Assembly: GCA_018240405.1 (NCBI GenBank)
Contig: JAFEFW010000637.1
Location: forward strand, 1-64,000
DNA length: 64,000 bases
Direction: 5' to 3'
Source of the DNA: Pseudomonadota bacterium
GTDB lineage: Bacteria > Pseudomonadota > Alphaproteobacteria > Acetobacterales > Acetobacteraceae
Shown: positions 1 through 64,000 of the stretch, piece after piece
Numbering within the stretch: the first letter of the stretch is position 1
Layout: the number at the start of each line of letters is the position of its first letter
Made by a program: the position numbers and the translations under genes
The notes under the pieces: model-generated
The model's input: the letters and a program-made list of their open reading frames with translations, nothing else
Databases searched by the model: none
What the model was told of the DNA's origin: nothing

Positions 1-1
1 C

Positions 2-577
2 TATCTGCTGGCGGTGAAAGCCAACCAGCCGACGCTGCAGGCGGAGATTGAGGGCTGCTTTGCGGTCGCTGAGCCTGGCAGCCTCGACATCCATGTCGAT
101 CACAATAAGGGTCACGGCCGGATCGAACAGCGCAGCGTCCGTGTTGTTCGCGAGGTGGACTGGCTCAACGGTGAGCGCCGCTTCCCCGGTGAGCTGCGTC
201 TGCCGGACGCTGCCAGCAGCGTGCGCGTGAAGGCTTGTATTCAGCGTGGTGAGAAGCGGCACGAAGAGACCCGCTGCTACATCTCGTCCGCCATTTTGAC
301 CGCTGAGTAGGCCGGCTCGGCCGTGCGGGGACATTGGGCGATCGAGAACAGCCTGCACTGGGTTCTCGATGTCGCCTTTAGCGAGGACCAGTCGCGCCTG
401 CGCAAAGGCTTTGGCGCGCAATATGGCGGTCGTTCGGCACTTTGCGCTGAACCTCGTGCGGACGGCGAAGGACAAGCGCTCGATCAAGCCGCGCCGCAAA
501 CTGGTAGCCTGGACGCCCAATTATCTCGATCAATTGCTGCAGGAACAGGTCAAGCGAAACTTGGATTCGAGGCCCTG
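2..577 (+). pseudogene. ISAs1-family transposase, 3' remnant (copy 1)
   Basis: Conceptual translation from base 2 matches the C-terminal half of ISAs1/H-repeat DDE transposases. It shows the YLLAVKANQPTL opening, the GHGRIEQRS stretch, [16 protein letters not shown] with its conserved glutamate, and the RTAKDKR tail. The reading frame is broken twice. An in-frame TAG lies at 308-310, just before the AGSAVRGHW motif. A single missing base near 418-421 shifts the tail ([14 protein letters not shown]) into another frame. The 5' part lies outside the window. No terminal inverted repeat was recognised. It is a dead fragment; the family is clear from the motifs, the exact element is not. Confidence 0.8.
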
Positions 578-895
578 ACGAAGAGACCCGTTGCTACATC
601 TCGTTAACTATCCTGATCGCTGATAAAGCTGGCTCAGCCGTGCGTGGGCGCTGGGCAAACGAGAACAGCCTGAAGTGGGTTCTCAACGTCACCTTCAACG
701 AGGACCAGTCACGGCTGCTCAAAGGCTCCGGTGCACGTAACATGGCCGTCGTCCGCCACTTCGCGCTCAACCTCGTGCGGACAGCAAAGGACAAGCGCCT
801 GATCAAGCTGCGCCGCAAGCTGCAGCCTGGATGCCTGACTGTCCCGGTCGACTGCTTCAGGAACAGGTCAAGTGAAATTTGGGTTCAAGGCCCTG
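261..895 (+). repeat. Tandem direct repeat, about 317 bp unit, within transposase remnants
   Basis: Units 261-577 and 578-895 abut exactly, with matching left and right borders and obvious but imperfect identity throughout. The two units carry different disabling changes: a stop plus a deletion in the first, a different frameshift in the second. Confidence 0.7.
578..895 (+). pseudogene. ISAs1-family transposase, 3' remnant (copy 2)
   Basis: A second, diverged copy of the same transposase tail follows copy 1 directly. Both copies begin with ACGAAGAGACCCG (261 and 578) and end with GGCCCTG (577 and 895), so the unit is about 317 bp in tandem. Copy 2 keeps ETRCYIS, AGSAVRGRW, DQSRLL and [14 protein letters not shown] in one frame. 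It then loses register after RRKL near 820, where a base is missing relative to copy 1. No start codon or N-terminal domain exists. It is either a decayed second insertion or a tandem duplication of the first remnant. Confidence 0.75.
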
Positions 896-981
896 CGTCA
901 ATCGACCCGTCAATCGACAGAGGCATTGCCTGAAAAGCCGCTCCGTCGGATGCTGGCGGCGACCAGCCGAGGGGCCGCCGG

Positions 982-2049
982 ATGAAATATTCGAACTTCC
1001 TGTTCCCCGATGCCGCGACACCGGACGACGACGGTCGTGTCATCGATGAAACCCTAGCGGAGGCCCGCCTGACTGATCAGCTTGGCTTTGACACGATCTG
1101 GCTGGCGGAGCACCATTTCGACGGGATCTGCGCCTATGTGGACCCTGTTAGTTTCGCTGCCGCGCTGGCGACGGCGACGACTCAAGCGCGCATCGGGTTC
1201 GCGGTGGCGCAGATGGCGCTGCACCATCCGACACGGCTGGCGGAGCAGATCGCCCTGATCGACCATATCAGCAAGGGCCGACTGATCGTCGGGCTCGGCC
1301 GCGGCACAGCCTACAACGTCTATGACTACCAGGGGTTCGGCATTGACCACACCGAGGCGCAGGCACGCTTCGAGGAAGCCGAAGACGTGATGCGCCAAAT
1401 GTGGACCGGCCAGCCTGTGGACCACAAGGGTCGCTTCTTCAACCTGAAGCTGCCCGCCCTGCGCCCGTCGACCTACACCAAGCCGCATCCCTATGTGATC
1501 CGCGCGGCCGCCACCGAACACGGCATGCTGGACATCGCCAGGCGCGGCCAGCCCTTCATGATGAACGTGCAGAGCAACGAAACCACCGCTCAGCGCATGC
1601 AACTGTTCAAGCAGACGCTGCGCGGCCTGGGGATGGATGAGGCCTCCGTGGCCGCCAAGACGGGGGAATGCTGGGTGTGGCGCAACATCTATGTGGCCGA
1701 AACTGACGCCGAGGGAGAACGCGTCGCCGTCCCCGCCTTCATCAACATGCACGAGCGCCGTGTGGAGATGCGCAACAAGGTCTACGAGGAGCAGGGGGTG
1801 TCGATCCTGCCGATGGCTCCCGCCGGCTCTGCGCCACCGCCGCACGCGCAGGTCGAACACGCCCTGGTGTGCGGCTCGCCGGCGACGGTGGCCGAGAAGC
1901 TGGCACCGCTGGCCGCCACCGGCGTTGGCGGGCTGATCATGCAGTTCCGCCTCGGCCCGATGTCTTATGAGCAGACCGCCGCCAGCCTTACGCTGTTCCG
2001 CGACAAGGTGATCCCGGCGCTGGAGACCCGCCAACAAGCCGCCGCCTGA
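982..2049 (+). CDS. LLM-class (luciferase-like) flavin-dependent oxidoreductase
   Basis: A 355-residue protein of the bacterial luciferase-like superfamily, which uses reduced FMN or F420 for monooxygenation or hydride transfer in the cytosol. Visible hallmarks are the N-terminal DQLGFDTIWLAEHHF stretch, HPTRLAEQIALIDHISKGR in the barrel core, and GLGRGTAYNVYDYQGFG. The length fits a full single-domain enzyme. The substrate cannot be read from sequence. An MFS transporter starts 3 bases after its stop, so the two are almost certainly co-transcribed and may act on or export the same compound. The ATG at 982 has only a weak GA-rich region upstream, but no better start is nearby. Confidence 0.88.
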   Translation: MKYSNFLFPDAATPDDDGRVIDETLAEARLTDQLGFDTIWLAEHHFDGICAYVDPVSFAAALATATTQARIGFAVAQMALHHPTRLAEQIALIDHISKGRLIVGLGRGTAYNVYDYQGFGIDHTEAQARFEEAEDVMRQMWTGQPVDHKGRFFNLKLPALRPSTYTKPHPYVIRAAATEHGMLDIARRGQPFMMNVQSNETTAQRMQLFKQTLRGLGMDEASVAAKTGECWVWRNIYVAETDAEGERVAVPAFINMHERRVEMRNKVYEEQGVSILPMAPAGSAPPPHAQVEHALVCGSPATVAEKLAPLAATGVGGLIMQFRLGPMSYEQTAASLTLFRDKVIPALETRQQAAA

Positions 2050-2052
2050 CCC

Positions 2053-3276
2053 ATGGCTGACATTCAGGACGACACCGCGCACTGGCGGCGCAATCTGGCG
2101 GTGTGCGTGTTCGGTTCGTTCAGCACGATCATTGCCATGTCGCTGCTGCTGCCGTTCCTGCCCCTGTATGTGGAGGAACTCGGCGTCAAAGACCCGGCCG
2201 CCATCGCCGAATGGTCCGGGGCCGCGTACGGCGCAGCATTCCTCTCGGCGGCGATCTTTGCGCCGATCTGGGGCCGGATGGCCGACCTGTACGGCCGCAA
2301 GCTGCAGTTGATCCGGGCGAGCGCCGGCATGGCGGTGGCGATGTCGCTGATCGGGCTGTCGCAGAACGTCTACCAGCTTGTGGCGCTGCGATTCCTGGCC
2401 GGGCTGTTAGGCGGCTACTCGTCCGGCTCGATCGTGCTGGTGGCGACGATGACGCCGAAGGACCGCACCGCCTGGGCGCTGGGCACGCTGTCGATGGGCG
2501 TGATGGCCGGCAACCTGACCGGCCCGCTGATCGGCGGGTTCCTGCCGCCGCTGATCGGCATCCGCTGGACCTTCTTCGCCGCCGGTGGATTAATCTTCGT
2601 TGCATTCCTCGGCACTACGTTCCTGATCCGCGAGCGGCGGACGTCAAAGGCAGAGCGTGCGCAGCGCAAGGGCGGCTGGAGCGTCATCCCCGACAAGCGG
2701 CCGGTGGTGGCAATGCTGCTGACCGGCATGATGCTGATGTTCGCCAACATGTCGATCGAGCCGATCATTACGGTCTATGTTGCGCAGCTTGTGCCGGATC
2801 CGGCGCAGATCACCATGATCGCCGGCATCGTCATGTCCGCCGCCGCGCTGGGCAGCATCCTGTCGGCGTCGCGGCTGGGGAAGCTGGCGGACCGGATCGG
2901 GCATTGGAACGTCATTATCGGCTGTCTGCTGGTGTCGGCGCTGCTGCTGATCCCGCAGGCTTTCGTCACCGCTGGCTGGCAACTGATCGGGCTGCGCTTC
3001 CTGATGGGCCTCGCGCTCGGTGGGTTGCTGCCATGCGTCGCGGCGGTGATTCGCCACAGCGTGCCGGAGGGCACGGCGGGTGGGATCCTGGGTTACTCGA
3101 CATCGTCACAGTATGTGGGGCAGGTGACCGGACCCCTGGTAGGCGGCTTCATCGGCGGCCATTACGGGATGCGGGCGGTGTTCCTGGACACGGCGGTGCT
3201 GATGGCGGTGGCGGCGGTTTATGGGTGGGTTTCGAAGCCGCGTGGGGATCACGCCCTGCAGAGCGAGCACCGCTGA
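2053..3276 (+). CDS. MFS transporter (multidrug-efflux-like)
   Basis: A 407-residue integral membrane protein with about 12 hydrophobic segments. The MFS signature between TM2 and TM3 is visible as GRMADLYGRKLQLIR, with a degenerate second-half copy, GKLADRIGHW. A charged cytoplasmic loop near residues 193-215 (RERRTSKAERAQRKGG) separates the halves. The family moves drugs or metabolites by proton antiport or symport; the substrate is unknown. It lies immediately downstream of the LLM oxidoreductase, giving a two-gene operon. An IS5 element lies downstream in opposite orientation. Confidence 0.9.
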   Translation: MADIQDDTAHWRRNLAVCVFGSFSTIIAMSLLLPFLPLYVEELGVKDPAAIAEWSGAAYGAAFLSAAIFAPIWGRMADLYGRKLQLIRASAGMAVAMSLIGLSQNVYQLVALRFLAGLLGGYSSGSIVLVATMTPKDRTAWALGTLSMGVMAGNLTGPLIGGFLPPLIGIRWTFFAAGGLIFVAFLGTTFLIRERRTSKAERAQRKGGWSVIPDKRPVVAMLLTGMMLMFANMSIEPIITVYVAQLVPDPAQITMIAGIVMSAAALGSILSASRLGKLADRIGHWNVIIGCLLVSALLLIPQAFVTAGWQLIGLRFLMGLALGGLLPCVAAVIRHSVPEGTAGGILGYSTSSQYVGQVTGPLVGGFIGGHYGMRAVFLDTAVLMAVAAVYGWVSKPRGDHALQSEHR

Positions 3277-3455
3277 GAGAAATCGGCGCCGCACTGCTGA
3301 TGTATCCAATTGCGAAGCATCTCGACGTCGGCTGCACAGATTTTGATATAGGATCCCCGGTGAATGGATCGACACGGGTGCTTCGCGCAGGTCGCGTAAT
3401 GGAAGCACAGGTGGCACGATGCAGGACGAGATAGTCGTCCGTGAGGAACTCCGAT

Positions 3456-4850
3456 CTACCCTCTGGCGGTGGTGTATAGTGCGGCTGGCGGATTGGCGGC
3501 GACGCGTTTGTGTTGGTTGAACGTGCCTGCGCGCAGGGCCCGCCAAAGCATTCTGAACCAGGCCAGCAGGAGCCTGAAGTTATATCCGGCGGCGGCCAGC
3601 ACCGCGTTGGCCGCATCGCCAGCCCGTCCGGCCAGGAAGTTGCGGTCCATGCGGTGCCCGTCCTTCATATGGCCGATGACCGGCTCGACGGCTGATCGGC
3701 GGCGGAGCTCCCGGCGGATCTGACCGGTCACACCGCGCTTCTGCCCGGTGGTGAAGACCTGCATGCCCTTCACTGGCGGGGCGTTGTGGCCGCGGTAGCC
3801 GGCATCGGCAATGACCCGGCGCAGCGAGACGCCGATCTGCTCGGTGATGGCGGGGATGACCGTCTTCAGGGTGTGACCGTCATACGGATTGCCCGGCAGA
3901 GCCGCGACATGGGCGACGAACTGCCCGCCGGCGCAGCGGTGCAGCGGCGTCGCCACCGAGACCTTGACGCCGAACTCGTAGGGCTTGTGCGGCTTGCCCT
4001 TGCCGATGCACTCCACCTCCGGCGCATGCAGGCTGTAGACCTTGGGACCACGCTGGCCACGACGTTGATGGCGCACCCGGATGGCCTGCGACAGCAGCGG
4101 GGCAAATGCCTCCTTTGCGGCGGGATCGTCGGCGATCTTGCGGCCAATGTCGCGGATCACCCGGCCGAGATAAGTGCGCTGCTTCTTGAGGGCGCGGTTG
4201 GCACGCTTGAACTGTTTGGCATGGGCGTAGCGCTGATGGGCGATCAATGCCGCCTTGCCGACACGCACATAGCTCTGGCGCAGCGACACGCCGAGCGTCT
4301 TCGCCATCCCCACCAGCTTCTCACGTGCGCGGTGGACCAGCTTGGCATCAGTGGGGAAGGTGATGGCTTTCGGCTGCACCGTGGTGTCGACGATCATTTT
4401 GGTGAAGTCGGCTGGCTTGGCAGCACCGCTGCGGGTCGCCAGGTGCAGGCTCTCCTGCACCAGCGCCAGCAGCTTCTCTTCGCCCATGCGCTGGCGCCAG
4501 CGCGTCAGCGAGGATCGGTCGAACGGCGCCTCGTGGCGGAAGAACTCTTCGCCGCAGAACAGCTGGTAATAGGGGTTCTCCAACCAACGCGCGCACAAGG
4601 TTTCGTCCGACAGGTTCTCCATGTGCTTGAGAATGGTGAGGCCGGCCATCAGCAGGGTGGGCAGCGGCGGCCGGCCCGGCTTGTCGCTGTAGGCTGCGCC
4701 GAGCCGGCTTTCGAGAAAGCCCCAGTCGATGGCCCGAGCGAGCTTCACCAGCGGATGCTTGAGGCTGACAATCTCATCAAGGCGCGATCGCAGCAGGTCC
4801 CGCTGGCGCGTCTCGGTTGACTTCGGCGGTCGCATCGGCAGTGCCTCCAC
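3456..4850 (-). mobile_element. IS5-family insertion sequence transposase, intact
   Basis: A 464-residue transposase with an N-terminal DUF772-type region (GRPPLPTLLMAGLTILKHM, residues 59-77) and a complete RNase H-like DDE core. Catalytic candidates are D155 (KMIVDTTVQP), D349 (VIADAGYRGHNA) and E389 (RRSAVEPVIGHMKDGHRM). There is no internal stop or frameshift, so the element may still be active. The likely start is 4850, or the in-frame ATG at 4835. I could not identify terminal inverted repeats or a target duplication by eye, so the coordinates cover only the coding region. It lies between the MFS gene and a small orphan ORF. Confidence 0.9.
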
Positions 4851-5198
4851 ACAAGCGCTGCGAAGGTGTGAATCATGCCGCTTCGAGCCGCGTCAATTGC
4901 AAGAAAACGGGGTCTTCATCACAGGTTTCCGGCAAATACCTATACTTGCTACAAGAGATTTCGGCAGAGAATTCAGGGACATGCGCATTCTTCACGGGCG
5001 ACGAGATAAGTTGGATTGAACTGCCGGCGGCTATTTACCACCCAGCCGGACGGGTGAGATTGCAGCCAAGTAAGATACTCCACTTCGCCAGCACCTTTAT
5101 TCCCAGTGAATAGCTGAAGGGGCGATTCGCTCATGGGTCAAGGCACTCCTTCAGTATCGAGAGTGTGTAGGTGCTGTTCTGCGATATCGACATTATTT
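4851..5198. other. Intergenic region next to the IS5 transposase
   Basis: About 350 bp between the transposase start and the stop of the next small gene. It is less GC-rich than its surroundings. It should contain the right end of the insertion sequence and flanking DNA. No convincing coding region, RNA gene or inverted repeat was found. Confidence 0.4.
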
Positions 5199-5444
5199 TT
5201 AGCGCATGACTGTCCTGGCTCGGTACTCCGCCCAAACCGCATGGATCTTGCGGAACTCCCCTTTTGAAATACGCCGCTCCGTTACGATTCGACCGCCGGT
5301 GACAGCGACAAAAGTATTGCTGACGTCCGCAATGCGAAAGCCGCCGCCAGTGTAGCCGCGACTTTGTCCCCAGTTCCTCACCGTTGCGCCGACGTCAAGC
5401 ATCGAGCGGATCTTGAGCCAAACCGATACAAACTCGTCAGTCAT
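5199..5444 (-). CDS. Small protein of unknown function (81 aa)
   Basis: An 81-residue protein of mixed composition with no membrane segment or signal peptide. Its body reads like a compact alpha/beta fold (GYTGGGFRIADV, then FVAVTGGRIVTERR and a C-terminal amphipathic helix with KIHAVWAEYRAR). I do not recognise the family. A good ribosome-binding site (GGAG, about 8 bases from the ATG at 5444) and sensible amino-acid composition favour a real gene. Base composition is lower in GC than neighbouring genes, and an IS lies next to it, so it may be acquired DNA. Confidence 0.5.
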   Translation of the reverse strand: MTDEFVSVWLKIRSMLDVGATVRNWGQSRGYTGGGFRIADVSNTFVAVTGGRIVTERRISKGEFRKIHAVWAEYRARTVMR

Positions 5445-5689
5445 CTGCCAGTCTCCGATGACCTAGGGTAGCCGATGATACGCAACGGCCGCTGAACAAA
5501 AATTTTGAGCAAATGCTACGCCGGTGGCCGTCGGGCGTCAGCATGACGGCTCCAAACGTCTGTTCGGTTCCGCTCATTTTCAGGGATACCTCAACAACAG
5601 GGCATTCTCGCGCGGTAGCACAAATTGTGGCAAATCGTCTCAGTGAACCGCCTATCTGAATCGAGTCACGGGACGTGGGAGTGTCAGGT

Positions 5690-6217
5690 ATGATCGAAGA
5701 CGTCGTCTCCTTCTGGGCCGCGTCCTCCCCCAACTGGTTCGAAAAGTCCGACGCCTTCGACCAGACGTTTCGCGACCGGTACCTCGTGCTCCACGAGCAG
5801 GTCGCCGCCCGGCAGCACGACGCGTGGATCGCAACCCCACACGGTGCGCTGGCGCTGCTGATCCTGACCGACCAGTTCCCCCGCAACGCCTTCCGCGGCA
5901 CGGCCCGGATGTACGCAACCGATCCGCTTGCCCGCCACTACGCACGACAGGCACTGGACGCGGGCCATATCGAGCAAGTCGCCACGGATCTGCAACAATT
6001 CTTCTGCTTGCCCTTTATGCACTCGGAAGACCCCGCCGACCAGGATCTGTGTCTGGCGCTATGCACTCGCCTCGACAACGACTCGAAACGCTACGCAGAG
6101 CATCATCGCGACATCGTCGTCCGCTTCGGCCGCTTTCCCCATCGCAACGAAATCCTGGGACGACCCACAACAGAGGCCGAAGCCACGTTCCTGCGCGAAG
6201 GAGGCTTCACCGGATAG
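5690..6217 (+). CDS. DUF924 family protein
   Basis: A protein of about 175 residues matching the DUF924 family (TPR-like helical fold, function unknown). Diagnostic stretches are the N-terminal VVSFWAAS, the LILTDQFPRNAFRGTARMYATD block, FFCLPFMHSED, and the C-terminal RFGRFPHRNEILGRPTTEAEATFL, all in family order. The length is normal. A GTG at 5675 would add five residues, but the ATG at 5690 fits the family better. It is flanked by non-coding stretches on both sides and appears monocistronic. Confidence 0.88.
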   Translation: MIEDVVSFWAASSPNWFEKSDAFDQTFRDRYLVLHEQVAARQHDAWIATPHGALALLILTDQFPRNAFRGTARMYATDPLARHYARQALDAGHIEQVATDLQQFFCLPFMHSEDPADQDLCLALCTRLDNDSKRYAEHHRDIVVRFGRFPHRNEILGRPTTEAEATFLREGGFTG

Positions 6218-6353
6218 GCAGCCGCGCCCGTGCGCCCCACCGGGGACAGCCCTGCGCTCTGCCCACGCCAAGACGGCACATCGGCAGCTCGCCGCACGCA
6301 CCAGCGGCGTTTATCGGTGGTTCCTCAACCGAACCAGCCGCCACCGCCGCATC

Positions 6354-6370
6354 CTGACAAAACCCTGACA
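6354..6370 (+). promoter_or_regulatory. Direct repeat CTGACA-N5-CTGACA, candidate response-regulator site
   Basis: Two identical CTGACA hexamers (6354-6359 and 6365-6370) with an 11-bp period lie about 90 bp upstream of the PepSY/cytochrome b operon. The same arrangement recurs at 9715-9731 in front of the two-component operon. Tandem repeats with 11-bp spacing are the usual target form for OmpR/PhoB-family regulators. The link to the regulator at 8685-9347 is inference. Confidence 0.6.
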
Positions 6371-6461
6371 CCTCCCATCAGCACGGCGACAGCACGACCC
6401 TGCCAATCTCCGCCTCGTTCGAACGGCATCCCGCCGCTCGACCCGAAACGGAGACACCACA

Positions 6462-6749
6462 ATGCGCACCGTCACTCGCCTCGCCGCCACCGCCGCCGCC
6501 ATCACCATCGTTGCGCTCGGCGCCGCCGGCGCCCATGCCAGCAGTCTCGGCCGGCCCTGTACAGCCTCGCCGGAAAGCCAGTACCTCAGCGCCGCCGACC
6601 TGCAGGCAAAGGCCGAGGCACAAGGCTACACCGTCAGTCGCGTAAAAATCGCCAAAGCCTGCGGTGAGATCTACGCCCGCGACAAGGCTGGCGCCCGTGT
6701 CGAACTCTTCGTCGATCCGACCAACGGCACCATCGTCGCGACCAACTAA
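6462..6749 (+). CDS. PepSY-domain periplasmic protein
   Basis: A 95-residue exported protein. It has a Sec-type signal peptide (hydrophobic run after MRTVTRLAATAAA, cleavage likely after AHA near residue 26), then a single PepSY-like domain. The domain contains LSAADLQAKAEAQGYTVSRVKI, ending in the typical ARVELFVDPTNGTIV strand. PepSY domains are small periplasmic modules often found with membrane cytochromes and two-component systems. It lies 11 bases upstream of a cytochrome b gene and behind a CTGACA direct repeat. It pairs functionally with the second PepSY protein at 9344-9691. Confidence 0.85.
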   Translation: MRTVTRLAATAAAITIVALGAAGAHASSLGRPCTASPESQYLSAADLQAKAEAQGYTVSRVKIAKACGEIYARDKAGARVELFVDPTNGTIVATN

Positions 6750-6760
6750 GCGAGGCCGTC

Positions 6761-7336
6761 ATGTCCTTCGCATCGCATGCGGCACAACCCGGCAGCACCT
6801 CGCTGCCGGCGTCCGCGCCGCAGACGGTCCGGGTCTGGGACCCGGTCGTCCGCATCTTCCACTGGGGCGTCGCCATCGCCTTCCTGATCGCCTGCCTCAC
6901 CGCCGAGGAACTCGATGGTATCCACCGGGCCACGGGCTATCTGATCGCCGCACTGCTGGCCGTCCGAGTCGTCTGGGGGTTGATTGGCACGAAATACGCC
7001 CGCTTCATCGACTTCGTCCGCTCGCCCCGCACCGCGCTGGAGTACCTGCGCCAATCGCGCGACGGCACCGCCCCGCGCTATCTCGGCCACAACCCGGCCG
7101 GGGGCCTGATGGCTATTGCCCTGATGGGGCTGCTGGGCGGCATCTGCTACACCGGCTATTTGATGACGACGCCGCAATGGTGGGGCTCTGAACTCATGGA
7201 GGGTCTGCACGAAACGCTGGTGAACGGAACGATCGGGCTGATCGTGCTGCACATCCTGGGCAATGTCTTCAGCAGCATCGTCCACCGTGAGAACCTGACG
7301 CTGTCGATGATCACTGGCCGGAAGCGGGTTCAGTGA
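6761..7336 (+). CDS. Cytochrome b/b6-domain membrane protein
   Basis: A 191-residue membrane protein of the hydrogenase-type cytochrome b (cytochrome b561-like) family with four predicted transmembrane helices. Candidate heme-b ligands are H34 (RIFHW), H55 (IHRATGY), H150 (GLHETLV) and H164 (VLHILGN). The RVVWGLIGTKYARF motif after TM2 is typical. It would move electrons between quinol and periplasmic c-type cytochromes. It follows the PepSY gene at 11 bp and ends overlapping the convergent histidine kinase gene by 7 bp. It resembles the N-terminal half of the fusion protein at 10325-11455, consistent with a duplicated module. Confidence 0.9.
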   Translation: MSFASHAAQPGSTSLPASAPQTVRVWDPVVRIFHWGVAIAFLIACLTAEELDGIHRATGYLIAALLAVRVVWGLIGTKYARFIDFVRSPRTALEYLRQSRDGTAPRYLGHNPAGGLMAIALMGLLGGICYTGYLMTTPQWWGSELMEGLHETLVNGTIGLIVLHILGNVFSSIVHRENLTLSMITGRKRVQ

Positions 7337-8688
7337 CGCAATGGAAGGCGGATCGCGGCATGCAGTCCGCCCAGCCCCGACCGGCCAAGCGCCAGGGCGC
7401 CGCCATAGGCTTCCACCAGATCGGTGACGATCGCGAGTCCCAGGCCGGTACCAGGTCGGGACTCGTCAAGCCGTCCGCCCCGAGCGAGCGCCACCGGCAT
7501 ATCGTCTTCGGCGATGCCAGGCCCGTCGTCTTCCACCGCGACCACGCAGCCATCCGGGGCCGCAACGGCCGTGACCGTTACCTGGGTCTGCGCCCATTTC
7601 ACGGCGTTCTCCGCGAGGTTTCCCAGCATCTCGGCCATGTCCTGCGGATCGACCGCGGCGGCGACGCTGGCGGGGGCGTCCACCGCCCAATCCAGTTCCT
7701 GACCACGTGGCGTGCGGCGCAGCACGCCGACTACCTGCCCGATCACCGGCGCCACAGGTTGCAGCACGGCACTGCGGGTGGCGTGACTGACACGGGCACG
7801 CGCCAGCTCGCGCTCCACGTGGCGCCGCATGCCGTCCGCCACGCCGTTGATTTCATCGGCAATCGCTGCATCGCCACGGGCGCGCAAATCCTCCGCTGTC
7901 GTGGCCAGCACCGTCAGCGGGGTCTTCAGCCCATGGGCCAGATCCGCCGCGCGCGCGCGGGCGCGCATCATCGCGGCCTCCTGCGCATCCAGCAGCGTGT
8001 CCACCTCCAGGGCCAGCGGCCGCACCTCATCAGGAAAGTCGTTGCCCAGGCGCGGCATCCGGCCCTCGCGCACCGCGGCCAGGCGGCGGCGCACCGCATC
8101 GAGCGGACGCAGCCCGACGGTCACCTGCACCCAGGCCGCAGCGGCCAATATCAGAGCGAGCAGGCCGAGGGCCGGCAGCAGGTCGGTGGCGAAGGCACGG
8201 GCGGCGGTCGTAACAACGCTTCGGTCCACCGCTACAACCGCTCGGATTTGCACACCGCCCAGGCTGGCGGGCAATCGTACGGACCGCTCCGCCGCCAGCA
8301 ACATTGCGCCGCCGGGGCCGAGCAGGTCGTGCAGGTGCTCTTGGCCGGGCGTAAGGTCGTCCTGCGGCAGGGCCAGCACCGTGTCCCAGAGCGAGCGCGA
8401 GCGAAGCAGCGGCCCGCCACCCAAAGGGGTGATCTGCCAGTAGGAGCCGCTGAGCGGCGTGTCGAATAACGGCTCTGCCGGCGGCCGGGCCACCTCGAGG
8501 GCACCGTTCGCCCCCAGCGCCAGACCGCCGATCAGTTGGCGCAGGTCGGTTTCCAGCTCCGCAACGACGCGCCGCTCGACATGCCGCTCGAACAGCAGCA
8601 GCAATCCACCCCCGGCGACCGTCAGCGCCACCACAATGGATGCCGCCCCGGCCGCGAAAAGGCGAAGCCGGAGCGAGCCCTTCTTCAC
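7330..8688 (-). CDS. Sensor histidine kinase of the cytochrome/PepSY cluster
   Basis: A 452-residue inner-membrane sensor kinase. TM1 lies near residues 11-32, a periplasmic sensor region of about 135 residues follows, and TM2 is near 167-188. Next come a linker and the dimerisation domain with phospho-acceptor H252 (DLAHGLKTPLTVL). The ATPase domain has the N-box (GNLAENAVKWA), DDGPGIAEDD and GTGLGLAI. The HGLKTPL spelling resembles PhoQ-like kinases. The start overlaps the stop of the response-regulator gene by 4 bp, so the pair is translationally coupled. The signal is unknown; context suggests redox or heme state, or a periplasmic ligand handled with PepSY proteins. Confidence 0.92.
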   Translation of the reverse strand: MKKGSLRLRLFAAGAASIVVALTVAGGGLLLLFERHVERRVVAELETDLRQLIGGLALGANGALEVARPPAEPLFDTPLSGSYWQITPLGGGPLLRSRSLWDTVLALPQDDLTPGQEHLHDLLGPGGAMLLAAERSVRLPASLGGVQIRAVVAVDRSVVTTAARAFATDLLPALGLLALILAAAAWVQVTVGLRPLDAVRRRLAAVREGRMPRLGNDFPDEVRPLALEVDTLLDAQEAAMMRARARAADLAHGLKTPLTVLATTAEDLRARGDAAIADEINGVADGMRRHVERELARARVSHATRSAVLQPVAPVIGQVVGVLRRTPRGQELDWAVDAPASVAAAVDPQDMAEMLGNLAENAVKWAQTQVTVTAVAAPDGCVVAVEDDGPGIAEDDMPVALARGGRLDESRPGTGLGLAIVTDLVEAYGGALALGRSGLGGLHAAIRLPLRH

Positions 8689-9347
8689 GCCTTGGCCACC
8701 AGGTAGCCGAAGCCACGCCGCGTTTCGATCAGGTCCACGCCCAGCTTCCGACGCAGGCGGCCGATCAGCACTTCGACTGCGTTCAGGTCGCGGTCATGGT
8801 CGTGGGCGTAGAGGTGATCCATCAATTCCGTCGGCGGCACGACACGGCCAGCATGGTGCATCAGGTAGCTCAGCGCGCGGTACTCCAGCGGCGATAATGT
8901 GACCTGCGCCTCGTCCACGAGCACCCGCATTTGCCGCGTGTCCAGCGTGACAGCCCCGATCTGCAGCACGGCGGAGGCCTTGCCGGCGGACCGGCGCAGC
9001 AAGGCCCGTACACGAGCGAGCAACTCCTCCATGGCGAAGGGCTTCGGCAGGTAATCATCGGCGCCGGCATCGATCCCCTCGACACGCTCTGCCCAGGCGC
9101 CGCGTGCGGTCAGCACAAGCACGGGGAAGTCGCGGCCGGCGGCGCGCCATTTCTTCAGCACCGACAGTCCGTCGAGTTTGGGCAGACCCAGGTCGAGCAC
9201 GGCCAGGTCGTAGTCCTCGGTGTCGCCCTGGAACCAGGCATCCTCGCCATTGTCCGCAGAATCGATGGCGTAACCGGCAGCTTCCAGCGCCGCCTGCACG
9301 CGTCCCAGGATCCGCGGATCGTCCTCGACGACAAGGATTCGCATCAA
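8685..9347 (-). CDS. OmpR/PhoP-family response regulator
   Basis: A 220-residue DNA-binding response regulator. The receiver domain (1-120) has the acidic pocket E8/D9/D10, phospho-acceptor D52 (LAVLDLGLP), T80 and K102 (YLPKPF). The C-terminal winged helix (about 125-218) includes LSPLEYRALSYLMHHAGRVV and VEVLIGRLRRKLG. It overlaps the kinase gene downstream and the PepSY gene upstream by 4 bp each. Candidate binding sites are the CTGACA-N5-CTGACA repeats at 6354-6370 and 9715-9731. This would make the system autoregulated and put the first cytochrome operon under its control. Confidence 0.93.
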   Translation of the reverse strand: MMRILVVEDDPRILGRVQAALEAAGYAIDSADNGEDAWFQGDTEDYDLAVLDLGLPKLDGLSVLKKWRAAGRDFPVLVLTARGAWAERVEGIDAGADDYLPKPFAMEELLARVRALLRRSAGKASAVLQIGAVTLDTRQMRVLVDEAQVTLSPLEYRALSYLMHHAGRVVPPTELMDHLYAHDHDRDLNAVEVLIGRLRRKLGVDLIETRRGFGYLVAKA

Positions 9348-9691
9348 TGCGCCTCCCGCTTCACGATCTCCGCCGTGGCGGCATCGACATAGACCTCCGT
9401 CATCTGGCCGCCGGCACCGATGACTCGGAACTCATAAAGCCACTTGCCAGCCTTGCGGCGGAATTCGACGCCCGTGACTTCGCCGCCAAGTTCCGGACGA
9501 ACCTGGGCGAGAATTTCCGATAGCGGGCGGGCCTCGCCACGTTCGACGGCAAGCCGGGCGCGGTCATGATCGTGGCGGTGGCGGTAGACACCCTCATCGT
9601 CGTCCGGGTCGGCTCGGCCGGGGGCGGAGGAAAGCGCAAGGGCCGCGATCACGCCAGCGGCGATGAAGGCCCGTCGGGAAAGAGCGCACAT
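9344..9691 (-). CDS. PepSY-domain exported protein, first gene of the two-component operon
   Basis: A 115-residue protein starting at the ATG at 9691. It has a twin-arginine-like signal (RRAFIAAGVIAALALSSAPGRA). A His/Asp-rich linker follows (GVYRHRHDHDRAR), which could bind metal. The PepSY domain holds RPLSEILAQVRPELGGEVTGVEF, GKWLYEFRVI, and ends TEVYVDAATAEIV. The open frame runs upstream to 9976, but that extension is antisense to another gene and lacks family similarity. The stop overlaps the response-regulator start by 4 bp. A periplasmic PepSY protein co-transcribed with a kinase suggests a sensor accessory or modulator; this is inference. Confidence 0.85.
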   Translation of the reverse strand: MCALSRRAFIAAGVIAALALSSAPGRADPDDDEGVYRHRHDHDRARLAVERGEARPLSEILAQVRPELGGEVTGVEFRRKAGKWLYEFRVIGAGGQMTEVYVDAATAEIVKREAH

Positions 9692-9714
9692 GCGCGCAGC
9701 ATAGGCGCGGTTCC

Positions 9715-9731
9715 CTGACAATTCGCTGACA
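9715..9731 (-). promoter_or_regulatory. Direct repeat CTGACA-N5-CTGACA in the divergent promoter
   Basis: On the plus strand CTGACA occurs at 9715-9720 and 9726-9731, an 11-bp period identical to the repeat at 6354-6370. It lies 24 bp upstream of the PepSY/regulator/kinase operon start at 9691 and about 100 bp upstream of the divergent PsiE-like gene, so it could control either or both. Confidence 0.6.
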
Positions 9732-9828
9732 TGGCTCAACAGCCGCATGACAGCAATGACGCGGCACAAGAGGCGATGAACCAGGGATGGAGTCCCGTCA
9801 TGCCACGCCTGTCGAGGAGTGCCGCGCC

Positions 9829-10317
9829 ATGGACAAGTTGATGCATCGTGCCACCACGAATGCCTTTCTGTACGTCGAGAACACCGTCTATGGCGCCCTC
9901 GGCGCACTGCTCGCCACTGCCGCTCTGCTCGCCCTTGGTGCCGCCGGCCGCCACCTGTGGGACGCTGTCGCGGCATGGAACACCGGCTCCGCCGTGTTCT
10001 CGGTGATCGAGCGCCTGCTGCTGGTCTTCATGCTGGTCGAGATCCTGCACACGATCCGCGCCTCGATGCAGTCGCACACACTGACCTGCGAGCCGTTCCT
10101 GATCGTTGCGCTCATCGCCTCGGTGCGACGGATGCTGGTGATCACACTGGAATCGAGCGAGGCGTCGCGCGAAACCACCTGGACAGCGCAGACCGAAATG
10201 ATCTTCCGCTCTACCATGCTGGAACTTGGCGTGCTGGGCACGCTGAGCTTGATCATGGTGGTGGCTATCTACATGCTGCGCCGCAGCCGCCGGTACGCCG
10301 GCGACGTCGCAGTGTGA
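9829..10317 (+). CDS. PsiE-like membrane protein
   Basis: A 162-residue membrane protein with four hydrophobic segments, matching the phosphate-starvation-inducible PsiE family fold. Features are an acidic NTVYGALGALLATAALLAL first helix, VFSVIERLLLVFMLVEILHTI, ACTVAL-like EPFLIVALIASVRRMLVIT, and a final helix ending in RRSRR. The chosen ATG (9829) has GAGGAG about 10 bases upstream; a GTG/ATG further up would add 14 residues with no support. PsiE function is not known. It lies 7 bp upstream of the cytochrome b/diheme fusion gene, so it is the first gene of the SHP operon, an uncommon partner. Confidence 0.8.
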   Translation: MDKLMHRATTNAFLYVENTVYGALGALLATAALLALGAAGRHLWDAVAAWNTGSAVFSVIERLLLVFMLVEILHTIRASMQSHTLTCEPFLIVALIASVRRMLVITLESSEASRETTWTAQTEMIFRSTMLELGVLGTLSLIMVVAIYMLRRSRRYAGDVAV

Positions 10318-10324
10318 TGCACCC

Positions 10325-11455
10325 ATGAGCGAGGTGCTGACTCGTGCCGACTGCAGCACGATCCTGGTCTGGGATCGTGGCGTTCGGATCTTCCACTGGG
10401 GCCTGGTTGCCGGCATCGTGGTCTGCGGCTGGACGGGGTTCATTGCGCCGAGGAACTGGCTGAACCTGCACCTCGCTGCGGGCGCGGCCGTCACAGCGCT
10501 GGTGTGCTTCCGGCTGATCTGGGGCAGCACCGGCTCTACCTACGCGCGCTTCCGCAGCTTTTCTCCATCCCTGGCGGCGGTGCGTGCACACCTGGCAGCG
10601 ATCGCGGCCGGACGGCCGCAGCACCATATCGGCCACAATCCGGCCGGCGCGCTGATGATCTATGGGCTGCTGGGCCTTCTTGTGCTGCTGATCCTGACCG
10701 GGGTCATTGCGCTGGGTGGCGCCCTGAAGCAGGGACCGCTGGCCTTCGCAGTGCCGTTTGCGGTCGGCTGGCCGGCGCGAGAGGTCCACGAATGGCTGGC
10801 CTGGGGGCTGCTGCTCCTGATCGCCGGGCATCTCTGCGGCGTGGTGCTTGAGACACTGGTAACGCGCGAAAACATCGTCCGCGCCATGCTGACCGGTCGC
10901 AAGCGGGCGTCCCCCGCAGCGTGTGGCAACCCCGCCAAGGCACATCCCGTCCTGGCCGCGACCGCATTCGTCGCGGGGGCGGCCGGCATTGCCGCCGGGA
11001 CGATCTGGCTGTCCGACAGGCCGGCCGCCGGTGTGCCAGGCGAGAAACTGGACGCAGCCTATGCGCGCGAGTGCGGCGCCTGCCACTTCGCCTTTCCGCC
11101 CAGCCTGGCGAGCGCCCAGACCTGGGCAGCGGTGATGGCCAGCCTCGACAATCATTTCGGTGAGAATGCCAACCTCGATCCCACCCAGATGGCACGGATG
11201 CTGGCCTGGCTCACTGCCAATTCGGCAGAACGCTTTGATACGCTGCCGGCCAATCTGTTCCGTCAGGCGGATCCAGCCGAACCTCGGCGCATCACCGCAA
11301 CGCCTGCCTGGCAGCGCATCCACCGCGCCATTCCTGACAGTGTGTTCGGCTCCAAGCAGGTGGGCGCCAGAGGCGCCTGTGAGGCCTGCCACCGCGACGC
11401 GGCGTCAGGCCGTTTCGATCCCCAATCCATCTCCCTGCCAAAGGAACTCCGCTGA
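10325..11455 (+). CDS. Cytochrome b - diheme cytochrome c fusion protein
   Basis: A 376-residue fusion. Residues 1-190 form a four-helix cytochrome b domain with candidate heme-b ligands H24 (RIFHWG), H49 (NLHLA), H155 (VHEWL) and H169 (AGHLCG). A fifth helix near 206-228 anchors a periplasmic domain holding two heme-c motifs, CGACH at 250-254 and CEACH at 352-356. The c-domain is clearly related to the separate diheme cytochrome at 11881-12372 (shared ECG-CH, NHFGENA and ITATP/ITETP stretches). It should carry electrons from quinol to SHP. The stop overlaps the SHP gene start by 4 bp (ATGA). Confidence 0.9.
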   Translation: MSEVLTRADCSTILVWDRGVRIFHWGLVAGIVVCGWTGFIAPRNWLNLHLAAGAAVTALVCFRLIWGSTGSTYARFRSFSPSLAAVRAHLAAIAAGRPQHHIGHNPAGALMIYGLLGLLVLLILTGVIALGGALKQGPLAFAVPFAVGWPAREVHEWLAWGLLLLIAGHLCGVVLETLVTRENIVRAMLTGRKRASPAACGNPAKAHPVLAATAFVAGAAGIAAGTIWLSDRPAAGVPGEKLDAAYARECGACHFAFPPSLASAQTWAAVMASLDNHFGENANLDPTQMARMLAWLTANSAERFDTLPANLFRQADPAEPRRITATPAWQRIHRAIPDSVFGSKQVGARGACEACHRDAASGRFDPQSISLPKELR

Positions 11456-11868
11456 TGACCATTCGTACTCTGCTCGCCGTCTCGGCCTTTCTGGCCGCGA
11501 CACCGGCGCTAGCCGGTTCGGCGCAGCATGCCGTGCTGGCCCGTTACGCGGCCGAGGCCAAGACGGCCGACCCGGGCTTCACCGGCTTCTCGGCGGAACG
11601 CGGCAAGGCGTTGTTCCACGCGAAGTTCGCCACCGGCAAGCCGGATACACCGTCCTGCACCACGTGCCACACCGAAAACCCGAAGCAGGAAGGTCGGACG
11701 CGCGCCGGCAAAATCGTTCCGCCGCTGGCACTGTCGGTCAAGGCTGATCGCTACAGCGACTTTGCGGAAACCGAGAAATGGTTCGGCCGCAACTGCGACA
11801 GCGTCATCGGCCGCACCTGCACACCGGTCGAGAAGGGCGACTTCATCAGCTACATGATCACGCAGTAG
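11455..11868 (+). CDS. shp: SHP-type class I cytochrome c (DUF1924)
   Basis: A 137-residue exported cytochrome with a signal peptide cleaved near ALA-G (residue 20) and one heme-c site, CTTCH at 68-72. The overall sequence matches DUF1924/SHP proteins: GFSAERGKALFHAKFATGK, ARAGKIVPPLALS-like GKIVPPLA, and the tail FGRNCDSVIGRTCTPVEKGDFISYM. SHP from Rhodobacter sphaeroides binds oxygen and NO at a heme with an asparagine sixth ligand; N113 in GRNCDS is the candidate here (inference). In other bacteria shp is linked to a diheme cytochrome c and a cytochrome b, exactly as seen here. C114 and C122 could form a disulfide. Confidence 0.9.
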   Translation: MTIRTLLAVSAFLAATPALAGSAQHAVLARYAAEAKTADPGFTGFSAERGKALFHAKFATGKPDTPSCTTCHTENPKQEGRTRAGKIVPPLALSVKADRYSDFAETEKWFGRNCDSVIGRTCTPVEKGDFISYMITQ

Positions 11869-11880
11869 GAGCCGTTTCCG

Positions 11881-12372
11881 ATGAGACGAATCAGCATTGC
11901 CGCCGCGGCCGCTGCCGTGTTGCTTGCGACCGGGGGCCTGGCCTGGGCTGACCGGCATCATCAGCGCGGTGCAGCGTCATCTGCCAGCGTCGATCCGATC
12001 TATCTGAAGGAGTGCGGGTCATGCCACATGGCATTCCAGCCGCAGTTCCTGCCGGTGCGCTCCTGGCAGGCTGTGATGAATGACCTCGCCGATCATTTTG
12101 GGGAGAACGCGAGCCTGGGCGAGACCACACGGCAGGCAATCCTGACCTACCTGCAGGCCAACGCCGGCGATGCCCCGGGCAGTAACACGCGGTTACTGCG
12201 TGGCCTGGCCAGCAGCAAGACGCCACTACGCATCACGGAGACGCCGTACTGGGTGCGGGAACACCAGAAGGAGGTGCGGCCGTCCGCGTTCCTGGATCCG
12301 AAGGTGAAGAGCAAGGCCAACTGTATTGCCTGCCATGTAAATGCACAGCAGGGGATCTATGAGGGCGATTGA
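11881..12372 (+). CDS. Diheme cytochrome c (DHC)
   Basis: A 163-residue periplasmic cytochrome with signal peptide (AVLLATGGLAWA, cleavage near residue 23) and two heme-c motifs: CGSCH about residue 42 and CIACH near 151. The length and spacing match the DHC family, the known electron donor of SHP. It is 12 bp downstream of shp with the SD-like AGGAG in between. It repeats the domain already fused to the cytochrome b two genes upstream, so the operon encodes two DHC modules, one tethered and one soluble. Confidence 0.9.
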   Translation: MRRISIAAAAAAVLLATGGLAWADRHHQRGAASSASVDPIYLKECGSCHMAFQPQFLPVRSWQAVMNDLADHFGENASLGETTRQAILTYLQANAGDAPGSNTRLLRGLASSKTPLRITETPYWVREHQKEVRPSAFLDPKVKSKANCIACHVNAQQGIYEGD

Positions 12373-12460
12373 CATTGGGATTTCGTCATGGCCTGCCGTA
12401 AACGCAGGCCGCCGGGAGAGTCACCCATCTCCGACTGTTCAGCCGAGCCTGCGCCGGCCA

Positions 12461-13285
12461 TCATCGTCCGCCCACTGCTTTGCGCGCGGCGGTGAAGCGT
12501 GTGCCGGGCGCCGGCGGATTCTCCGGCGGCCCGGCAAAGCATTGCGCGACCCCCATCCACGTCTGCGCCGGATGCCCTATCACGGTCAGCGCCGTGTCCA
12601 CGACGTTGCGAACCTGGGTAACAACCTGGCAGAAATCCAGCGCCTCACCTTCGATGCAATTATCCGGAGCATGATCGTTCCACTCCCAAATTGCGCCGGA
12701 CGGCGCGCGCAGTCGCACATAGGGTGCTGGCCCGGGCGTAGCCTGACCGCGATTGGCGAATGTCCAGCCATAGGTGCGCACACCAATCTCGGCAATGTTG
12801 CGCAGTCGGTCCGTCGGCTGCCGCACAACACCCATGACATCGAAAATTTCCTGTCCATGTGCCCAGGTCTCCATCTGGCGCGCGGTCGTGAACATGCGCA
12901 GCCCCATATCCGGGCCTGCCCACTTCAGGCGCGTGTCGGCCGGCATGGCGGCAAGCCGGTCACATAATGCTGCCATCTGACCATACCAGCGCTCCTGCAG
13001 CCGGGCGCCGCTAAGGTTGTCCAACCGATGCCGCTCCACTTCCAGCCGGGACAAGCCGCGATCGCGCAGCGCCTGCGTCTCGGCGCGCATCTGAGCAAAC
13101 GCCTCCGGCCCGTCGGCTGACGCGGCGGCCAACAGGTCGCCGCTGTGCAGATGCCGCACAACATCGGCGATGGCCCATGATTTGAACAACGTTGTGCGCG
13201 CCCAATCCGCCTCATGCAGCGTCAGCAACAGGACGTTGAGTTCGTCAGCCTCAGCTCTGAAATCGGCTATCTGCTGCAGCACCAT
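12461..13285 (-). CDS. TIGR03084 / maleylpyruvate-isomerase-like (DinB fold) protein
   Basis: A 274-residue cytosolic protein of the TIGR03084 family within the mycothiol-dependent maleylpyruvate isomerase/DinB-like superfamily. Visible marks are the N-terminal IADFRAEADELNVLL, the helix AIADVVRHLHSGDLLA with its metal-type histidines, ARQMETWAHGQEIFDVMGV (third histidine), and a C-terminal RLRAPSGAIWEW domain. Members are probably thiol- or metal-dependent; the reaction is unknown. The start is the ATG at 13285, preceded by GGGGGAGA. The frame stays open upstream to 14350 only because it is antisense to the baeRF3 gene. The Shine-Dalgarno lies in a strong hairpin. Confidence 0.85.
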   Translation of the reverse strand: MVLQQIADFRAEADELNVLLLTLHEADWARTTLFKSWAIADVVRHLHSGDLLAAASADGPEAFAQMRAETQALRDRGLSRLEVERHRLDNLSGARLQERWYGQMAALCDRLAAMPADTRLKWAGPDMGLRMFTTARQMETWAHGQEIFDVMGVVRQPTDRLRNIAEIGVRTYGWTFANRGQATPGPAPYVRLRAPSGAIWEWNDHAPDNCIEGEALDFCQVVTQVRNVVDTALTVIGHPAQTWMGVAQCFAGPPENPPAPGTRFTAARKAVGGR

Positions 13286-13291
13286 GTGGCT

Positions 13292-13309
13292 CTCCCCCGG
13301 TGGGGGGAG
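13292..13309 (-). promoter_or_regulatory. Hairpin covering the ribosome-binding site of the TIGR03084 gene
   Basis: On the minus strand CTCCCCC pairs perfectly with GGGGGAG across a 4-base loop, and the right arm is the Shine-Dalgarno itself, 6 bases from the ATG at 13285. A second 6-bp stem (ACGCCG/CGGCGT) lies just upstream around 13314-13334. Translation may be limited by structure; no ligand-binding fold was recognised. Confidence 0.45.
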
Positions 13310-13399
13310 TGAACGCCGCTCACGGTTCGGCGTCCAGCCCCAGACATACAGCAAGAACCGCGCAGCGTTGTGCCCGTTGGAGTCGCAGGCTGCACAGAG

Positions 13400-14482
13400 A
13401 TGACAGGTATGTTTAATCACGAGACGATGGCGCGGCTCTTGGCACCAGCCTCGCCCGCGGCTTCTATCTTTCTTCCGCTCATGCCGAACCAGCGAGACGC
13501 GCGTGGCGTCAACCTCCGTCTGCGCGAACACATCGGTGACGCACAGACGATGCTGCAGCGCATCGGCATAGATGTACGTCGGTGCGAGCAAGTGCTGGCT
13601 CCACTTCATCAGGTTGCGGCCGAAACGGACTTCGCCGATCACCGTGACCCGGCATTGGCGCTGTTTACAGATGGCACCTTCATCGTGGCGGAGCCACTGC
13701 CGCGGGAGGTGCCGGAGATGGTGGTGGTGGCGGAGGATTTTCACATCAAGCCGCTGCTGCCATTCCTGGCGATGAACCGTCACTTCTACGTCCTGGCGTT
13801 GAGCAAGACGCGGGTGCGTCTGCTGGTTGCCACGCCGTTCACCTGCCAGGAGGTGCCGCTGGACTACCTCCCACCCGATGCGCAGGCGGAACTGGACAGC
13901 CGGGCGGCGGTGGCGACGGGCCCTGACGTACACATGGAACTCATCATGCAAAGCCCCAAGCGGATAGCAGCGTCCGTCAAAGCCGCACTGGCCGACGACG
14001 CACCGATCGTTCTGATAGCGGATCCGGCAGTCGGCGGTCACTTCCTGAAGCAGACGGACCTGCCACAAATCCTGCCGGAACCGATTGCGTTCAACCCGTT
14101 CGCCGTGTCGGACAGCGAACTCGTTGGCAAGGCGATGGAGCCGATGCAACCGCTGCTGACAGCAGAACTGGACACGGCCCTTGAGCAGATCAACGCCCGT
14201 CTTGGCACGGCGCAGCCGACAGTGGCGATCCGGCTGGAGGAAATCCTGCAGGCCGCACCGGAAGGCCGCGTTGATACGGTGGTCGTAGCGCAGGACGAGG
14301 CGCTGTGGGGACAGTATACGCCAGGCGCGCTGCCCAGCGCGCACGGCCACCGGACTCCGGGTGATGAAGACCTGTTGAACAAGGCCGCGGTGATGGCGCT
14401 ACGCAACGGTGCGCGCGCTTATGCCGTGGCGCATGACCGGCTGCCGCGGCAGGTGCTGGCTGCTGCTTTGATGCGCTACTGA
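13400..14482 (+). CDS. baeRF3-domain protein (bacterial release-factor-like)
   Basis: A protein of about 360 residues matching the bacterial archaeo-eukaryotic release factor family 3 (baeRF3). Marks are the N-terminal LLAPASPAASIFLPL, a middle domain with DGTFIVAEPLPREVPEMVVVAEDFHIKPLLP and FYVLALSKTRVRLL, and the C-terminal L7Ae-like part. The C-terminal part ends in GDEDLLNKAAVMALRNGARAYAV and ALMRY. The family is proposed to act on ribosomes or RNA by analogy to eRF1; no enzymology is known. The start is uncertain among 13370, 13400 and 13409. The next gene, 10 bp downstream, is a hibernation factor, which supports a ribosome-linked stress role. Confidence 0.85.
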   Translation: MTGMFNHETMARLLAPASPAASIFLPLMPNQRDARGVNLRLREHIGDAQTMLQRIGIDVRRCEQVLAPLHQVAAETDFADHRDPALALFTDGTFIVAEPLPREVPEMVVVAEDFHIKPLLPFLAMNRHFYVLALSKTRVRLLVATPFTCQEVPLDYLPPDAQAELDSRAAVATGPDVHMELIMQSPKRIAASVKAALADDAPIVLIADPAVGGHFLKQTDLPQILPEPIAFNPFAVSDSELVGKAMEPMQPLLTAELDTALEQINARLGTAQPTVAIRLEEILQAAPEGRVDTVVVAQDEALWGQYTPGALPSAHGHRTPGDEDLLNKAAVMALRNGARAYAVAHDRLPRQVLAAALMRY

Positions 14483-14492
14483 GGATACACCC

Positions 14493-15053
14493 ATGGAACG
14501 TCCGCTCGACATTGCCTTCCACGGAATAGACCCCTCGCCATACGTAGAAGCCGAAATCCGCCAGCGCGTGGAAAAGCTGGAGCGCCGCTATGGCAACCTG
14601 ATCGGCTGCCGCGTCTCGATTGAGGCACTGCACAACCAGCACCGGACCGGAAATGTGCATGACGTGCATATCGTCTTTTGGGTCGCCGGCCGCGACCTGG
14701 CGGTATCGCGGGAGCCGCATAAGACCAAGAACCGCGTGGCCCACCCGGACCTGCGGGGCGCCCTGCGCGATGCGTTCGAGGCAGCGGAGCGCCAGTTGGA
14801 AAGCTTCAAGGGGGTCCTGCGCGAGGACACATCCGGTCCCAGCGGATCGGCGCTCAGCGGCCAGATAACCCAGTTGCTGCCAGGCGAGGATCACGGCTTC
14901 ATCCTCAACAACCTGGGCACGCAACTTTACTTCCACCGTGACAGCGTCACCAACGGCGCGTTTGAGGACCTGTCTGTTGGGCAGGCAGTGCACTACGTCG
15001 AGGAAGCCGGCGACGCTGGACCTGTGGCAACGAAGGTGCGCGTCGCGGCGTAG
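14493..15053 (+). CDS. HPF/RaiA ribosome-associated protein with C-terminal cold-shock domain
   Basis: A 186-residue two-domain protein. Residues 1-110 resemble the HPF/RaiA ribosome hibernation fold (LDIAFHGIDPSPYVEAEIRQRVEKLERRY, then VHIVFWVAGRDL and ALRDAFEAAERQLESFK). Residues about 117-186 form a cold-shock/S1-like RNA-binding barrel (SGQITQLLPGEDHGFIL, YFHRDSV, GQAVHYVEEAG). This differs from the usual long HPF, whose tail is a dimerisation domain. GAGGA precedes the ATG by 7 bases. Co-transcription with baeRF3 suggests joint action on stalled or resting ribosomes; inference. Confidence 0.88.
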   Translation: MERPLDIAFHGIDPSPYVEAEIRQRVEKLERRYGNLIGCRVSIEALHNQHRTGNVHDVHIVFWVAGRDLAVSREPHKTKNRVAHPDLRGALRDAFEAAERQLESFKGVLREDTSGPSGSALSGQITQLLPGEDHGFILNNLGTQLYFHRDSVTNGAFEDLSVGQAVHYVEEAGDAGPVATKVRVAA

Positions 15054-15186
15054 GCCACGCAAGTACGCTTGGTCTGTTGCACTCGCCTGAGGGTTGCATC
15101 ATCCTGTTGTGCAAGTGGCGCGCGGCTTGCACTGCGACTGGCGGTGTAACGCCAAACCGATAGGGCCATGCCAACAGGGGGCGATC

Positions 15187-16425
15187 ATGACGGGACATCC
15201 AGTCAGCCGACGCGCAGTGATCGGGGCAGGCGCAGCCTTGCCTGTTCTCGCCGGCTTTAAGGCCGCATTCGGGCAGGACAAATCCATTACGGTTGGCATC
15301 AACCTGTCGCTGACCGGCGCCGACGCCGAATCTGCGAAGCGGATCTTTAACGGCGCGGCGATGGCGTTTGACGAGATCAATGCGAAAGGTGGCGTCAACG
15401 GATACAGGATTGTTGTTACGCCCTATGACGACGGCACTGCGACGGCCGGACAATATGATCCGGCACAAGCTGCCACGAACGCGCGCAAGATGGTCGCAAA
15501 CAAGGCAACCATGGCGGCAATCGGTCCCCAGATGAGCGGTGCCGGCAAGGCCATGGCGCCGATCCTCAGCCAAGGCGACCTGGCCATCATCACGCCAGCC
15601 TCGACCAATCCGGACATCACAGATCCGAAGTTTGCAGCCCAGTATCGGCCGGCAGGCAAGCCGATCTATTTTCGTACTGTGGCGACCGATGCCTTCCAGG
15701 GCCCGCATATGGCCAACTATTACGCCGATGTGCTAAAGGTGAAGAACGTCTACATCCTGGACGACAGCGGCGCATACGGCGTTGGTCTGGCCGATGCGTT
15801 CCAGGCTCAGGCCGAGAAGAAGGGCATCAAGATCCTCGGCAGGGATCGCCTGGATCCAAAGGCTGCCGACTACACAGCCGTGCTGACCAAGATCAAGTCG
15901 ATGAACCCGGAAGCATTGTTTTACGGCGGTGTGCTACAGGCCGGCGTAAAAGTCGCAAAACAGTCCTATGATATCATTCCGAAGGTGATCAAAGCCGGCG
16001 GCGACGGCGTTTATGGTCCAGAAATGCTGAGTGCCGTCGGCGCGCCCGCCAACCAGGGTTGGTATGCCACGATTGCGGCGCCGCACGTGACGGACGACCC
16101 GAAGATGGCCAACTGGATCAAGGCTTATACCGACAAGTATGGCGTCGGTCCCGAAGACTATTCGGTGACCGCCTACGATGCCGCGCTGGTCATCGCTGCG
16201 GCGTTGAAGAAGATTACCGACGGTGGCGCCGCGCCGACACGGTCGGCGATGCGGGACGCTATCCAGTCAATCAAGGTTGATACGCTGCAGGGGCCCGTCT
16301 CTTTCGACGCCAACGGCGATATCATGGACAAGACGATCAGCGTCTTCCAGATTGGAAGCGATAAGGCCTTTCCGCCTGACGACATGCGGCAGTACAAATA
16401 TATCGGGGTAGCCCCGGCGTCGTAA
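15187..16425 (+). CDS. ABC transporter substrate-binding protein (HAAT/LivK type)
   Basis: A 412-residue periplasmic binding protein with a twin-arginine signal (SRRAVIGAGAALPVLAGFKAAFG) and the type 1 periplasmic fold of HAAT transporters. It starts ITVGINLSLTGADAESAKRIFNGAAMAFDEINAKGGVNGYRI, typical of LivK-like proteins. The start is the ATG at 15187 behind AGGGGG; the open frame reaches 15094 but lacks signal-peptide logic. The ligand may be an amino acid, amide, aromatic acid or other catabolic substrate. It heads the operon with LivH, LivMG and LivF. Confidence 0.92.
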   Translation: MTGHPVSRRAVIGAGAALPVLAGFKAAFGQDKSITVGINLSLTGADAESAKRIFNGAAMAFDEINAKGGVNGYRIVVTPYDDGTATAGQYDPAQAATNARKMVANKATMAAIGPQMSGAGKAMAPILSQGDLAIITPASTNPDITDPKFAAQYRPAGKPIYFRTVATDAFQGPHMANYYADVLKVKNVYILDDSGAYGVGLADAFQAQAEKKGIKILGRDRLDPKAADYTAVLTKIKSMNPEALFYGGVLQAGVKVAKQSYDIIPKVIKAGGDGVYGPEMLSAVGAPANQGWYATIAAPHVTDDPKMANWIKAYTDKYGVGPEDYSVTAYDAALVIAAALKKITDGGAAPTRSAMRDAIQSIKVDTLQGPVSFDANGDIMDKTISVFQIGSDKAFPPDDMRQYKYIGVAPAS

Positions 16426-16435
16426 CGACGCGCCT

Positions 16436-17365
16436 ATGACATTCGGCGACCTGCTGCTGCAGCAGACGATCAACGGGCTGAGCCTGGGCGCCATGTACGC
16501 GCTGCTGGCGCTTGGGTTCACGCTGGTCTACGGCATCCTGGAACTGATCAACTTTGCCCATTTCAACGTCTTCATGGTTGGCAGCTTTGTCGGCCTGTGG
16601 ACGCTGCAGGCAATGGGGCTTAGCGGCCAATCCGTGATCCTGACCGGCTTGCCGCTGCTCGGCGTGATGCTGACGGCGCTGGCCGTGACGATGGTGGTGT
16701 CGGGAGTGCTGGGCGTTGCCATAGAGCGGTTGTCGCTGCGTCCACTGCGCAATGTACGCGGCCCCGCGGCAATGATTACGACGATCGGCGTGTCCTATGT
16801 GCTGTTCAATATTGTGCTGCTGACTGCGGGCGCGGATTCCAAGAACTACCCCAACCCGCTGCCGCCGCTTACCTGGGCGCTGGGAGACGCCGTGCTGCGC
16901 CTGCGTGAGGTGCTGATCTGGATCGTTGCGGTGGCGCTGATGTTGGCGCTGCATCTGTTCGTGCAGCGCTCCCGCCTCGGCAAGGCGATGCGCGCAACCG
17001 CGCAGGACCCTGAGGCAGCGCGCATGATGGGCGTTGAAGTCGATCGGGTCATCGTCATTGCCTTCTTTGTCGGCTCCGCTTTGGCCGGAGCCGGCGGCTT
17101 GATCTTTGGCTTGTACTATAACTTCACCAGCTTCATCATCGGCTTCACCGCCGGACTGCGCGCCTTCACCGCCGCCGTTCTGGGTGGCATCGGCAATGTG
17201 CCCGGGGCGATGCTGGGCGGCGTGATCATCGGCCTGATTGAGGCGATGGGAAGCCAGTTCATCGCGGCAGCATGGACCGACGTCATTATCTTCTCCATCC
17301 TTGTGCTCGTCCTGGTCTTCCGCCCCGCGGGCCTGCTTGGCCGCGTCGCTCCGAACCGGTCATGA
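16436..17365 (+). CDS. livH: HAAT ABC transporter permease, LivH type
   Basis: A 309-residue inner-membrane permease with about eight helices. The family opening is LLLQQTINGLSLGAMYALLALGFTLVYGILELINFAHF, and the coupling-helix region is RATAQDPEAARMMGVEVDRV. A late stretch, AAVLGGIGNVPGAMLGG, is highly typical of LivH. It forms the translocation pore with the LivM part of the next protein. It starts 10 bp after the binding-protein gene and overlaps the next gene by 4 bp (ATGA at 17362-17365). Confidence 0.93.
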   Translation: MTFGDLLLQQTINGLSLGAMYALLALGFTLVYGILELINFAHFNVFMVGSFVGLWTLQAMGLSGQSVILTGLPLLGVMLTALAVTMVVSGVLGVAIERLSLRPLRNVRGPAAMITTIGVSYVLFNIVLLTAGADSKNYPNPLPPLTWALGDAVLRLREVLIWIVAVALMLALHLFVQRSRLGKAMRATAQDPEAARMMGVEVDRVIVIAFFVGSALAGAGGLIFGLYYNFTSFIIGFTAGLRAFTAAVLGGIGNVPGAMLGGVIIGLIEAMGSQFIAAAWTDVIIFSILVLVLVFRPAGLLGRVAPNRS

Positions 17366-19362
17366 CGCGGGCGATCGCGCTGCTGTCGCGACCCATCGCG
17401 GCCATCCCGGATGCCCGGCGCAGGCAAATCCTGATTGCGGTGCTGACTGTCGCTGCACTGGCATTTCCATTGCTGCACGATAATGACGCCGATATCGACG
17501 CCGCAGCCAACGCGGCTGCCTATGCCACGCTGGCGCTGGGGCTGAACATCGTCGTCGGCTTTGCCGGCCTGCTTGATTTGGGCTACGCCGCGTTCTTCGC
17601 CATCGGCGCCTACGCCTATGGCATCCTGACTTCGTTTCAGGTGATGCCACCCTGGTCTGCGTTCTGGGAGCCATTCGCTTTCCTCTATCTGGTGGAACGG
17701 CTGCAGCAACCCGGCGGCGACGTCGTGCATTTTACAGTGTCGTTCTGGATCATGCTGCCGGTGTCCGCCCTACTCGCCGCGTTCTTCGGTGTGCTGTTCG
17801 GGGCGCCGACATTGCGTCTGCGCGGCGACTATCTGGCAATCGTGACGCTGGGATTCGGCGAGATCGTACCGATTGTCGTGCGCAATACTGATTGGCTGAC
17901 CAACGGTGCCGCCGGCCTGAACGGCGTGCAGGCGCCGCGCCTGTTTGGCGTAAGCTTTGGCGTCGATGCGCTGCCCTATTATTACGTCGCCATTGCCATG
18001 GTGGCGCTGCTGATCTTTGTGAGCATCCGCCTGCGCGACAGCCGCATTGGCAGAGCCTGGATGGCGATCCGGGAAGATGAGACCGCGGCCATGGCCATGG
18101 GCATTGATCGCACGCGAACCAAGCTAATGGCCTTCGCGATCGGCGCCGCTTTCGCCGGCATGACCGGCACGTTCTACGTGGCGAAGCTACAGACGGCGAC
18201 GCCAGAGATGTTTGGCTTCCCTGTTTCCGTCATGATCCTGGTCATGGTCGTCCTGGGCGGCATGGGCAGCGTCTGGGGCGTCGTGCTGGGCGCCGTTATC
18301 TTGCAACTACTGCAGTCCTGGTGGCTAAAGGATCTGAGCGAATGGCTGCACACCCTCGGGGCCGCCATCGGCAATGCCTGGCTGCAACAGATTGATCTGA
18401 CGCGCGCGGTCGAACTGATCTTCGGCCTGATCCTGGTATTCATGATGCTGTATCGCCGCGACGGCCTGATCCCCGCCACGCGCAAGGAACCGGCACTGAA
18501 CTTTGAACAGCAGCACGCCGAGGTCCGACGTGGCGGCGCCCTGCCTCTGGCTGGACTTGGCAATTCTGATCACGGCGGACTGGACGTACGCGGCGTCACG
18601 GTTCGCTTTGGCGGCCTGGTTGCGCTGAATGCCGTGGATCTGACCGTGCCGCCCTCCAGCGTCGTCGCCGTGATCGGCCCGAATGGGTCGGGCAAGTCCA
18701 CCCTGTTCAATGTCATTACCGGCCTGACGCCGGCCGAGAGCGGCGTCATCCATTTCGATGGCGCTGACATCCAGGGTTTGCCGCCGCACGAGCTTCTGCG
18801 ACGGGGCATTGCCCGCACCTTTCAGAACATCCGCTTGTTCAATAACCTGTCTGTCCTCGACAACGTGCTGATCGGCCAGCACGCCCGGCTGACAACGGGA
18901 CCACTGGCTGCGGTACTGCGCCCACCGGCCGCGCGGCAGGAGGAAGCGGATGCCCGCATTCGGGCAACGGAGATTGTTTCGATCTTCGGCAACCGGCTGC
19001 TGCCACGACTGGCACAGACCGTTTCGCATCTGTCCTATGCCAATCGCCGCCGCGTAGAGATCGGACGAGCGCTGGCGTCGCAGCCGAGGATTCTACTGTT
19101 GGATGAACCAACCGCGGGGATGAACCCGGCGGAGACGCTGGAACTGGCAGAGCAGATCAAGGGTTTGCACGATCTGGGCCTGACCATTCTGCTGATCGAG
19201 CACAAGCTGGATGTGGTGACGCGCCTGGCCGACAAGGTCGTCGTTCTGGATCACGGCGAGAAGATCGCTGAAGGCACACCCGATGAGGTCCGCCGCAATG
19301 AGCAGGTGCTGACTGCCTATCTCGGCCGTGGCACGCTTGCGAAAGCGACAGCGGATGCGTGA
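17362..19362 (+). CDS. LivM-LivG fusion: HAAT permease plus ATPase
   Basis: A 666-residue fusion of two subunits usually made separately. Residues about 1-370 are a LivM permease (ATLALGLNIVVGFAGLLDLGYAAFFAIGAY, LRGDYLAIVTLGFGEI, RIGRAWMAIREDETAA). After a linker, residues about 405-660 are a LivG ATPase. It has Walker A GPNGSGKST near 440, Q-loop FQNIRLF, signature LSYANRRRVEIGRAL, Walker B ILLLDEP near 577 and the H-loop LLIEHK. All ATPase motifs are intact. The start is the ATG at 17362 overlapping livH. LivF starts 8 bases inside its end. Confidence 0.93.
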   Translation: MTRAIALLSRPIAAIPDARRRQILIAVLTVAALAFPLLHDNDADIDAAANAAAYATLALGLNIVVGFAGLLDLGYAAFFAIGAYAYGILTSFQVMPPWSAFWEPFAFLYLVERLQQPGGDVVHFTVSFWIMLPVSALLAAFFGVLFGAPTLRLRGDYLAIVTLGFGEIVPIVVRNTDWLTNGAAGLNGVQAPRLFGVSFGVDALPYYYVAIAMVALLIFVSIRLRDSRIGRAWMAIREDETAAMAMGIDRTRTKLMAFAIGAAFAGMTGTFYVAKLQTATPEMFGFPVSVMILVMVVLGGMGSVWGVVLGAVILQLLQSWWLKDLSEWLHTLGAAIGNAWLQQIDLTRAVELIFGLILVFMMLYRRDGLIPATRKEPALNFEQQHAEVRRGGALPLAGLGNSDHGGLDVRGVTVRFGGLVALNAVDLTVPPSSVVAVIGPNGSGKSTLFNVITGLTPAESGVIHFDGADIQGLPPHELLRRGIARTFQNIRLFNNLSVLDNVLIGQHARLTTGPLAAVLRPPAARQEEADARIRATEIVSIFGNRLLPRLAQTVSHLSYANRRRVEIGRALASQPRILLLDEPTAGMNPAETLELAEQIKGLHDLGLTILLIEHKLDVVTRLADKVVVLDHGEKIAEGTPDEVRRNEQVLTAYLGRGTLAKATADA

Positions 19363-20086
19363 CAAACCGCTGTTGCAGTTCCAGGGCGTCAACACGTACT
19401 ACGGAGACCTGCACGTCCTAAAAGACGTGGACTACGATATCGCGGACGGTGAGATCGTTTCGCTGCTTGGCGGCAACGCCAGCGGCAAATCAACCACGAT
19501 GAAGACCATCATGGGCGTGGTCAGGCCCGTTTCCGGCAGCGTACGCTTTGATGGCCAGCGCATCGACACGTTCGCGACCGCTGAACGCGTCCGCCGAGGC
19601 ATCGCACCTGTGCTGGAGGCCCGACGGCTGTTCCCGCGCATGACGGTCTTCGAAAATCTGGAGATGGGCGCTTACACGCGTAAACGCGGCGCAGAGTTCG
19701 ACGCCGATCTGGACCGGGTCTACCAGTTGTTCCCACGCGTCAAGGAACGCCGAACACAGCTCGCTGGCACACTGTCCGGTGGCGAGCAGCAGATGGTGGC
19801 GATTGGTCGCGCTTTGATGGCGCGGCCCAGATTGATCTGCATGGACGAACCGTCGATGGGATTGTCACCGCTGTTCGTTGAGCAGGTGTTCGAGATCGTG
19901 CAACAGATCAATCGTCAGGGCACGACGATCTTTATGGTCGAGCAGAATGCCAATCTGGCGCTGGCGATAGCGCACAGAGCCTATGTGCTGCAGACAGGCC
20001 GCGTGGTCCTATCAGGGTCCGCCGCCGATTTGCGGCGGAACCCTGCGATCCAGGAAGCCTATCTGGGCGAACTGCAGGTCACGTAG
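19355..20086 (+). CDS. livF: HAAT ABC transporter ATP-binding protein, LivF type
   Basis: A 243-residue ATPase. Walker A is GGNASGKST (an NAS variant of GANGAGKST), the Q-loop region is ARRLFPRMTVFENLEMGAY, the signature LSGGEQQMVAIGRALM, Walker B RLICMDEP, and the switch histidine position reads MVEQN, as in the LivF family. LivF pairs with the LivG domain of the fusion to drive import. The start at 19355 overlaps the fusion gene by 8 bp; an upstream alternative at 19328 would lengthen the overlap. It ends 2 bases before the convergent SDR gene. Confidence 0.92.
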   Translation: MRDKPLLQFQGVNTYYGDLHVLKDVDYDIADGEIVSLLGGNASGKSTTMKTIMGVVRPVSGSVRFDGQRIDTFATAERVRRGIAPVLEARRLFPRMTVFENLEMGAYTRKRGAEFDADLDRVYQLFPRVKERRTQLAGTLSGGEQQMVAIGRALMARPRLICMDEPSMGLSPLFVEQVFEIVQQINRQGTTIFMVEQNANLALAIAHRAYVLQTGRVVLSGSAADLRRNPAIQEAYLGELQVT

Positions 20087-20088
20087 TG

Positions 20089-20898
20089 TTATGACCGCAA
20101 CAAACCGCCGTCGATGGCGATGCACTGGCCGGTGACGTAGTCGGACAGATCCGTCGTCAGGAACTCCACCACCTTGGCACAGTCCTCGACATTGCCGAGG
20201 CGGCGCACAGCGACCTTCTCGGTCCGGTCGCTGTTCGCGTCGGCGCTGCCAGGCATCACCGATGCGACGATGCGGCCGGTGGTGATTGTGCCCGGCGCAA
20301 TACAGTTGGCAGTGATGCCATAAGGGCCCAGATCCTGTGCCAGATAGCGCGTATAATGCAGGATCGCCGCCTTCGCCGCGCCATAATGCGCGTAGCCGCC
20401 GTCGGTCGATGGACCGAGGCCGGCAACCGAACTGACCGTGACGATCTTGCCGCTGTGCTGTGCCTTCATCACTGGCGCGACGGCATTCACGCAGTAGACG
20501 GTACCGTAATAATTCATCTCCGTCACCAGGTGCAGCAACGAGGTTTCAATCGTGCTGGCCTTGGTGTCCATCGGCCGGCCGCGTCCACCGCCCGCATTGC
20601 AAACCAGGATGTCGATGCGACCCCACTTGTCCATGACCTGCTTGACCATGGCCTGCACCGCCTTCTCATCGCGCACATCCATTTCGATGCCAATGGCTTC
20701 GGTGATGGCGTTGATCTCGTCCACCGTGCTGTCGGCGGTCATCGCCTTCGCTTCGGCCTCGAATTCCGTGTAAGATTTCAGGTTGATGTCGGTGACCGCC
20801 ACCTTTGCACCGAGCCCCGCCAGGCGCAGGGCGTAGGCGCGGCCAAGCCCGCGGCCGGCGCCGGTGACGATGGCAACTTTTCCGTCCAGCTTTCCCAT
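20089..20898 (-). CDS. Short-chain dehydrogenase/reductase (SDR)
   Basis: A 269-residue classical SDR. The cofactor motif is TGAGRGLG at 12-19, the acidic turn VTDINLKS follows strand 2, the NAGGG motif is near 101-105, and the catalytic triad is S157 (VSSVAG), Y172 and K176. The C-terminal TGQCIAIDGG segment is standard. D37 in the second strand suggests NAD rather than NADP. GAGGGA precedes the ATG at 20898. It is divergent from the Baeyer-Villiger monooxygenase gene, so alcohol-to-ketone oxidation followed by ring or chain oxygenation is a reasonable joint role. Confidence 0.92.
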   Translation of the reverse strand: MGKLDGKVAIVTGAGRGLGRAYALRLAGLGAKVAVTDINLKSYTEFEAEAKAMTADSTVDEINAITEAIGIEMDVRDEKAVQAMVKQVMDKWGRIDILVCNAGGGRGRPMDTKASTIETSLLHLVTEMNYYGTVYCVNAVAPVMKAQHSGKIVTVSSVAGLGPSTDGGYAHYGAAKAAILHYTRYLAQDLGPYGITANCIAPGTITTGRIVASVMPGSADANSDRTEKVAVRRLGNVEDCAKVVEFLTTDLSDYVTGQCIAIDGGLLRS

Positions 20899-21042
20899 GG
20901 TCCGTTTCCCTCAAGTTGATGAGCTTTGCTTACCACCCAGGGCGGCGGCTGTTGAGAGGGGGTCATTTGCGCCCCGGGCACAGCCGTGGCTATCCTACCC
21001 GCCAGTAGAACCCACCTCTCCAAATCAGCAGTGGAAACGCCC

Positions 21043-22941
<1,899 letters not shown>

Positions 22942-22943
22942 CG

Positions 22944-24158
22944 ATGCGCGGCAGCGAGGATGGCATCCTCACCAGCCATGTCGGCAGCCTGCCGCGTCCG
23001 GACTTGCTGATCGAGGCGAATCGCCGGCGGCTGGCCAACGAAGATATGGACGAAGCGTCGTTTCAGACGCTCCTGTCTGAAGCGGTGGTGGATGTGGTGC
23101 GCCTCCAGGTCGATGCTGGCATCACTGTTCCGGGCGACGGTGAATTCGGCAAGGCCATGGGGCACCGCGTCAACTATGGCGCGTGGTGGAGTTATTCCTT
23201 TTCACGACTGGGCGGCTTGGATCCGTTCGGTCCCGGGCTGTACCAGTTTCCCAGCCGTCGCTCATCGCCCGGCAATATCGTTCTGACCAGCTTTGGCGAC
23301 CGGCGCGACCGCACGGCCTTTGCCTCTGCCTATAACGATCCCGAATCGGGTATCACGACAGGGCCGCGTCCGCCGCACTATCCGGTTTGTGTCGCGCCGG
23401 TCACCTATATCGGCCACGATGCCATTGCGCAGGACATCGCCAACTTCAAAGCAGCGTTGTCCGCCTGCGGCGTCGCCGAGGGTTTCATGACGTCAGTCGC
23501 GCCTGGCAGCGCGTCGCGCATCGGCAACAATTATTACAGGACTGACGAGGAGTTCATGTTCGCCTGCGCCGACGCCATGCGGCACGAGTACAAGGCGATC
23601 ATCGACGCCGGCCTGATCCTGCAACTGGACGATCCGTCAATTGCCGAGAACTGGGACCAGATCAATCCAGAGCCGAATGTGGAGGACTACCGGAAGTTCT
23701 CCATGCTGCGCGTGGAGGCGATAAACGAGGCAATCAAGGGCCTGCCGCGGGATCGCATCCGCTTCCATCTGTGCTGGGGCAGTTGGCATGGCCCGCATAC
23801 CACGGATATCCCGATGAAGGACATCGTGGACGTTATGTTGGCCATCAATGCCGGTGCCTACTCATTTGAAGCAGGCAACGTACGGCATGAGCACGAGTAT
23901 GCCGTCTGGCGCAACGTGAAACTGCCGGACGATAAGCTGATCCTGCCGGGCGTCGTCAGCCATGCAACCAACGTGGTCGAACATCCTGACCTGGTGGCCG
24001 AGCGTATCGTGCGCTTTGCTGATCTAGTCGGCCGCGAGCGCGTGATTGCCTCCACCGATTGCGGCCTGGGTGGCCGCGTCCATCCTGATATTGCCTGGGC
24101 GAAGCTGCAATCCCTCGCGGAGGGCGCCAAGCGGGCGACGCAGCAACTCTGGAAGTAG
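22944..24158 (+). CDS. MetE C-terminal-like (cobalamin-independent methionine synthase family) protein
   Basis: A 404-residue TIM-barrel protein related to the catalytic domain of MetE and to its stand-alone paralogs. It opens with SHVGSLPRP and VPGDGEFGKAMG. All zinc-ligand positions appear present: H-x-C in RFHLCWGSWHGPH near 274-276, the glutamate in SFEAGNVRHEHE, and the final Cys in STDCGLGGRVHP. The lack of the MetE N-terminal domain means it is probably not a methionine synthase. Such proteins occur in catabolic clusters and may act on a thiol or C1 adduct. It sits between the monooxygenase and the HpaB-like gene on the same strand. Confidence 0.85.
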   Translation: MRGSEDGILTSHVGSLPRPDLLIEANRRRLANEDMDEASFQTLLSEAVVDVVRLQVDAGITVPGDGEFGKAMGHRVNYGAWWSYSFSRLGGLDPFGPGLYQFPSRRSSPGNIVLTSFGDRRDRTAFASAYNDPESGITTGPRPPHYPVCVAPVTYIGHDAIAQDIANFKAALSACGVAEGFMTSVAPGSASRIGNNYYRTDEEFMFACADAMRHEYKAIIDAGLILQLDDPSIAENWDQINPEPNVEDYRKFSMLRVEAINEAIKGLPRDRIRFHLCWGSWHGPHTTDIPMKDIVDVMLAINAGAYSFEAGNVRHEHEYAVWRNVKLPDDKLILPGVVSHATNVVEHPDLVAERIVRFADLVGRERVIASTDCGLGGRVHPDIAWAKLQSLAEGAKRATQQLWK

Positions 24159-24219
24159 CGCGTCGGGCGTGGTCCTGCTAATCCCGGGTCATTACGAGAT
24201 ATCGGGATAGAGGAAGGCC

Positions 24220-25657
24220 ATGCCCGCGGACTGGACGTGAATTCCTGGATGGCCTGCGCGATCAGCGTGAATTGTGGGTCAATGGCGAGTTGGTACGCAC
24301 GCCGGTCGATCATCCGGCCTTCTCTGGTGCGGCGTATGCCCTGGCCGGCGTGCTCGATCTCCAGCATCAGTTTGCCGACAACTGCCTGATGCCGGACCCG
24401 GAAACCGGGGAACCGATCGCCGTCAGCCACATGATTCCGCGCTCGAAGGACGACCTGACGCGCTGTCACAGGGCGCTGCGGCGGGTGGCAGAGTATTCCG
24501 TCGGCTTGATGGGCCGGACACCGGACTACATGAACGTCACCTACGCCGGCTTTGCCGGACGTGCCGATGAATGGGCGATCAATGGCAATGACCGTGGCGC
24601 CGACAATCTGGTGCAGTACCAGAAGCTGCTGCGCCGCCGCGACCTTTCGCTGACGCACACGATTGTTCATACTACCACCGACGCGGTAAAGGGCAGCCTG
24701 CCCGAGGGTCTTGATCCGGTCCAACTGCACAAGGTTGCGGAAACAGAACACGGCATCATCGTCCGTGGTTCACGCATACTGGCGACCCTGGCGCCGTTTG
24801 CCGACGAACTCGCCGTTTATCCCGGTGCGCCGATACTAAGTGCCGCCGATGCTCACGCACTCTCCTTCTGCATCCCGATGCAGACACCTGGCTTGAAATT
24901 CATCTGCCGCGACAGCGTTGCCATCAACGGCAATCGTTTCGATCACCCATTCTCCAGCCAGTTTGATGAGCAGGATGCCTTTGTAATATTCGACGACGTC
25001 GAGGTGCCGCGCGAGCGCATCTTCATCGATGCCAACCTTGACGTCTATAATACCGTTATGAAATCGACATGGTGGCCGAACATCATGCAGCAGACCATGA
25101 TTCGTGCCCACGCGAAGCTGGATTTCGCCCGCGGCCTCGCCGTGCGCATGGCCGAAGCAATCAATGCTAACACGCCGTTCCACCAACAGATGATGGGCGA
25201 ACTCGCCGTTCTTGCCGAGTTTGCCCGGGCCGCCATTCTTGCCGCCGAAGAAGGGGCGTACGAATATGGCAACTCCATGTGGGTTTGCGATGTACGCCCG
25301 CTGGCGGCACTGCGCGCTTCTCTCCCTTCTTGGTTCCCTCGTGTCAACGAAGTCCTCCGACTGCTCGGCTCGCATAACATGCTGACCGCGCCGCCCGTGG
25401 CGCTGTTCCGCAACCCGGTGATGCGTCCGCTGCTGGACCAATACCTGCCAAGCCATGGCATCGACGCCGAGCGTCGGGCACGCATCTTCCGCCTCGCCTG
25501 GGATTTCGCCGGTACCGGTCTGGCCAGTCGCAACGAACAATATGAACGTTCCTATCTCGGTTCGATCGGCTGTAACCTGCAGGTAGCCCACACCATGATC
25601 GATCGCGCCAGGCCGGACGAAATTGTCAACCGCTTTTTGAACAAGCCAATTGGTTGA
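24220..25657 (+). pseudogene. 4-hydroxyphenylacetate 3-monooxygenase (HpaB)-family protein, frameshifted at its start
   Basis: The body (24239-25657) is an intact HpaB/4-hydroxybutyryl-CoA-dehydratase-like flavin hydroxylase: WVNGELVRTPVDHPAFSG, NVTYAGFAGRADEW, and IFDDVEVPRERIF. No ATG or GTG starts this frame. The natural start is the ATG at 24220, behind GAGGAAGG. It runs ATG CCC GCG GAC TGG ACG TGA and stops. Removing one C from the CCC at 24223-24225 gives M-P-R-T-G-R-E-F-L-D-G-L-R-D, the expected family N-terminus, fused to the rest (478 residues). It is either a real one-base insertion or a sequencing error; a TTG at 24272 could give a shortened product. Confidence 0.8.
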
Positions 25658-25669
25658 CCCGGAGGAACC

Positions 25670-26890
25670 GTGAAGAAAAGAACCTTTCTGGGCACCGTCG
25701 CCGCGGGCGCACTGCTGAGCGTCACCCCAACATCCTCTCGCGCTGCTGCCGCCCCTGGAGTCACCGAGACTGAGATCACCATTGGCCAGAGCCTGCCCTA
25801 TAGCGGGCCAGCCTCGGCCTATAGCGGCTTCGGTAAGTCGGAAACCGGCTACATGCGCATGGTCAATGAGAGAGGCGGCATCCGCGGCCGTAAGATCAAC
25901 CTGATCTCGCTGGACGATTCCTACCTGCCACCGAAAGCTGTGGAACAGACGCGCAAGCTGGTCGAACAGGAAGGCGTCTTCTTTAACTTCTCTACCATTG
26001 GGACTGCCAGCAACGTCGCCATCCGGAAATACCTGAACGACAAGAAGGTACCGCAAATCTTCGCTGCCAGCGGCCTTGTCTCCTTCGGCGACCATAAGCG
26101 CTATCCATGGACCATTGCCTGGCAGCCGCCGTTCGAGATTGAGGGGCAGCTTTTCGTTCGTTATATTCTAAAGGAAAAGCCGAACGCCAAGATCGCCGTG
26201 CTATATCAGAACGATGACCTCGGCCGCGATTACGTCCGGGGCGTCCAGCGCGAACTAGGCGACAAAGCCGCGGCCAGGCTGGTGGAGATGCAGAGCTACG
26301 AGATCACCGATCCGACCGTCGATTCACAGATGGTCGGGCTGCAGCAGAGCGGCGCCGACGCCTTTATCAACATCTCCACCCCGAAGTTCGCCGCGTTGTC
26401 CATCCGCAAAGCCTATGAACTGGGCTGGCATCCATTGCAGCTACTGTCCTACGCCTCGGCCTCGGTATCTTCCGTCATGATTCCGACAGAAATTGAAAAG
26501 TCGACGGGAGTCATCTCCAGCACCTACTACAAAGACCCAACAGACCCGCGCTGGGCCAATGATCCGGAGTATCTCGACTACATCGCCTTCCTGAACAAGT
26601 ACGTGCCGGGGGCTGACAAGGGCGATGTTTTCTATCTGATCGGCTATATGATGGCAGCCACTGTGACACAGTTGTTGCAACAATGCGGCGATGACCTGAC
26701 GCGGGAGAATGTCATGAAGCAGGCCGCCAACATGAACTTCCGCATCCCAATGCTATTGCCAGGCGTCAATGTCCACACCACACCCGACAGTTTCTACCCG
26801 ATCACGACACTGCAGTTGCAGCGCTTCGACGGTAAGACCTTTGTGCTGTTCGGCGATCCGGTTACTATTCAACCAGTCCCGCCGCCATAG
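25670..26890 (+). CDS. Second HAAT-type substrate-binding protein
   Basis: A 406-residue periplasmic binding protein starting with GTG at 25670 behind GGAGGA. It has a Sec signal (MKKRTFLGTVAAGALLSVTPTSSRAAAA) and the type 1 periplasmic fold (TEITIGQSLPYSGPASAYSGFGKSETGYMRMVNERGGI). It is only distantly similar to the binding protein at 15187, so it probably recognises another ligand. No permease or ATPase genes accompany it here; it may share LivH/LivMG/LivF. It follows the HpaB-like gene by 12 bp and converges on the dehydrogenase gene. Confidence 0.9.
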   Translation: MKKRTFLGTVAAGALLSVTPTSSRAAAAPGVTETEITIGQSLPYSGPASAYSGFGKSETGYMRMVNERGGIRGRKINLISLDDSYLPPKAVEQTRKLVEQEGVFFNFSTIGTASNVAIRKYLNDKKVPQIFAASGLVSFGDHKRYPWTIAWQPPFEIEGQLFVRYILKEKPNAKIAVLYQNDDLGRDYVRGVQRELGDKAAARLVEMQSYEITDPTVDSQMVGLQQSGADAFINISTPKFAALSIRKAYELGWHPLQLLSYASASVSSVMIPTEIEKSTGVISSTYYKDPTDPRWANDPEYLDYIAFLNKYVPGADKGDVFYLIGYMMAATVTQLLQQCGDDLTRENVMKQAANMNFRIPMLLPGVNVHTTPDSFYPITTLQLQRFDGKTFVLFGDPVTIQPVPPP

Positions 26891-26892
26891 CG

Positions 26893-27825
26893 TCAGATCA
26901 CGCGGTGCAGCAGCGGCTCGCCGGCTGCCAGACGCCGGCAGTTCTCGGCGGCAAGCTCGAAGCTGCGGTCGAACGTGCCGGTGGTGAGCCAGCCGATATG
27001 CGGCGTCACCACCACGTTCGGCAGCGCCAGCAGCGGATCACTCTGAGCAATCGGTTCTGCATCGAATACATCCAGCCCGGCGCCAGCCAGCCGGCCTGAC
27101 CGCAGCGCGTCTACCAGCGCCCGCTGATCGACCAACCCACCCCGCGCCGTGTTGATCAGGATGGCACCGGGCTTCATGTGCGCGACCGCTGCCGCGTCGA
27201 TCATGCGTGTCGTCTCATCCATCAGCGGTACATGCAGGCTGACGATATCCGCCTGCGCCAGCAGGGCGTCGAGCGCAACTTGCTGTCCGACTACGTCGGT
27301 TTGTGGCTTACGAGCCGCGAACAAGACGGTGCAGCCCATCGCCGCAAGAATTGGCGCCAGGATACGCGGGATGGCGCCATAGCCCACTAGGCCGACAGTC
27401 CGCCCGCAGAGTTCGCCAATCCCGTCCTGCAGCAATGGATCGGTCCACGCTCCGCCACGCAGCCCGCAGTCGAAACGAACGAGCCGCCGCAGAACCGCCA
27501 GCATCAATCCCAATGTCAACTCGGCAACCGCTCGGCTGTTGGTTCCCGGCAGGTTGCAGACCGGAATGCCGCGAGCCTTCGCCGCCTCCAGGTCGATCGT
27601 GTTAACGCCGACGCCGATCTTCTGGATCAGCTTCAACCGCGGCGCCTCCGCGATCATCTCCGCCGAACACCGCTTCAGCACGTGCCACAGGACATCGCAG
27701 GCGGGTAACAAGCGATGTAGCAGAGCGTCGTCGTCGTCGGCACAGATATGGACAGTCAGCCCAGGAATGACGGCAAGACGTGCCGCCAGATCGGCCCCCG
27801 CCCTTTGGTGGAAAACGATGTTCAT
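26893..27825 (-). CDS. D-2-hydroxyacid dehydrogenase family protein
   Basis: A 310-residue NAD(P)-dependent dehydrogenase. The cofactor-binding glycine-rich loop is VGLVGYGAIPRIL near 145-155 (GYGAIP in place of GxGxxG). The catalytic triad is R228 (INTARGGLVD), E257 (FDAEP) and H276 (TPHIGW), and NLPGTNSRAVAELTLGLML is the family dimer region. It would interconvert a 2-hydroxyacid and a 2-oxoacid. Start 27825 is chosen because the extra residues in the longer frame (to 27882) are not family-like. It is divergent from the amidohydrolase gene with about 80 bp between. Confidence 0.9.
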   Translation of the reverse strand: MNIVFHQRAGADLAARLAVIPGLTVHICADDDDALLHRLLPACDVLWHVLKRCSAEMIAEAPRLKLIQKIGVGVNTIDLEAAKARGIPVCNLPGTNSRAVAELTLGLMLAVLRRLVRFDCGLRGGAWTDPLLQDGIGELCGRTVGLVGYGAIPRILAPILAAMGCTVLFAARKPQTDVVGQQVALDALLAQADIVSLHVPLMDETTRMIDAAAVAHMKPGAILINTARGGLVDQRALVDALRSGRLAGAGLDVFDAEPIAQSDPLLALPNVVVTPHIGWLTTGTFDRSFELAAENCRRLAAGEPLLHRVI

Positions 27826-27905
27826 CCTGATGTCCACTCCGTCAACCTTGCCCCGGCATCGCCTGCGTCCTAGCCTTGCCACAAATTCAGGAAGGGAACC
27901 ACGCC

Positions 27906-29615
27906 ATGGCAGACGATCTGACGCTGGTGATTCGCGGCGGCTTTGTTGTCGACGGAACCGGCGTCGAACCCTTCGAAGCCGATGTTGGCATCTCCGGCAA
28001 TCGCATTGTGGAAGTCGGGCGAATTGCGCGACGCGGCATTGAAGAAATCGACGCGCGCGGCCTGATCGTCACACCTGGCTTTGTCGATGCGCACACTCAT
28101 TACGACGCGCAGGTGATGTGGGCCAACCATATCACCCCTAGCTCCTGCAACGGCGTCACCACCGCGCTCATTGGCAATTGCGGCGTGGGCTTCGCACCTT
28201 GCAAGCCGGATCAGCGTGCCATGCTGGTGGAGTTGATGGAGGGCGTCGAGGACATTCCTGAGCCGGTCCTGACTCAGGGACTGCCCTGGAACTGGCAAAG
28301 CTTCCCGGATTATATGGACCGTATTGCCGAGCGCCAGTTTGACATGGACGTCGCGGCGCAGGTGCCGCATGCGGCGCTGCGGATATTTGTCATGGGCGAA
28401 CGCGGTGCTGCACGTGAGCCGGCGACAGAGGCGGATCGCGCTGCCATGGCTCGCCTGACTGCCGAAGGAATTCGTGCTGGCGCCCTGGGCTTTTCCACGT
28501 CCCGCACGCTGAATCACAAGACCCTGGACGGCCGGCCGACACCGACCTTGGACGCGTCGGAGGAGGAGCTGACCACGATCGCCAAGGCTGTCGGCGAAGT
28601 CGGATCAGGGTGGCTGCAGGTTATTTCCGATTTCGGCGAAACGCTGGAAGACGAGTTCGCGATGCTGCGTCGGTTGGTCCAGAAGTCTGGGCGGCCAATG
28701 ACCACAACGATCCTGGAACGTGATTCAAAGCCGCAGGAATGGAGCCGCCTGCTGGACCTGATCGGCAAGGCGAATGCCGACGGATTGCCTATCACCGGCA
28801 TGGTTTTAACCCGGCCCACGGGCATCATGCTAGGCTTCGAGATTTCCCAGAACCCCTTTGTCGATCTGCCAGGCTGGGCCGAAATTGCCGACCGTCCATT
28901 TGAAGCCAAACTGGCCGCCTTGCGTAATCCCTCGTTCCGCGCTCGGTTGCTTAGCGAAACACCCAGGGATGACACACTCGCGAAACGGCTGCGGCATTGG
29001 GATCGCATGTTTCCGCTGGGAGACCCGCCGGATTATGAGCCGCCGGCGGAACGCTCAATCGGTGCCGAGGCGCGGCGGATGGGGGTGGATCCTGCGGCGC
29101 TGGCGTATGACCGAATGCTGGAGAACGACGGCCGGACGATCCTTTACCGACCCCTGAGCAACTATGCGAACGGCACATTAGAGACCGTGCGCGCAATGAT
29201 GGCGCACCCGAACACGCTGATCGGCCTTGGTGACGGCGGTGCGCATGTCTCGATCCTGTGCGACGCGACGGCCATGACGTACGGGCTCACGCACTGGACC
29301 CGTGACCGAGCCACTGGACGTTTCCCATTGGAATGGATGGTAAGACGCCTGACCTCGGACAATGCTCGGGCATTGGGTCTGAACGACAGGGGGGTGATCG
29401 TGCCTGGCCGCAAGGCAGACATCAACGTCATCGATCATGGCAGACTGACGTTGCGCACGCCCCGGGTCATCTATGATCTGCCCGCCGGTGGCCGACGGCT
29501 TATGCAGACTTCCGATGGTTACATTGCAACGATATTATCGGGCGAGGTCGTTTCACGCGATGGAAATTCCACCGGAAAGCTGCCTGGCCGTCTAGTACGT
29601 GGCACCCAGGCATAG
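27906..29615 (+). CDS. Amidohydrolase, N-acyl-D-amino-acid deacylase type
   Basis: A 569-residue metal-dependent amidohydrolase. Residues 1-60 and the C-terminal 60 form the small beta-sandwich ([13 protein letters not shown] and [17 protein letters not shown]). The barrel has the metal motif HTHYD at 63-67, NCGVGFAPC, a later histidine-bearing region and the catalytic aspartate zone [12 protein letters not shown]. This matches D-aminoacylase/dihydroorotase-like proteins of over 500 residues. The substrate may be an N-acyl or amide compound imported by the nearby HAAT system. The start at 27906 has AGGAAGGGA upstream. Confidence 0.9.
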
Positions 29616-29655
29616 GTGCAGTAAGGCCGCCGGCAAGCGGCGACCCCTGCGCCGG

Positions 29656-29865
29656 TTAATCCTCTAGACGGAAGCCTGCCTTCAGGCTGACCTAGTAGCT
29701 TGCGACCTTGCGGTCATCGATGCGGCCGCGAATTTGATTGACTTCGAACCACCCAAGATGGCGCACCGTCTCACCGGTCTTGGAAACGGCACCGTCGATG
29801 GCGTCTGACAGGCTTGTCTCAGATGTACCAACAAGTTCAATGACTTTGTAGACACCCTCGTTCAT
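29656..29865 (-). pseudogene. Dodecin gene interrupted by an in-frame TAG
   Basis: From ATG 29865 the frame gives a clear dodecin: NEGVYKVIELVGTS, DAIDGAVSKTGETVRHL, the flavin-stacking WFEVNQIRGRI, and KVASY. It then hits TAG at 29692-29694. Reading on in the same frame gives VSLKAGFRLED and a TAA at 29656. This is exactly the dodecin C-terminus (family YQVTLKVGFRLED), for a full 69-codon length. The TAG replaces the expected glutamine codon CAG by one transition. Translation as it stands yields 57 residues without the last strand. It is the last gene of a four-gene minus-strand group, 12 bp after its neighbour. It may be a true nonsense mutation, suppression or a read error. Confidence 0.85.
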
Positions 29866-29877
29866 GATCGTTTCTCC

Positions 29878-30369
29878 TCAGGCTGGAATACGCTGCCGAG
29901 CGGCGCCCCGCATGGCCTCAGCCGACTTGGGAAAACCGCTTCGGTCGGAATAATCCGGTACCGGTTGGGATCGGCGGGCGTGGAAGGTTGTAAGCCAGTG
30001 GGCGCACATGGCGTCGATCAGCGTAACCCCGCCCACGGCGGCCAATGCCACCATGTTTGTGCTGCGCCGACGGTTGTCGCCCGTGGCCAGCGTGGCGATG
30101 TCCAGGACGTCCCCGGCCAGCCGGGCCCAGATCCACGGTGTCGGATCCTTGGACATCAGAATACCGACGCCGTTGCCGATCTCGCGCGCACCAAACGTTG
30201 CTACCAGCCCCTGACGTCCGGGAAGGCCTACACGCCAAGCTGTCGCACGAGGTGCCAGGATCTCCAGCAGACCAAGGCCGATACTGAACCAACCCAAGCG
30301 CCGAACCGTTGCCTGCATCGATCCGGCAGGACTGCTCGGCGAATACACCGTCAGGGACTTTTCGTTCAT
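29878..30369 (-). CDS. Small membrane protein of the cyclase/dehydrase-associated type
   Basis: A 163-residue protein with two to three hydrophobic stretches (LGWFSIGLGLLEILAP, LVATFGAREIGNGVGIL, MVALAAVGGVTLIDAM). The N-terminal pattern resembles the membrane part found in proteins annotated as cyclase/dehydrase, but the SRPBCC part is absent. Function unknown. GGGAGAAGAG precedes the ATG at 30369, and the gene follows the alcohol dehydrogenase stop by 11 bp, so it belongs to the same transcript, with dodecin after it. Confidence 0.7.
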   Translation of the reverse strand: MNEKSLTVYSPSSPAGSMQATVRRLGWFSIGLGLLEILAPRATAWRVGLPGRQGLVATFGAREIGNGVGILMSKDPTPWIWARLAGDVLDIATLATGDNRRRSTNMVALAAVGGVTLIDAMCAHWLTTFHARRSQPVPDYSDRSGFPKSAEAMRGAARQRIPA

Positions 30370-30380
30370 GACTCTTCTCC

Positions 30381-31550
30381 CTACGGGCTCATGACAACCT
30401 TGATGCAGCCGTCCTGCTTTTCGCGAAAGACTTTGTACATCATCGGTCCTTCTTCCAGGCTGACGCGGTGCGTGATGACGAAGGACGGATCAATCTGCCG
30501 TTCCTCAATGCGGCGCATCAGATCGTCGGTCCAGCGGTTCACATGTGTCTGCCCGGAACGAACCGTCAGACCCTTGTTCATCAAAGCTCCAAGAGGAATT
30601 TTGTCGACCAGGCCACCATATACTCCGGGAATGGAAATGATTCCGGCCGGTCGGCAGACATAGATCATCTCCCGCAGCACGTGCGCGCGGTCGCTCTCCA
30701 GCATCATGGCCTGCTTAGCACGGTCATACAGCGAATCGATCGAGCGGGAGGCATGCGCTTCCAGCCCTACGGCATCGATGCACTTGTCCGGCCCTTTGCC
30801 AGCAGTCAGGTCATTCAGTCGCTCGAGAACGCTTTCCTCATCAAAGTCAATTGTAATCGCCCCGCCGGCGCGGGCCATGGCTAGACGTTCCGGCACGTGG
30901 TCGATGCAGACAACCTGGCGGGCGCCCAGCAGGATGGCGCTTCTAACAGCGAACTGACCTACCGGGCCTGCGCCCCAGATCGCTACCGTATCGGTCGGCT
31001 CGATGTCGCAATAGACGGCGGCCTGCCAACCGGTTGGAAAAATGTCACCCAGGAACAGTACCTGATCATCCGTCAAGTCGCTGGGGACCTTCACGCAACT
31101 TGCATCTGCATACGGGACTCGAACGAAGTCTGCCTGTCCGCCGGGGTAGCCACCCGTCAAATGGGTGTAGCCGAACAGGCCCGCCGTTGTGTGCCCGAAT
31201 ACGGTTTCAGCAAGCTTCTTATTTCGGTTCGTCTGTTCACACACCGAATAGTTGCCGCGCCGGCACTGGTCGCATTCGCCGCAGATGATGGTGAATGGTA
31301 CCACAACGCGATCGCCAACCTTCAGCCGCTTGTTCTCCGCTCCGACCTCCATGACCTCGCCCATAAACTCGTGGCCCATAATGTCGCCGGACCGCATCCC
31401 TGGAACGAACCCGTCATAGAGATGCAGATCGGAGCCGCAGATCGCACAGGAGCTGACCTTGATGATGGCATCGCGGGAATGCTCGATGATTGGATCCGGG
31501 ACCGTATCGCACCGTATATCTTCCCGGCCGTGCCAGCGGAGCGCGCGCAT
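30381..31550 (-). CDS. Zinc-dependent alcohol/formaldehyde-type dehydrogenase
   Basis: A 389-residue medium-chain dehydrogenase. The catalytic zinc ligands are C38 (CAICGSDLH) and H60 (GHEFMGE). Structural zinc is bound by C90, C93, C96 and C104. The NAD motif is WGAGPVGQF near 193-200. The long form with FPTGWQAA resembles glutathione-independent formaldehyde dehydrogenase-like enzymes. The substrate is unproven. It stands in a minus-strand group with a small protein upstream and a membrane protein plus dodecin downstream, a layout suggesting general stress protection. Confidence 0.9.
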
Positions 31551-31660
31551 ATCTGTCTCTCGATCGTGTCAAGTGGTTTAACGACGACCGGCTACAGCAG
31601 TTCGTTGCAAACCGTCCCTGCACCGCCAACACGGCTGCGCGAGTGAAGGTATGTCCAAGA

Positions 31661-31891
31661 CTAACTCACTTCGTCCCACGCAACGCGTTCATAGCCCAGG
31701 CCGGCGGCCATCTGTTCGACCCAAGTCTTTACGTCTGCTGCACTGGTCGCGATGTGGCGGTCCGGGATTTCGCGGGCGTCTGAGTTCTCGGGGTTGATCT
31801 CGCCGCCATAGTCGGCACTGAAAAGGCCGGGCGAAACCTCTCTCAATGTCGCGTGCAGAACACCACTACGTGGCTTTGGCTGGTCGCTCAT
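31661..31891 (-). CDS. Small conserved-looking protein (76 aa)
   Basis: A 76-residue soluble protein without signal peptide or membrane segment (MSDQPKPRSGVLHATLREV, DYGGEINPENSDAREI, HIATSAADVKTWVEQMAAGLGY). I cannot assign a function. The AGGAGA ribosome-binding site 6 bases before the ATG at 31891 and natural composition support a real gene. It lies 110 bp upstream of the alcohol dehydrogenase on the same strand. Confidence 0.65.
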   Translation of the reverse strand: MSDQPKPRSGVLHATLREVSPGLFSADYGGEINPENSDAREIPDRHIATSAADVKTWVEQMAAGLGYERVAWDEVS

Positions 31892-31940
31892 GTTCGTCTC
31901 CTGCTGCGTGCTCGCTCAACGCGCAGTGAAGCCGATCAGT

Positions 31941-33629
31941 TCACGGCCGGCAGACAACGTTCACCAAAGCCTGTCGGCCGCCGTGTACCGCGGCAGCTGC
32001 GCGACGTAACGCGGCGGGCAGTTCTGCCGGAGTCTCGACCCGCTCTCCGTGTCCGTCGTGTGCCGCAACGATTTTCTCGAAGGCCGGCGCGGGCAGATCC
32101 GCCAGGAAGCGGCCATCGGCTTCCGCCGCGACGCCGCCAGTGTACATGTCCAGCGTCGCCCGTCGAACGGCGCCATACAGGGCATTGTTGTAGATGACCG
32201 TCAGCACCGGCAGCTTCTGCATCTGCGCGACGTAGTGGCAGGCGGTAGGATTGGCGAACATATAGGCGCCGTCGCCCAGGACCGAGATCACCATGCTGTC
32301 TTGCGCGGCCAGCTTAACACCGAGCGAGGCGGGGAAGCCCCAGCCCAGGCCGCCGGCCATGCTGAGCGCGAACAAGCTGCCGGGCCCTGGCAACGGGCAA
32401 TACTCTTGTCGAAACGAATATTCGCTGATCACCTTCGTGTCAGCTTGGATGATGTCACGCAGGCAGTAGTTCAGCCACGGCAGCGTGATCTCATTCGCCT
32501 GCCCCGCCCGCTCGGCCTCTTGCTGCCACGCCTGGTGCAGGCGCTGCGAACGTTCGCGCAGATGGCCAGCGCGCTCCGTCACGTGTGGCATTTCGCGGTG
32601 CGCCAGAGCGACTTCCAGCGCTTCCAATACCGAGAGGCACGTGGCGGTGATGGTGAGATCAGACGGAAAGCTGCGCATCGGCAGGCGAGCGTGCAACGGG
32701 TCCTCGCCGATCTGCACGACGCGCGCGCCGGCCGGCGGCGCTTCCTTCGATGGCAGCCAGGGCACGTCGGTGTCGAAGACAATGACGAGGTCTGCATCGG
32801 CCAGCAGCGGTCCCGGCATGGAACCCTGGAACATGGGATGGGCGGCGGAAAGGGCGAAGTAGCGTGTCTGATACGGAACGACCGGCAGGGCATGGCGCTC
32901 CGCCAGACGCGCCAGCACCTCGGCGTCGCGAGGGTCGCGGCCGAGCAGGCCGGTGATGATCAGCGGGTTTTGCGCGGCGGTGATCCAGTCAGCGAGTGTG
33001 TCGATATCGGCTGCCCGGGGTGTCGGTGGGCGCGGCACTGCGCGATGTTCTCGGTTGCTCAACGCTGGTTCGGACAGGACCTCCCCAAGAACCTCACGCG
33101 GCAGACTCAGATAGACCGGTCCTTGCGGCGAGGCGCAGGCGATTTCCATTGCCCTGTCCACCGTCGTTGCGGCTTGGTCGCCACGCTTCATTTCGTAGTC
33201 CCACTTGACCATCTCGCGCAGCATGCCGGCCTGGTCGAACATTTCCTGCGCCCAGTGGATGTGCACGCTGCGGGAACCTTCGGCACCGGCCTCGGTGAAC
33301 GGCGTGCGGCCCGAGGTCAGCAGCATCGGCACGCGATCGCGGCTGGCGTTGATCAGCATGTTGATGGCGTTGGCGGTTCCAACGTTGGTGTGCAGCATCA
33401 CTGCCTGCGGTTGGCCGGTGACCGCGGTGTACCCGTGCGCCATTGCAACGGCCGCGTTTTCGTGCGGGATCACCAGCGGCTTCGGCACCGGGCGGTTGCC
33501 GCGCGCGGCCCGGCTGAACGCCTCAATGATCGGGGCGAAATCGGTACCAGGATTGGCAAACAGGTACTCGATGCCGTGTGTGGACAGGGCAGCGAGGTAG
33601 TCTTCGGCGGCAATGCGGGTTTGGGTCAT
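31941..33629 (-). CDS. Thiamine-diphosphate-dependent enzyme, acetolactate-synthase-like
   Basis: A 562-residue three-domain ThDP enzyme. The N-terminal Pyr domain has the cofactor-activating glutamate E57 (VIPHENAAVAMAHGY). The middle domain follows (ITGLLGRDPRDAEVLARLAE). The C-terminal PP domain has the GDGAYMFANP and NNALYGAVRR pair that binds magnesium and diphosphate. It lacks features of a true biosynthetic acetolactate synthase operon and may be a 2-oxoacid decarboxylase or carboligase. The ATG at 33629 overlaps the molybdoenzyme stop by 4 bp. Confidence 0.9.
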   Translation of the reverse strand: MTQTRIAAEDYLAALSTHGIEYLFANPGTDFAPIIEAFSRAARGNRPVPKPLVIPHENAAVAMAHGYTAVTGQPQAVMLHTNVGTANAINMLINASRDRVPMLLTSGRTPFTEAGAEGSRSVHIHWAQEMFDQAGMLREMVKWDYEMKRGDQAATTVDRAMEIACASPQGPVYLSLPREVLGEVLSEPALSNREHRAVPRPPTPRAADIDTLADWITAAQNPLIITGLLGRDPRDAEVLARLAERHALPVVPYQTRYFALSAAHPMFQGSMPGPLLADADLVIVFDTDVPWLPSKEAPPAGARVVQIGEDPLHARLPMRSFPSDLTITATCLSVLEALEVALAHREMPHVTERAGHLRERSQRLHQAWQQEAERAGQANEITLPWLNYCLRDIIQADTKVISEYSFRQEYCPLPGPGSLFALSMAGGLGWGFPASLGVKLAAQDSMVISVLGDGAYMFANPTACHYVAQMQKLPVLTVIYNNALYGAVRRATLDMYTGGVAAEADGRFLADLPAPAFEKIVAAHDGHGERVETPAELPAALRRAAAAVHGGRQALVNVVCRP

Positions 33630-35884
33630 GGGCGTCCTGCGGATCGGATAGCCTGCCAAATTCGTTCCGGGGTCGCCGGCATGTCGATATGGGCGACGCC
33701 AAGTGGCGTCAGCGCGTTCAGGATGGCGCTGATAATGGTTTGCGGTGCAGCGATAGCGCCAGCCTGGCCAGTGCCTTTCACCCCCAGGGGGTTGCCGGAC
33801 GTCGGGATGCCGGTCAGCGTCACATCCAGGTCGGGTAAATCTACAGCGCGGGGGATCTGGTAGTCGACGAACGATCCGGCCAGCATCTGGCCGGATTCAG
33901 CGTCGTAGACTGTGTGTTCCATCAACGCCTGGCCGATGCCCTGTGCCAGGCCGCCCTGCACCTGGCCGATCGCCAGCATGGGATTGATTAGCGTGCCGTA
34001 ATCGTCAACCGCCGTATAGCGTTCCAGCGTCGTCTCGCCCGTATCGGGATCGACTTCGACCTCTGCGACATGGCAGCCGTTGGGGATGGTGATGATGTCG
34101 AGCAGATTCCAGACGTACGTGTCCAGCGACGTGTCCTGCGCGACGGTCAGAAGATCGACAAAGCGCTCGCCGGCGCTGTAGCGCCCTGCAGCAAAGGTCA
34201 CTTGATCGTCCTGCGCCTGGAGCAGGCGCGCGGCGACTTGCTTGCCTTTGGCGATGACCTCCTGTGCGGCCTTGAACAGGGCGGCGCCGCCCTGGTGCAT
34301 GGAGCGGGCGCCGCCATGGCCATTGCCCTCGGGGATTTCTGCCGTGTCGGCCTGGATGTAATGGAACTGCTCAACCGGCAGGCCCAGCAGGTCGGCAGCG
34401 ATCTGCGGATAGGAAGTTTCGTGCCCTTGTCCGTTGCTTTGCGTGCCGACCAGGATTGCAACCTTACCGTCGGACTGGAAGCGGATTTCGGCGCCTTCAT
34501 TCGGGGCGCCGCGGGCGGTTTCCAGGAAGCAGGCGACGCCAATGCCCCGTAGGCGGCCTTCAGCCTCGCTGGCAGCTTTGCGAGCCGGAAAACCGGCGAA
34601 ATTGGCGGCTTCCAACACGTCGTCGATGTTGGCAGCGAAGCGGCCGCAATCGACCAGCGTGCCGAGCGCCTTGCGGTAGGGGAATGCACTGATCAGGTTG
34701 CGGCGGCGCAGGCTGATGGGATCGAAGCCGCACTGAACCGCCGCGTGGTCGATCAGGCGCTCTATCAGATAGTTGGCTTCAGGCTTGCCGGCGCCGCGAT
34801 AGGCGTCGATCGGCGCGCAGTTCGTGAAGACACCGCGCACATCCATAAAGATGGCAGGTATGACGTAGCCACCGCCCATCGCGGCGGCCGGCGCATTGGT
34901 GGAGCTGCCAGGCCCGCCGCCGGACATGTAGGCGCCAAGACCCGCAACGGTATCGGCCCGCAGTGCCAGGAAGGTGCCGTCGCGATCCAGCGCCAATCGC
35001 CCGCGGGAGACATTGTCGCGGCCCTGTGCGGTGGAAACGAAATCCTCACCGCGGTCGGCGATCCACTTCACCGGCCGGCCCAGCCTGCGCGCGGCCCACA
35101 AGAGTAGCGCCCATTCCGGATAGAGACAGTTCTTGATGCCGAAGCCACCGCCGACATCGGGCGCCGAAACCCGCACGTGGTCGCGCGGGCAACGGAAGAC
35201 GACGTCGGCCAGCTGGTCGCGTATGGCGTTGACGCTGGCGGCCGACACTAGCAGGTCGTAGCCGTGCTCAGCCGTCCATCGACCGATGGCGCCGCGCGTT
35301 TCCATGGGTGCAATGACGACGCGATTGTTGACGACTTCCAGTTCAACGACATGGGCGGCGGTCGTCATGGCCGTCTGCACGGCAGTTTCGTCACCGCGTT
35401 GAAACCGATACGACTCGTTGCCGCCGTCCCAGATCGCCGGTGCATCGGGCGCCAGCGCGGCGACCGCATCGACCACACATGGCAGCGGCGTGTACTCCAC
35501 GATGACGAGTTCCGCCGCGTCGCGCGCGGCTTCCTTCGTTTCCGCGACGACCAACGCCACCGGGTCGCCCACATGGCGCACACGGTTCTTCGCCAGCGCC
35601 GGTCGGGGCGGCACGATCATCGGCGCGACTGTCGCCACCTGCGTTGCACAGGGCAGCAGGCCCAGATCGGCGATGTCGTCGTAGACGTAGACACCCAGCA
35701 CCCCCGGGGCGGACCGGGCTGCCACGGTATCGATCCGGCCGATAACGGCATGGGCGTGCGGCGAGCGGACAATCGAGGCCCAGACTTGGCCTGGATCACT
35801 GACGTCGTCCAGGAAGATGCCCGTCCCGGTCAGAAAACGGGCGTCCTCCAGCCGCTTCAGCGATTGCCCAATGAAGGGCGCCAT
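33626..35884 (-). CDS. Xanthine dehydrogenase/CO dehydrogenase-family molybdopterin-binding subunit, without partners
   Basis: A 752-residue large subunit of Mo-hydroxylases. The N-terminal a/b hammerhead is GQSLKRLEDARFLTGTG. MoCo-contact regions include GGFGIKNCLYPEWALLLWAARRLGRPVKW, the AYRGAGK loop typical of form II CoxL-like proteins, and TQSNGQGHETSYPQIAADLLG. The C-terminal active-site motif reads GVKGTGQAG. The catalytic glutamate seen as GVGE in characterised enzymes is Q707 here. No FAD or 2Fe-2S subunit gene is adjacent. The start abuts the Ldh-family stop and the end overlaps the ThDP gene, so the three form a tight operon. Confidence 0.9.
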   Translation of the reverse strand: MAPFIGQSLKRLEDARFLTGTGIFLDDVSDPGQVWASIVRSPHAHAVIGRIDTVAARSAPGVLGVYVYDDIADLGLLPCATQVATVAPMIVPPRPALAKNRVRHVGDPVALVVAETKEAARDAAELVIVEYTPLPCVVDAVAALAPDAPAIWDGGNESYRFQRGDETAVQTAMTTAAHVVELEVVNNRVVIAPMETRGAIGRWTAEHGYDLLVSAASVNAIRDQLADVVFRCPRDHVRVSAPDVGGGFGIKNCLYPEWALLLWAARRLGRPVKWIADRGEDFVSTAQGRDNVSRGRLALDRDGTFLALRADTVAGLGAYMSGGGPGSSTNAPAAAMGGGYVIPAIFMDVRGVFTNCAPIDAYRGAGKPEANYLIERLIDHAAVQCGFDPISLRRRNLISAFPYRKALGTLVDCGRFAANIDDVLEAANFAGFPARKAASEAEGRLRGIGVACFLETARGAPNEGAEIRFQSDGKVAILVGTQSNGQGHETSYPQIAADLLGLPVEQFHYIQADTAEIPEGNGHGGARSMHQGGAALFKAAQEVIAKGKQVAARLLQAQDDQVTFAAGRYSAGERFVDLLTVAQDTSLDTYVWNLLDIITIPNGCHVAEVEVDPDTGETTLERYTAVDDYGTLINPMLAIGQVQGGLAQGIGQALMEHTVYDAESGQMLAGSFVDYQIPRAVDLPDLDVTLTGIPTSGNPLGVKGTGQAGAIAAPQTIISAILNALTPLGVAHIDMPATPERIWQAIRSAGRP

Positions 35885-36934
35885 TCAGAACCCCAATCGG
35901 TCGGCAATGCCATAACCTTGAGCCAGATCCTTCAGCTTGGCCCAGGTCGCTTCTTCGATCGGCACGCCGTTCTTGCGGCGGTCGGCTTCCTTGCGGAATT
36001 CGACCTCGCCGGGATAGAAGACCTCGGTGAAGCCCTGCGCCGGCGGCGTCGCCTTCAAGTACTGGGCAAACTCGGTCACCTCCTGCTTGAAGGTCGCAAC
36101 ATCACGGAAGGCCGCGACGTTGAACACCGCCATAAAGCAGCCGTCGTTATGCCGGCCACTGGGCTCGATGCCGAAGCCAAGGCCGGTTAGCAGGCCTGAC
36201 AGGATCTCCACGATTGCCGCAAGACCAGTGCCCTTGTAGCCCTCACTGCCACCCAGCGGCAGCAGAGCCCCGCCGGCCCGCAGGACCTTTGGATCGGTCG
36301 AGGGTCGGCCTTCGGCATCGATCAGCCAGCCGGTCGGCACCTGTTCACCACGTGCGGTGGCGACGTTGATCTTGCCGGCCGCTGCGGCGGAAGTCGCCAT
36401 ATCGAAGACGAACGGACCTTCCAGGTTTGATGGAATGGCGAAGGAAATCGGATTGGTGCCCAGGCGCGCCTTGGCGCCGCCGTACGGCGCGACGTGCTTC
36501 GGACTGCGGCCGGAGTCGGCGGTGATCATTGCGATCATGCCCTCGGCGGCGGCCATCAGCGGATAGCTCGCCAGGCGGCCAATATGGCTCTGACGGAACA
36601 CCGTAGCTGCCGCAACGTTCTGCTTCTTCGCCTTCTCGATCGTGTAGCGCATGGCGCGGTCGGTGGTGTAGTAGCCAAAGCCCCAGTGACCATCGATAAC
36701 CGTCGTCGTCGGTGTCTCCTGCGTGATCTCCCACGGGGCCTTCGGCACGATATGGCCGACCTTGATCCGCTCAATGTATTGCGGAATCAAGATGATCCCA
36801 TGGCTGTCGTGGCCGACCAGATTGGCGCCGATATTGTACTTGGCGACGACGGCCGCTTCCTCCTCCGAGGCGCCGGCCGCGATCAGCAGGCTCTTGGCGA
36901 TGTCGATCAGTCTGTCCGCTGTCACGGTTGGCAT
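35885..36934 (-). CDS. Ldh/malate dehydrogenase-family (YlbC-type) oxidoreductase
   Basis: A 349-residue NAD(P)-dependent dehydrogenase of the Ldh family, unrelated to Rossmann-type lactate dehydrogenases. Typical stretches are NLVGHDSHGIILIPQYIERI with the catalytic histidine, RQSHIGRLASYPLMAA, APYGGAKARLGTNPISFAIP and GGSEGYKGTGLA. It would oxidise a 2-hydroxyacid or ureidoglycolate-like compound. The ATG at 36934 has GGGGAGAAA upstream; the longer frame to 37060 runs into the divergent gene. First gene of the three-gene operon. Confidence 0.92.
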   Translation of the reverse strand: MPTVTADRLIDIAKSLLIAAGASEEEAAVVAKYNIGANLVGHDSHGIILIPQYIERIKVGHIVPKAPWEITQETPTTTVIDGHWGFGYYTTDRAMRYTIEKAKKQNVAAATVFRQSHIGRLASYPLMAAAEGMIAMITADSGRSPKHVAPYGGAKARLGTNPISFAIPSNLEGPFVFDMATSAAAAGKINVATARGEQVPTGWLIDAEGRPSTDPKVLRAGGALLPLGGSEGYKGTGLAAIVEILSGLLTGLGFGIEPSGRHNDGCFMAVFNVAAFRDVATFKQEVTEFAQYLKATPPAQGFTEVFYPGEVEFRKEADRRKNGVPIEEATWAKLKDLAQGYGIADRLGF

Positions 36935-37049
36935 GGCGGTTTCTCCCCTTGACCCGAGTACCGAAAGGCTAGCCCAGGCCCCGGCGGTTGGCCAGAACGC
37001 CGATCCGGCGTAACCTGCCTGTTCGAGATGAACCGAGGGGAGCGGACCA

Positions 37050-38099
37050 ATGGCAAGCACTTCGAACCTGTACGCCGGGATCGCCGGCTATGTCGGCCGG
37101 CCGGACCAGCGAGGCCTGGTCGGTGTTTTCGTACGCGAAGCCGGTAGCGAGGCGTGGGAACACAAGATCAGGGACCATGAGACCTTCGCGGTAAACGTGC
37201 ATCCGACCGATCCGAACGTCGTGTTCGCCGGCACGTCGGACGGCGTCTATCGCAGCACCGACCGCGGCAAGACATTCCGGCGCGCGAACTTTCCTGACAA
37301 GACGCAGATCTGGTCCTTCCTGGTCGATGCCGGCAATCCCAAACTGATCTTTGCCGGCGCCTCACCGATCGCGATCTATCGCAGCGAGGATTGCGGCGAG
37401 ACGTGGCGCAAAATGCCCGACCCCGGCATGCCGGACCGCGCCGTGATGCCGTTCGCCTGCCGCGTCATGCGTATGGCGCAGCACCCAAAGCAGCCCGGAA
37501 CGATCTTCGCGGCGCTGGAAGTCAACGGCGTGATGCGCACGACCGATGGCGGCGAAAGCTGGACCGATGTCAGCAAGGACCTGATCCGCCTTGCGCAACT
37601 GCCACATCTGAAAAGCAAGATCGTCAGCGACACCTATAACGAGGGCATGCTGGACGGCCATGCTATCGCCATTTCACCAGCAGAACCGGACAAGGTGATC
37701 CTGGCCGTGCGGATGGGCCTGTTTGAAACCACCGATGGCGGCAACACCTGGCAGGACATGGAGGTCGGACGGTTCTCCCCGACTACGTATGGCCGCGACA
37801 TCAAAGTCTCGCCGACCGATGGGAAAACGCTGTATTCGGCGCTGAGCGTCGCGGCAGCCAGCAAGGACGGTGGCGTCTATCGCAGCACCGACAAAGGCGC
37901 GACATGGAAGCGCTTCGACAAGGTGCAGGTGCACGGCACGGTCATGTCCGTCGCCCTTCACGATCGCGACCCGAACAAAGTCTACCTCGGCGCCCGGTAT
38001 GAAGGCGAAGTATACGGCACGGAAGATGGCGGCGGGAGCTGGCAGTCCATGCCGCTGCCGGCGGGCGTGAAGGATATCTACAGCCTGGCGGTTGGGTAA
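37050..38099 (+). CDS. BNR/VPS10-type beta-propeller protein
   Basis: A 349-residue repeat protein without signal peptide. Asp-box/BNR blades recur: GVYRSTDRGKTFRR, AIYRSEDCGETWRK, GVMRTTDGGESWTD, GLFETTDGGNTWQD, GVYRSTDKGATWKR and EVYGTEDGGGSWQS, spaced about 50-60 residues. They make a six- or seven-bladed propeller like those in sialidase and photosystem II assembly proteins. The catalytic residues of sialidases are not evident. It is divergent from the Ldh operon with a 115-bp shared promoter region. The role is unknown; it may bind a ligand or protein. Confidence 0.85.
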   Translation: MASTSNLYAGIAGYVGRPDQRGLVGVFVREAGSEAWEHKIRDHETFAVNVHPTDPNVVFAGTSDGVYRSTDRGKTFRRANFPDKTQIWSFLVDAGNPKLIFAGASPIAIYRSEDCGETWRKMPDPGMPDRAVMPFACRVMRMAQHPKQPGTIFAALEVNGVMRTTDGGESWTDVSKDLIRLAQLPHLKSKIVSDTYNEGMLDGHAIAISPAEPDKVILAVRMGLFETTDGGNTWQDMEVGRFSPTTYGRDIKVSPTDGKTLYSALSVAAASKDGGVYRSTDKGATWKRFDKVQVHGTVMSVALHDRDPNKVYLGARYEGEVYGTEDGGGSWQSMPLPAGVKDIYSLAVG

Positions 38100-38102
38100 T
38101 CG

Positions 38103-38468
38103 TCAGCCGACAGCGTACCACGCGACAAACATGACGTAACCGGTGATGGCCATCCCTGCGTGGATTGCCATCACCACGTTTGGGCCCTTGCGCCGGCGCA
38201 TCAGCACCATCATGCCGGTCCCTGCCGCGGCAAGGAAAAGCCAGCCGGCAATAGGGCCAAAGGACGCGGCGCCGGCGGCAGCGCCCCGCGGAGGCCCAAA
38301 AGCGACCGGCAGAAGCAGCAGCAGACCGACGGCGCCCACAATGCCATGGGCCAAACCGGACCATAGCGGCGGTCGCATCCCGGCATCGGTAGCGCGCAGA
38401 TGCAGAAGGCTAAGGATTGCGCCTGCGGCAACGGCGAGCGACAGGCCGTAGAAGGAGGCGGTCAGCAC
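38103..38468 (-). CDS. Small membrane protein (about 121 aa)
   Basis: A protein of about 121 residues with four hydrophobic segments (FYGLSLAVAAGAILSLL, GLAHGIVGAVGLLLLL, FGPIAGWLFLAAAGTGMMV, MAIHAGMAITGYVMFVAWYAV). The last helices, with HAGMAITGYVMF, resemble small heme- or quinone-related membrane proteins, but I cannot name a family. The start is unclear: GTG at 38468 or 38501; the open frame runs on to 38702 without membrane-like sequence. It converges with the propeller gene, 3 bp apart. Confidence 0.6.
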   Translation of the reverse strand: MLTASFYGLSLAVAAGAILSLLHLRATDAGMRPPLWSGLAHGIVGAVGLLLLLPVAFGPPRGAAAGAASFGPIAGWLFLAAAGTGMMVLMRRRKGPNVVMAIHAGMAITGYVMFVAWYAVG

Positions 38469-38574
38469 GGCGCGGACGTCAGGAGTGATGCTGTTGCACA
38501 CGCCCGATGCCGGCGGATGCCATGCACAATTGTAGGTGGTCCGCCTGCGCGGACCGTGACGGGGAAAGCCGCGC

Positions 38575-39771
38575 TCAGGCCAGCACCCCAAGTCCGCGCA
38601 GCCGCTCGATATCGTCACCCGTATAGCCGGCGTCGCGCAGCACAGCCGCATTGTGCTGTCCCACTGACGGTGCACGCTGTGGCGGCACTTTCTCCACGCC
38701 ATCGATATGGAACGGCGTCGAAATCGTCAGCCCCTGCCCGTCGGCGAACGGCACCAGCGCGCCGCAGTGGCGCATCTGCGGATCGTGCAGAGCCTCGTTC
38801 ACAGTGGCAACAATGCCGAACGTGATCCCGACGCTATCGAGGATCTTCCGCCACTCCGCCAGGTCGCGCGCGGCAAAAACCTCATCCAGCACCTTGCATA
38901 ACTCGAATGCGTTCTGTTTCCGAGCGGCGGTGGTGGCGAAGCGGGGATCTTCGGTGAGGTCTTCGCGGCCAATTGCCTCCAGCAACGAACGCAATTGCCG
39001 CTGCTCGTTGAACAGCGCCATGATGAACCAGCGATCGTCGCGCGTGCGGTAGTGGTTGGCCAGTGCGTTCGGTGGTTCATGCCGCGGTGGGCGCAGGCCG
39101 ACGTCTTCGTTGAACAGGCGGATCTGTACAGCGCAGCTATTCGCCCACAACCCGTTCTGTAGCAGCGACGATCGGACGATGCCGCCTTCGCCGGTCTTCT
39201 CGCGCCGGTACAGCGCCGACACGATGGCCGCGTAAAGGCCAGTTCCGCTCGGATGATCACCCATGCCGGGCATCGAGCGGACCGGCGGCGTATCGTGATC
39301 GGCGCGCACCATGTCCATCAGCCCGGTCCGCGCCCAGTAGGCGGTTGAGTCGAAGCCAGTCTTTGCCGCTTCCTCGCCTTCCTCGCCGTACGCGGTGAAT
39401 GACGCGTAGATCAGCCGCTTGTTCAGCGGCATCAGGTGCTGCGGGGCCAGCTTCAGCCGGTCGCGCACCGGCAGCGGATAGTTGGTGATGAAGACATCGG
39501 CGTCAGCGACCAGCTTGTAGAGCACGGCCTGGCCTTCCGGATGCTTCAGGTCCAGCGCCAGGCTGCGCTTGTTGCGGGACGTCAGCTGCCAATAATAGTC
39601 CACCTTGCGGCCAGGAATTGGCTGAGACCCACGCCAGGGGTCGCCCTCGCCCGGGGGCTCGATCTTGATCACGTCGGCGCCGAAGTCCGACAGCATCGTC
39701 GCCGCTACCGGACCGGCGATCCAGCTCGCGCAATCGACGACCTTGAGGCCCGAGAACAGACTTTCCGCCAT
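38575..39771 (-). CDS. Class III CoA transferase (CaiB/BaiF family)
   Basis: A 398-residue family III CoA transferase. The N-terminal motif is GLKVVDCASWIAGPVAATMLSDFGADVIKIEPPGEGDP, followed by NKRSLALDLKHPEG. The nucleophilic aspartate is in GFDSTAYWARTG, near residue 162. A conserved GMGDHPSGTGLYAAIVSAL follows. The enzyme moves CoA between carboxylic acids. The ATG at 39771 has GGAAG 7 bases upstream. It lies downstream of the thiolase-DUF35 pair on the same strand, so a CoA-ester catabolic route is likely. Confidence 0.93.
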   Translation of the reverse strand: MAESLFSGLKVVDCASWIAGPVAATMLSDFGADVIKIEPPGEGDPWRGSQPIPGRKVDYYWQLTSRNKRSLALDLKHPEGQAVLYKLVADADVFITNYPLPVRDRLKLAPQHLMPLNKRLIYASFTAYGEEGEEAAKTGFDSTAYWARTGLMDMVRADHDTPPVRSMPGMGDHPSGTGLYAAIVSALYRREKTGEGGIVRSSLLQNGLWANSCAVQIRLFNEDVGLRPPRHEPPNALANHYRTRDDRWFIMALFNEQRQLRSLLEAIGREDLTEDPRFATTAARKQNAFELCKVLDEVFAARDLAEWRKILDSVGITFGIVATVNEALHDPQMRHCGALVPFADGQGLTISTPFHIDGVEKVPPQRAPSVGQHNAAVLRDAGYTGDDIERLRGLGVLA

Positions 39772-39848
39772 CACCAAAACTTCCCCACTGCGGCCGGACC
39801 GCAAAAAGACGGTCCGGCCGTTGCGTTACCCAACCAAAGCGACGGTCG

Positions 39849-40991
39849 TTACGGCGCCTGGTTGCTGAAGATGATCGTGCCAGACGCAGCGAACATACCG
39901 CCGACGCCGTGGCAGACCGACACCTTGGCGCCCGGCACCTGGGCCGCCGCGGTGCCGCGTATCTGCCGCACGCTCTCCTGCAGCGCATACATGCCGTACA
40001 TGCCGGAGTGCATGTAGGACAGGCCGCCGCCATTGGTGTTCAGCGGCAGCTTGCCGCCGGGCGCAGTGTTGCGGCCAGCAATGAACGCGGCGGCCTCGCC
40101 ACGCGGCAGGAAGCCCAGGTCTTCCAGCCCGTAGATCGGCAGATGCGCGAAAGCGTCGTAGATCATGAGGTGGTCGACGTCGCTGTGCTTGATGCCAGCC
40201 TCCTTGAATGCCGTCGGGCCGGCGACGCGGAAGGCGCGGGAGGTGGTGAAATCCTCCATCTGCGAGACCATGGGAGTCTCGACGCTTTCGCCGGTGCCCA
40301 GAATGTACACCGGTTTGGTGGGGAAATCCTTGGCGCGCTCGGCCGAGGTCAGGATCAGCGCGCCGCCGCCGTCGGTGACCAGGCAGCACATCAGCAGCCG
40401 GAACGGCCAGGCAATCATCCGGCTGTTCAGCACATCGTCGGTGGTGATCGGGGTCTTGAAAGTGGCGCGCGGGTTCTTCGCCGCCCACTCGCGCTGTACC
40501 ACGCAGACCTGGGCGATCTGTTCCTCGGTCACGCCGAACGTCTTCATGTAGCGAAGCACCGGGATGGTGAACATCGACGGCGGGCCCATCGGACCGAACG
40601 GCTGCTCGAATTGCCCGTTCAGCGACTGGGGATGCACCGAGCGAGCAGGATTGCCGATGCGCGATTTTCCGGACTCGCCGTGGGTGACCAGGATGGTTTT
40701 CGCCAGCCCCGCTTCGATCGCCGCGGCAGCGTGGCGGACATGGATCATGAACGAACAGCCGCCGACCGCGGTGCCGTCCACCCAAGTCGGCGTGATGCCC
40801 AAGTAGTGTGCAAGCTGCACCGGCGTTTCATTGGCGCAAGCGATGCCGTCGATGTCCTTCGGCTTCAGCCCGCAATCCTTCATCGCGTTAATCGCGGCAT
40901 CGGCGTGCAGGCCGATCTGCGACAGGTTGGTGATGACACCCAGGTCAGTCGTTTCGGCGGCGCCGACGACGGCAACAGTATTGTGCGGCAT
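39849..40991 (-). CDS. Thiolase-like (SCP2/lipid-transfer type) protein
   Basis: A 380-residue thiolase-fold protein. The nucleophilic cysteine region is DGTAVGGCSFMIHVRHAAAAIEAG, near residue 75-80. Later motifs are NTNGGGLSYMHSGMYGMYAL and the C-terminal CHGVGGMFAASGTIIF, as in lipid-transfer/acetyl-CoA acetyltransferase-like proteins that work with DUF35 partners. The substrate, perhaps an acyl-CoA from ring or side-chain cleavage, is unknown. It starts 4 bp after the DUF35 gene. Confidence 0.9.
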   Translation of the reverse strand: MPHNTVAVVGAAETTDLGVITNLSQIGLHADAAINAMKDCGLKPKDIDGIACANETPVQLAHYLGITPTWVDGTAVGGCSFMIHVRHAAAAIEAGLAKTILVTHGESGKSRIGNPARSVHPQSLNGQFEQPFGPMGPPSMFTIPVLRYMKTFGVTEEQIAQVCVVQREWAAKNPRATFKTPITTDDVLNSRMIAWPFRLLMCCLVTDGGGALILTSAERAKDFPTKPVYILGTGESVETPMVSQMEDFTTSRAFRVAGPTAFKEAGIKHSDVDHLMIYDAFAHLPIYGLEDLGFLPRGEAAAFIAGRNTAPGGKLPLNTNGGGLSYMHSGMYGMYALQESVRQIRGTAAAQVPGAKVSVCHGVGGMFAASGTIIFSNQAP

Positions 40992-40995
40992 AATG

Positions 40996-41406
40996 TTACC
41001 CCTTCGCCGGACGGAACAATGGCAGGGTGATCGAGTCGTTCTGCGGCTCGAACACAACCTCCAGCTTCATGTCGAGCTGCAGCGCCTCGGGCGTTTGCGG
41101 GCACTCGACGATGTTGGTCATCATGCGCGGCCCCTCGGCCAGTTCCACAACCGCAATGGCGTAGGGCGGCGTGAAGCCGGGCACAGGGCGGTGATGGATG
41201 ACGTAACTGTAGAGCGTGGCCTTGCCGCTGGCCTGCAAGACCGAGACGTTCTTCGAGGCGCAGACCGGGCAGAACGGGCGCGGCGGGAAGTAGGTCTTGC
41301 TGCAATCGCCGCAACGCTGCAGCAGCAGCTTGTTCTCCTTGGTGCCGTCCCAGAAGAACTGCGTCTCGGGTGTCGGTTGCGGCAAAGCGCGCCCGGGGGT
41401 CGCCAT
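40996..41406 (-). CDS. Zn-ribbon / OB-fold (DUF35) acyl-CoA-associated protein
   Basis: A 136-residue protein with an N-terminal rubredoxin-like zinc ribbon (CGDCSKTYFPPRPFCPVC, residues about 33-50) and a C-terminal OB fold (GKATLYSYVIHHRPVPGF, YAIAVVELAEGPRMMTNI). DUF35 proteins complex with thiolase-like partners, and the thiolase-like gene follows at once. The partnership is a family precedent rather than shown here. Confidence 0.93.
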   Translation of the reverse strand: MATPGRALPQPTPETQFFWDGTKENKLLLQRCGDCSKTYFPPRPFCPVCASKNVSVLQASGKATLYSYVIHHRPVPGFTPPYAIAVVELAEGPRMMTNIVECPQTPEALQLDMKLEVVFEPQNDSITLPLFRPAKG

Positions 41407-41518
41407 CGGTGTGTTTCCTCCAATTGGATGCGCCGGATGTTAGGCGGGCGATCCGGCGCGGGCAACCGTCGCCCCGGTTACGTGTTGCAATCCGGTAATC
41501 CGCTAACAGTCAGCCGGA

Positions 41519-43189
41519 ATGCCCATGATCAACGATCTGTGGTACAAGAACGGTATCATCTATTGCCTGAATGTCGGCAGCTTCATGGACGCCAGCGGCG
41601 ACGGCACCGGCGACTTTCCCGGCTTGTTGCGCCGCCTCGACTACCTGCAGGGCCTGGGCGTGACCGCGATCTGGCTGATGCCGTTCCAGCCCTCACCGAT
41701 GCGCGACGGCGGCTATGACATCACCGACTACTACGCCGTTGATTCCCGCTACGGCACGCTGGGTGACTTCGTCGAGTTCACCCATGGCTGCCAGCAGCGC
41801 GGCATCAGGGTGATGATCGACCTGGTGGTCAACCACACCTCCGACCAGCATCCCTGGTTCCAGGACGCTCGGCGCAGCCATGACTCACCCTACCGCGACT
41901 GGTATGTCTGGTCGGCGGACAAGCCGGCTGACGCGGAAAGCGGTATTGTCTTTCCCGGCGTGCAGACATCGACCTGGACCTATGACGACGCTTCACAAGC
42001 TTGGTATTTCCACCGCTTTTTTCATTTTCAGCCTGATCTGAATACCGCCAATCCGCATGTCCAGGCGGAAATCCTGAAAATCATGGGGTTCTGGCTGCAG
42101 CTTGGCGTCTCCGGCTTCCGCATGGACGCCGTGCCATTCGTTATCGCGGTTAAAGCGCCCGGACAGCCGCAGCCGGTCGAGCAGTACGATATGCTCCGCA
42201 CCTTCCGCGAATTCCTGCAGTGGCGGGTCGGCGAGGCGATCATCCTGGCGGAAGCCAATGTCCTACCGGACACCGACCTGGATTATTTCGGTGACGACGG
42301 TGACCGCTTGCACATGATGTTCAACTTCCAGGTTAACCAGACGCTGTTCTATGCGCTGGCGACCGGCGACACCAGACCGCTGATCGAGGCGATGGACGCC
42401 ACGCGGTCGAAGCCGGCTACGGCGCAATGGGGCAATTTCCTGCGCAATCACGACGAACTGGACCTCGGTCGCCTGTCGGAAGACCAGCGTCAGGCGGTGT
42501 TTGCAGCCTTTGGGCCGGAGCGCGACATGCAGCTTTATGATCGCGGCATCCGGCGGCGGCTGGCGCCGATGCTTCGGGGCAACAGGGCGCGGATGGAACT
42601 GGCGTACAGCCTGCTGATGACGCTGCCAGGCACGCCGGTGGTCCGTTACGGCGATGAGATCGGCATGGGCGATGATCTCTCCTTGCCTGAACGGAGCTGT
42701 GCGCGGACACCAATGCAGTGGTCGACAGAGCCCCAAGGCGGTTTCACAAAAAGCGATAAGCCATATCTGCCGGTGATCAGCAGAGGGTCGTTTGGCTATC
42801 AGACAATCAACGTCGCCCAACAGCGACGCGATCCGGAGTCGTTGCTGAACTGGATGGAGCGTATCATGCGCATGCGCAAGGAGGTGCCGGAGATCGGCTG
42901 GGGCGACTTCGCGATCCTCGGTACCGGCACGCCGGAGGTGTTGGCCCTGCGCTACGATTGGCGCAACAATGCCGTGTTGGTCCTGCACAATTTCGCCGAC
43001 ACCGCGCGCGAAATTGCCTTGGACGTCGCCGCTGTCGACGGTGGCAGCCGTGACCTGATCAATCTGCTGTCCGAAGACCATAGCCATGCTGACGATTCCG
43101 GCCAGCATCACATCCGGCTGGAAGCCTATGGCTATCGCTGGTTCCGCGTCGGCGGGCTGGACTATCTGCTGAAGCGTAGTGACGTTTAA
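41519..43189 (+). CDS. GH13 glycoside hydrolase, trehalose-synthase-like
   Basis: A 556-residue alpha-amylase-superfamily enzyme. It opens as trehalose synthase-type proteins do (LWYKNGIIYCLNVGSFMDASGDGTGDF). Conserved regions are DLVVNH, GFRMDAVP with the nucleophilic Asp near residue 203, AEANVLP with the acid/base Glu near 243, and FLRNHDEL with the third acid near 312. The C-terminal beta domain is present. It may isomerise maltose to trehalose or act as an alpha-glucosidase. It is convergent with a second GH13 gene 40 bp away. Confidence 0.9.
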   Translation: MPMINDLWYKNGIIYCLNVGSFMDASGDGTGDFPGLLRRLDYLQGLGVTAIWLMPFQPSPMRDGGYDITDYYAVDSRYGTLGDFVEFTHGCQQRGIRVMIDLVVNHTSDQHPWFQDARRSHDSPYRDWYVWSADKPADAESGIVFPGVQTSTWTYDDASQAWYFHRFFHFQPDLNTANPHVQAEILKIMGFWLQLGVSGFRMDAVPFVIAVKAPGQPQPVEQYDMLRTFREFLQWRVGEAIILAEANVLPDTDLDYFGDDGDRLHMMFNFQVNQTLFYALATGDTRPLIEAMDATRSKPATAQWGNFLRNHDELDLGRLSEDQRQAVFAAFGPERDMQLYDRGIRRRLAPMLRGNRARMELAYSLLMTLPGTPVVRYGDEIGMGDDLSLPERSCARTPMQWSTEPQGGFTKSDKPYLPVISRGSFGYQTINVAQQRRDPESLLNWMERIMRMRKEVPEIGWGDFAILGTGTPEVLALRYDWRNNAVLVLHNFADTAREIALDVAAVDGGSRDLINLLSEDHSHADDSGQHHIRLEAYGYRWFRVGGLDYLLKRSDV

Positions 43190-43229
43190 GAGTGCCGGCC
43201 GACTCGAGAGCACCATCGCCGCCAGACTA

Positions 43230-44828
43230 TCAGCCTCGTACCTCCAAAATGACCCCCTCGTGCGGACGCAGGCCCAGTGCCGCGTCCACCGGGTCGCCTT
43301 GTCGGTCGAGTTCTGTCGACAGTGCGACCAGGGCCCGTACGCCAACGGCGGGCAAGGGCAGGTGCCGGGGAGCATCGGCAAAGTTCAGCGCCACCAGCAT
43401 AATCGGCTCCGCAGCGTGCGCGCGTTCAAACAGCAGGACATCATTGTCGCTCCCGATCAGCCTGAACCCGCCAGCATGCAGTGCTCGGCGCTGCCGTCGC
43501 AATGCGATCAGGCGCCGGTACAGCGCCAGAATGGAGCCCGGATCGCTCGACAGCAGTGAAACATTCCGGGTCGCGAAATCGGTGTTCAGCGGCAGCCACG
43601 GCTCTGCATCGGTGAAGCCGCCGTTGCGCGACGCATCCCACGGCATCGGCGTGCGCGCCGGATCGCGACCGTGGTTATGCCCGGGCTCGTTCTTCTCCCA
43701 CGGATCCTGGACGCGGTCCGGTGGGATCGGCACGTTCTCCAACCCCAGTTCGTCGCCGTAATACAGTGTTGGCGTACCGCGCAGCGTCAGCAGCAGCATC
43801 GCCGCCAGGCGCGCGTCGGCCGGTCCAACGCGGGAAGCGATGCGTTTCTGGTCATGGTTGCCCAGGACCCAGTTTGGCCAGCCTCCCGGCGGCAAGGCGG
43901 CCTCGTACTCGGACACGATTCGCGCAATGCCGGCCGCGTTCCAGGCGGCAAAAAGCAGCTGAAAGTTGAACGGCAGGTGCACGCCTTTCAAATCGAGGCC
44001 GTAATAGGTGACCAGCCGTTCAACCGGCAGATAGATCTCGCCTACCAGCACCCGGTCCGGATACGCGTCCACCACCGTGCGCATCTCGGCGACGACATCC
44101 TGCACCTCTGGCCGGTCGGCGGAGTAGAGTTGGATCAGACGCTCGATACCAGGTTGGTGCGGTTGCCAATGCGGATTGGGCGGGTTGTTGCGGAACTGGT
44201 CGTCCTTGATCAGCAGCCACAGCACGTCGACACGAAACCCATCCACCCCGCGGGCCAGCCAGAAGCGCAGCACGTCGAACATCGCCTGGCGCACGTCCGG
44301 ATTGCGCCAGTTCAGGTCCGGCTGCTCCTTCAGGAAAGCGTGGTAGTACCACTGGCTGCTCGCCGCGTCGTATTCCCAGGCGCTGCCGCCAAAATTGGCC
44401 AGCCAGTTGTTCGGCGAGCTGCCATCGGGCGCCGAATCCCGCCAGATGTACCAGTCGCGCCTGGCGCTCTGGCGTGAGGACCGGCTTTCCAGGAACCAGG
44501 GATGCCGATCCGACGTATGGTTCGGTACGAAATCCAGAATCAACTTCAGGCCACGCGCATGGGCCTCGCCCAGCAGCCGGTCGAAGTCGGCCAGCGTGCC
44601 GAAGATCGGGTCTATATCGCAATAATCGGCAATGTCATAGCCGAAATCGGCCATCGGCGAGGGATAGACCGGGGAAATCCAGATCGCGTCGGCGCCCAAC
44701 GCCACAACGTAGTCCAAATGACGCCGAATGCCGTCCAGGTCGCCGACGCCGTCGCTGTTGCTATCCTGGAAGGAACGCGGGTAGATCTGGTAGACGATGC
44801 CGTGCTGCCACCAAAGTGTCTTAGTCAT
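43230..44828 (-). CDS. GH13 alpha-glucosidase
   Basis: A 532-residue alpha-glucosidase. It opens WWQHGIVYQIYPRSFQDSNSDGVGDL. The four GH13 regions are DFVPNH at 99-104, GFRVDV with nucleophile D201, VGEIYLP near 265 and LGNHDQKRI near 330. The DGSSPNNWLANFGGSAW segment is usual for oligo-1,6-glucosidase-like enzymes. It is cytosolic (no signal peptide). The aldose epimerase gene lies just upstream on the same strand with 7 bp between, suggesting joint use of alpha-glucosides. Confidence 0.93.
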   Translation of the reverse strand: MTKTLWWQHGIVYQIYPRSFQDSNSDGVGDLDGIRRHLDYVVALGADAIWISPVYPSPMADFGYDIADYCDIDPIFGTLADFDRLLGEAHARGLKLILDFVPNHTSDRHPWFLESRSSRQSARRDWYIWRDSAPDGSSPNNWLANFGGSAWEYDAASSQWYYHAFLKEQPDLNWRNPDVRQAMFDVLRFWLARGVDGFRVDVLWLLIKDDQFRNNPPNPHWQPHQPGIERLIQLYSADRPEVQDVVAEMRTVVDAYPDRVLVGEIYLPVERLVTYYGLDLKGVHLPFNFQLLFAAWNAAGIARIVSEYEAALPPGGWPNWVLGNHDQKRIASRVGPADARLAAMLLLTLRGTPTLYYGDELGLENVPIPPDRVQDPWEKNEPGHNHGRDPARTPMPWDASRNGGFTDAEPWLPLNTDFATRNVSLLSSDPGSILALYRRLIALRRQRRALHAGGFRLIGSDNDVLLFERAHAAEPIMLVALNFADAPRHLPLPAVGVRALVALSTELDRQGDPVDAALGLRPHEGVILEVRG

Positions 44829-44835
44829 GCCGCGG

Positions 44836-45711
44836 TTAACGCGCCCGCAGAGTGACCCGATACGTGGCGCTGCGGCTTTCGCCAGGCGGAATCAGCATCA
44901 GCCACGGCTTTGTGACGAAGTCGCCATCGAAGTCGGCCGGGCTCGCCATGCCATGCCAGGGCTCGATGCACAGGAAGTCGCCGCCCTGCCGCATCCAGAT
45001 ACCAAGCTGCTCGAACCCGTCCCAGCCCACCGTCACGGACGGTCCATCGGCCGCCGCAAAGCGCACCTGACGGCTGGCGGGCTGCTCCAGGATCAGCGCG
45101 TCGGCCGCAAACAGGTCCTCGTTCAGCGCCAGCCGCCGGCCGTCGATTGGCGACGGCCGATCGGCTGGCGTCAGCAGCCCGCCGGCGACTCCGCGCAGCG
45201 GTGCCGGCTCGTCGGCCTCGAACGTCAGCGCGTAGTCGGCCTTGGGACGTCCCGGCTCCAGCGGCCAGCGGAAGGCAGGGTGCGCGCCCATCGAGGCCGG
45301 CAGCACCGCGTCGCCGGTATTTGTAATCAAATACTCAGCCGTCAGCGTCTCACCCGCCGCCGCATAGCGCAGCTCGAACCGGAACCGGAACGGGTACAGT
45401 GCCCGCGTCGCCGCGTCGTCCCGCAACACCAGCCGGCAGCCAGACGCCGTTCGTTCCACCCACTCGAAACGCCGGTCGCGCGCGAAACCATGCTGCGTCA
45501 GGTGATAGGAGCGGCCGTTGTGCACCAGTGTGTCGTCGCGTAGCCGGCCCACGATCGGGAACAGCACCGGTGCATGGCGTGGCCATACCTCGCCTGCCGG
45601 CCACAGATAGTCGCGGCCGCCGCCATGCTGCAGCCGGCACAGTTCCGCGCCCTGCGCCAGAACGCGGGCGGACAGGCTCGCGCTGCCGAATTCGTGCTGA
45701 TCATCGCTCAT
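44836..45711 (-). CDS. Aldose 1-epimerase family protein
   Basis: A 291-residue galactose-mutarotase-like protein. Conserved regions are APVLFPIVGRLRDDTL, YHLTQHGFARDRRFEW with the catalytic histidine, SMGAHPAFRWPL with the second histidine, and FLCIEPWHGMASP with the glutamate. The spelling matches the LACX/YeaD-like subgroup that epimerises phosphorylated or free hexoses. The start is the ATG at 45711; the longer frame to 45978 is antisense to the ammonia-lyase gene. It precedes the alpha-glucosidase. Confidence 0.88.
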   Translation of the reverse strand: MSDDQHEFGSASLSARVLAQGAELCRLQHGGGRDYLWPAGEVWPRHAPVLFPIVGRLRDDTLVHNGRSYHLTQHGFARDRRFEWVERTASGCRLVLRDDAATRALYPFRFRFELRYAAAGETLTAEYLITNTGDAVLPASMGAHPAFRWPLEPGRPKADYALTFEADEPAPLRGVAGGLLTPADRPSPIDGRRLALNEDLFAADALILEQPASRQVRFAAADGPSVTVGWDGFEQLGIWMRQGGDFLCIEPWHGMASPADFDGDFVTKPWLMLIPPGESRSATYRVTLRAR

Positions 45712-45746
45712 GGCGGCCGATCCTATGCCGTCTCGGTCGTCGGTCG

Positions 45747-47252
45747 CTACACCGGCGGCGGCGTGACCATCTTTACGCGTGATGGATGCGTCATCGCCTC
45801 CAGCTCCAACAGCTTGTTCAACTGCCCCCGCGTCAGCAGCCCTTCCTCCAGCACCAGATCGGCGACGCGCCGCTTCTCCGCCAGGGCGCGCCGAGCGATG
45901 CGCGATGCGGCTTCGTAGCCGAGGGCGGGGACCAGGGCGGTGATCAGGCCGATGCTGCCGCGCACCAGCGTCTCGCACCGCTCGCGATCAACCTCGATGC
46001 CTTCGACGCAGCGCGTGCGCAGCGTCTCGATCGCCGCGGTTAGCATGCGCATGGAGTTCAGCACGCAATAGCCGATCGTTGGCTCGAAGGCGTTCAACTG
46101 CAATTGCCCGCCCTCGGCGCACATAGTCACGGTCAGGTCGTGGCCGATCACCATGAAGGCGACCTGATTCACCACCTCGGGGATCACCGGGTTCACCTTG
46201 CCCGGCATAATGGACGAACCCGCCTGCACCGGCGGCAGCCTGATCTCGCCGATCCCGGTGCGCGGGCCGCTGGAAAGCAGCCGCAGGTCGTTACAGATCT
46301 TCGACAGCTTGACCGAGGTGCGCTTCAGCAGGCCAGAAAACATCACGAAGGCGCCCATGTCGGACGTCGCCTCGATCAGATTCTCCGCCGGCAGCAACGG
46401 CAGGTGAGACGCGCGGGCCAACTCCTCCACCGCCAGCGCGGCATAGCGCGGATCGGCGTTGATGCCGGTACCGATCGCGGTGGCGCCCAAGCTGATCTCG
46501 CAGAACAAAGCCTTGATTTCGGATAGCCGGGCCACGTCCTCCTTCAGGGTGATAAAGAAGGCATCGAACTCCTGCCCGACCGTCATGGGCACAGCGTCCT
46601 GCAATTGGGTGCGGCCCATTTTCAGCACGTCGGCGAATTCCACCGCCTTGGTCTTGAACGCAAACGCCAGATCGTCCAGCGACTGCGCCAGGGGAGCGAT
46701 GGCCAGCAGGATCGCGAGCCGCAGCGCCGTCGGGTAGGCGTCATTGGTCGACTGCGCCATGTTGACGTCGTCGATCGGGTGCAGCGCCGCGTAATCGCCG
46801 CGCTTGCGGTCCATCAGTTCCAGGGCGACGTTGGCGATCACCTCATTGGCATTCATGTTCGTCGAAGTGCCAGCGCCGCCCTGTACCGCGTCGACCACGA
46901 ACTGGTCATGGAACTGGCCCTCGGCCGCGATCAGCAGGCACGCCTTCTCGATCGCCGTTGCCTTGTCGACAGGCAGGTACCCAAGCCGGCGATTGGCACG
47001 CGCGGCGGCCAGCTTCACCAACGCCAGCGCCTTCACCAGTTCCGGGAAATGCCCGACCGGCACACCGGTGATCGGGAAATTCTCCACCGCGCGCTGGCTG
47101 TGGATGCCCCAATAGGCCGATTCCGGGACATCCATCTCACCCAGCAGATCGTGCTCCCGGCGCGTTTCCGGCGACACCGTCAGCAGCGGGTTCGGTTCCT
47201 CCTGGCCGGTGCGCTCACCGGTGACCAGCGGGGCAGGGAACGAGGTCTCCAT
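45747..47252 (-). CDS. aspA: Aspartate ammonia-lyase
   Basis: A 501-residue class II fumarase/aspartase superfamily enzyme. It starts EHDLLGEMDVPESAYWGIHSQRA. Conserved regions are VVDAVQGGAGTSTNMNANEVIAN, NMAQSTNDAYPTALR, GRTQLQDAVPMTVGQEF and the mobile SS-loop signature GSSIMPGKVNPVIPE with the catalytic serine. The aspartase-like spelling (rather than FumC) is seen in GDYAALHPIDDVN. It deaminates aspartate to fumarate. It lies upstream of the epimerase gene (36 bp) and downstream of the quinone reductase. Confidence 0.92.
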   Translation of the reverse strand: METSFPAPLVTGERTGQEEPNPLLTVSPETRREHDLLGEMDVPESAYWGIHSQRAVENFPITGVPVGHFPELVKALALVKLAAARANRRLGYLPVDKATAIEKACLLIAAEGQFHDQFVVDAVQGGAGTSTNMNANEVIANVALELMDRKRGDYAALHPIDDVNMAQSTNDAYPTALRLAILLAIAPLAQSLDDLAFAFKTKAVEFADVLKMGRTQLQDAVPMTVGQEFDAFFITLKEDVARLSEIKALFCEISLGATAIGTGINADPRYAALAVEELARASHLPLLPAENLIEATSDMGAFVMFSGLLKRTSVKLSKICNDLRLLSSGPRTGIGEIRLPPVQAGSSIMPGKVNPVIPEVVNQVAFMVIGHDLTVTMCAEGGQLQLNAFEPTIGYCVLNSMRMLTAAIETLRTRCVEGIEVDRERCETLVRGSIGLITALVPALGYEAASRIARRALAEKRRVADLVLEEGLLTRGQLNKLLELEAMTHPSRVKMVTPPPV

Positions 47253-47318
47253 CGGCAGCCTCCGGACCAACGCCCTTTATATGGGGCGCCCGCACCTCAT
47301 TTCGCCATGGCGCCGTTT

Positions 47319-48293
47319 TCAACTCAGCAGCACGGCCTTGCCGATGACGTCGCGATCGATCACCGCCTGCAACGCCTCTGCGGCCTGGTCGAGCCGGAAG
47401 GTGTGGGAGATGCGGGGCTTCAGCTTGCCCTGCTCTGCCAGCTTCACCAGTGCCTTCATGTTGGCGATGGCAAGCTCCGGATTGGCCTCGTTTAGCCCGC
47501 CGATGCGCACGCCGACGGCGTCGATGCCTTTGATCAGCAGGTAGTTGCTGCGGATGTTGGTCGGCCCGCCGCCCAGGAAGCCCAGGATCAACAGCCGCCC
47601 GCCCCAGGCCAGGCAGCGCAGCGACTCCTCGGCCACCTTGTCGCCGATCGGATCGTAGACAATGTCGACGCCGCGCCCACCGGTGATCTCCTTGACCTGA
47701 TCAACGAAGCCATTGCGGTAGTCGATGGCGTGGTCGGCGCCCTCTTCCAGGCAGGCGGTACGCTTCGCCTCGCTGCCGGCGGTGGCGATGACGCTGGCGC
47801 CGAATGCCTTGGCCACCTGGATCGCCGGGATACCGATGCCGCCAGCGGCGCCGTGGATCATCACCCATTCGCCCGCCTGCATTCGCCCACGTTGCAGCAG
47901 TGCGTGGTAGGCGGTGGTATAACCGCTACGGAATACCCCGGCCTGGGCCATGGTCAGACCCGCGGGTACTTTGTCACATAATGCGGCTTTGGCGTTGCCG
48001 AGCTCGGCACACGCGCCGAGTGTGTGTCGGCTCATGACAGCATCGCCAATCGCGAAGTCGCTGACATTTTCACCAACTGAAACGACATGTCCGGCGGCCT
48101 CACCACCCGGAATAAAAGGCGGCTCCGGTCGGAACTGATACTTTCCGGCGAGCATTAACACATCGACGTATTGAACGCCGCGAGCCGTGATACGCACCTG
48201 TATTTCGCCGGGGCCGGGCGGTGGCGGATCCGGGAAATCCCGTAACGCCAGTACCTCGGGGCCACCGAACCGCTCACAAATCATCGCTTTCAT
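47319..48293 (-). CDS. Quinone oxidoreductase-like zinc-independent dehydrogenase
   Basis: A 324-residue medium-chain reductase of the NADPH:quinone oxidoreductase type. It begins MKAMICERFGGPEVLALRDFPDPPPPGPGEI. The NADPH motif is HGAAGGIGIPAIQ near 150, followed by ITGGRGVDIVYDPIGDKV. No zinc ligands are present. The ATG at 48293 is preferred over 48332. It is divergent from a Crp/Fnr-type regulator across a 142-bp region, so regulation by that protein is likely. Confidence 0.92.
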   Translation of the reverse strand: MKAMICERFGGPEVLALRDFPDPPPPGPGEIQVRITARGVQYVDVLMLAGKYQFRPEPPFIPGGEAAGHVVSVGENVSDFAIGDAVMSRHTLGACAELGNAKAALCDKVPAGLTMAQAGVFRSGYTTAYHALLQRGRMQAGEWVMIHGAAGGIGIPAIQVAKAFGASVIATAGSEAKRTACLEEGADHAIDYRNGFVDQVKEITGGRGVDIVYDPIGDKVAEESLRCLAWGGRLLILGFLGGGPTNIRSNYLLIKGIDAVGVRIGGLNEANPELAIANMKALVKLAEQGKLKPRISHTFRLDQAAEALQAVIDRDVIGKAVLLS

Positions 48294-48374
48294 GCCGACG
48301 CACTCCCGAATAATCGCCTTAACGTGTAGCAATCAGGCTAGGAATCGCCAAAAGGTGAAATTTCAAGCTTGCGG

Positions 48375-48400
48375 GTGGTCAAATTCCTGATGTAGACCAC
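48375..48400. promoter_or_regulatory. Inverted repeat GTGGTC-N14-GACCAC, candidate operator
   Basis: Perfect 6-bp arms (48375-48380 and 48395-48400) sit 35 bp upstream of the Crp/Fnr-family start and about 80 bp upstream of the divergent quinone reductase. Nearby are also the short palindromes GAAATTTC and CAAGCTTG. It may be an autoregulatory or divergent-promoter site; neither matches the classical FNR (TTGAT-N4-ATCAA) or CRP box well. Confidence 0.35.
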
Positions 48401-48435
48401 AACCGACACAAGTGAAACGAACGGGGACACTGGGC

Positions 48436-49188
48436 ATGGCCTCTGCAGCGCAGAGTAACACCGTCGTGGGCGCGGACTATGGCGATGCCCAGCAGGTGCT
48501 GGATGCGCTTCGCATGACGCCGTGGCTCAAGGGGCTGGATGAAAAGACCCTGCGCGCCCTCACCGGCATCAGCCGCGTGTTCCGGGCCGCGGAAGGCACG
48601 CTCCTCTGCGAGGAAGGTGAGCCAGCCGATGAGTTGTTCATCGTCCTCGATGGCCAGGTCGCAGTGCTGGCTCAGGCTGCCAATGGGACATCAGCCGTCG
48701 TCGAAGTTCTGGACGCCGGTGCGTCGATCGGCCTCTCGTCGGTTCTGGCCGGACTGCCGCGCCTGATGACCGCCCGCGTCGTCCGGTCGTCGCGACTGAT
48801 CTCGGTCGATGGACAGAGCCTGCAGGCGCTGGCGGCGCGGGAGCCTTCGCTGGTCACTGTCCTGCTGCGCGCCGAGGCCGAGGATTTCAAGTCGCTGGTC
48901 CAGCAGGTCTGCGACTTGAAGCTGCGCACCACCGCGCAACGCCTGGCTGTATACCTGCTGTCGCTGTCGCCCGAAAAGACCAGCAATACGACTGCGTTGC
49001 GTCTGCCATTTGACAAGCGCCTGCTCGCCGCCAGGCTGGGCTGCCGGCAGGAGAACCTGTCCCGCGCGTTCGCCGCGTTGCGCAACCTCGGCGTCGAGAC
49101 GCACGGTGCTCGAGTAATCCTGCACGATATCGCTCGACTGCGGGACTATGCGCTGCCGGATGAAGCAATGGACAAGGTCACCGCATGA
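48436..49188 (+). CDS. Crp/Fnr-family transcriptional regulator
   Basis: A 250-residue regulator. The N-terminal cyclic-nucleotide-type beta-barrel (about 20-135) includes EGTLLCEEGEPADELFIVLDGQVAV. There is a long dimer helix, then a winged helix with LPFDKRLLAARLGCRQENLSRAFAALRNLGV. No four-cysteine FNR iron-sulfur cluster and no clear cAMP-binding RTA motif are seen, so the effector is probably another signal, such as heme, NO or redox. The ATG at 48436 follows GGGGAC; a GTG at 48412 is an alternative. It is divergent from the quinone reductase. Confidence 0.9.
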   Translation: MASAAQSNTVVGADYGDAQQVLDALRMTPWLKGLDEKTLRALTGISRVFRAAEGTLLCEEGEPADELFIVLDGQVAVLAQAANGTSAVVEVLDAGASIGLSSVLAGLPRLMTARVVRSSRLISVDGQSLQALAAREPSLVTVLLRAEAEDFKSLVQQVCDLKLRTTAQRLAVYLLSLSPEKTSNTTALRLPFDKRLLAARLGCRQENLSRAFAALRNLGVETHGARVILHDIARLRDYALPDEAMDKVTA

Positions 49189-49329
49189 GGTGACGTCGGC
49201 GCCTCGCCGACCCGAACAGGGCCGAGCGTAGTGCGCATCCCGCCGATTGGGCCCGCCTGCAAGTGCTTTACCGGACCGCCCGCGCGTGCATAGTGCGGCG
49301 CTTGGACGGAACTCCGATCGGCACTCGCC

Positions 49330-50616
49330 ATGGCCAATGTAACAGCAGATTCCATCAAGGCGGCCGTGCAGGCCCAGCGCCAGAGCATGCAAGCGCTCTT
49401 CGATCAGTTGCGGCGTGACGGGCTGGACGAGCCGGGCGTTTCCCGCGACCCCTATGGCGACGGTGAGCAGCGGGCGCACGCCACCGTCGCGGCGGCAGCC
49501 GACGCGATGGGCCTGACGCTGGACCGGGACGACGCCGTTAACCTGTACATGACGCTGCCCGGCCGCGATCGTCACGCGCCGGCGCTGGTCATCGGCTCGC
49601 ATCTCGACTCAGTGCCACATGGCGGCAATTTCGACGGCGCCGCAGGCGTGCTCGCCGGTCTTGCCGCCGTGGCTGCGCTCAAGGCGCTCAACCTGACGCC
49701 CGCCTGCGACATCATCGTCATGGGCATCCGGGCTGAGGAAAGCGTCTGGTTCCAGGTGTCCTATGTCGGCAGCCGCAGCAGCCTCGGGACGCTGCCGGAC
49801 GGCGCGCTCGATGTGCGCCGTGTAGATACCGGCCGGACCCTCGCCGACCACATCGCCGCGTGCGGTGGTAGACCGGACGCGCTGCTGGCCCGCCGCCGGC
49901 ATTTTGACCCGGCGCGGCTGCACGCCTATCTGGAGTTGCACATCGAGCAGGCGCCGAGCCTGGTCGAGGCGGGGCGGCCGGTGGCAGTGTGCAGCGGCAT
50001 CCCGGGCAATTTCCGTTATCCGGATGCCTGGATCGAAGGCAGCAACGACCATGTCGGCCTGCCCAAGCGCTTCCGTCGTGACGCCGCGATAGCCGGCGCT
50101 GAATTTGCCCTTGCCCTCGATGCGCTGTGGGATGAGTACGAAAAGCGCGGCATCCCCATGGCGTGCACGCTCGGCCGGTTCCATACCGACGTGGCGCAGC
50201 ATGGCATGACCATTGTGCCGGGCCGATTCCAGTTCTCACTTGATGTCCGGGCCTACGACCCGGACGTTCTGGCGGCACTGGAGGAGCGGGTGGCGGCGAT
50301 CATCGCCGGTATCGAGCAACGGCGCGGCGTGCGCTTTCATTTGGGGCCGACGGCGCGTGCGGCGGTCGGCCCGGCCGATCCGGCGATCCTGGCCGGCCTG
50401 CAGGCAGCGGCGAAGGCGCATGGACTGGATCCGCTACTGATCGGCAGCCCGGCTTCGCATGACGGTGCCGCCTTTGCCGCCGCCGGCGTACCGATTGGCA
50501 TGATATTTGTCCGCAACGAAAATGGCAGCCATAATCCGCTGGAGAAAATGACAATTGAAGATTTTCTCGACGGAAGCACAGTCCTGACACAGTGGATCAT
50601 TGACTGTATAGTTTAA
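49330..50616 (+). CDS. M20-family amidohydrolase (N-carbamoyl-amino-acid hydrolase / allantoate amidohydrolase type)
   Basis: A 428-residue zinc hydrolase. Metal-binding and fold motifs are GSHLDSVPHGGNFDGAAGVLAGLAA near 95-120, RAEESVWFQVSYVGS (with the catalytic glutamate pair), ELHIEQAPSLVEAG, and the C-terminal SPASHDGAAFAAAGVPIGMIFVRNENGSHNPLE. This spelling fits hydantoinase-pathway and ureide-degrading amidohydrolases. The exact substrate is open. It is a single gene on its strand, with the kinase-like gene starting about 30 bases later. Confidence 0.92.
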   Translation: MANVTADSIKAAVQAQRQSMQALFDQLRRDGLDEPGVSRDPYGDGEQRAHATVAAAADAMGLTLDRDDAVNLYMTLPGRDRHAPALVIGSHLDSVPHGGNFDGAAGVLAGLAAVAALKALNLTPACDIIVMGIRAEESVWFQVSYVGSRSSLGTLPDGALDVRRVDTGRTLADHIAACGGRPDALLARRRHFDPARLHAYLELHIEQAPSLVEAGRPVAVCSGIPGNFRYPDAWIEGSNDHVGLPKRFRRDAAIAGAEFALALDALWDEYEKRGIPMACTLGRFHTDVAQHGMTIVPGRFQFSLDVRAYDPDVLAALEERVAAIIAGIEQRRGVRFHLGPTARAAVGPADPAILAGLQAAAKAHGLDPLLIGSPASHDGAAFAAAGVPIGMIFVRNENGSHNPLEKMTIEDFLDGSTVLTQWIIDCIV

Positions 50617-50649
50617 CCGCCTACGACGTACTTGAACGAAACAATCGCG

Positions 50650-51756
50650 ATGTCTCTTTTTTCAGACTATTCTTTTAGGCGTGGCGTATCGCTGGGCAGG
50701 ATTGCGCGGCTTCTCGCGCCGGTGATTTATCTCGCGGCGGCTGCGGCGTTTGTGGCCGACCTCATGCGCAGTAATACGCTGGCCTACGGCATCATCTATA
50801 TTCCCGTGATTGGAACCGGGCTGCTGTACCGGGACGGGTGGATGTTGTGGCTGCTAACCGGGGCCAGCCTGGGCCTTGTGGTCATCGGCGCGTTCTTCCC
50901 GTTCCAGGACCCGGACCTGCCGGACCTGGTGAGCAACCGCGTCCTGTCAGTCCTTGCCATCCTGGCGACCGCGCTGCTGGTTTACCACGCCCGCAGTATC
51001 CAGAGTCGACTCGCGGCGGAGACGCGGCGAGCCGAGACGGCGGAGCGCATTCGGACGGACTTGCTGAGCAGTCTCGGGCGCGAGATGCGCAACCCGCTCC
51101 ACACGATGATAGCGATGACGAGCCTGTTGCTTGCCGGTGCCCGAGCCGATCAGAAGGGACCTTTGGGGAAGATGCGGGCCGGCGGACAGTACTTGCTGCT
51201 AACCATCGACAACCTGATTGGCCTGACACAGATCGACGGCAATCCGATCCATGTGGCGCGTACCGACGTCGGCGTCCTGCTGCGGGATGCCGTCGCGAAC
51301 GCACGATCCGTCGCCGCCGACAGCGACGTCGGCATGGAAGTCAGCCGTCATGTCACCGCGAACCAGGAGGCGTTCGATGCTTATGTCGATCCACAGATGA
51401 CACGGCGTATTCTGGACAACCTGCTGTTCAATGCGATCCGGATGACAAGCCACTCTGGCAGCATCTGCGTTTCTATCCAGCAGAATCCGGACGCGGTGCA
51501 GGTTGCCGTGGCCGATTCCGCGATCTGCCCCGCCGAGCCAGCGTCCTCATCGCAGTGGCGCGATCCCGGTGCCATGGTGGCGGCGCTGATGACGCCAAAG
51601 ATTGGCGTTGGACTGACCCTGAGCTACCGACTGGCCGCGGCAATGGGTGCTCGGCTCGAGGTGACGCGGACGCCGGATGCCGGCACGACGGTGACCCTGT
51701 CACTGCCGCTGTCGCCGCCTCATCAACTTGCGTGCGGTTCAACGGCCGGCACCTGA
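50650..51756 (+). CDS. Histidine-kinase-like protein lacking the phospho-acceptor histidine
   Basis: A 368-residue membrane protein. Three to four helices cover residues about 18-112, then comes a coiled helix (ETRRAETAERIRTDLL) leading to the HisKA-like sequence SSLGREMRNPLHTM. R144 occupies the position of the conserved histidine (SHELRTPL in active kinases). The ATPase domain keeps the N-box (RRILDNLLFNAIRMTS) and G2-like GVGLTLSYRLAAAMGA. The D-x-G-x-G box has become VADSAICPAEP. It is therefore probably not an autokinase; it may be a regulatory pseudokinase. Start 50650 (ATG) or 50632 (TTG). No response regulator is adjacent. Confidence 0.8.
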   Translation: MSLFSDYSFRRGVSLGRIARLLAPVIYLAAAAAFVADLMRSNTLAYGIIYIPVIGTGLLYRDGWMLWLLTGASLGLVVIGAFFPFQDPDLPDLVSNRVLSVLAILATALLVYHARSIQSRLAAETRRAETAERIRTDLLSSLGREMRNPLHTMIAMTSLLLAGARADQKGPLGKMRAGGQYLLLTIDNLIGLTQIDGNPIHVARTDVGVLLRDAVANARSVAADSDVGMEVSRHVTANQEAFDAYVDPQMTRRILDNLLFNAIRMTSHSGSICVSIQQNPDAVQVAVADSAICPAEPASSSQWRDPGAMVAALMTPKIGVGLTLSYRLAAAMGARLEVTRTPDAGTTVTLSLPLSPPHQLACGSTAGT

Positions 51757-52692
51757 TGCGGCTGAAAATGCGGCTTCGATAACCGCGCGCAGCGGCCGGT
51801 CGGTCACGATGACAAGCCGGCTGAGGCGCTCCGTTGATGTGGGCCTGCCTGCCAGTGGTTCCGGATCCTGTAGCAGATGGCCCGCGCCCTGCACCGTATA
51901 CAGCTGGCTCTCATCAGTGAACCATAGCTGGCCTGTTACACGCAGCAGGGCGTCGCCGTGTGTCGCCACAACGTGCCGCAGTGTCGCAAGCAAGGGCTGC
52001 CTGGACACTGGTTCGCTCCAGGTCAGGGTGACAGCCTGACTCTTGCTGCCATGGCTCGCGCTGTCGTCCGCCGTCCAGCATTGGGAGCGTAACCGCCGCC
52101 CTCCGGAGTCCAGCATATCAGCAAGTACCTGCACCGCCTGGCTATCGGCAAGCACGGTTGCGGCTGGGTTCAGCGCCCGAAGCCGGGGCCGCAGCGCCGC
52201 GCCATCGGCCAGATCGGTGTTGGTTAGCACAAGCCAATCGGCCACGGCGACCTGCCTACGGGCCTCGTCGTAGCGGTCCAGGTGCTGCAGGCCGTTCACC
52301 GTATCAATGACCGCAATCACGCTGTCGAGGCGGTATGCAGCGGCTACGGCCGGATCGCGCAGCAGCCCTGCCAGGGTCGGCACTGGATCAGCCAGACCAG
52401 AAGTCTGGATCACGACGCGGCTGACCTGGTCCAGGCGCGCGCGGGGAAGCAGGCTACGCAGCGTCTGCACGAGGTTGCTGCGCGGGATACAGCATTGGCA
52501 GCCTGCCGGTATCGGCACCGCGCTGTTGTCGATCTTTCGCACCAGCCTGTGGCCAATGGCGACATCCCCGAACTCATCCACCAGCACGGCGGCACGATCG
52601 AACTGCGGCGTCTTGAGCAGCTGGTTCAGCACTGTCGTCTTGCCGGCGCCTGGGAAGCCGGTCAGCAGCGTGACCGGCGTGGTCTCAGCCAT
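51739..52692 (-). CDS. COG0523/CobW-family metal-chaperone GTPase
   Basis: A 317-residue GTPase. Walker A is GFPGAGKTT at 12-20, the Walker B region LVDEFGDVAI, the metal-binding motif GCQCC at 64-68, SGLADPVP, and the G4 position reads LTNTDLAD instead of the usual NKxD. The C-terminal CobW_C domain (VTLTWSEPVSRQPLLATL) is present. Family members handle zinc, cobalt or other metals. The gene starts 8 bp inside the hisI end and lies in one transcript with hisI beside a Zur-like gene, which points to zinc. It converges on the kinase-like gene with 18 bp overlap. Confidence 0.9.
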   Translation of the reverse strand: MAETTPVTLLTGFPGAGKTTVLNQLLKTPQFDRAAVLVDEFGDVAIGHRLVRKIDNSAVPIPAGCQCCIPRSNLVQTLRSLLPRARLDQVSRVVIQTSGLADPVPTLAGLLRDPAVAAAYRLDSVIAVIDTVNGLQHLDRYDEARRQVAVADWLVLTNTDLADGAALRPRLRALNPAATVLADSQAVQVLADMLDSGGRRLRSQCWTADDSASHGSKSQAVTLTWSEPVSRQPLLATLRHVVATHGDALLRVTGQLWFTDESQLYTVQGAGHLLQDPEPLAGRPTSTERLSRLVIVTDRPLRAVIEAAFSAASGAGR

Positions 52693-53104
52693 GACTGTGG
52701 CCGTGGCCGTACAGCGCCTCGGGAGAGACCTCCGGCGCCGCAATTTCGGTCAGCCCGCCATCGCGTGCCGCACGGTAGAAGCAGGAACGGCGACCGGTGT
52801 GGCAGGCAACGCCATCCTGATGCACGAGCAGCAGCAGCGTGTCGCCGTCGCAGTCGATACGCAGCTCCTTCAGGTGCTGCGTCTGGCCAGATGTCTCGCC
52901 CTTGCGCCACAGCCCGCCACGGCTGCGGCTGTAGTAGCAGACGCGGCCGGTCGCCAGTGTCTCCCGGATCGACTCGGCATTCATCCAGGCCATCATCAGC
53001 ACCTCGCCTGTCTGGTGCTGCTGCGCGATGGCCGGCACCAGGCCGTGGGAGTCGAACTTGATGGCCGCGAGGACCGGGTCTGGCTGAGTGGCAATCTGGC
53101 TCAT
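52685..53104 (-). CDS. hisI: Phosphoribosyl-AMP cyclohydrolase
   Basis: A 139-residue HisI. The core is GEVLMMAWMNAESIRETLATGRVCYYSRSRGGLWRKGETSG. The zinc-binding cysteines occur with the canonical spacing C-x15-C-x6-C in the DCDGDTLLLL to SCFYR region. The enzyme opens the purine ring of PR-AMP in histidine synthesis and needs zinc. The C-terminus ends in a metal-binding-like GHGHSHG tail. It is co-transcribed with the COG0523 GTPase and divergent from the Zur-like gene, unlike a standard his operon. ATG at 53104. Confidence 0.93.
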   Translation of the reverse strand: MSQIATQPDPVLAAIKFDSHGLVPAIAQQHQTGEVLMMAWMNAESIRETLATGRVCYYSRSRGGLWRKGETSGQTQHLKELRIDCDGDTLLLLVHQDGVACHTGRRSCFYRAARDGGLTEIAAPEVSPEALYGHGHSHG

Positions 53105-53164
53105 GGATGTTATCTTGGCGTTGCGCCTGCCCGTCGCCAAGGCAGGACCGTAGGAGAGGAGCCT

Positions 53165-53623
53165 ATGGGGTTTACCCCGCGCACCGAAACGCTGCTCGAT
53201 CGTGCCTCCGTTATGTGTGAGAGCCGTGGCGTCAAGCTGACGGAGCTGCGCCGCCAGGTGTTAGGTCTGATCCTGGACCGGGATGCACCGACCGGCGCGT
53301 ATGACCTGCTGGACCAGCTACGCAGTACCCGGCACGGTGCGGCGCCACCCACGGTGTACCGGGCGCTGGAGTTCCTGCAGGAGCACGGTCTGGTGCACAA
53401 GCTGGAACGGCTGTCCGCCTTTGTCGGCTGCATCGCCGAGGAGGACCATGACCACGACCATGCCGCGCAGTTCTTCATCTGCCGGAGCTGCGGCAAGGTG
53501 ATCGAGCTGGAGGACCATGAGTTAGCCCACGCGCTGGCGGATGCGGCGAAACGGGTTGGATTCACGGTGGGCAAGGCGACGATCGAGGCCGAGGGCCAAT
53601 GCGCGGCGTGCCGCGCAGGGTAG
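53165..53623 (+). CDS. zur: Fur-family regulator, Zur-like
   Basis: A 152-residue Fur-family repressor. The winged helix is KLTELRRQVLGLILDRDAPTGAYDLLDQL with PPTVYRALEFLQEHGLVHKL. The metal sites are the His/Asp-rich DHDHDHAAQFF loop and two CxxC motifs (CRSC near 108-111, CAAC at 147-150) that form the structural zinc site. Its position beside hisI and a COG0523 gene supports Zur rather than Fur or PerR. The ATG at 53165 follows GGAGAGGAG. The open frame extends far upstream but that region is antisense to hisI and cobW. Confidence 0.88.
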   Translation: MGFTPRTETLLDRASVMCESRGVKLTELRRQVLGLILDRDAPTGAYDLLDQLRSTRHGAAPPTVYRALEFLQEHGLVHKLERLSAFVGCIAEEDHDHDHAAQFFICRSCGKVIELEDHELAHALADAAKRVGFTVGKATIEAEGQCAACRAG

Positions 53624-53658
53624 CAACCTCTAATATACGCCCAGGCGGCAATCCGCGC

Positions 53659-54726
53659 CTACACCGCTGCCAGCACCTCGGCGGCCGCACCGATCAACCG
53701 CTGCGTGTCCGCTTCGGTCCCGACGGTGATTCGCAGATAGGGCGCCGTCCTCGGCTTGTTGAAATGCCGGACCAGCACCGCCCGCTCTCGTAGTCCAGCG
53801 GCCAGTTCGGGGCCGCCCACAGCAGAATGCCGGGCAAAGACGAAATTCGCCCCTGACGGCAGGACGGAGAAGCCGAGCTTTGTTAGCGCCTGCGTCATCG
53901 CCTCGCGGCCGGCGATCACGCGCGCGCAGCTCTGGCGGAAATAGGCGTCGTCGCGGACCGAGGCGGTCGCGCCGGCCTGCGCAATGCGGCCCAGCGGATA
54001 GGAGTTGAAGCTGTCCTTGACCCGGCGCAATGCCTCGATCAGCCCCGCCTGTCCGATGGCATAGCCGACGCGGAGACCGGCGAGGGCGCGCGATTTCGAC
54101 ATGGTCTGCACGACCAGCAGGTTCGGGTGATTGGCAATCAGCGGCACGGCGCTCTCGCCGCCGAAATCGACATAAGCCTCGTCGATCAGCACCGGGATGT
54201 CGGTATGCTCTTCCAGAAGCTGGGCAATCGCAGATCGGGCCAGCGTTATCCCCGTTGGGGCGTTCGGGTTGGCAATGACAATCGAGCCGGCAGGGCGACG
54301 GTAATCTTCGGTGCGGATCCGCAAATCGGCATCGAGCGGCACCGTTTCATAGGAAACGTCGAAGAGCTGCGCCCATACCGGATAGAAGCTGTAGGTGATG
54401 TCGGGATACAGCAGCGGCTTCGCCTGTTTCAGCAGCGCTGCGAACGCATGAGCCAGCACTTCATCCGACCCGTTGCCCACGAACACCTGCTCGGGCTGCA
54501 CGCCATGGTGTGCGGCCAGTGCCTCGCGCAGCTCGGTCGCCTCCGGATCGGGATAGAGCCGCAGCGTGTCCGCAGCGGCTACGCGCATGGCCTCCAGCGC
54601 CAGCGGCGACGGGCCGAACGGGCTCTCATTGGTGTTCAGCTTCACCAGGTTCGCCATGCGCGGCTGCTCGCCGGGCACATAAGGTGAAAGCTCGCGCGCG
54701 AGCTGGCTCCAGAGAGGGTTCATCAA
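53659..54726 (-). CDS. hisC: Histidinol-phosphate aminotransferase
   Basis: A 355-residue class I/II PLP aminotransferase. Conserved stretches are LVKLNTNESPFGPSP, LYPDPEATELREALA, VFVGNGSDEVLA, IVIANPNAPTG, IDEAYVDFGG, and the PLP-lysine K211 in TMSKSRALAGLRVGY. The overall spelling is that of HisC. It transfers an amino group from glutamate to imidazole-acetol phosphate. It converges with the zur gene, so both histidine genes here lie in the zinc neighbourhood but on separate transcripts. Start ATG 54726 or 54723. Confidence 0.92.
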   Translation of the reverse strand: MMNPLWSQLARELSPYVPGEQPRMANLVKLNTNESPFGPSPLALEAMRVAAADTLRLYPDPEATELREALAAHHGVQPEQVFVGNGSDEVLAHAFAALLKQAKPLLYPDITYSFYPVWAQLFDVSYETVPLDADLRIRTEDYRRPAGSIVIANPNAPTGITLARSAIAQLLEEHTDIPVLIDEAYVDFGGESAVPLIANHPNLLVVQTMSKSRALAGLRVGYAIGQAGLIEALRRVKDSFNSYPLGRIAQAGATASVRDDAYFRQSCARVIAGREAMTQALTKLGFSVLPSGANFVFARHSAVGGPELAAGLRERAVLVRHFNKPRTAPYLRITVGTEADTQRLIGAAAEVLAAV

Positions 54727-54829
54727 GGCAGGCCCAGTTTCATCACAAGGGCCGAACCTAGTGCCGAAAATCCCGCGCCGTGCAAGCCGGGCGTGGACAT
54801 GCCCGCGTCCCAGGCGCCGATACTACACT

Positions 54830-56635
54830 CTACACCCTGACGAACCCGTCGGCACTCCATGCCTCGCTGCCGACGCCATGGTGCGTCACGAACAGCCCGT
54901 CGGGGTCGTATTTCCGCTTTACCGCCAGCAGGCGCGGATAGTTCGGGCCATACGAGTTCCGCTGCCAGTCCGGGTCGGTGAAGCCAGCCTCCGACACATA
55001 CGAACCGCCTTTCGGTGCCACTGCACGCAGGACGCCGATCGCCTTGCCGATTGCCTCGGCGTTGCGACGGGCGAGCGGCAAGTCCGGTCCGTCGCCGGGC
55101 ATGCCGGAATAAGCCGGCGGCCCGCCACGGGCGACGATGGCCAGAGCAAATGCGTGCGTCACTGCAGGATTCATCGGCGTACGACGCACCGCGGCCAGAA
55201 TGTCCTCCGGCGCGCCGGCCAGACCCTTGTTGAAGTGCAGCGCCACCCGGAAATGCCGGCTGGCATCGAACAGAGCCTGAGTCAGCGTCGCCCGCCGGGG
55301 CTGGTCGATCAGCGACGACGGCAGCCACACTGATTCATAGCCATGGATGAAGAACCCGACCTCACCCTGGTTGCCGGCCCACCATACGTCACCCGGCGGC
55401 GCACCGGGGCGTGGGTCATGCACCACCGCGAACGGATAGTGCTTCGACAAATACGCCGTGTCCCACCAGCGCCGGGCAGAAATGGCAAGGATCTTGAACG
55501 GTTCCGTCATGGTGTAGTCGAGCGGCGCGGCAGCAACGAAATCCTGCAATGGTCGCATCGCCGTTTCGGCCGCGTGCTGGTCCAGGTCGTGGAACACGAG
55601 GTTAAGCGCCATCGAATTCTGCGGCGTGAACGAGACCGACTCTCCCCAATGCCGATTGAACAGGCGCGTCGCATACAGGTCGTTGAAGCGCGCAATCAGC
55701 CGCTTGAACGCCTCATCCGACGACGCCTTGATCGTGCCCATCACTACGCCGGCAAAGCGCGGCAGGCCGAAGGTCTGCAGCGTCAGCCTCGTCACCACGC
55801 CAAAGCTGCCGATGCCGCCACCGCGTAGGGCCCAGAAGAGGTCTCGGTTGGTGCAGGCATTGGCGATGCGCACGGCGCCATCCGCGGTAACAATCTCCGC
55901 CTCCAGCAGATGCAATGCGCCGGTGCCGTGCCGCTTGGAAAAGCTGCCGAAGCCGCCGCCCAGGATGAATCCAGCGACGCCGACGGTGGTGCAGCCGCCG
56001 CCCTGGACATAGCGGCCAGCGCGCGTGGTGACAGCTTCATAGACCGGCAGCCAGCGGGCACCGGTCTGTACCGAGACGGCGTGCACTGGTCCCTGATGCT
56101 GAACGAGGCAGCCCTGCGGAACGAAATGGTCATGCAGTGTGATGGCGTCCATCCCACGCATCCACAGCAGCAACGAATCCGCCGCGTTGGAGCCGCCAAG
56201 GTAGGAGTGCCCTCCGCCCTTCACCACCAGCCGTAGCCGCCGGTTGCGGGCGAAGCTGACCGCCGCCACCACATCCGCCGTCCGCCGCGCCGCCACCACA
56301 TAGGTGCTTGGCTGAGACGTCCAGGCGTCGAGCCAGCCGGAGGTCTGCGTCCCAGCCGGCTGTTCCGCGATGAAGTACGGGTTCTTCAGCCCCTGCAGGA
56401 CAGTGGCGCAGGCGGCACTGTCGGGGGCGGCAGCACAAGGCGCGAGCAGCGGCGGCACCTTCGCCAGCCGGCCCGAGACAGCCTTATTCAGCTCAGCCCA
56501 CGCCTCCGGCCCTGGCCAGTCCGGATCGCTCGGCCGGACGCGTCGCAGTGTCTGCTGCGCCACAGGGGCGGCGACGGCCAGCGCCGGCTGCAGTGCCACG
56601 GCGCCGGCGGACCGCAGAAACGCCCGCCGGCGCAA
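54830..56635 (-). CDS. Secreted FAD-binding oxidoreductase, berberine-bridge type
   Basis: A 601-residue exported flavoprotein with a twin-arginine signal (MRRRAFLRSAGAVALQPALAVAAP). The PCMH-type FAD domain has H143 (KGGGHSYLGGSN) and C215 (GGCTTVGVAGFILGGGFG), the two positions used for bicovalent FAD attachment in berberine-bridge-like oxidases. The C-terminal BBE segment (SYGPNYPRLLAVKRKYDPDGLF) is present. It probably oxidises an alcohol or sugar in the periplasm. The VOC-domain gene lies 19 bp upstream of its start on the same strand, so it may be the last gene of that transcript. Confidence 0.92.
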   Translation of the reverse strand: MRRRAFLRSAGAVALQPALAVAAPVAQQTLRRVRPSDPDWPGPEAWAELNKAVSGRLAKVPPLLAPCAAAPDSAACATVLQGLKNPYFIAEQPAGTQTSGWLDAWTSQPSTYVVAARRTADVVAAVSFARNRRLRLVVKGGGHSYLGGSNAADSLLLWMRGMDAITLHDHFVPQGCLVQHQGPVHAVSVQTGARWLPVYEAVTTRAGRYVQGGGCTTVGVAGFILGGGFGSFSKRHGTGALHLLEAEIVTADGAVRIANACTNRDLFWALRGGGIGSFGVVTRLTLQTFGLPRFAGVVMGTIKASSDEAFKRLIARFNDLYATRLFNRHWGESVSFTPQNSMALNLVFHDLDQHAAETAMRPLQDFVAAAPLDYTMTEPFKILAISARRWWDTAYLSKHYPFAVVHDPRPGAPPGDVWWAGNQGEVGFFIHGYESVWLPSSLIDQPRRATLTQALFDASRHFRVALHFNKGLAGAPEDILAAVRRTPMNPAVTHAFALAIVARGGPPAYSGMPGDGPDLPLARRNAEAIGKAIGVLRAVAPKGGSYVSEAGFTDPDWQRNSYGPNYPRLLAVKRKYDPDGLFVTHHGVGSEAWSADGFVRV

Positions 56636-56654
56636 CGGAGGCAGGCCGCCGGGC

Positions 56655-57131
56655 TCAGGCGTGCGCCGGCGCCTTCTTCTTCACCTTCGCGGCAGGCTTT
56701 GCCGCTGCGGCCGGTGCCGCCGCTGGTATCTCGGTTTCCTCCGGCGGGAAGTTGCACTCGACGGAAATCCCGTCCGGATCGGGATAGAACAACTGCGTCA
56801 TGTTCAGCCGTGGCAGCACGCGTTCATCGTATTTCAGGCCGCGCGACTTCAGATTCTCGCGCATCTCCTTCAGGCCGACGCAGGAAAACGCGATGTGATC
56901 CAGCCGCCCGGTCTTTGCCGGATAGGACGGTCCGTCCGCGATCACCGGCTGATGAGCTTGGTAGCCCAGCAGATGGACCACCGGTACGCCGCCGCAATAC
57001 AGCCAGTAGCCCGGGAAGGCCAACGGCGGGCGCTCGCCGACCGTCAGGCCGACGATGTCGCAATAGAAATCCTTTGTCCGCTCCAAATCACGGGCGATGA
57101 TCGTGTAGTGGTTCAGCGATTGCGCTGGCAT
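56655..57131 (-). CDS. VOC-family (glyoxalase-like) protein with Ala/Lys tail
   Basis: A 158-residue protein with the vicinal-oxygen-chelate fold: LNHYTIIARDLERTKDFYCDIVGL, DHIAFSC and FYPDPDGISVECNF with the metal-ligand His/Glu positions. After residue 130 the chain becomes low-complexity AAPAAAAKPAAKVKKKAPAHA, which could be a flexible, positively charged tail. The function may be dioxygenase or isomerase; unknown. It follows the acyl-CoA-dehydrogenase-like gene by 14 bp and precedes the flavoprotein. Confidence 0.88.
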   Translation of the reverse strand: MPAQSLNHYTIIARDLERTKDFYCDIVGLTVGERPPLAFPGYWLYCGGVPVVHLLGYQAHQPVIADGPSYPAKTGRLDHIAFSCVGLKEMRENLKSRGLKYDERVLPRLNMTQLFYPDPDGISVECNFPPEETEIPAAAPAAAAKPAAKVKKKAPAHA

Positions 57132-57145
57132 CGGTCTGTTCCCCT

Positions 57146-58279
57146 TCAGAACTGGTTTTCCGGCTTCATGCCAAACATGATCTGGCCGACGGACTCGTAA
57201 TGAAGTTGCCGGCCCTGGGATTGCTGCGAGACGGTGTGGATGTCGCGCAGCCGGCGTTCGAAGGGCTGATCCTCGAACACCGCAATCGATCCGGCGCAGT
57301 GGAACAGCGTGTTCACCGCCTCTCGAGACTGGTTGATTGCCCAGGTCGAGGCCAAGCGCAGCGTCGCCGCCTGCTGTTCCGTCATTTCGCCGTTATGCAT
57401 CACGAACTCATAGATCTCGTCCAGCGTGTTGTGCAGAAAGGCGCGGGCCGAGTGCCAGCGCGCCTCGGATTGTGCCAACTGCGACTGCACGACGTTATTC
57501 TCACGCATCGGCTTACTGGCCCCGCGCGACACCTTGGTCGCCGGCAGGTCCAGGAACGCATTGATCAGGCCACGGGCGATTCCCAGACCGACGCCGGCAA
57601 ACCCGGCGGAATAAAGCTGTCCGCTGGTGAAACGATACAGCGGCCCGGACTCACGCCGGTACTGCGGCTTGTCCCGCAGGACGGAGTGATCTTCGGGGAT
57701 GAACAGATCCTTGATCGTGTATTCATTGCTGGCGGTCCCGCGCAGGCCCAGCGTATGCCAGATATCGGTCATGACGGCGCTGGACTTGGGAAACAGCACC
57801 GTCCGGATTTCGCTCCGGCCCTTCACCCGCATATGGGCACCGAGCCAGGTGGCGTTCTGGGAGCCGGAGGCAAAGCGCCACGTGCCGGAGGCGCAATAAC
57901 CGCCCTCGACCGGCTCTGCTTCAAACGGTGCGCCAGGCGGACCCCAGGCGAGGATGCCATCGACGGGCCCGAACATTTCCCGAGCCACTGCCGGATCCAG
58001 ATAGGCGGACGTGGTCGAGCAGCCATTGCTCTGGCAGACTACCCAGCCGGTTGAGCCGTCCGCCGTGGCGATCGCCTCGGTCGTCTTGGAGAAGTCGGAC
58101 GGCTTCATCTCCAGCCCGCCGATCGATTTCGGCTGCAGCATGCGGAAGAAATTGCCGTCCTTCAGTGCCCTGACCACATCCGGCGTCAGCTCCCTGATAC
58201 GGTTGATTTCCGCCCCCCGATCGGTCAGCAGCGGCTGCAGGTCGCGCGCCTTCAGGATCTGCGGATGGATGTCCGGCAT
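57146..58279 (-). CDS. Acyl-CoA-dehydrogenase-like flavin monooxygenase
   Basis: A 377-residue protein of the acyl-CoA dehydrogenase/HpaB-like hydroxylase superfamily with the Acyl-CoA_dh_2 type C-terminus. It opens with LLTDRGAEINRIRELTPDVVRALKDGNFFRMLQP, followed by ATADGSTGWVVCQSN, YCASGTWRFASGSQNATW and LGLRGTASNEYTIKDLFIP. Such enzymes often hydroxylate aromatic rings with reduced flavin from a separate reductase. No reductase gene is next to it. ATG 58279 is used; the longer frame to 58624 has no family similarity. It heads the transcript with the VOC and flavoprotein genes. Confidence 0.88.
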   Translation of the reverse strand: MPDIHPQILKARDLQPLLTDRGAEINRIRELTPDVVRALKDGNFFRMLQPKSIGGLEMKPSDFSKTTEAIATADGSTGWVVCQSNGCSTTSAYLDPAVAREMFGPVDGILAWGPPGAPFEAEPVEGGYCASGTWRFASGSQNATWLGAHMRVKGRSEIRTVLFPKSSAVMTDIWHTLGLRGTASNEYTIKDLFIPEDHSVLRDKPQYRRESGPLYRFTSGQLYSAGFAGVGLGIARGLINAFLDLPATKVSRGASKPMRENNVVQSQLAQSEARWHSARAFLHNTLDEIYEFVMHNGEMTEQQAATLRLASTWAINQSREAVNTLFHCAGSIAVFEDQPFERRLRDIHTVSQQSQGRQLHYESVGQIMFGMKPENQF

Positions 58280-58648
58280 TCGCTGCACTCCGCTCTGGTG
58301 GGTGTTCCAGGTCGTACGATGGCGCATTTCGGGCACATTGCAAAGACAGGCGGCGTGGGCCTTTGCGAGCACGCTGTCAGGCGGCGCGGACCACGCGACG
58401 AGGGACCGTGCGGACGCATCAAGAGCGTCCGCGGGGCGCAGACTCCTCGAACAGCCAGCTTCCGCGTCCTGGTCCCGCCAACGCAAGCCGGATGCCACGC
58501 CCGCGCCGTGCCAAGCAGGATTGCTCGTGCATCGGTAACGAGACACCTGCGGGGATAGCCTGGCCCGGACTGCCTCGATCACCGTACGGCCGACACCTTC
58601 ACCCCCGGACACGGCTCTGGCCACTCATGCGCATACGGATCTTTGCGG
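58280..58648. other. Intergenic region, 369 bp
   Basis: This lies between the acyl-CoA-dehydrogenase-like start and the stop of the ABC ATPase gene. Short overlapping open frames exist but have no family features. It should hold the promoter of the 57146-58279 gene. No riboswitch or hairpin terminator was seen. Confidence 0.4.
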
Positions 58649-59401
58649 TCATGACCAGCGCGCCCGCAACGGCAGCACCACGGGATGGCCGTCCGATCCC
58701 GGATCGACTGCGACATGAACGTCGAATGCAAGCTCCAGCATCGGCGGGCGCAGCACCTCCATGGGCGCGCCATGCGCCAACAGCCGTCCCCCATGCAGAA
58801 GTGCGACCTGGTCGGCGAAGCGCGCGGCGGCGTTCAGGTCGTGCAGCACCGCGACGGTGATCAGGCGGCGCTGGCGGGTCGCCGCGCGCAAAGTCGCAAG
58901 CACATGCAGTTGGTGCGCGATGTCGAGCGCGCTGGTCGGCTCATCGAGGAGCAGCACGAGCGGATCACCGGCCAGCACCTGCGCCAGCAGCACCATCTGC
59001 CGCTGCCCGCCGCTCAGTTCATCGATGCGCCGGTCGGCAAGATCGGCGATACCGACCTCGGTCAGGGCCGCCTCGGCCGCGGCCAGGTCGCGCGGATTCA
59101 CCCGCATCGCCAGGCCGCGCAGCCGGCCGAGCAGCACCACCTCGAACACGGTCAGCGCGGCACGCGTGGCGGTGTCCTGCGGCATGTAGCCAATCCGTCC
59201 CGCCGGCGTGGGCGCCCCATCCCAGAGCACCGTCCCCTCATGACGTTGCACGCCCGCCAATGCCCGCACGAGGCTGGACTTGCCGGATCCGTTTGCCCCG
59301 ACCACCGCCAGCACCTCGCAGGCTCGGGCGGTCAGCGTCACGTCCCGCACGGCCCACGCAGCACCATACCGGACGCTTACGCCATTGGTTTGCAGGATCA
59401 T
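58649..59401 (-). CDS. Iron/heme/cobalamin-type ABC transporter ATPase
   Basis: A 250-residue ATPase of the FecE/BtuD class. Walker A is GANGSGKSS, Q-loop MPQDTATRAAL, signature LSGGQRQMVLLAQVLAG, Walker B LVLLLDEPTSALD and the switch histidine LHDLNAAARF. The start at 59401 overlaps the permease gene by 4 bp. Together with the permease and binding protein it forms a complete importer for an iron complex, heme or corrinoid. The open frame extends upstream of the ATG but is shadowed by the permease. Confidence 0.92.
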   Translation of the reverse strand: MILQTNGVSVRYGAAWAVRDVTLTARACEVLAVVGANGSGKSSLVRALAGVQRHEGTVLWDGAPTPAGRIGYMPQDTATRAALTVFEVVLLGRLRGLAMRVNPRDLAAAEAALTEVGIADLADRRIDELSGGQRQMVLLAQVLAGDPLVLLLDEPTSALDIAHQLHVLATLRAATRQRRLITVAVLHDLNAAARFADQVALLHGGRLLAHGAPMEVLRPPMLELAFDVHVAVDPGSDGHPVVLPLRARWS

Positions 59402-60498
59402 CGGACCCGTCCCGCGGCAAGGATCAGCCAGCCGAAGAACGGTACGCCGATCAATGCGGTGACGATGCCGATCGGGAACAGCGCACCGGGGATGATCGTC
59501 TTGCTGGCCACCGAGGCCAGCGACAGAAACAAGGCGCCCATCACCGCCGAGGCGGGCAGCAGATGGCGCTGGTCCTCCCCGACAAACCGGCGTGCGACAT
59601 GCGGCGCGACCAAGCCGATAAAGCCGATGGTGCCCACGAAGGCCACGGCGGCGCCGGTCAGCAGAGACACCGCGATCAGCGCGCGCAGCCGCAACGCGCC
59701 GACCCGCACGCCGAGGGCACGCGCACGTTCGTCGCCGAGGCGCAGCGCGGTCAGCTTCCACGCGTCGGCCATCAGCAACGGCAGCACGGCGGCCAGCACC
59801 GTCGCCACGATTGCCACCTTCGGCAGCGTGGCGCGTGTCAGGCTGCCGAACAGCCAGAACACGATCTGTTGCAGCGCCTCGGGTGAGGCGAGGAACTGCA
59901 GCAGCGACAGCAACGCCTGGAACAGGAACAGGCAGGCGATTCCGGCCAGCACCAGCAATTCCGGCGTGGCGCCGCGAAGGTGGCCGACCCCCGCAACCGC
60001 GGCACAGGCAACGCCGGCGAAGATGAAGCTCGCCAACGGAATGGCCCAGGGTTCAGGCAGGGGCAAGGCGGCACCGAACAGGATGACCAGTGCGGCGCCA
60101 AATCCGGCGCCGGCCGAGACGCCTAGCGTGTAGCTGCTGGCCAGCGGGTTGTTCAGGATGGTCTGCATGACTGCCCCGGACATGCCGAGCGAAGCGCCGA
60201 CAAGCAGCGCCATTGCCGCAATGGGCAGGCGCAGCGCGTGCACGATCGCATCCATCATTGGATCGCTTCCCGGCGCCACCAGGGCCCGCAGCACCGCTGG
60301 CACCGGCAGCAGCGCCGGCCCGGTCGCGATGTCCGCGACGAAGCTGGCTGCCATCACCCCGCCTGCCATTGCCACGCGGCCCAGGCGCCGTCGTCCCTGG
60401 GTGCGCCAGCCGTCAGCAGCGCTGAGGACAGGGCGCGCCCCGTCCGCCTTCCCGAACTGTTGGCGGACGGTCACAGCCCGCACCCTGGCCGTGCTCAC
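59398..60498 (-). CDS. FecCD-type ABC transporter permease
   Basis: A 366-residue membrane permease of the FecCD/BtuC type with about ten helices. Typical elements are LRLPIAAMALLVGASLGMSGAVMQTILNNPLASSYTLGVSAGAG, WLFGSLTRATLPKV, RLGDERARALGVRVGALR and IGFIGLVAPHVARRFVGEDQRHLLPASAVMG. The start is a GTG at 60498 overlapping the binding-protein stop by 4 bp (GTGA); this fits better than the longer frame upstream, which is antisense-like sequence. It overlaps the ATPase gene in the same way. Confidence 0.92.
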   Translation of the reverse strand: MSTARVRAVTVRQQFGKADGARPVLSAADGWRTQGRRRLGRVAMAGGVMAASFVADIATGPALLPVPAVLRALVAPGSDPMMDAIVHALRLPIAAMALLVGASLGMSGAVMQTILNNPLASSYTLGVSAGAGFGAALVILFGAALPLPEPWAIPLASFIFAGVACAAVAGVGHLRGATPELLVLAGIACLFLFQALLSLLQFLASPEALQQIVFWLFGSLTRATLPKVAIVATVLAAVLPLLMADAWKLTALRLGDERARALGVRVGALRLRALIAVSLLTGAAVAFVGTIGFIGLVAPHVARRFVGEDQRHLLPASAVMGALFLSLASVASKTIIPGALFPIGIVTALIGVPFFGWLILAAGRVR

Positions 60499-61622
60499 GC
60501 GCCGCGCTCTGCCAGGCGGGCCATCCACGTGCCTTCGAATGTCACGGGCAGCCATGCCTCGTGGTAGCGCCGCAGCTCTGCAACCGGATCGATGTCTGCG
60601 AAGCGGTCCGGAAATATCTGCTTCGCGATGAACTGCATCGCCGTGTAGTCGAACAAGGCGCGCGACAAACCGTGCTCGATGGCAAACAACTGGCCGTCGC
60701 GAATGGCAGTCAGCTGGGGCCAACCCGGCCGTTGGGCATAGGGTGCCAGGCTGGTTCGGGTGGTGGCGAGACTGGCATCGAAACCCGTGCGCACCGCATT
60801 GGGCCGGTTCGCCCAGGACGAGCCGGCGATGAAGATGGCGTCGGGATTGGCGGCCAGAACCGCCTCTGGGTTGATCGGCGCGTAGGCGCCGGGGATGAAC
60901 GGCGCCGCGATGTTGGCCGCGCCCACGAGGTCGAGAATGCGACCCCACATCCCGGTGCCGTAGGAATTGCCGACCACGCCCGCGCCGCCTTGTCCGAGCT
61001 CGAGATAGACTTTGGGCTTCGACGCCTCACCCGCGATCCTGCGGCGTATGTCCGCAACCTTGCCGGCGTATAGCGCCGCCAGCTCCTGTCCGCGCGCCTC
61101 GTTGCCCGTGGCCATGCCGATGGCCAGGGTGCTCGCCATATGCCGCTCCGGCACCTGGGCGTTGTAGTCGGTGACAAGTACAGGGATGCCCAGGGCGTCC
61201 AGTTGTTTCACCTGCTCGCCCAGAACGGCGAAGGACCAATCGGGCAGGATCAGCAGGTCGGGACGCAGGGCCAGCACCTTTTCCAGGCTGAACGTGTTCT
61301 CATCCGTCGCCCCGACATCCGGCAGGCCGGTCAGGCGCGGGATGGGCTTGCTGTAGCGTGCGAAGATCGCGGTTCGCCAGTCGGCCCAGGCGGTACGGTT
61401 GAAGCCGACCACTCGATCCCAGCCGGCAACCCCGGCGATGGCGGTGAACTCCTCATAGTAGAAGCCCAGGACAATCCGCTCTGCCGGCGCCTTGAGCGTG
61501 ACTACGCGGTTATTGACGTCACGGATGACGAGCGGGGCGGCGCTGGCCCGCGTGACAAAGGGCAGCGCCAGGCCGAGGCCCAGGGCGGCGCGGCGACTGA
61601 CTCGCCGGGGACGTGGGGACAT
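60495..61622 (-). CDS. Iron-complex/corrinoid ABC transporter substrate-binding protein
   Basis: A 375-residue exported binding protein with a twin-arginine signal (RRVSRRAALGLGLALPFVTRASA) and the two-lobed class III fold: VIRDVNNRVVTLKAPAERIVLGF, LPDVGATDENTFSLEKVLALRPDLLIL, and NPDAIFIAGSSW. The ligand could be a siderophore, heme or cobalamin. No Fur box, B12 riboswitch or TonB receptor gene is in view. GGAGAG lies 5-6 bases upstream of the ATG. It heads the three-gene importer operon, about 60 bp after a DUF2946 gene. Confidence 0.9.
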   Translation of the reverse strand: MSPRPRRVSRRAALGLGLALPFVTRASAAPLVIRDVNNRVVTLKAPAERIVLGFYYEEFTAIAGVAGWDRVVGFNRTAWADWRTAIFARYSKPIPRLTGLPDVGATDENTFSLEKVLALRPDLLILPDWSFAVLGEQVKQLDALGIPVLVTDYNAQVPERHMASTLAIGMATGNEARGQELAALYAGKVADIRRRIAGEASKPKVYLELGQGGAGVVGNSYGTGMWGRILDLVGAANIAAPFIPGAYAPINPEAVLAANPDAIFIAGSSWANRPNAVRTGFDASLATTRTSLAPYAQRPGWPQLTAIRDGQLFAIEHGLSRALFDYTAMQFIAKQIFPDRFADIDPVAELRRYHEAWLPVTFEGTWMARLAERGA

Positions 61623-61682
61623 GAATTCTCTCCATCAGAAAGACAACACGGCCAACCCGAAGGCCAGCCGGAGAATGAGCTT

Positions 61683-62066
61683 TCAGACGATGGAGGGTGG
61701 TGGCGCCCTGGGACGCGCGGTCTGGCGAATCTGCCGTGGCGGGCCGGTCGCAGGCGGAAGATCGATGTGCTCGGCGGCTTCCGTCAGCCGCGGTTCGGGC
61801 AGACACGTGTCCTCTGCCGGCGCCAGATATGATGTCGTGTCCTGGCATCTCGCGACGCAGAGAGCGCAATCATGCTGGTCCGGCGATGGGGCCGCCGGAC
61901 CTGACGGATCGGTGTCGCGGGGGCTGCCTTCGGCATGGCACAGGACGCCCTGGGCGGCCAGGAGCTTCAGCAGGTCGGGCGACATGGCTGCCCGTGCCAT
62001 CTGGCTGCCGGATCCAAGCATTTGGCCGAGTAGCAGCAACGACGCGAGCCATAGGCGAAACGTCAC
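61683..62066 (-). CDS. DUF2946-type protein
   Basis: A protein of about 127 residues with an N-terminal hydrophobic export or anchor segment (TFRLWLASLLLLGQMLGSGS) and the DUF2946 cysteine cluster HDCALCVARC about residue 66-76. An upstream GVLCHAEGS adds another Cys/His. Such proteins are commonly found near copper or TonB-type metal-uptake genes; the role is not known. The start is uncertain: a GTG at 62066 (overlapping the stop of a short upstream frame as GTGA) or an ATG at 62150. It precedes the ABC importer on the same strand. Confidence 0.7.
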   Translation of the reverse strand: MTFRLWLASLLLLGQMLGSGSQMARAAMSPDLLKLLAAQGVLCHAEGSPRDTDPSGPAAPSPDQHDCALCVARCQDTTSYLAPAEDTCLPEPRLTEAAEHIDLPPATGPPRQIRQTARPRAPPPSIV

Positions 62067-62194
62067 AGAGGCTTGCCGGTGGAGGTAGGGCGAACGGAAC
62101 ACGAGCGCGCGGGGACAGTGATCGTCACGGTGTAACCACACGCGACGCACTCGACAATGTCAGATTTCCTGGCCGGTGTTGCTGGGTAAGGCAT
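62063..62194 (-). CDS. Possible 43-aa Cys-containing leader or small protein
   Basis: ATG 62194 gives MPYPATPARKSDIVECVACG and a short strand-like tail ending GKPL. It contains one C-x2-C-G knuckle as in zinc ribbons. Its TGA overlaps the GTG start of the DUF2946 gene (GTGA, 62063-62066), a layout that allows translational coupling. There is no clear Shine-Dalgarno before the ATG. It may be a real small metal-binding peptide or an accidental frame. Confidence 0.25.
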   Translation of the reverse strand: MPYPATPARKSDIVECVACGYTVTITVPARSCSVRPTSTGKPL

Positions 62195-62252
62195 TGCCGT
62201 TGATAACGGATATAGCCCGATCGGCGGCATCCTGGGTGGGCTGTTCGGCGGC

Positions 62253-63719
62253 TCAGGCGGTAGCGGCAGCAAGAGCTGACGGTGCCTGGGCCGCGACCGA
62301 ACCAAGCGCCGCCTCCAGCCGCCGGGCAGCGTCGGCGGCCAGCGCCGGCGGCGTGGCGGCGAAGCCCAGGACCAGGCCGCTCATGCGTGGCGCGCCGGCG
62401 TAGTAGGCGCGCAGCGGCGACACCGCCAGATCCCGCGCTCGGCAGGCGCGCACGGCGGCGGCCTCATCAATATCGTCGCGCAGGCGCGCCACCATGTGCA
62501 GGCCGCCCGGCGCGGCGAGCGGCGTCGCCAGGCGCCCGTGCTTCTCCATCGCCGCCAGCAGCGCGGCACGGCGGCGGGCGTATTCTGTCCGCATCCGGCG
62601 GATATGCGGGCTGAGCAGGCCGGACCGCATGAACTCGGCCAGGATCGCCTGCGTGAACGCATCGGTGCCGCGATCTGTCAGGGTGCGCGCTCTGACGAAG
62701 GCGGGAACCAGCGGCGCCGGCACGACGGCAAAGCCGACGCGCAATGCGGGGGCCAGCGTCTTGCTGAACGTACCGCAGTAGATGACATGGCCGGCACGAT
62801 CGAGGCTGGCGAGCGGCGGCAGCGGCTTGCCCTCCCAGCGGAACTCGGAGTCGCAATCGTCCTCCAGAATCCAGGCACTGGCATTACGTGCCCAGTCCAG
62901 CAGCGCGAGGCGCCGGCCGACCGGCAGCGTACCGCCGAGTGGGGTGGCGTGGGAGGGGGCGACGAGGGCGAGGCGGGCGCGGGGAGCGGCGACGATGCCG
63001 GCGGCAACGTCCAGCCCCTCGCCGTCACTCGGCACCGGAACCGGTACAGCGCCGGCCGCGATCAGCGCGCCACGGCCGGCGATATAGCCGGGATCCTCGA
63101 CCCAGGCCGGATCGCCGGGGTCCAGGAGCAGATCGGCGGCGGTGCGCAGCGCCTGCTGCGTGCCGGCAGTGACGATGACGCAGCCGGGATCGACGACCAG
63201 GCCACGAGTGGCGGCAAGGTGGGCGGCGATCTGCTCGCGCAGCGCAAACAGGCCCTGTGGCGGCGGGTAGCTGGAGAGTTCCCCCGCCAGCGGCTTCAGC
63301 ACTCGGGCCGCGCAGCGGGCCCAGGCTTCGGACGGGAACAGGTCGGGCGCGGGCAGGCCGCCGGCGAGCAGCAGGCCGCCGGACGCGTCACGCGGGGCGG
63401 CGGACGCGGGTATGGCGGCGAGGCGGGCGCCACGGGCGGACAGCGCAACGGCGGCGGCCCGCGGTGGTTCAGCAGGGCGCGGGGCCTGGTCGGGCAAATC
63501 GTCGGCGACGTAGGTGCCGCTGCCGGTGCGGCCGCGGACGTAGCCCTCATCGGCAAGACGCTCATAGGCAAGCACGACGGTTTGCCTTGCCACGCCCATT
63601 TCCTGCGCCAGCGCACGGGTCGGCGGCAGGCGGCCGCCGGGTGGCAGCGCCCCGGACAGGATGCTCTGGCGAAGATGGCTGAACACGGCGCTTTGCCGTG
63701 TTTGGTCTGGCGCTTTCAT
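62253..63719 (-). CDS. MocR/PdxR-type regulator (GntR HTH plus aminotransferase domain)
   Basis: A 488-residue regulator. Residues 1-75 form a GntR winged helix (QTRQSAVFSHLRQSILSGALPPGGRLPPTRALAQEMGVARQTVVLAYERLADEGY). After a Pro/Ala-rich linker, residues about 110-480 are a class I aminotransferase fold with the PLP lysine in YCGTFSKTLAPALRVGF, near residue 320. Members sense PLP or amino compounds and control vitamin B6, GABA or taurine genes. No such target genes are adjacent, so its regulon is unknown. It is the second gene from the right edge. Confidence 0.92.
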   Translation of the reverse strand: MKAPDQTRQSAVFSHLRQSILSGALPPGGRLPPTRALAQEMGVARQTVVLAYERLADEGYVRGRTGSGTYVADDLPDQAPRPAEPPRAAAVALSARGARLAAIPASAAPRDASGGLLLAGGLPAPDLFPSEAWARCAARVLKPLAGELSSYPPPQGLFALREQIAAHLAATRGLVVDPGCVIVTAGTQQALRTAADLLLDPGDPAWVEDPGYIAGRGALIAAGAVPVPVPSDGEGLDVAAGIVAAPRARLALVAPSHATPLGGTLPVGRRLALLDWARNASAWILEDDCDSEFRWEGKPLPPLASLDRAGHVIYCGTFSKTLAPALRVGFAVVPAPLVPAFVRARTLTDRGTDAFTQAILAEFMRSGLLSPHIRRMRTEYARRRAALLAAMEKHGRLATPLAAPGGLHMVARLRDDIDEAAAVRACRARDLAVSPLRAYYAGAPRMSGLVLGFAATPPALAADAARRLEAALGSVAAQAPSALAAATA

Positions 63720-63835
63720 GGAGGCTGACCCCGGTGGGTCAGTCCAATTGTGCCGATGTGTGTTTCTGCGTCAATACCGAGTATGGATCGACCCGCGCCG
63801 GATTGGTGCGCCTTATCACAGTTCGTAGCCGGTCG

Positions 63836-64000
63836 TCACGGCGCTGTCAGGGCAACAATCGGTACGTCTGTCTGCTGGAAGTCCTGCCCCTTGCATAAGA
63901 GCGGCCGGTCCAACTCCATTGCCAAGGCGTAGGAAAAGCAGTCACCAATGTTAAGGGCGGCTGGATGACGACCTTTCCCGAAGCGCCGGAACGCGTTCAC
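63836..64000 (-). CDS. VapC-type PIN-domain toxin, C-terminal part (cut by window edge)
   Basis: The last 54 codons of a minus-strand gene run off the right edge. The sequence [20 protein letters not shown] is the PIN-domain C-terminal signature of VapC ribonucleases. The conserved acidic residue lies in GDC, followed by [14 protein letters not shown] with the last catalytic aspartate. The stop is TGA at 63836-63838. VapC toxins cleave tRNA or rRNA and are paired with a VapB antitoxin, which should lie further right, outside the window. It lies about 115 bp upstream of the MocR gene on the same strand. Confidence 0.85.

Follow-up and report, generated by a model that had tools for sequence, protein, structure and literature searches.

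Gene content of the locus

The window analysed here comprises the first 64,000 nucleotides of contig JAFEFW010000637.1, from an Acetobacteraceae genome assembly (GCA_018240405.1). A short plus-strand operon encodes a PepSY_2 domain protein (6462-6749; Pfam PF13670, E 3.1e-21) and a cytochrome b561-type membrane protein (6761-7336; PF01292, E 7.6e-28). Beyond it, three adjacent minus-strand genes (9691-7330) encode a PepSY protein resembling DbfQ/Orf1 (9344-9691), an OmpR/PhoB-type response regulator resembling PmrA/BasR/QseB with Arg210 and Ala190 in its DNA-binding domain (8685-9347), and a sensor histidine kinase (7330-8688; Pfam HATPase_c), a gene order common to many relatives. Divergently from these, on the plus strand, lie genes for a PsiE family membrane protein (9829-10317, start codon tentative; PF06146, E 1.6e-12 for the ORF from 9787), a cytochrome b561 fused to a diheme cytochrome c (DHC; 10325-11455; PF01292 and PF09626), a DUF1924 cytochrome (11455-11868; PF09086, E 1.6e-33), which we take to be SHP, and a further diheme cytochrome c (11881-12372; PF09626, E 2.1e-39). 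This is the layout described by an earlier, sequence-only reading of the window, with the exception that ATG 9691, and not the ORF start at 9976, is the most likely start of the PepSY gene heading the two-component operon, as judged from conserved spacing; the Pfam match of this gene (PF03413, E 3.3e-6) was scored on the longer mechanical ORF. BLASTP gave no alignment between the PepSY_2 and PepSY proteins, which were therefore not regarded as recent paralogs.

A four-half-site array upstream of both cytochrome operons

The sequence-only reading had singled out a direct repeat, CTGACA-N5-CTGACA, and a pattern search of the window found both exact copies on the plus strand: CTGACAaaaccCTGACA at 6354-6370 and CTGACAattcgCTGACA at 9715-9731. 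Direct half-sites with an 11-bp period, the tandem arrangement of OmpR/PmrA-type sites, are present in each. With the PepSY start at 9691, the second copy lies 23 bp upstream of the two-component operon and therefore precedes this operon as well as PsiE. The repeat is real, but it forms only one arm of a larger structure whose symmetry had been missed. Each tandem makes up the left side of a 39-bp array in which four half-sites follow one another at 11-bp steps, the two on either side pointing inwards. Predicted operator 1 (CTGACA-N5-CTGACA-N5-CATCAG-N5-CGACAG, 6354-6392, plus strand) stands upstream of the PepSY_2/cytochrome b561 operon, and predicted operator 2 (CTGACA-N5-CTGACA-N5-CAACAG-N5-TGACAG, 9715-9753, plus strand) separates the two-component operon from that of PsiE and the cytochromes. 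Both fit the four-block pattern with 0 mismatches, and the right arm of both is imperfect.

The tandem was then compared with its background frequency. With up to 2 mismatches allowed, 9 matches fell within the window against 3.85 expected from shuffles (9 were reached in 2 of 100), and such loose matches thus say little; it is the exact copies that stand out. The whole assembly (7.37 Mb, 681 contigs) contained 4 exact tandems, and the reversed control 0: the two in the window, one within a reading frame on contig C300, and one on contig C681, where a BchI-like gene has its ATG 81 bp downstream. The last was considered as a third target and rejected; it lacks a right arm, and the hexamer resembling a -10 faces the 3′ end of another frame rather than a gene start, so that it is probably a chance occurrence. 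A search of the same genome for a single box plus -10 pattern returned the two-component promoter, the C681 place and a weaker place on contig C195 (control 1). Across 34 genomes of the genus there were 14 exact tandems, of which the window's own genome contributes 4; the reversed control gave 3. As a definition of the site the exact tandem is therefore too loose, and the four-block form was used instead. In this form (up to 2 mismatches) the 7.37 Mb of the genome contain 2 arrays, both in the window (control 0), and the frequent occurrence at random positions that the sequence-only reading had named as counter-evidence was not found. Loose matches are common and exact tandems also occur in isolation, such as that inside the C300 frame, as would be expected if the repeat had arisen by chance or from low complexity and regulated nothing. 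Given one promoter conserved over many genera, the four-block symmetry and the mirrored -10 positions described below, we regard this explanation as wildly improbable.

Conservation of the array among relatives

In many relatives across Alphaproteobacteria the array stands directly upstream of the PepSY-regulator-kinase operon, together with a -10-like element, so that the conservation in orthologous promoters anticipated earlier was indeed found. A symmetry score blind to the motif was 18 or higher in 53 of 135 distinct loci, compared with 0 of 135 shuffles and 8 of 323 control windows. Genome-wide searching yielded 22 arrays in 12 genomes (control 0): 9 upstream of the two-component operon, 6 of PepSY-cytochrome b561 genes, 2 of SHP genes and 1 of a lone cytochrome b561 gene, with 4 elsewhere. 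The recurrence before PepSY, cytochrome b and SHP genes for which a scan had been proposed is thus seen in other genomes. Rhodopila globiformis DSM 161 has a regulator 87% identical to that of the window. No site was recognised in 39 of the 135 loci, including five within the clade of the window's regulator (L089, L091, L157, L161 and L221). Lichenifustis L267 and L270 likewise carry none, notwithstanding regulators that are 72-74% identical.

Half-site type follows the regulator clade

That both copies in the window share one half-site holds, but the half-site differs between regulator clades, which the sequence-only reading had missed. The clade of the window's regulator goes with CTGACA half-sites (A type), whereas regulators of other clades go mostly with (C/A/G)TGAA(C/T) (B type). 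Percent identity to the window's regulator did not divide the types cleanly; the dividing line is the clade. Among the 26 distinct loci whose regulators are at least 61.5% identical, 20 were A, 3 were B (L165, L167, L179) and 3 had no site; the 91 loci at 53.5-61.5% comprised 7 A, 64 B and 20 without a site, and the 18 below 53.5% comprised 2 B and 16 without. In four genomes (G088, G143, G152, G277) an A-type and a B-type regulator coexist, and the half-site before each operon is that of the operon's own regulator. Residue 210 of the regulator is Arg in 25/25 A-type and 0/68 B-type regulators; since the half-site switch maps to a single change on the tree, this correlation counts as one event. 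The best solved relatives of the window's regulator are BasR structures 8jo2 and 4s04, and its best NCBIfam model is PmrA, with a score below the model's cut-off. In an alignment over residues with which PmrA contacts bases (PMC4660055), N189 and R211 match N188 and R210 of PmrA, while PmrA N196 faces R197, a difference.

These data also bear on a possible identity of the sites as Pho boxes, the targets of PhoB. Pho boxes are CTGTCAT-N4-CTGTCAT repeats before phosphate-regulated genes, and they share with the arrays an 11-bp period and, in the outward reading, a TGTCA core. Moreover, a PsiE domain, named for phosphate starvation, is encoded beside one array. Read outwards, however, the half-sites are TGTCAG or GTTCAG, not CTGTCAT before phosphate genes; of the 22 arrays, 18 stand in front of the PepSY-regulator-kinase operon or of cytochrome b561 or SHP genes, and phosphate genes were not seen among the neighbours identified. 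Where the local regulator is of another clade, a different half-site occupies the same position, and in the four genomes with both types each operon keeps its own. Because the half-site follows the local regulator and phosphate genes are missing from the identified neighbours, Pho boxes were set aside as a very unlikely identity for these sites.

Predicted -10 elements and direction of control

A predicted -10 element, CAATCT (6404-6409, plus strand), follows the right arm of operator 1 at a distance of 11 bp, the consensus position; no counterpart was found to the left of the operator. Operator 2 has a predicted -10 for the PepSY-regulator-kinase operon 11 bp outside its left arm (TATGCT, 9698-9703, minus strand), which would place the transcription start at or beside the ATG at 9691, and a weak candidate for the PsiE/cytochrome operon on its right (CACAAG, 9765-9770, plus strand), with the A at 13 but not the T at 17. 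In 77 anchored arrays, outward base 13 was A in 90% on the left and 74% on the right, the averages for the remaining positions being 15% and 17%. A13 and T17 occurred together in 39/77 (left) and 45/77 (right); shifted positions, where tried, gave no more than 5. An A at 13, often with a T four bases further, thus looks like a pair of mirrored -10 elements outside the arms. In 8 arrays read as one-sided, A13 was present on the gene side in 8/8 and on the other side in 2/8 (left flanks were checked for genes in part). Two loci whose sites were taken for chance or unexplained (L004, L235) carry A13 on both sides.

With four contiguous sites lying between divergent promoters, silencing of both would be just as conceivable, the regulator acting as a repressor or looping the DNA to block them. 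However, the distance from each arm to its -10-like element is 11 bp, and a -35 at the usual spacing would therefore sit inside the array, an arrangement shared with the PmrA/PhoB activation model in the accessible text of PMC4660055. Moreover, a reporter in V. cholerae suggests positive autoregulation of dbfQRS (PMC12714742, available portion). A real site used for repression is accordingly a minority prospect, and we favour activation.

Comparison between genomes thus brings out the arrays, their placement and symmetry, the -10-like positions and the association of half-site type with regulator clade. Our reading, in which we have considerable confidence, is that the two repeats are operators of the response regulator at 8685-9347, which when phosphorylated would activate the cytochrome operons and its own from the arms of the array. 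The proposal that an OmpR-type system regulates itself and both cytochrome operons gains support from array rarity, conservation and target genes. Weighing against our reading are the loci with no recognised site, the imperfect right arms of the window's arrays, the missing T17 on the PsiE side and the occurrence of A13 on the far side of some arrays. With half-sites in the order + + - - and a helical step of 11 bp, each arm would form a PmrA/BqsR-like box reading outwards. The kinase would phosphorylate the regulator, one dimer would occupy each arm, and the bound dimer would recruit RNA polymerase to the -10 element 11 bp outside it. From 9715-9753, leftward transcription of the PepSY-regulator-kinase operon would amount to positive autoregulation, and rightward transcription would serve the PsiE/cytochrome b-DHC/SHP/DHC operon; 6354-6392, with a -10 on its right side only, would drive PepSY_2-cytochrome b561. 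The PepSY products may bind the kinase sensor domain, as V. cholerae DbfQ does, and so provide feedback. Regulator binding, its dependence on phosphorylation, activation over repression, PepSY feedback and the signal are what we infer.

Taken together, the repeat is very probably the docking site of the adjacent sensor-regulator pair, and the relatives suggest that the motif is half of a mirror-symmetric on-switch able to drive genes both ways. A broader reading, which we lean towards by a small degree, is that of a mirror-symmetric, four-half-site bidirectional activation module before DbfQRS-like operons across Alphaproteobacteria. One array would serve two divergent promoters with equidistant -10 elements, and the mRNA of the first gene would be leaderless from its ATG. 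A one-time switch between xTGAAC and CTGACA, matched by the Arg210 and Ala190 changes, would insulate paralogous systems in one cell, and the CTGACA branch would have gained the cytochrome b561/SHP operons. If true, this gives a widespread PepSY protein-regulator-kinase sensor family a searchable DNA address, so that its regulon could be read from sequence in many bacteria, and links cytochrome b561/SHP genes with that family. Paralogs of one genome that differ in their half-sites would be a natural experiment on how response regulator DNA specificity changes, and the mirrored promoter with its conserved start-codon distance makes a clear architectural prediction.

Comparison with known systems

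No published description of the 39-bp array operator was found in a literature search covering largely papers outside subscription. Caulobacter UzcR is likewise an alphaproteobacterial two-component regulator, activating mostly genes for envelope and secreted proteins, but its site is a different motif with partially palindromic half-sites, CATTAC-N6-TTAA, and was rejected as a match (PMC8963506, accessible text).

DbfQRS of V. cholerae has the same gene order, a small secreted PepSY protein followed by response regulator and kinase, and its PepSY protein is reported to bind the sensor domain of the kinase, favouring phosphatase activity (PMC12714742). The available text describes no DNA operator (0 occurrences of 'binding site'), and DbfQRS controls biofilm and metabolism, in contrast to the cytochrome b561/SHP/DHC genes of the window. 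The comparison covered two Vibrionaceae relatives with regulators 53-54% identical to that of the window, and these carry CTTACC tandems and not its half-site.

The SK1/regulator/Orf1 module of Meyer et al. 2010 (PMC2909971), for which regulation of SHP was proposed, is similar in its accessory periplasmic protein, its divergent promoter and the SHP and DHC genes alongside. Its kinase carries motifs of the SGVYWQ and RSRSLWD type; the N-terminal, periplasmic part of the window's kinase has SGSYWQ and RSRSLWD at residues 80 and 96. A strict regular expression for both motifs matched 46/131 relatives, and because the signature is not universal it was dropped as a family criterion. The module differs in that no operator is given: in the text available 'direct repeat', 'box' and 'palindrom' have 0 occurrences, and both occurrences of 'promoter' concern the divergent promoter.

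Lastly, the PmrA/BasR and BqsR boxes are likewise tandem half-sites; as described in the accessible parts of PMC4660055 and PMC4682146, the PmrA dimer binds head-to-tail at a site at or overlapping the -35, and one BqsR promoter has four pentamers. With a period of 11 bp, the BqsR box TTAAG-N6-TTAAG is similar to the arms read outwards, which are TTCAG-N6-TTCAG in the B type and GTCAG-N6-GTCAG in the A type. The half-site itself differs, and in the present arrays two boxes stand back to back, with a 39-bp mirror symmetry and -10-like elements on both sides.

Tandem repeats and their surroundings in the window

The sequence-only reading had described two identical direct repeats, and both exact copies of CTGACA-N5-CTGACA are present on the + strand of the window, at 6354-6370 and 9715-9731. 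The Pfam-level layout likewise agrees with the gene surroundings first described. PepSY_2 and cytochrome b561 lie at 6462-7336 (+); the two-component operon (kinase, response regulator at 8685-9347, PepSY) is on the minus strand, and beyond its PepSY gene come PsiE, cytochrome b561-DHC, DUF1924 and DHC (+). We take the DUF1924 protein to be SHP. For the PepSY gene adjoining the regulator, 9691 is the most likely start, which puts the 9715 site 23 bp away from it. Two ORFs toward the start of the window, at 3456-4850 (-) and 14-933 (+), resemble transposases or transposase remnants on visual inspection.

Conservation of the tandem upstream of the operon

Regulator homologues were found at E <= 1e-55 in 56 of 249 family genomes and 96 of 387 class genomes and, at E <= 0.001, in all 34 genus genomes, there mostly as weaker paralogs (own genome counted throughout). 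Loci were extracted for most family rows (G045, G056 and G087 omitted), 70 of 103 class rows and eleven genus rows, which, with the window counted, gave 143 oriented loci and 135 distinct regulators. A simple pattern search sorted the 135 loci into 27 with a CTGACA-type tandem (type A) and 69 with (C/A/G)TGAA(C/T) tandems (type B); in the other 39 it recognised no site. Within the first family set, loci whose regulators are at least 61.5% identical to that of the window were type A in 13 of 14 cases (exception L089), a call that tolerates up to two changed bases (e.g. L049). Between 53.5 and 61.5% identity (n = 36) there were 25 exact CTGAAC tandems, 2 other type B, 5 type A and 4 loci with neither; below 53.5%, none of the four loci had a site. 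The tandem mostly shares the window's orientation and sits ahead of the PepSY gene; at loci in which a PepSY gene was not found, it sits ahead of the regulator.

A mirrored array of four half-sites

Once 24 type A and 53 type B loci were aligned on the left tandem, the right half proved to be conserved also. The whole element is 39 bp long, with four half-sites at 11-bp steps in the orientation + + - -, and its consensus is CTGAAC-N5-CTGAAC-N5-GyTCAG-N5-GTTCAG for type B and CTGACA-N5-CTGACA-N5-CntCAG-N5-nGtcag for type A. The window's arrays read CTGACA-aaacc-CTGACA-cctcc-CATCAG-cacgg-CGACAG (site 1, 6354-6392, +) and CTGACA-attcg-CTGACA-tggct-CAACAG-ccgca-TGACAG (site 2, 9715-9753, +). Because anchoring on the left tandem presupposes the left arm, we added a symmetry score that names no motif and takes the best position within 700 bp upstream. 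Scores of at least 18 were reached at 53 of 135 loci (window = 18). None of 135 dinucleotide shuffles attained this threshold, nor did more than 8 of 323 further windows from these loci, which may contain second operators.

Adenine occupies the 13th base outside the arm (A13) on 90% of left and 74% of right sides of the 77 anchored arrays, against means of 15% and 17% at other outward positions. A13 and T17 occur together in 39/77 left and 45/77 right flanks (three shifted control positions, at most 5), fitting A-11 and T-7 of a predicted -10 element. In 58 of 77 loci the leftward operon has its start codon 23-26 bases out; with transcription starting the usual 6-8 bases past the -10, the 5' end of the transcript would coincide with the ATG or adjoin it, and the PepSY mRNA is thus predicted to be leaderless.

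Fourteen additional sites were examined one by one. Eight, including site 1, are followed on their right side by PepSY-cytochrome or SHP genes; all eight carry A13 on that side (seven with T17), and two carry it on the left. We tentatively read these arrays as one-sided. Among the other six, which include the C681 tandem and the G088 array described below, A13 is on the right only at L230 and on both sides, with T17 on neither, at L235; L239 and L244 lack both bases.

The exact tandem occurs four times in the 7.37-Mb own assembly (reversed control, 0). One of the two copies outside the window falls within a reading frame on contig C300. The other (C681:10126-10142; L004, L343) is intergenic and is followed after 81 bp by a BchI-like magnesium chelatase gene; it has no right arm, carries A13 on both flanks, and its -10-like hexamer is directed away from that gene, at the 3' end of a different reading frame. 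An identical 17-mer, CTGACACATCGCTGACA, is shared by three same-genus genomes (G208:C209:1867, G214:C167:3457, G216:C33:13958) and is possibly another conserved site or a common gene.

Among named relatives, Rhodopila globiformis DSM 161, with a regulator 87% identical to the window's, has an array between the two-component operon and cytochrome b and DHC-like genes. Of the first 21 named loci (L262-L282), 12 contain arrays of the CTGAC/CTGTC/ATGAC kind, including a Thiohalocapsa MAG and Arenimonas composti, and TGAATG tandems occur at L278 and L279. In Vibrio hepatarius and Thaumasiovibrio (L280, L281), CTTACC-N5-CTTACC lies upstream of the regulator and its preceding small ORF, making CTTACC a possible half-site of the Vibrio branch. 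No site was recognised at L267, L270, L273 and L275 of these 21; L266 is incomplete.

Candidate targets and regulator residues

The type A four-block pattern, with up to 2 mismatches, was run on 12 genomes picked for close regulators. It matched 22 places in 10 of them (26 rows, 4 places being counted on both strands), and its reversed control none; in the window genome only the two arrays matched. Nine arrays precede the two-component operon, six PepSY_2-cytochrome b561 and two SHP (G143 and G076, the latter with a cytochrome b561-like gene, below Pfam's cut-off, in between), while one, which runs into the end of the kinase ORF, precedes a lone cytochrome b561 (L230). The remaining four lie elsewhere: one is G201:14088, two in G277 look like chance, and one is in Siccirubricoccus (G088; L225:1501-1539). 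This last, flanked by the gene of an outer-membrane efflux protein and by a small ORF of unknown function, shows A13 with T17 on either side and suggests an efflux target in that genus. The type B pattern matched 17 places across 15 genomes and none in its control, 14 being the two-component promoter itself and the others all in G143 or G120; one of these precedes a cytochrome b561 gene (L256:1501-1539, G143), so that B systems may have cytochrome targets too. At this stringency, type B systems thus appear to regulate mostly themselves, and those of type A to add cytochrome targets.

Of the solved structures and named models, PmrA/BasR comes closest to the window regulator, with a score below the model cut-off. 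When regulators of 200 residues or more were compared (25 A, 68 B), Arg at position 210 was present in 25/25 A and 0/68 B; this position adjoins the Arg that in PmrA enters the minor groove (PMC4660055). Position 190, which adjoins a base-contacting Asn, is Ala in 24/25 A and Thr in 62/68 B. All 25 A regulators fall inside a single clade of 30 (support 1.0), with 5 members unassigned to type. The half-site change takes one step on the tree, making the residue correlation a single event, not repeated evidence. Four genomes (G088, G143, G152, G277) hold both regulator types, each paired with its own half-site.

Comparison with known systems

Taken together, comparative genomics supports the first reading, of an autoregulated system that would control both cytochrome operons, in a richer form than proposed, with regulator binding and activation predicted. 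No description of the mirrored double box or of the outward half-site series TTAAG, TTCAG, GTCAG was found in the portions of the literature searched; tandem half-sites of comparable kind are already known there for PmrA and BqsR, with one four-pentamer BqsR promoter on record. The gene module corresponds to that of V. cholerae DbfQRS (PMC12714742); there DbfQ, the PepSY protein, binds the DbfS kinase, and reporter data suggest that the system activates its own expression. A second match is the SK1/Orf1/regulator module, which Meyer et al. (PMC2909971) linked to SHP; we infer that Orf1 is the PepSY protein, a word that their paper does not use. The window kinase itself bears the SK1-module signature, SGSYWQ and RSRSLWD.
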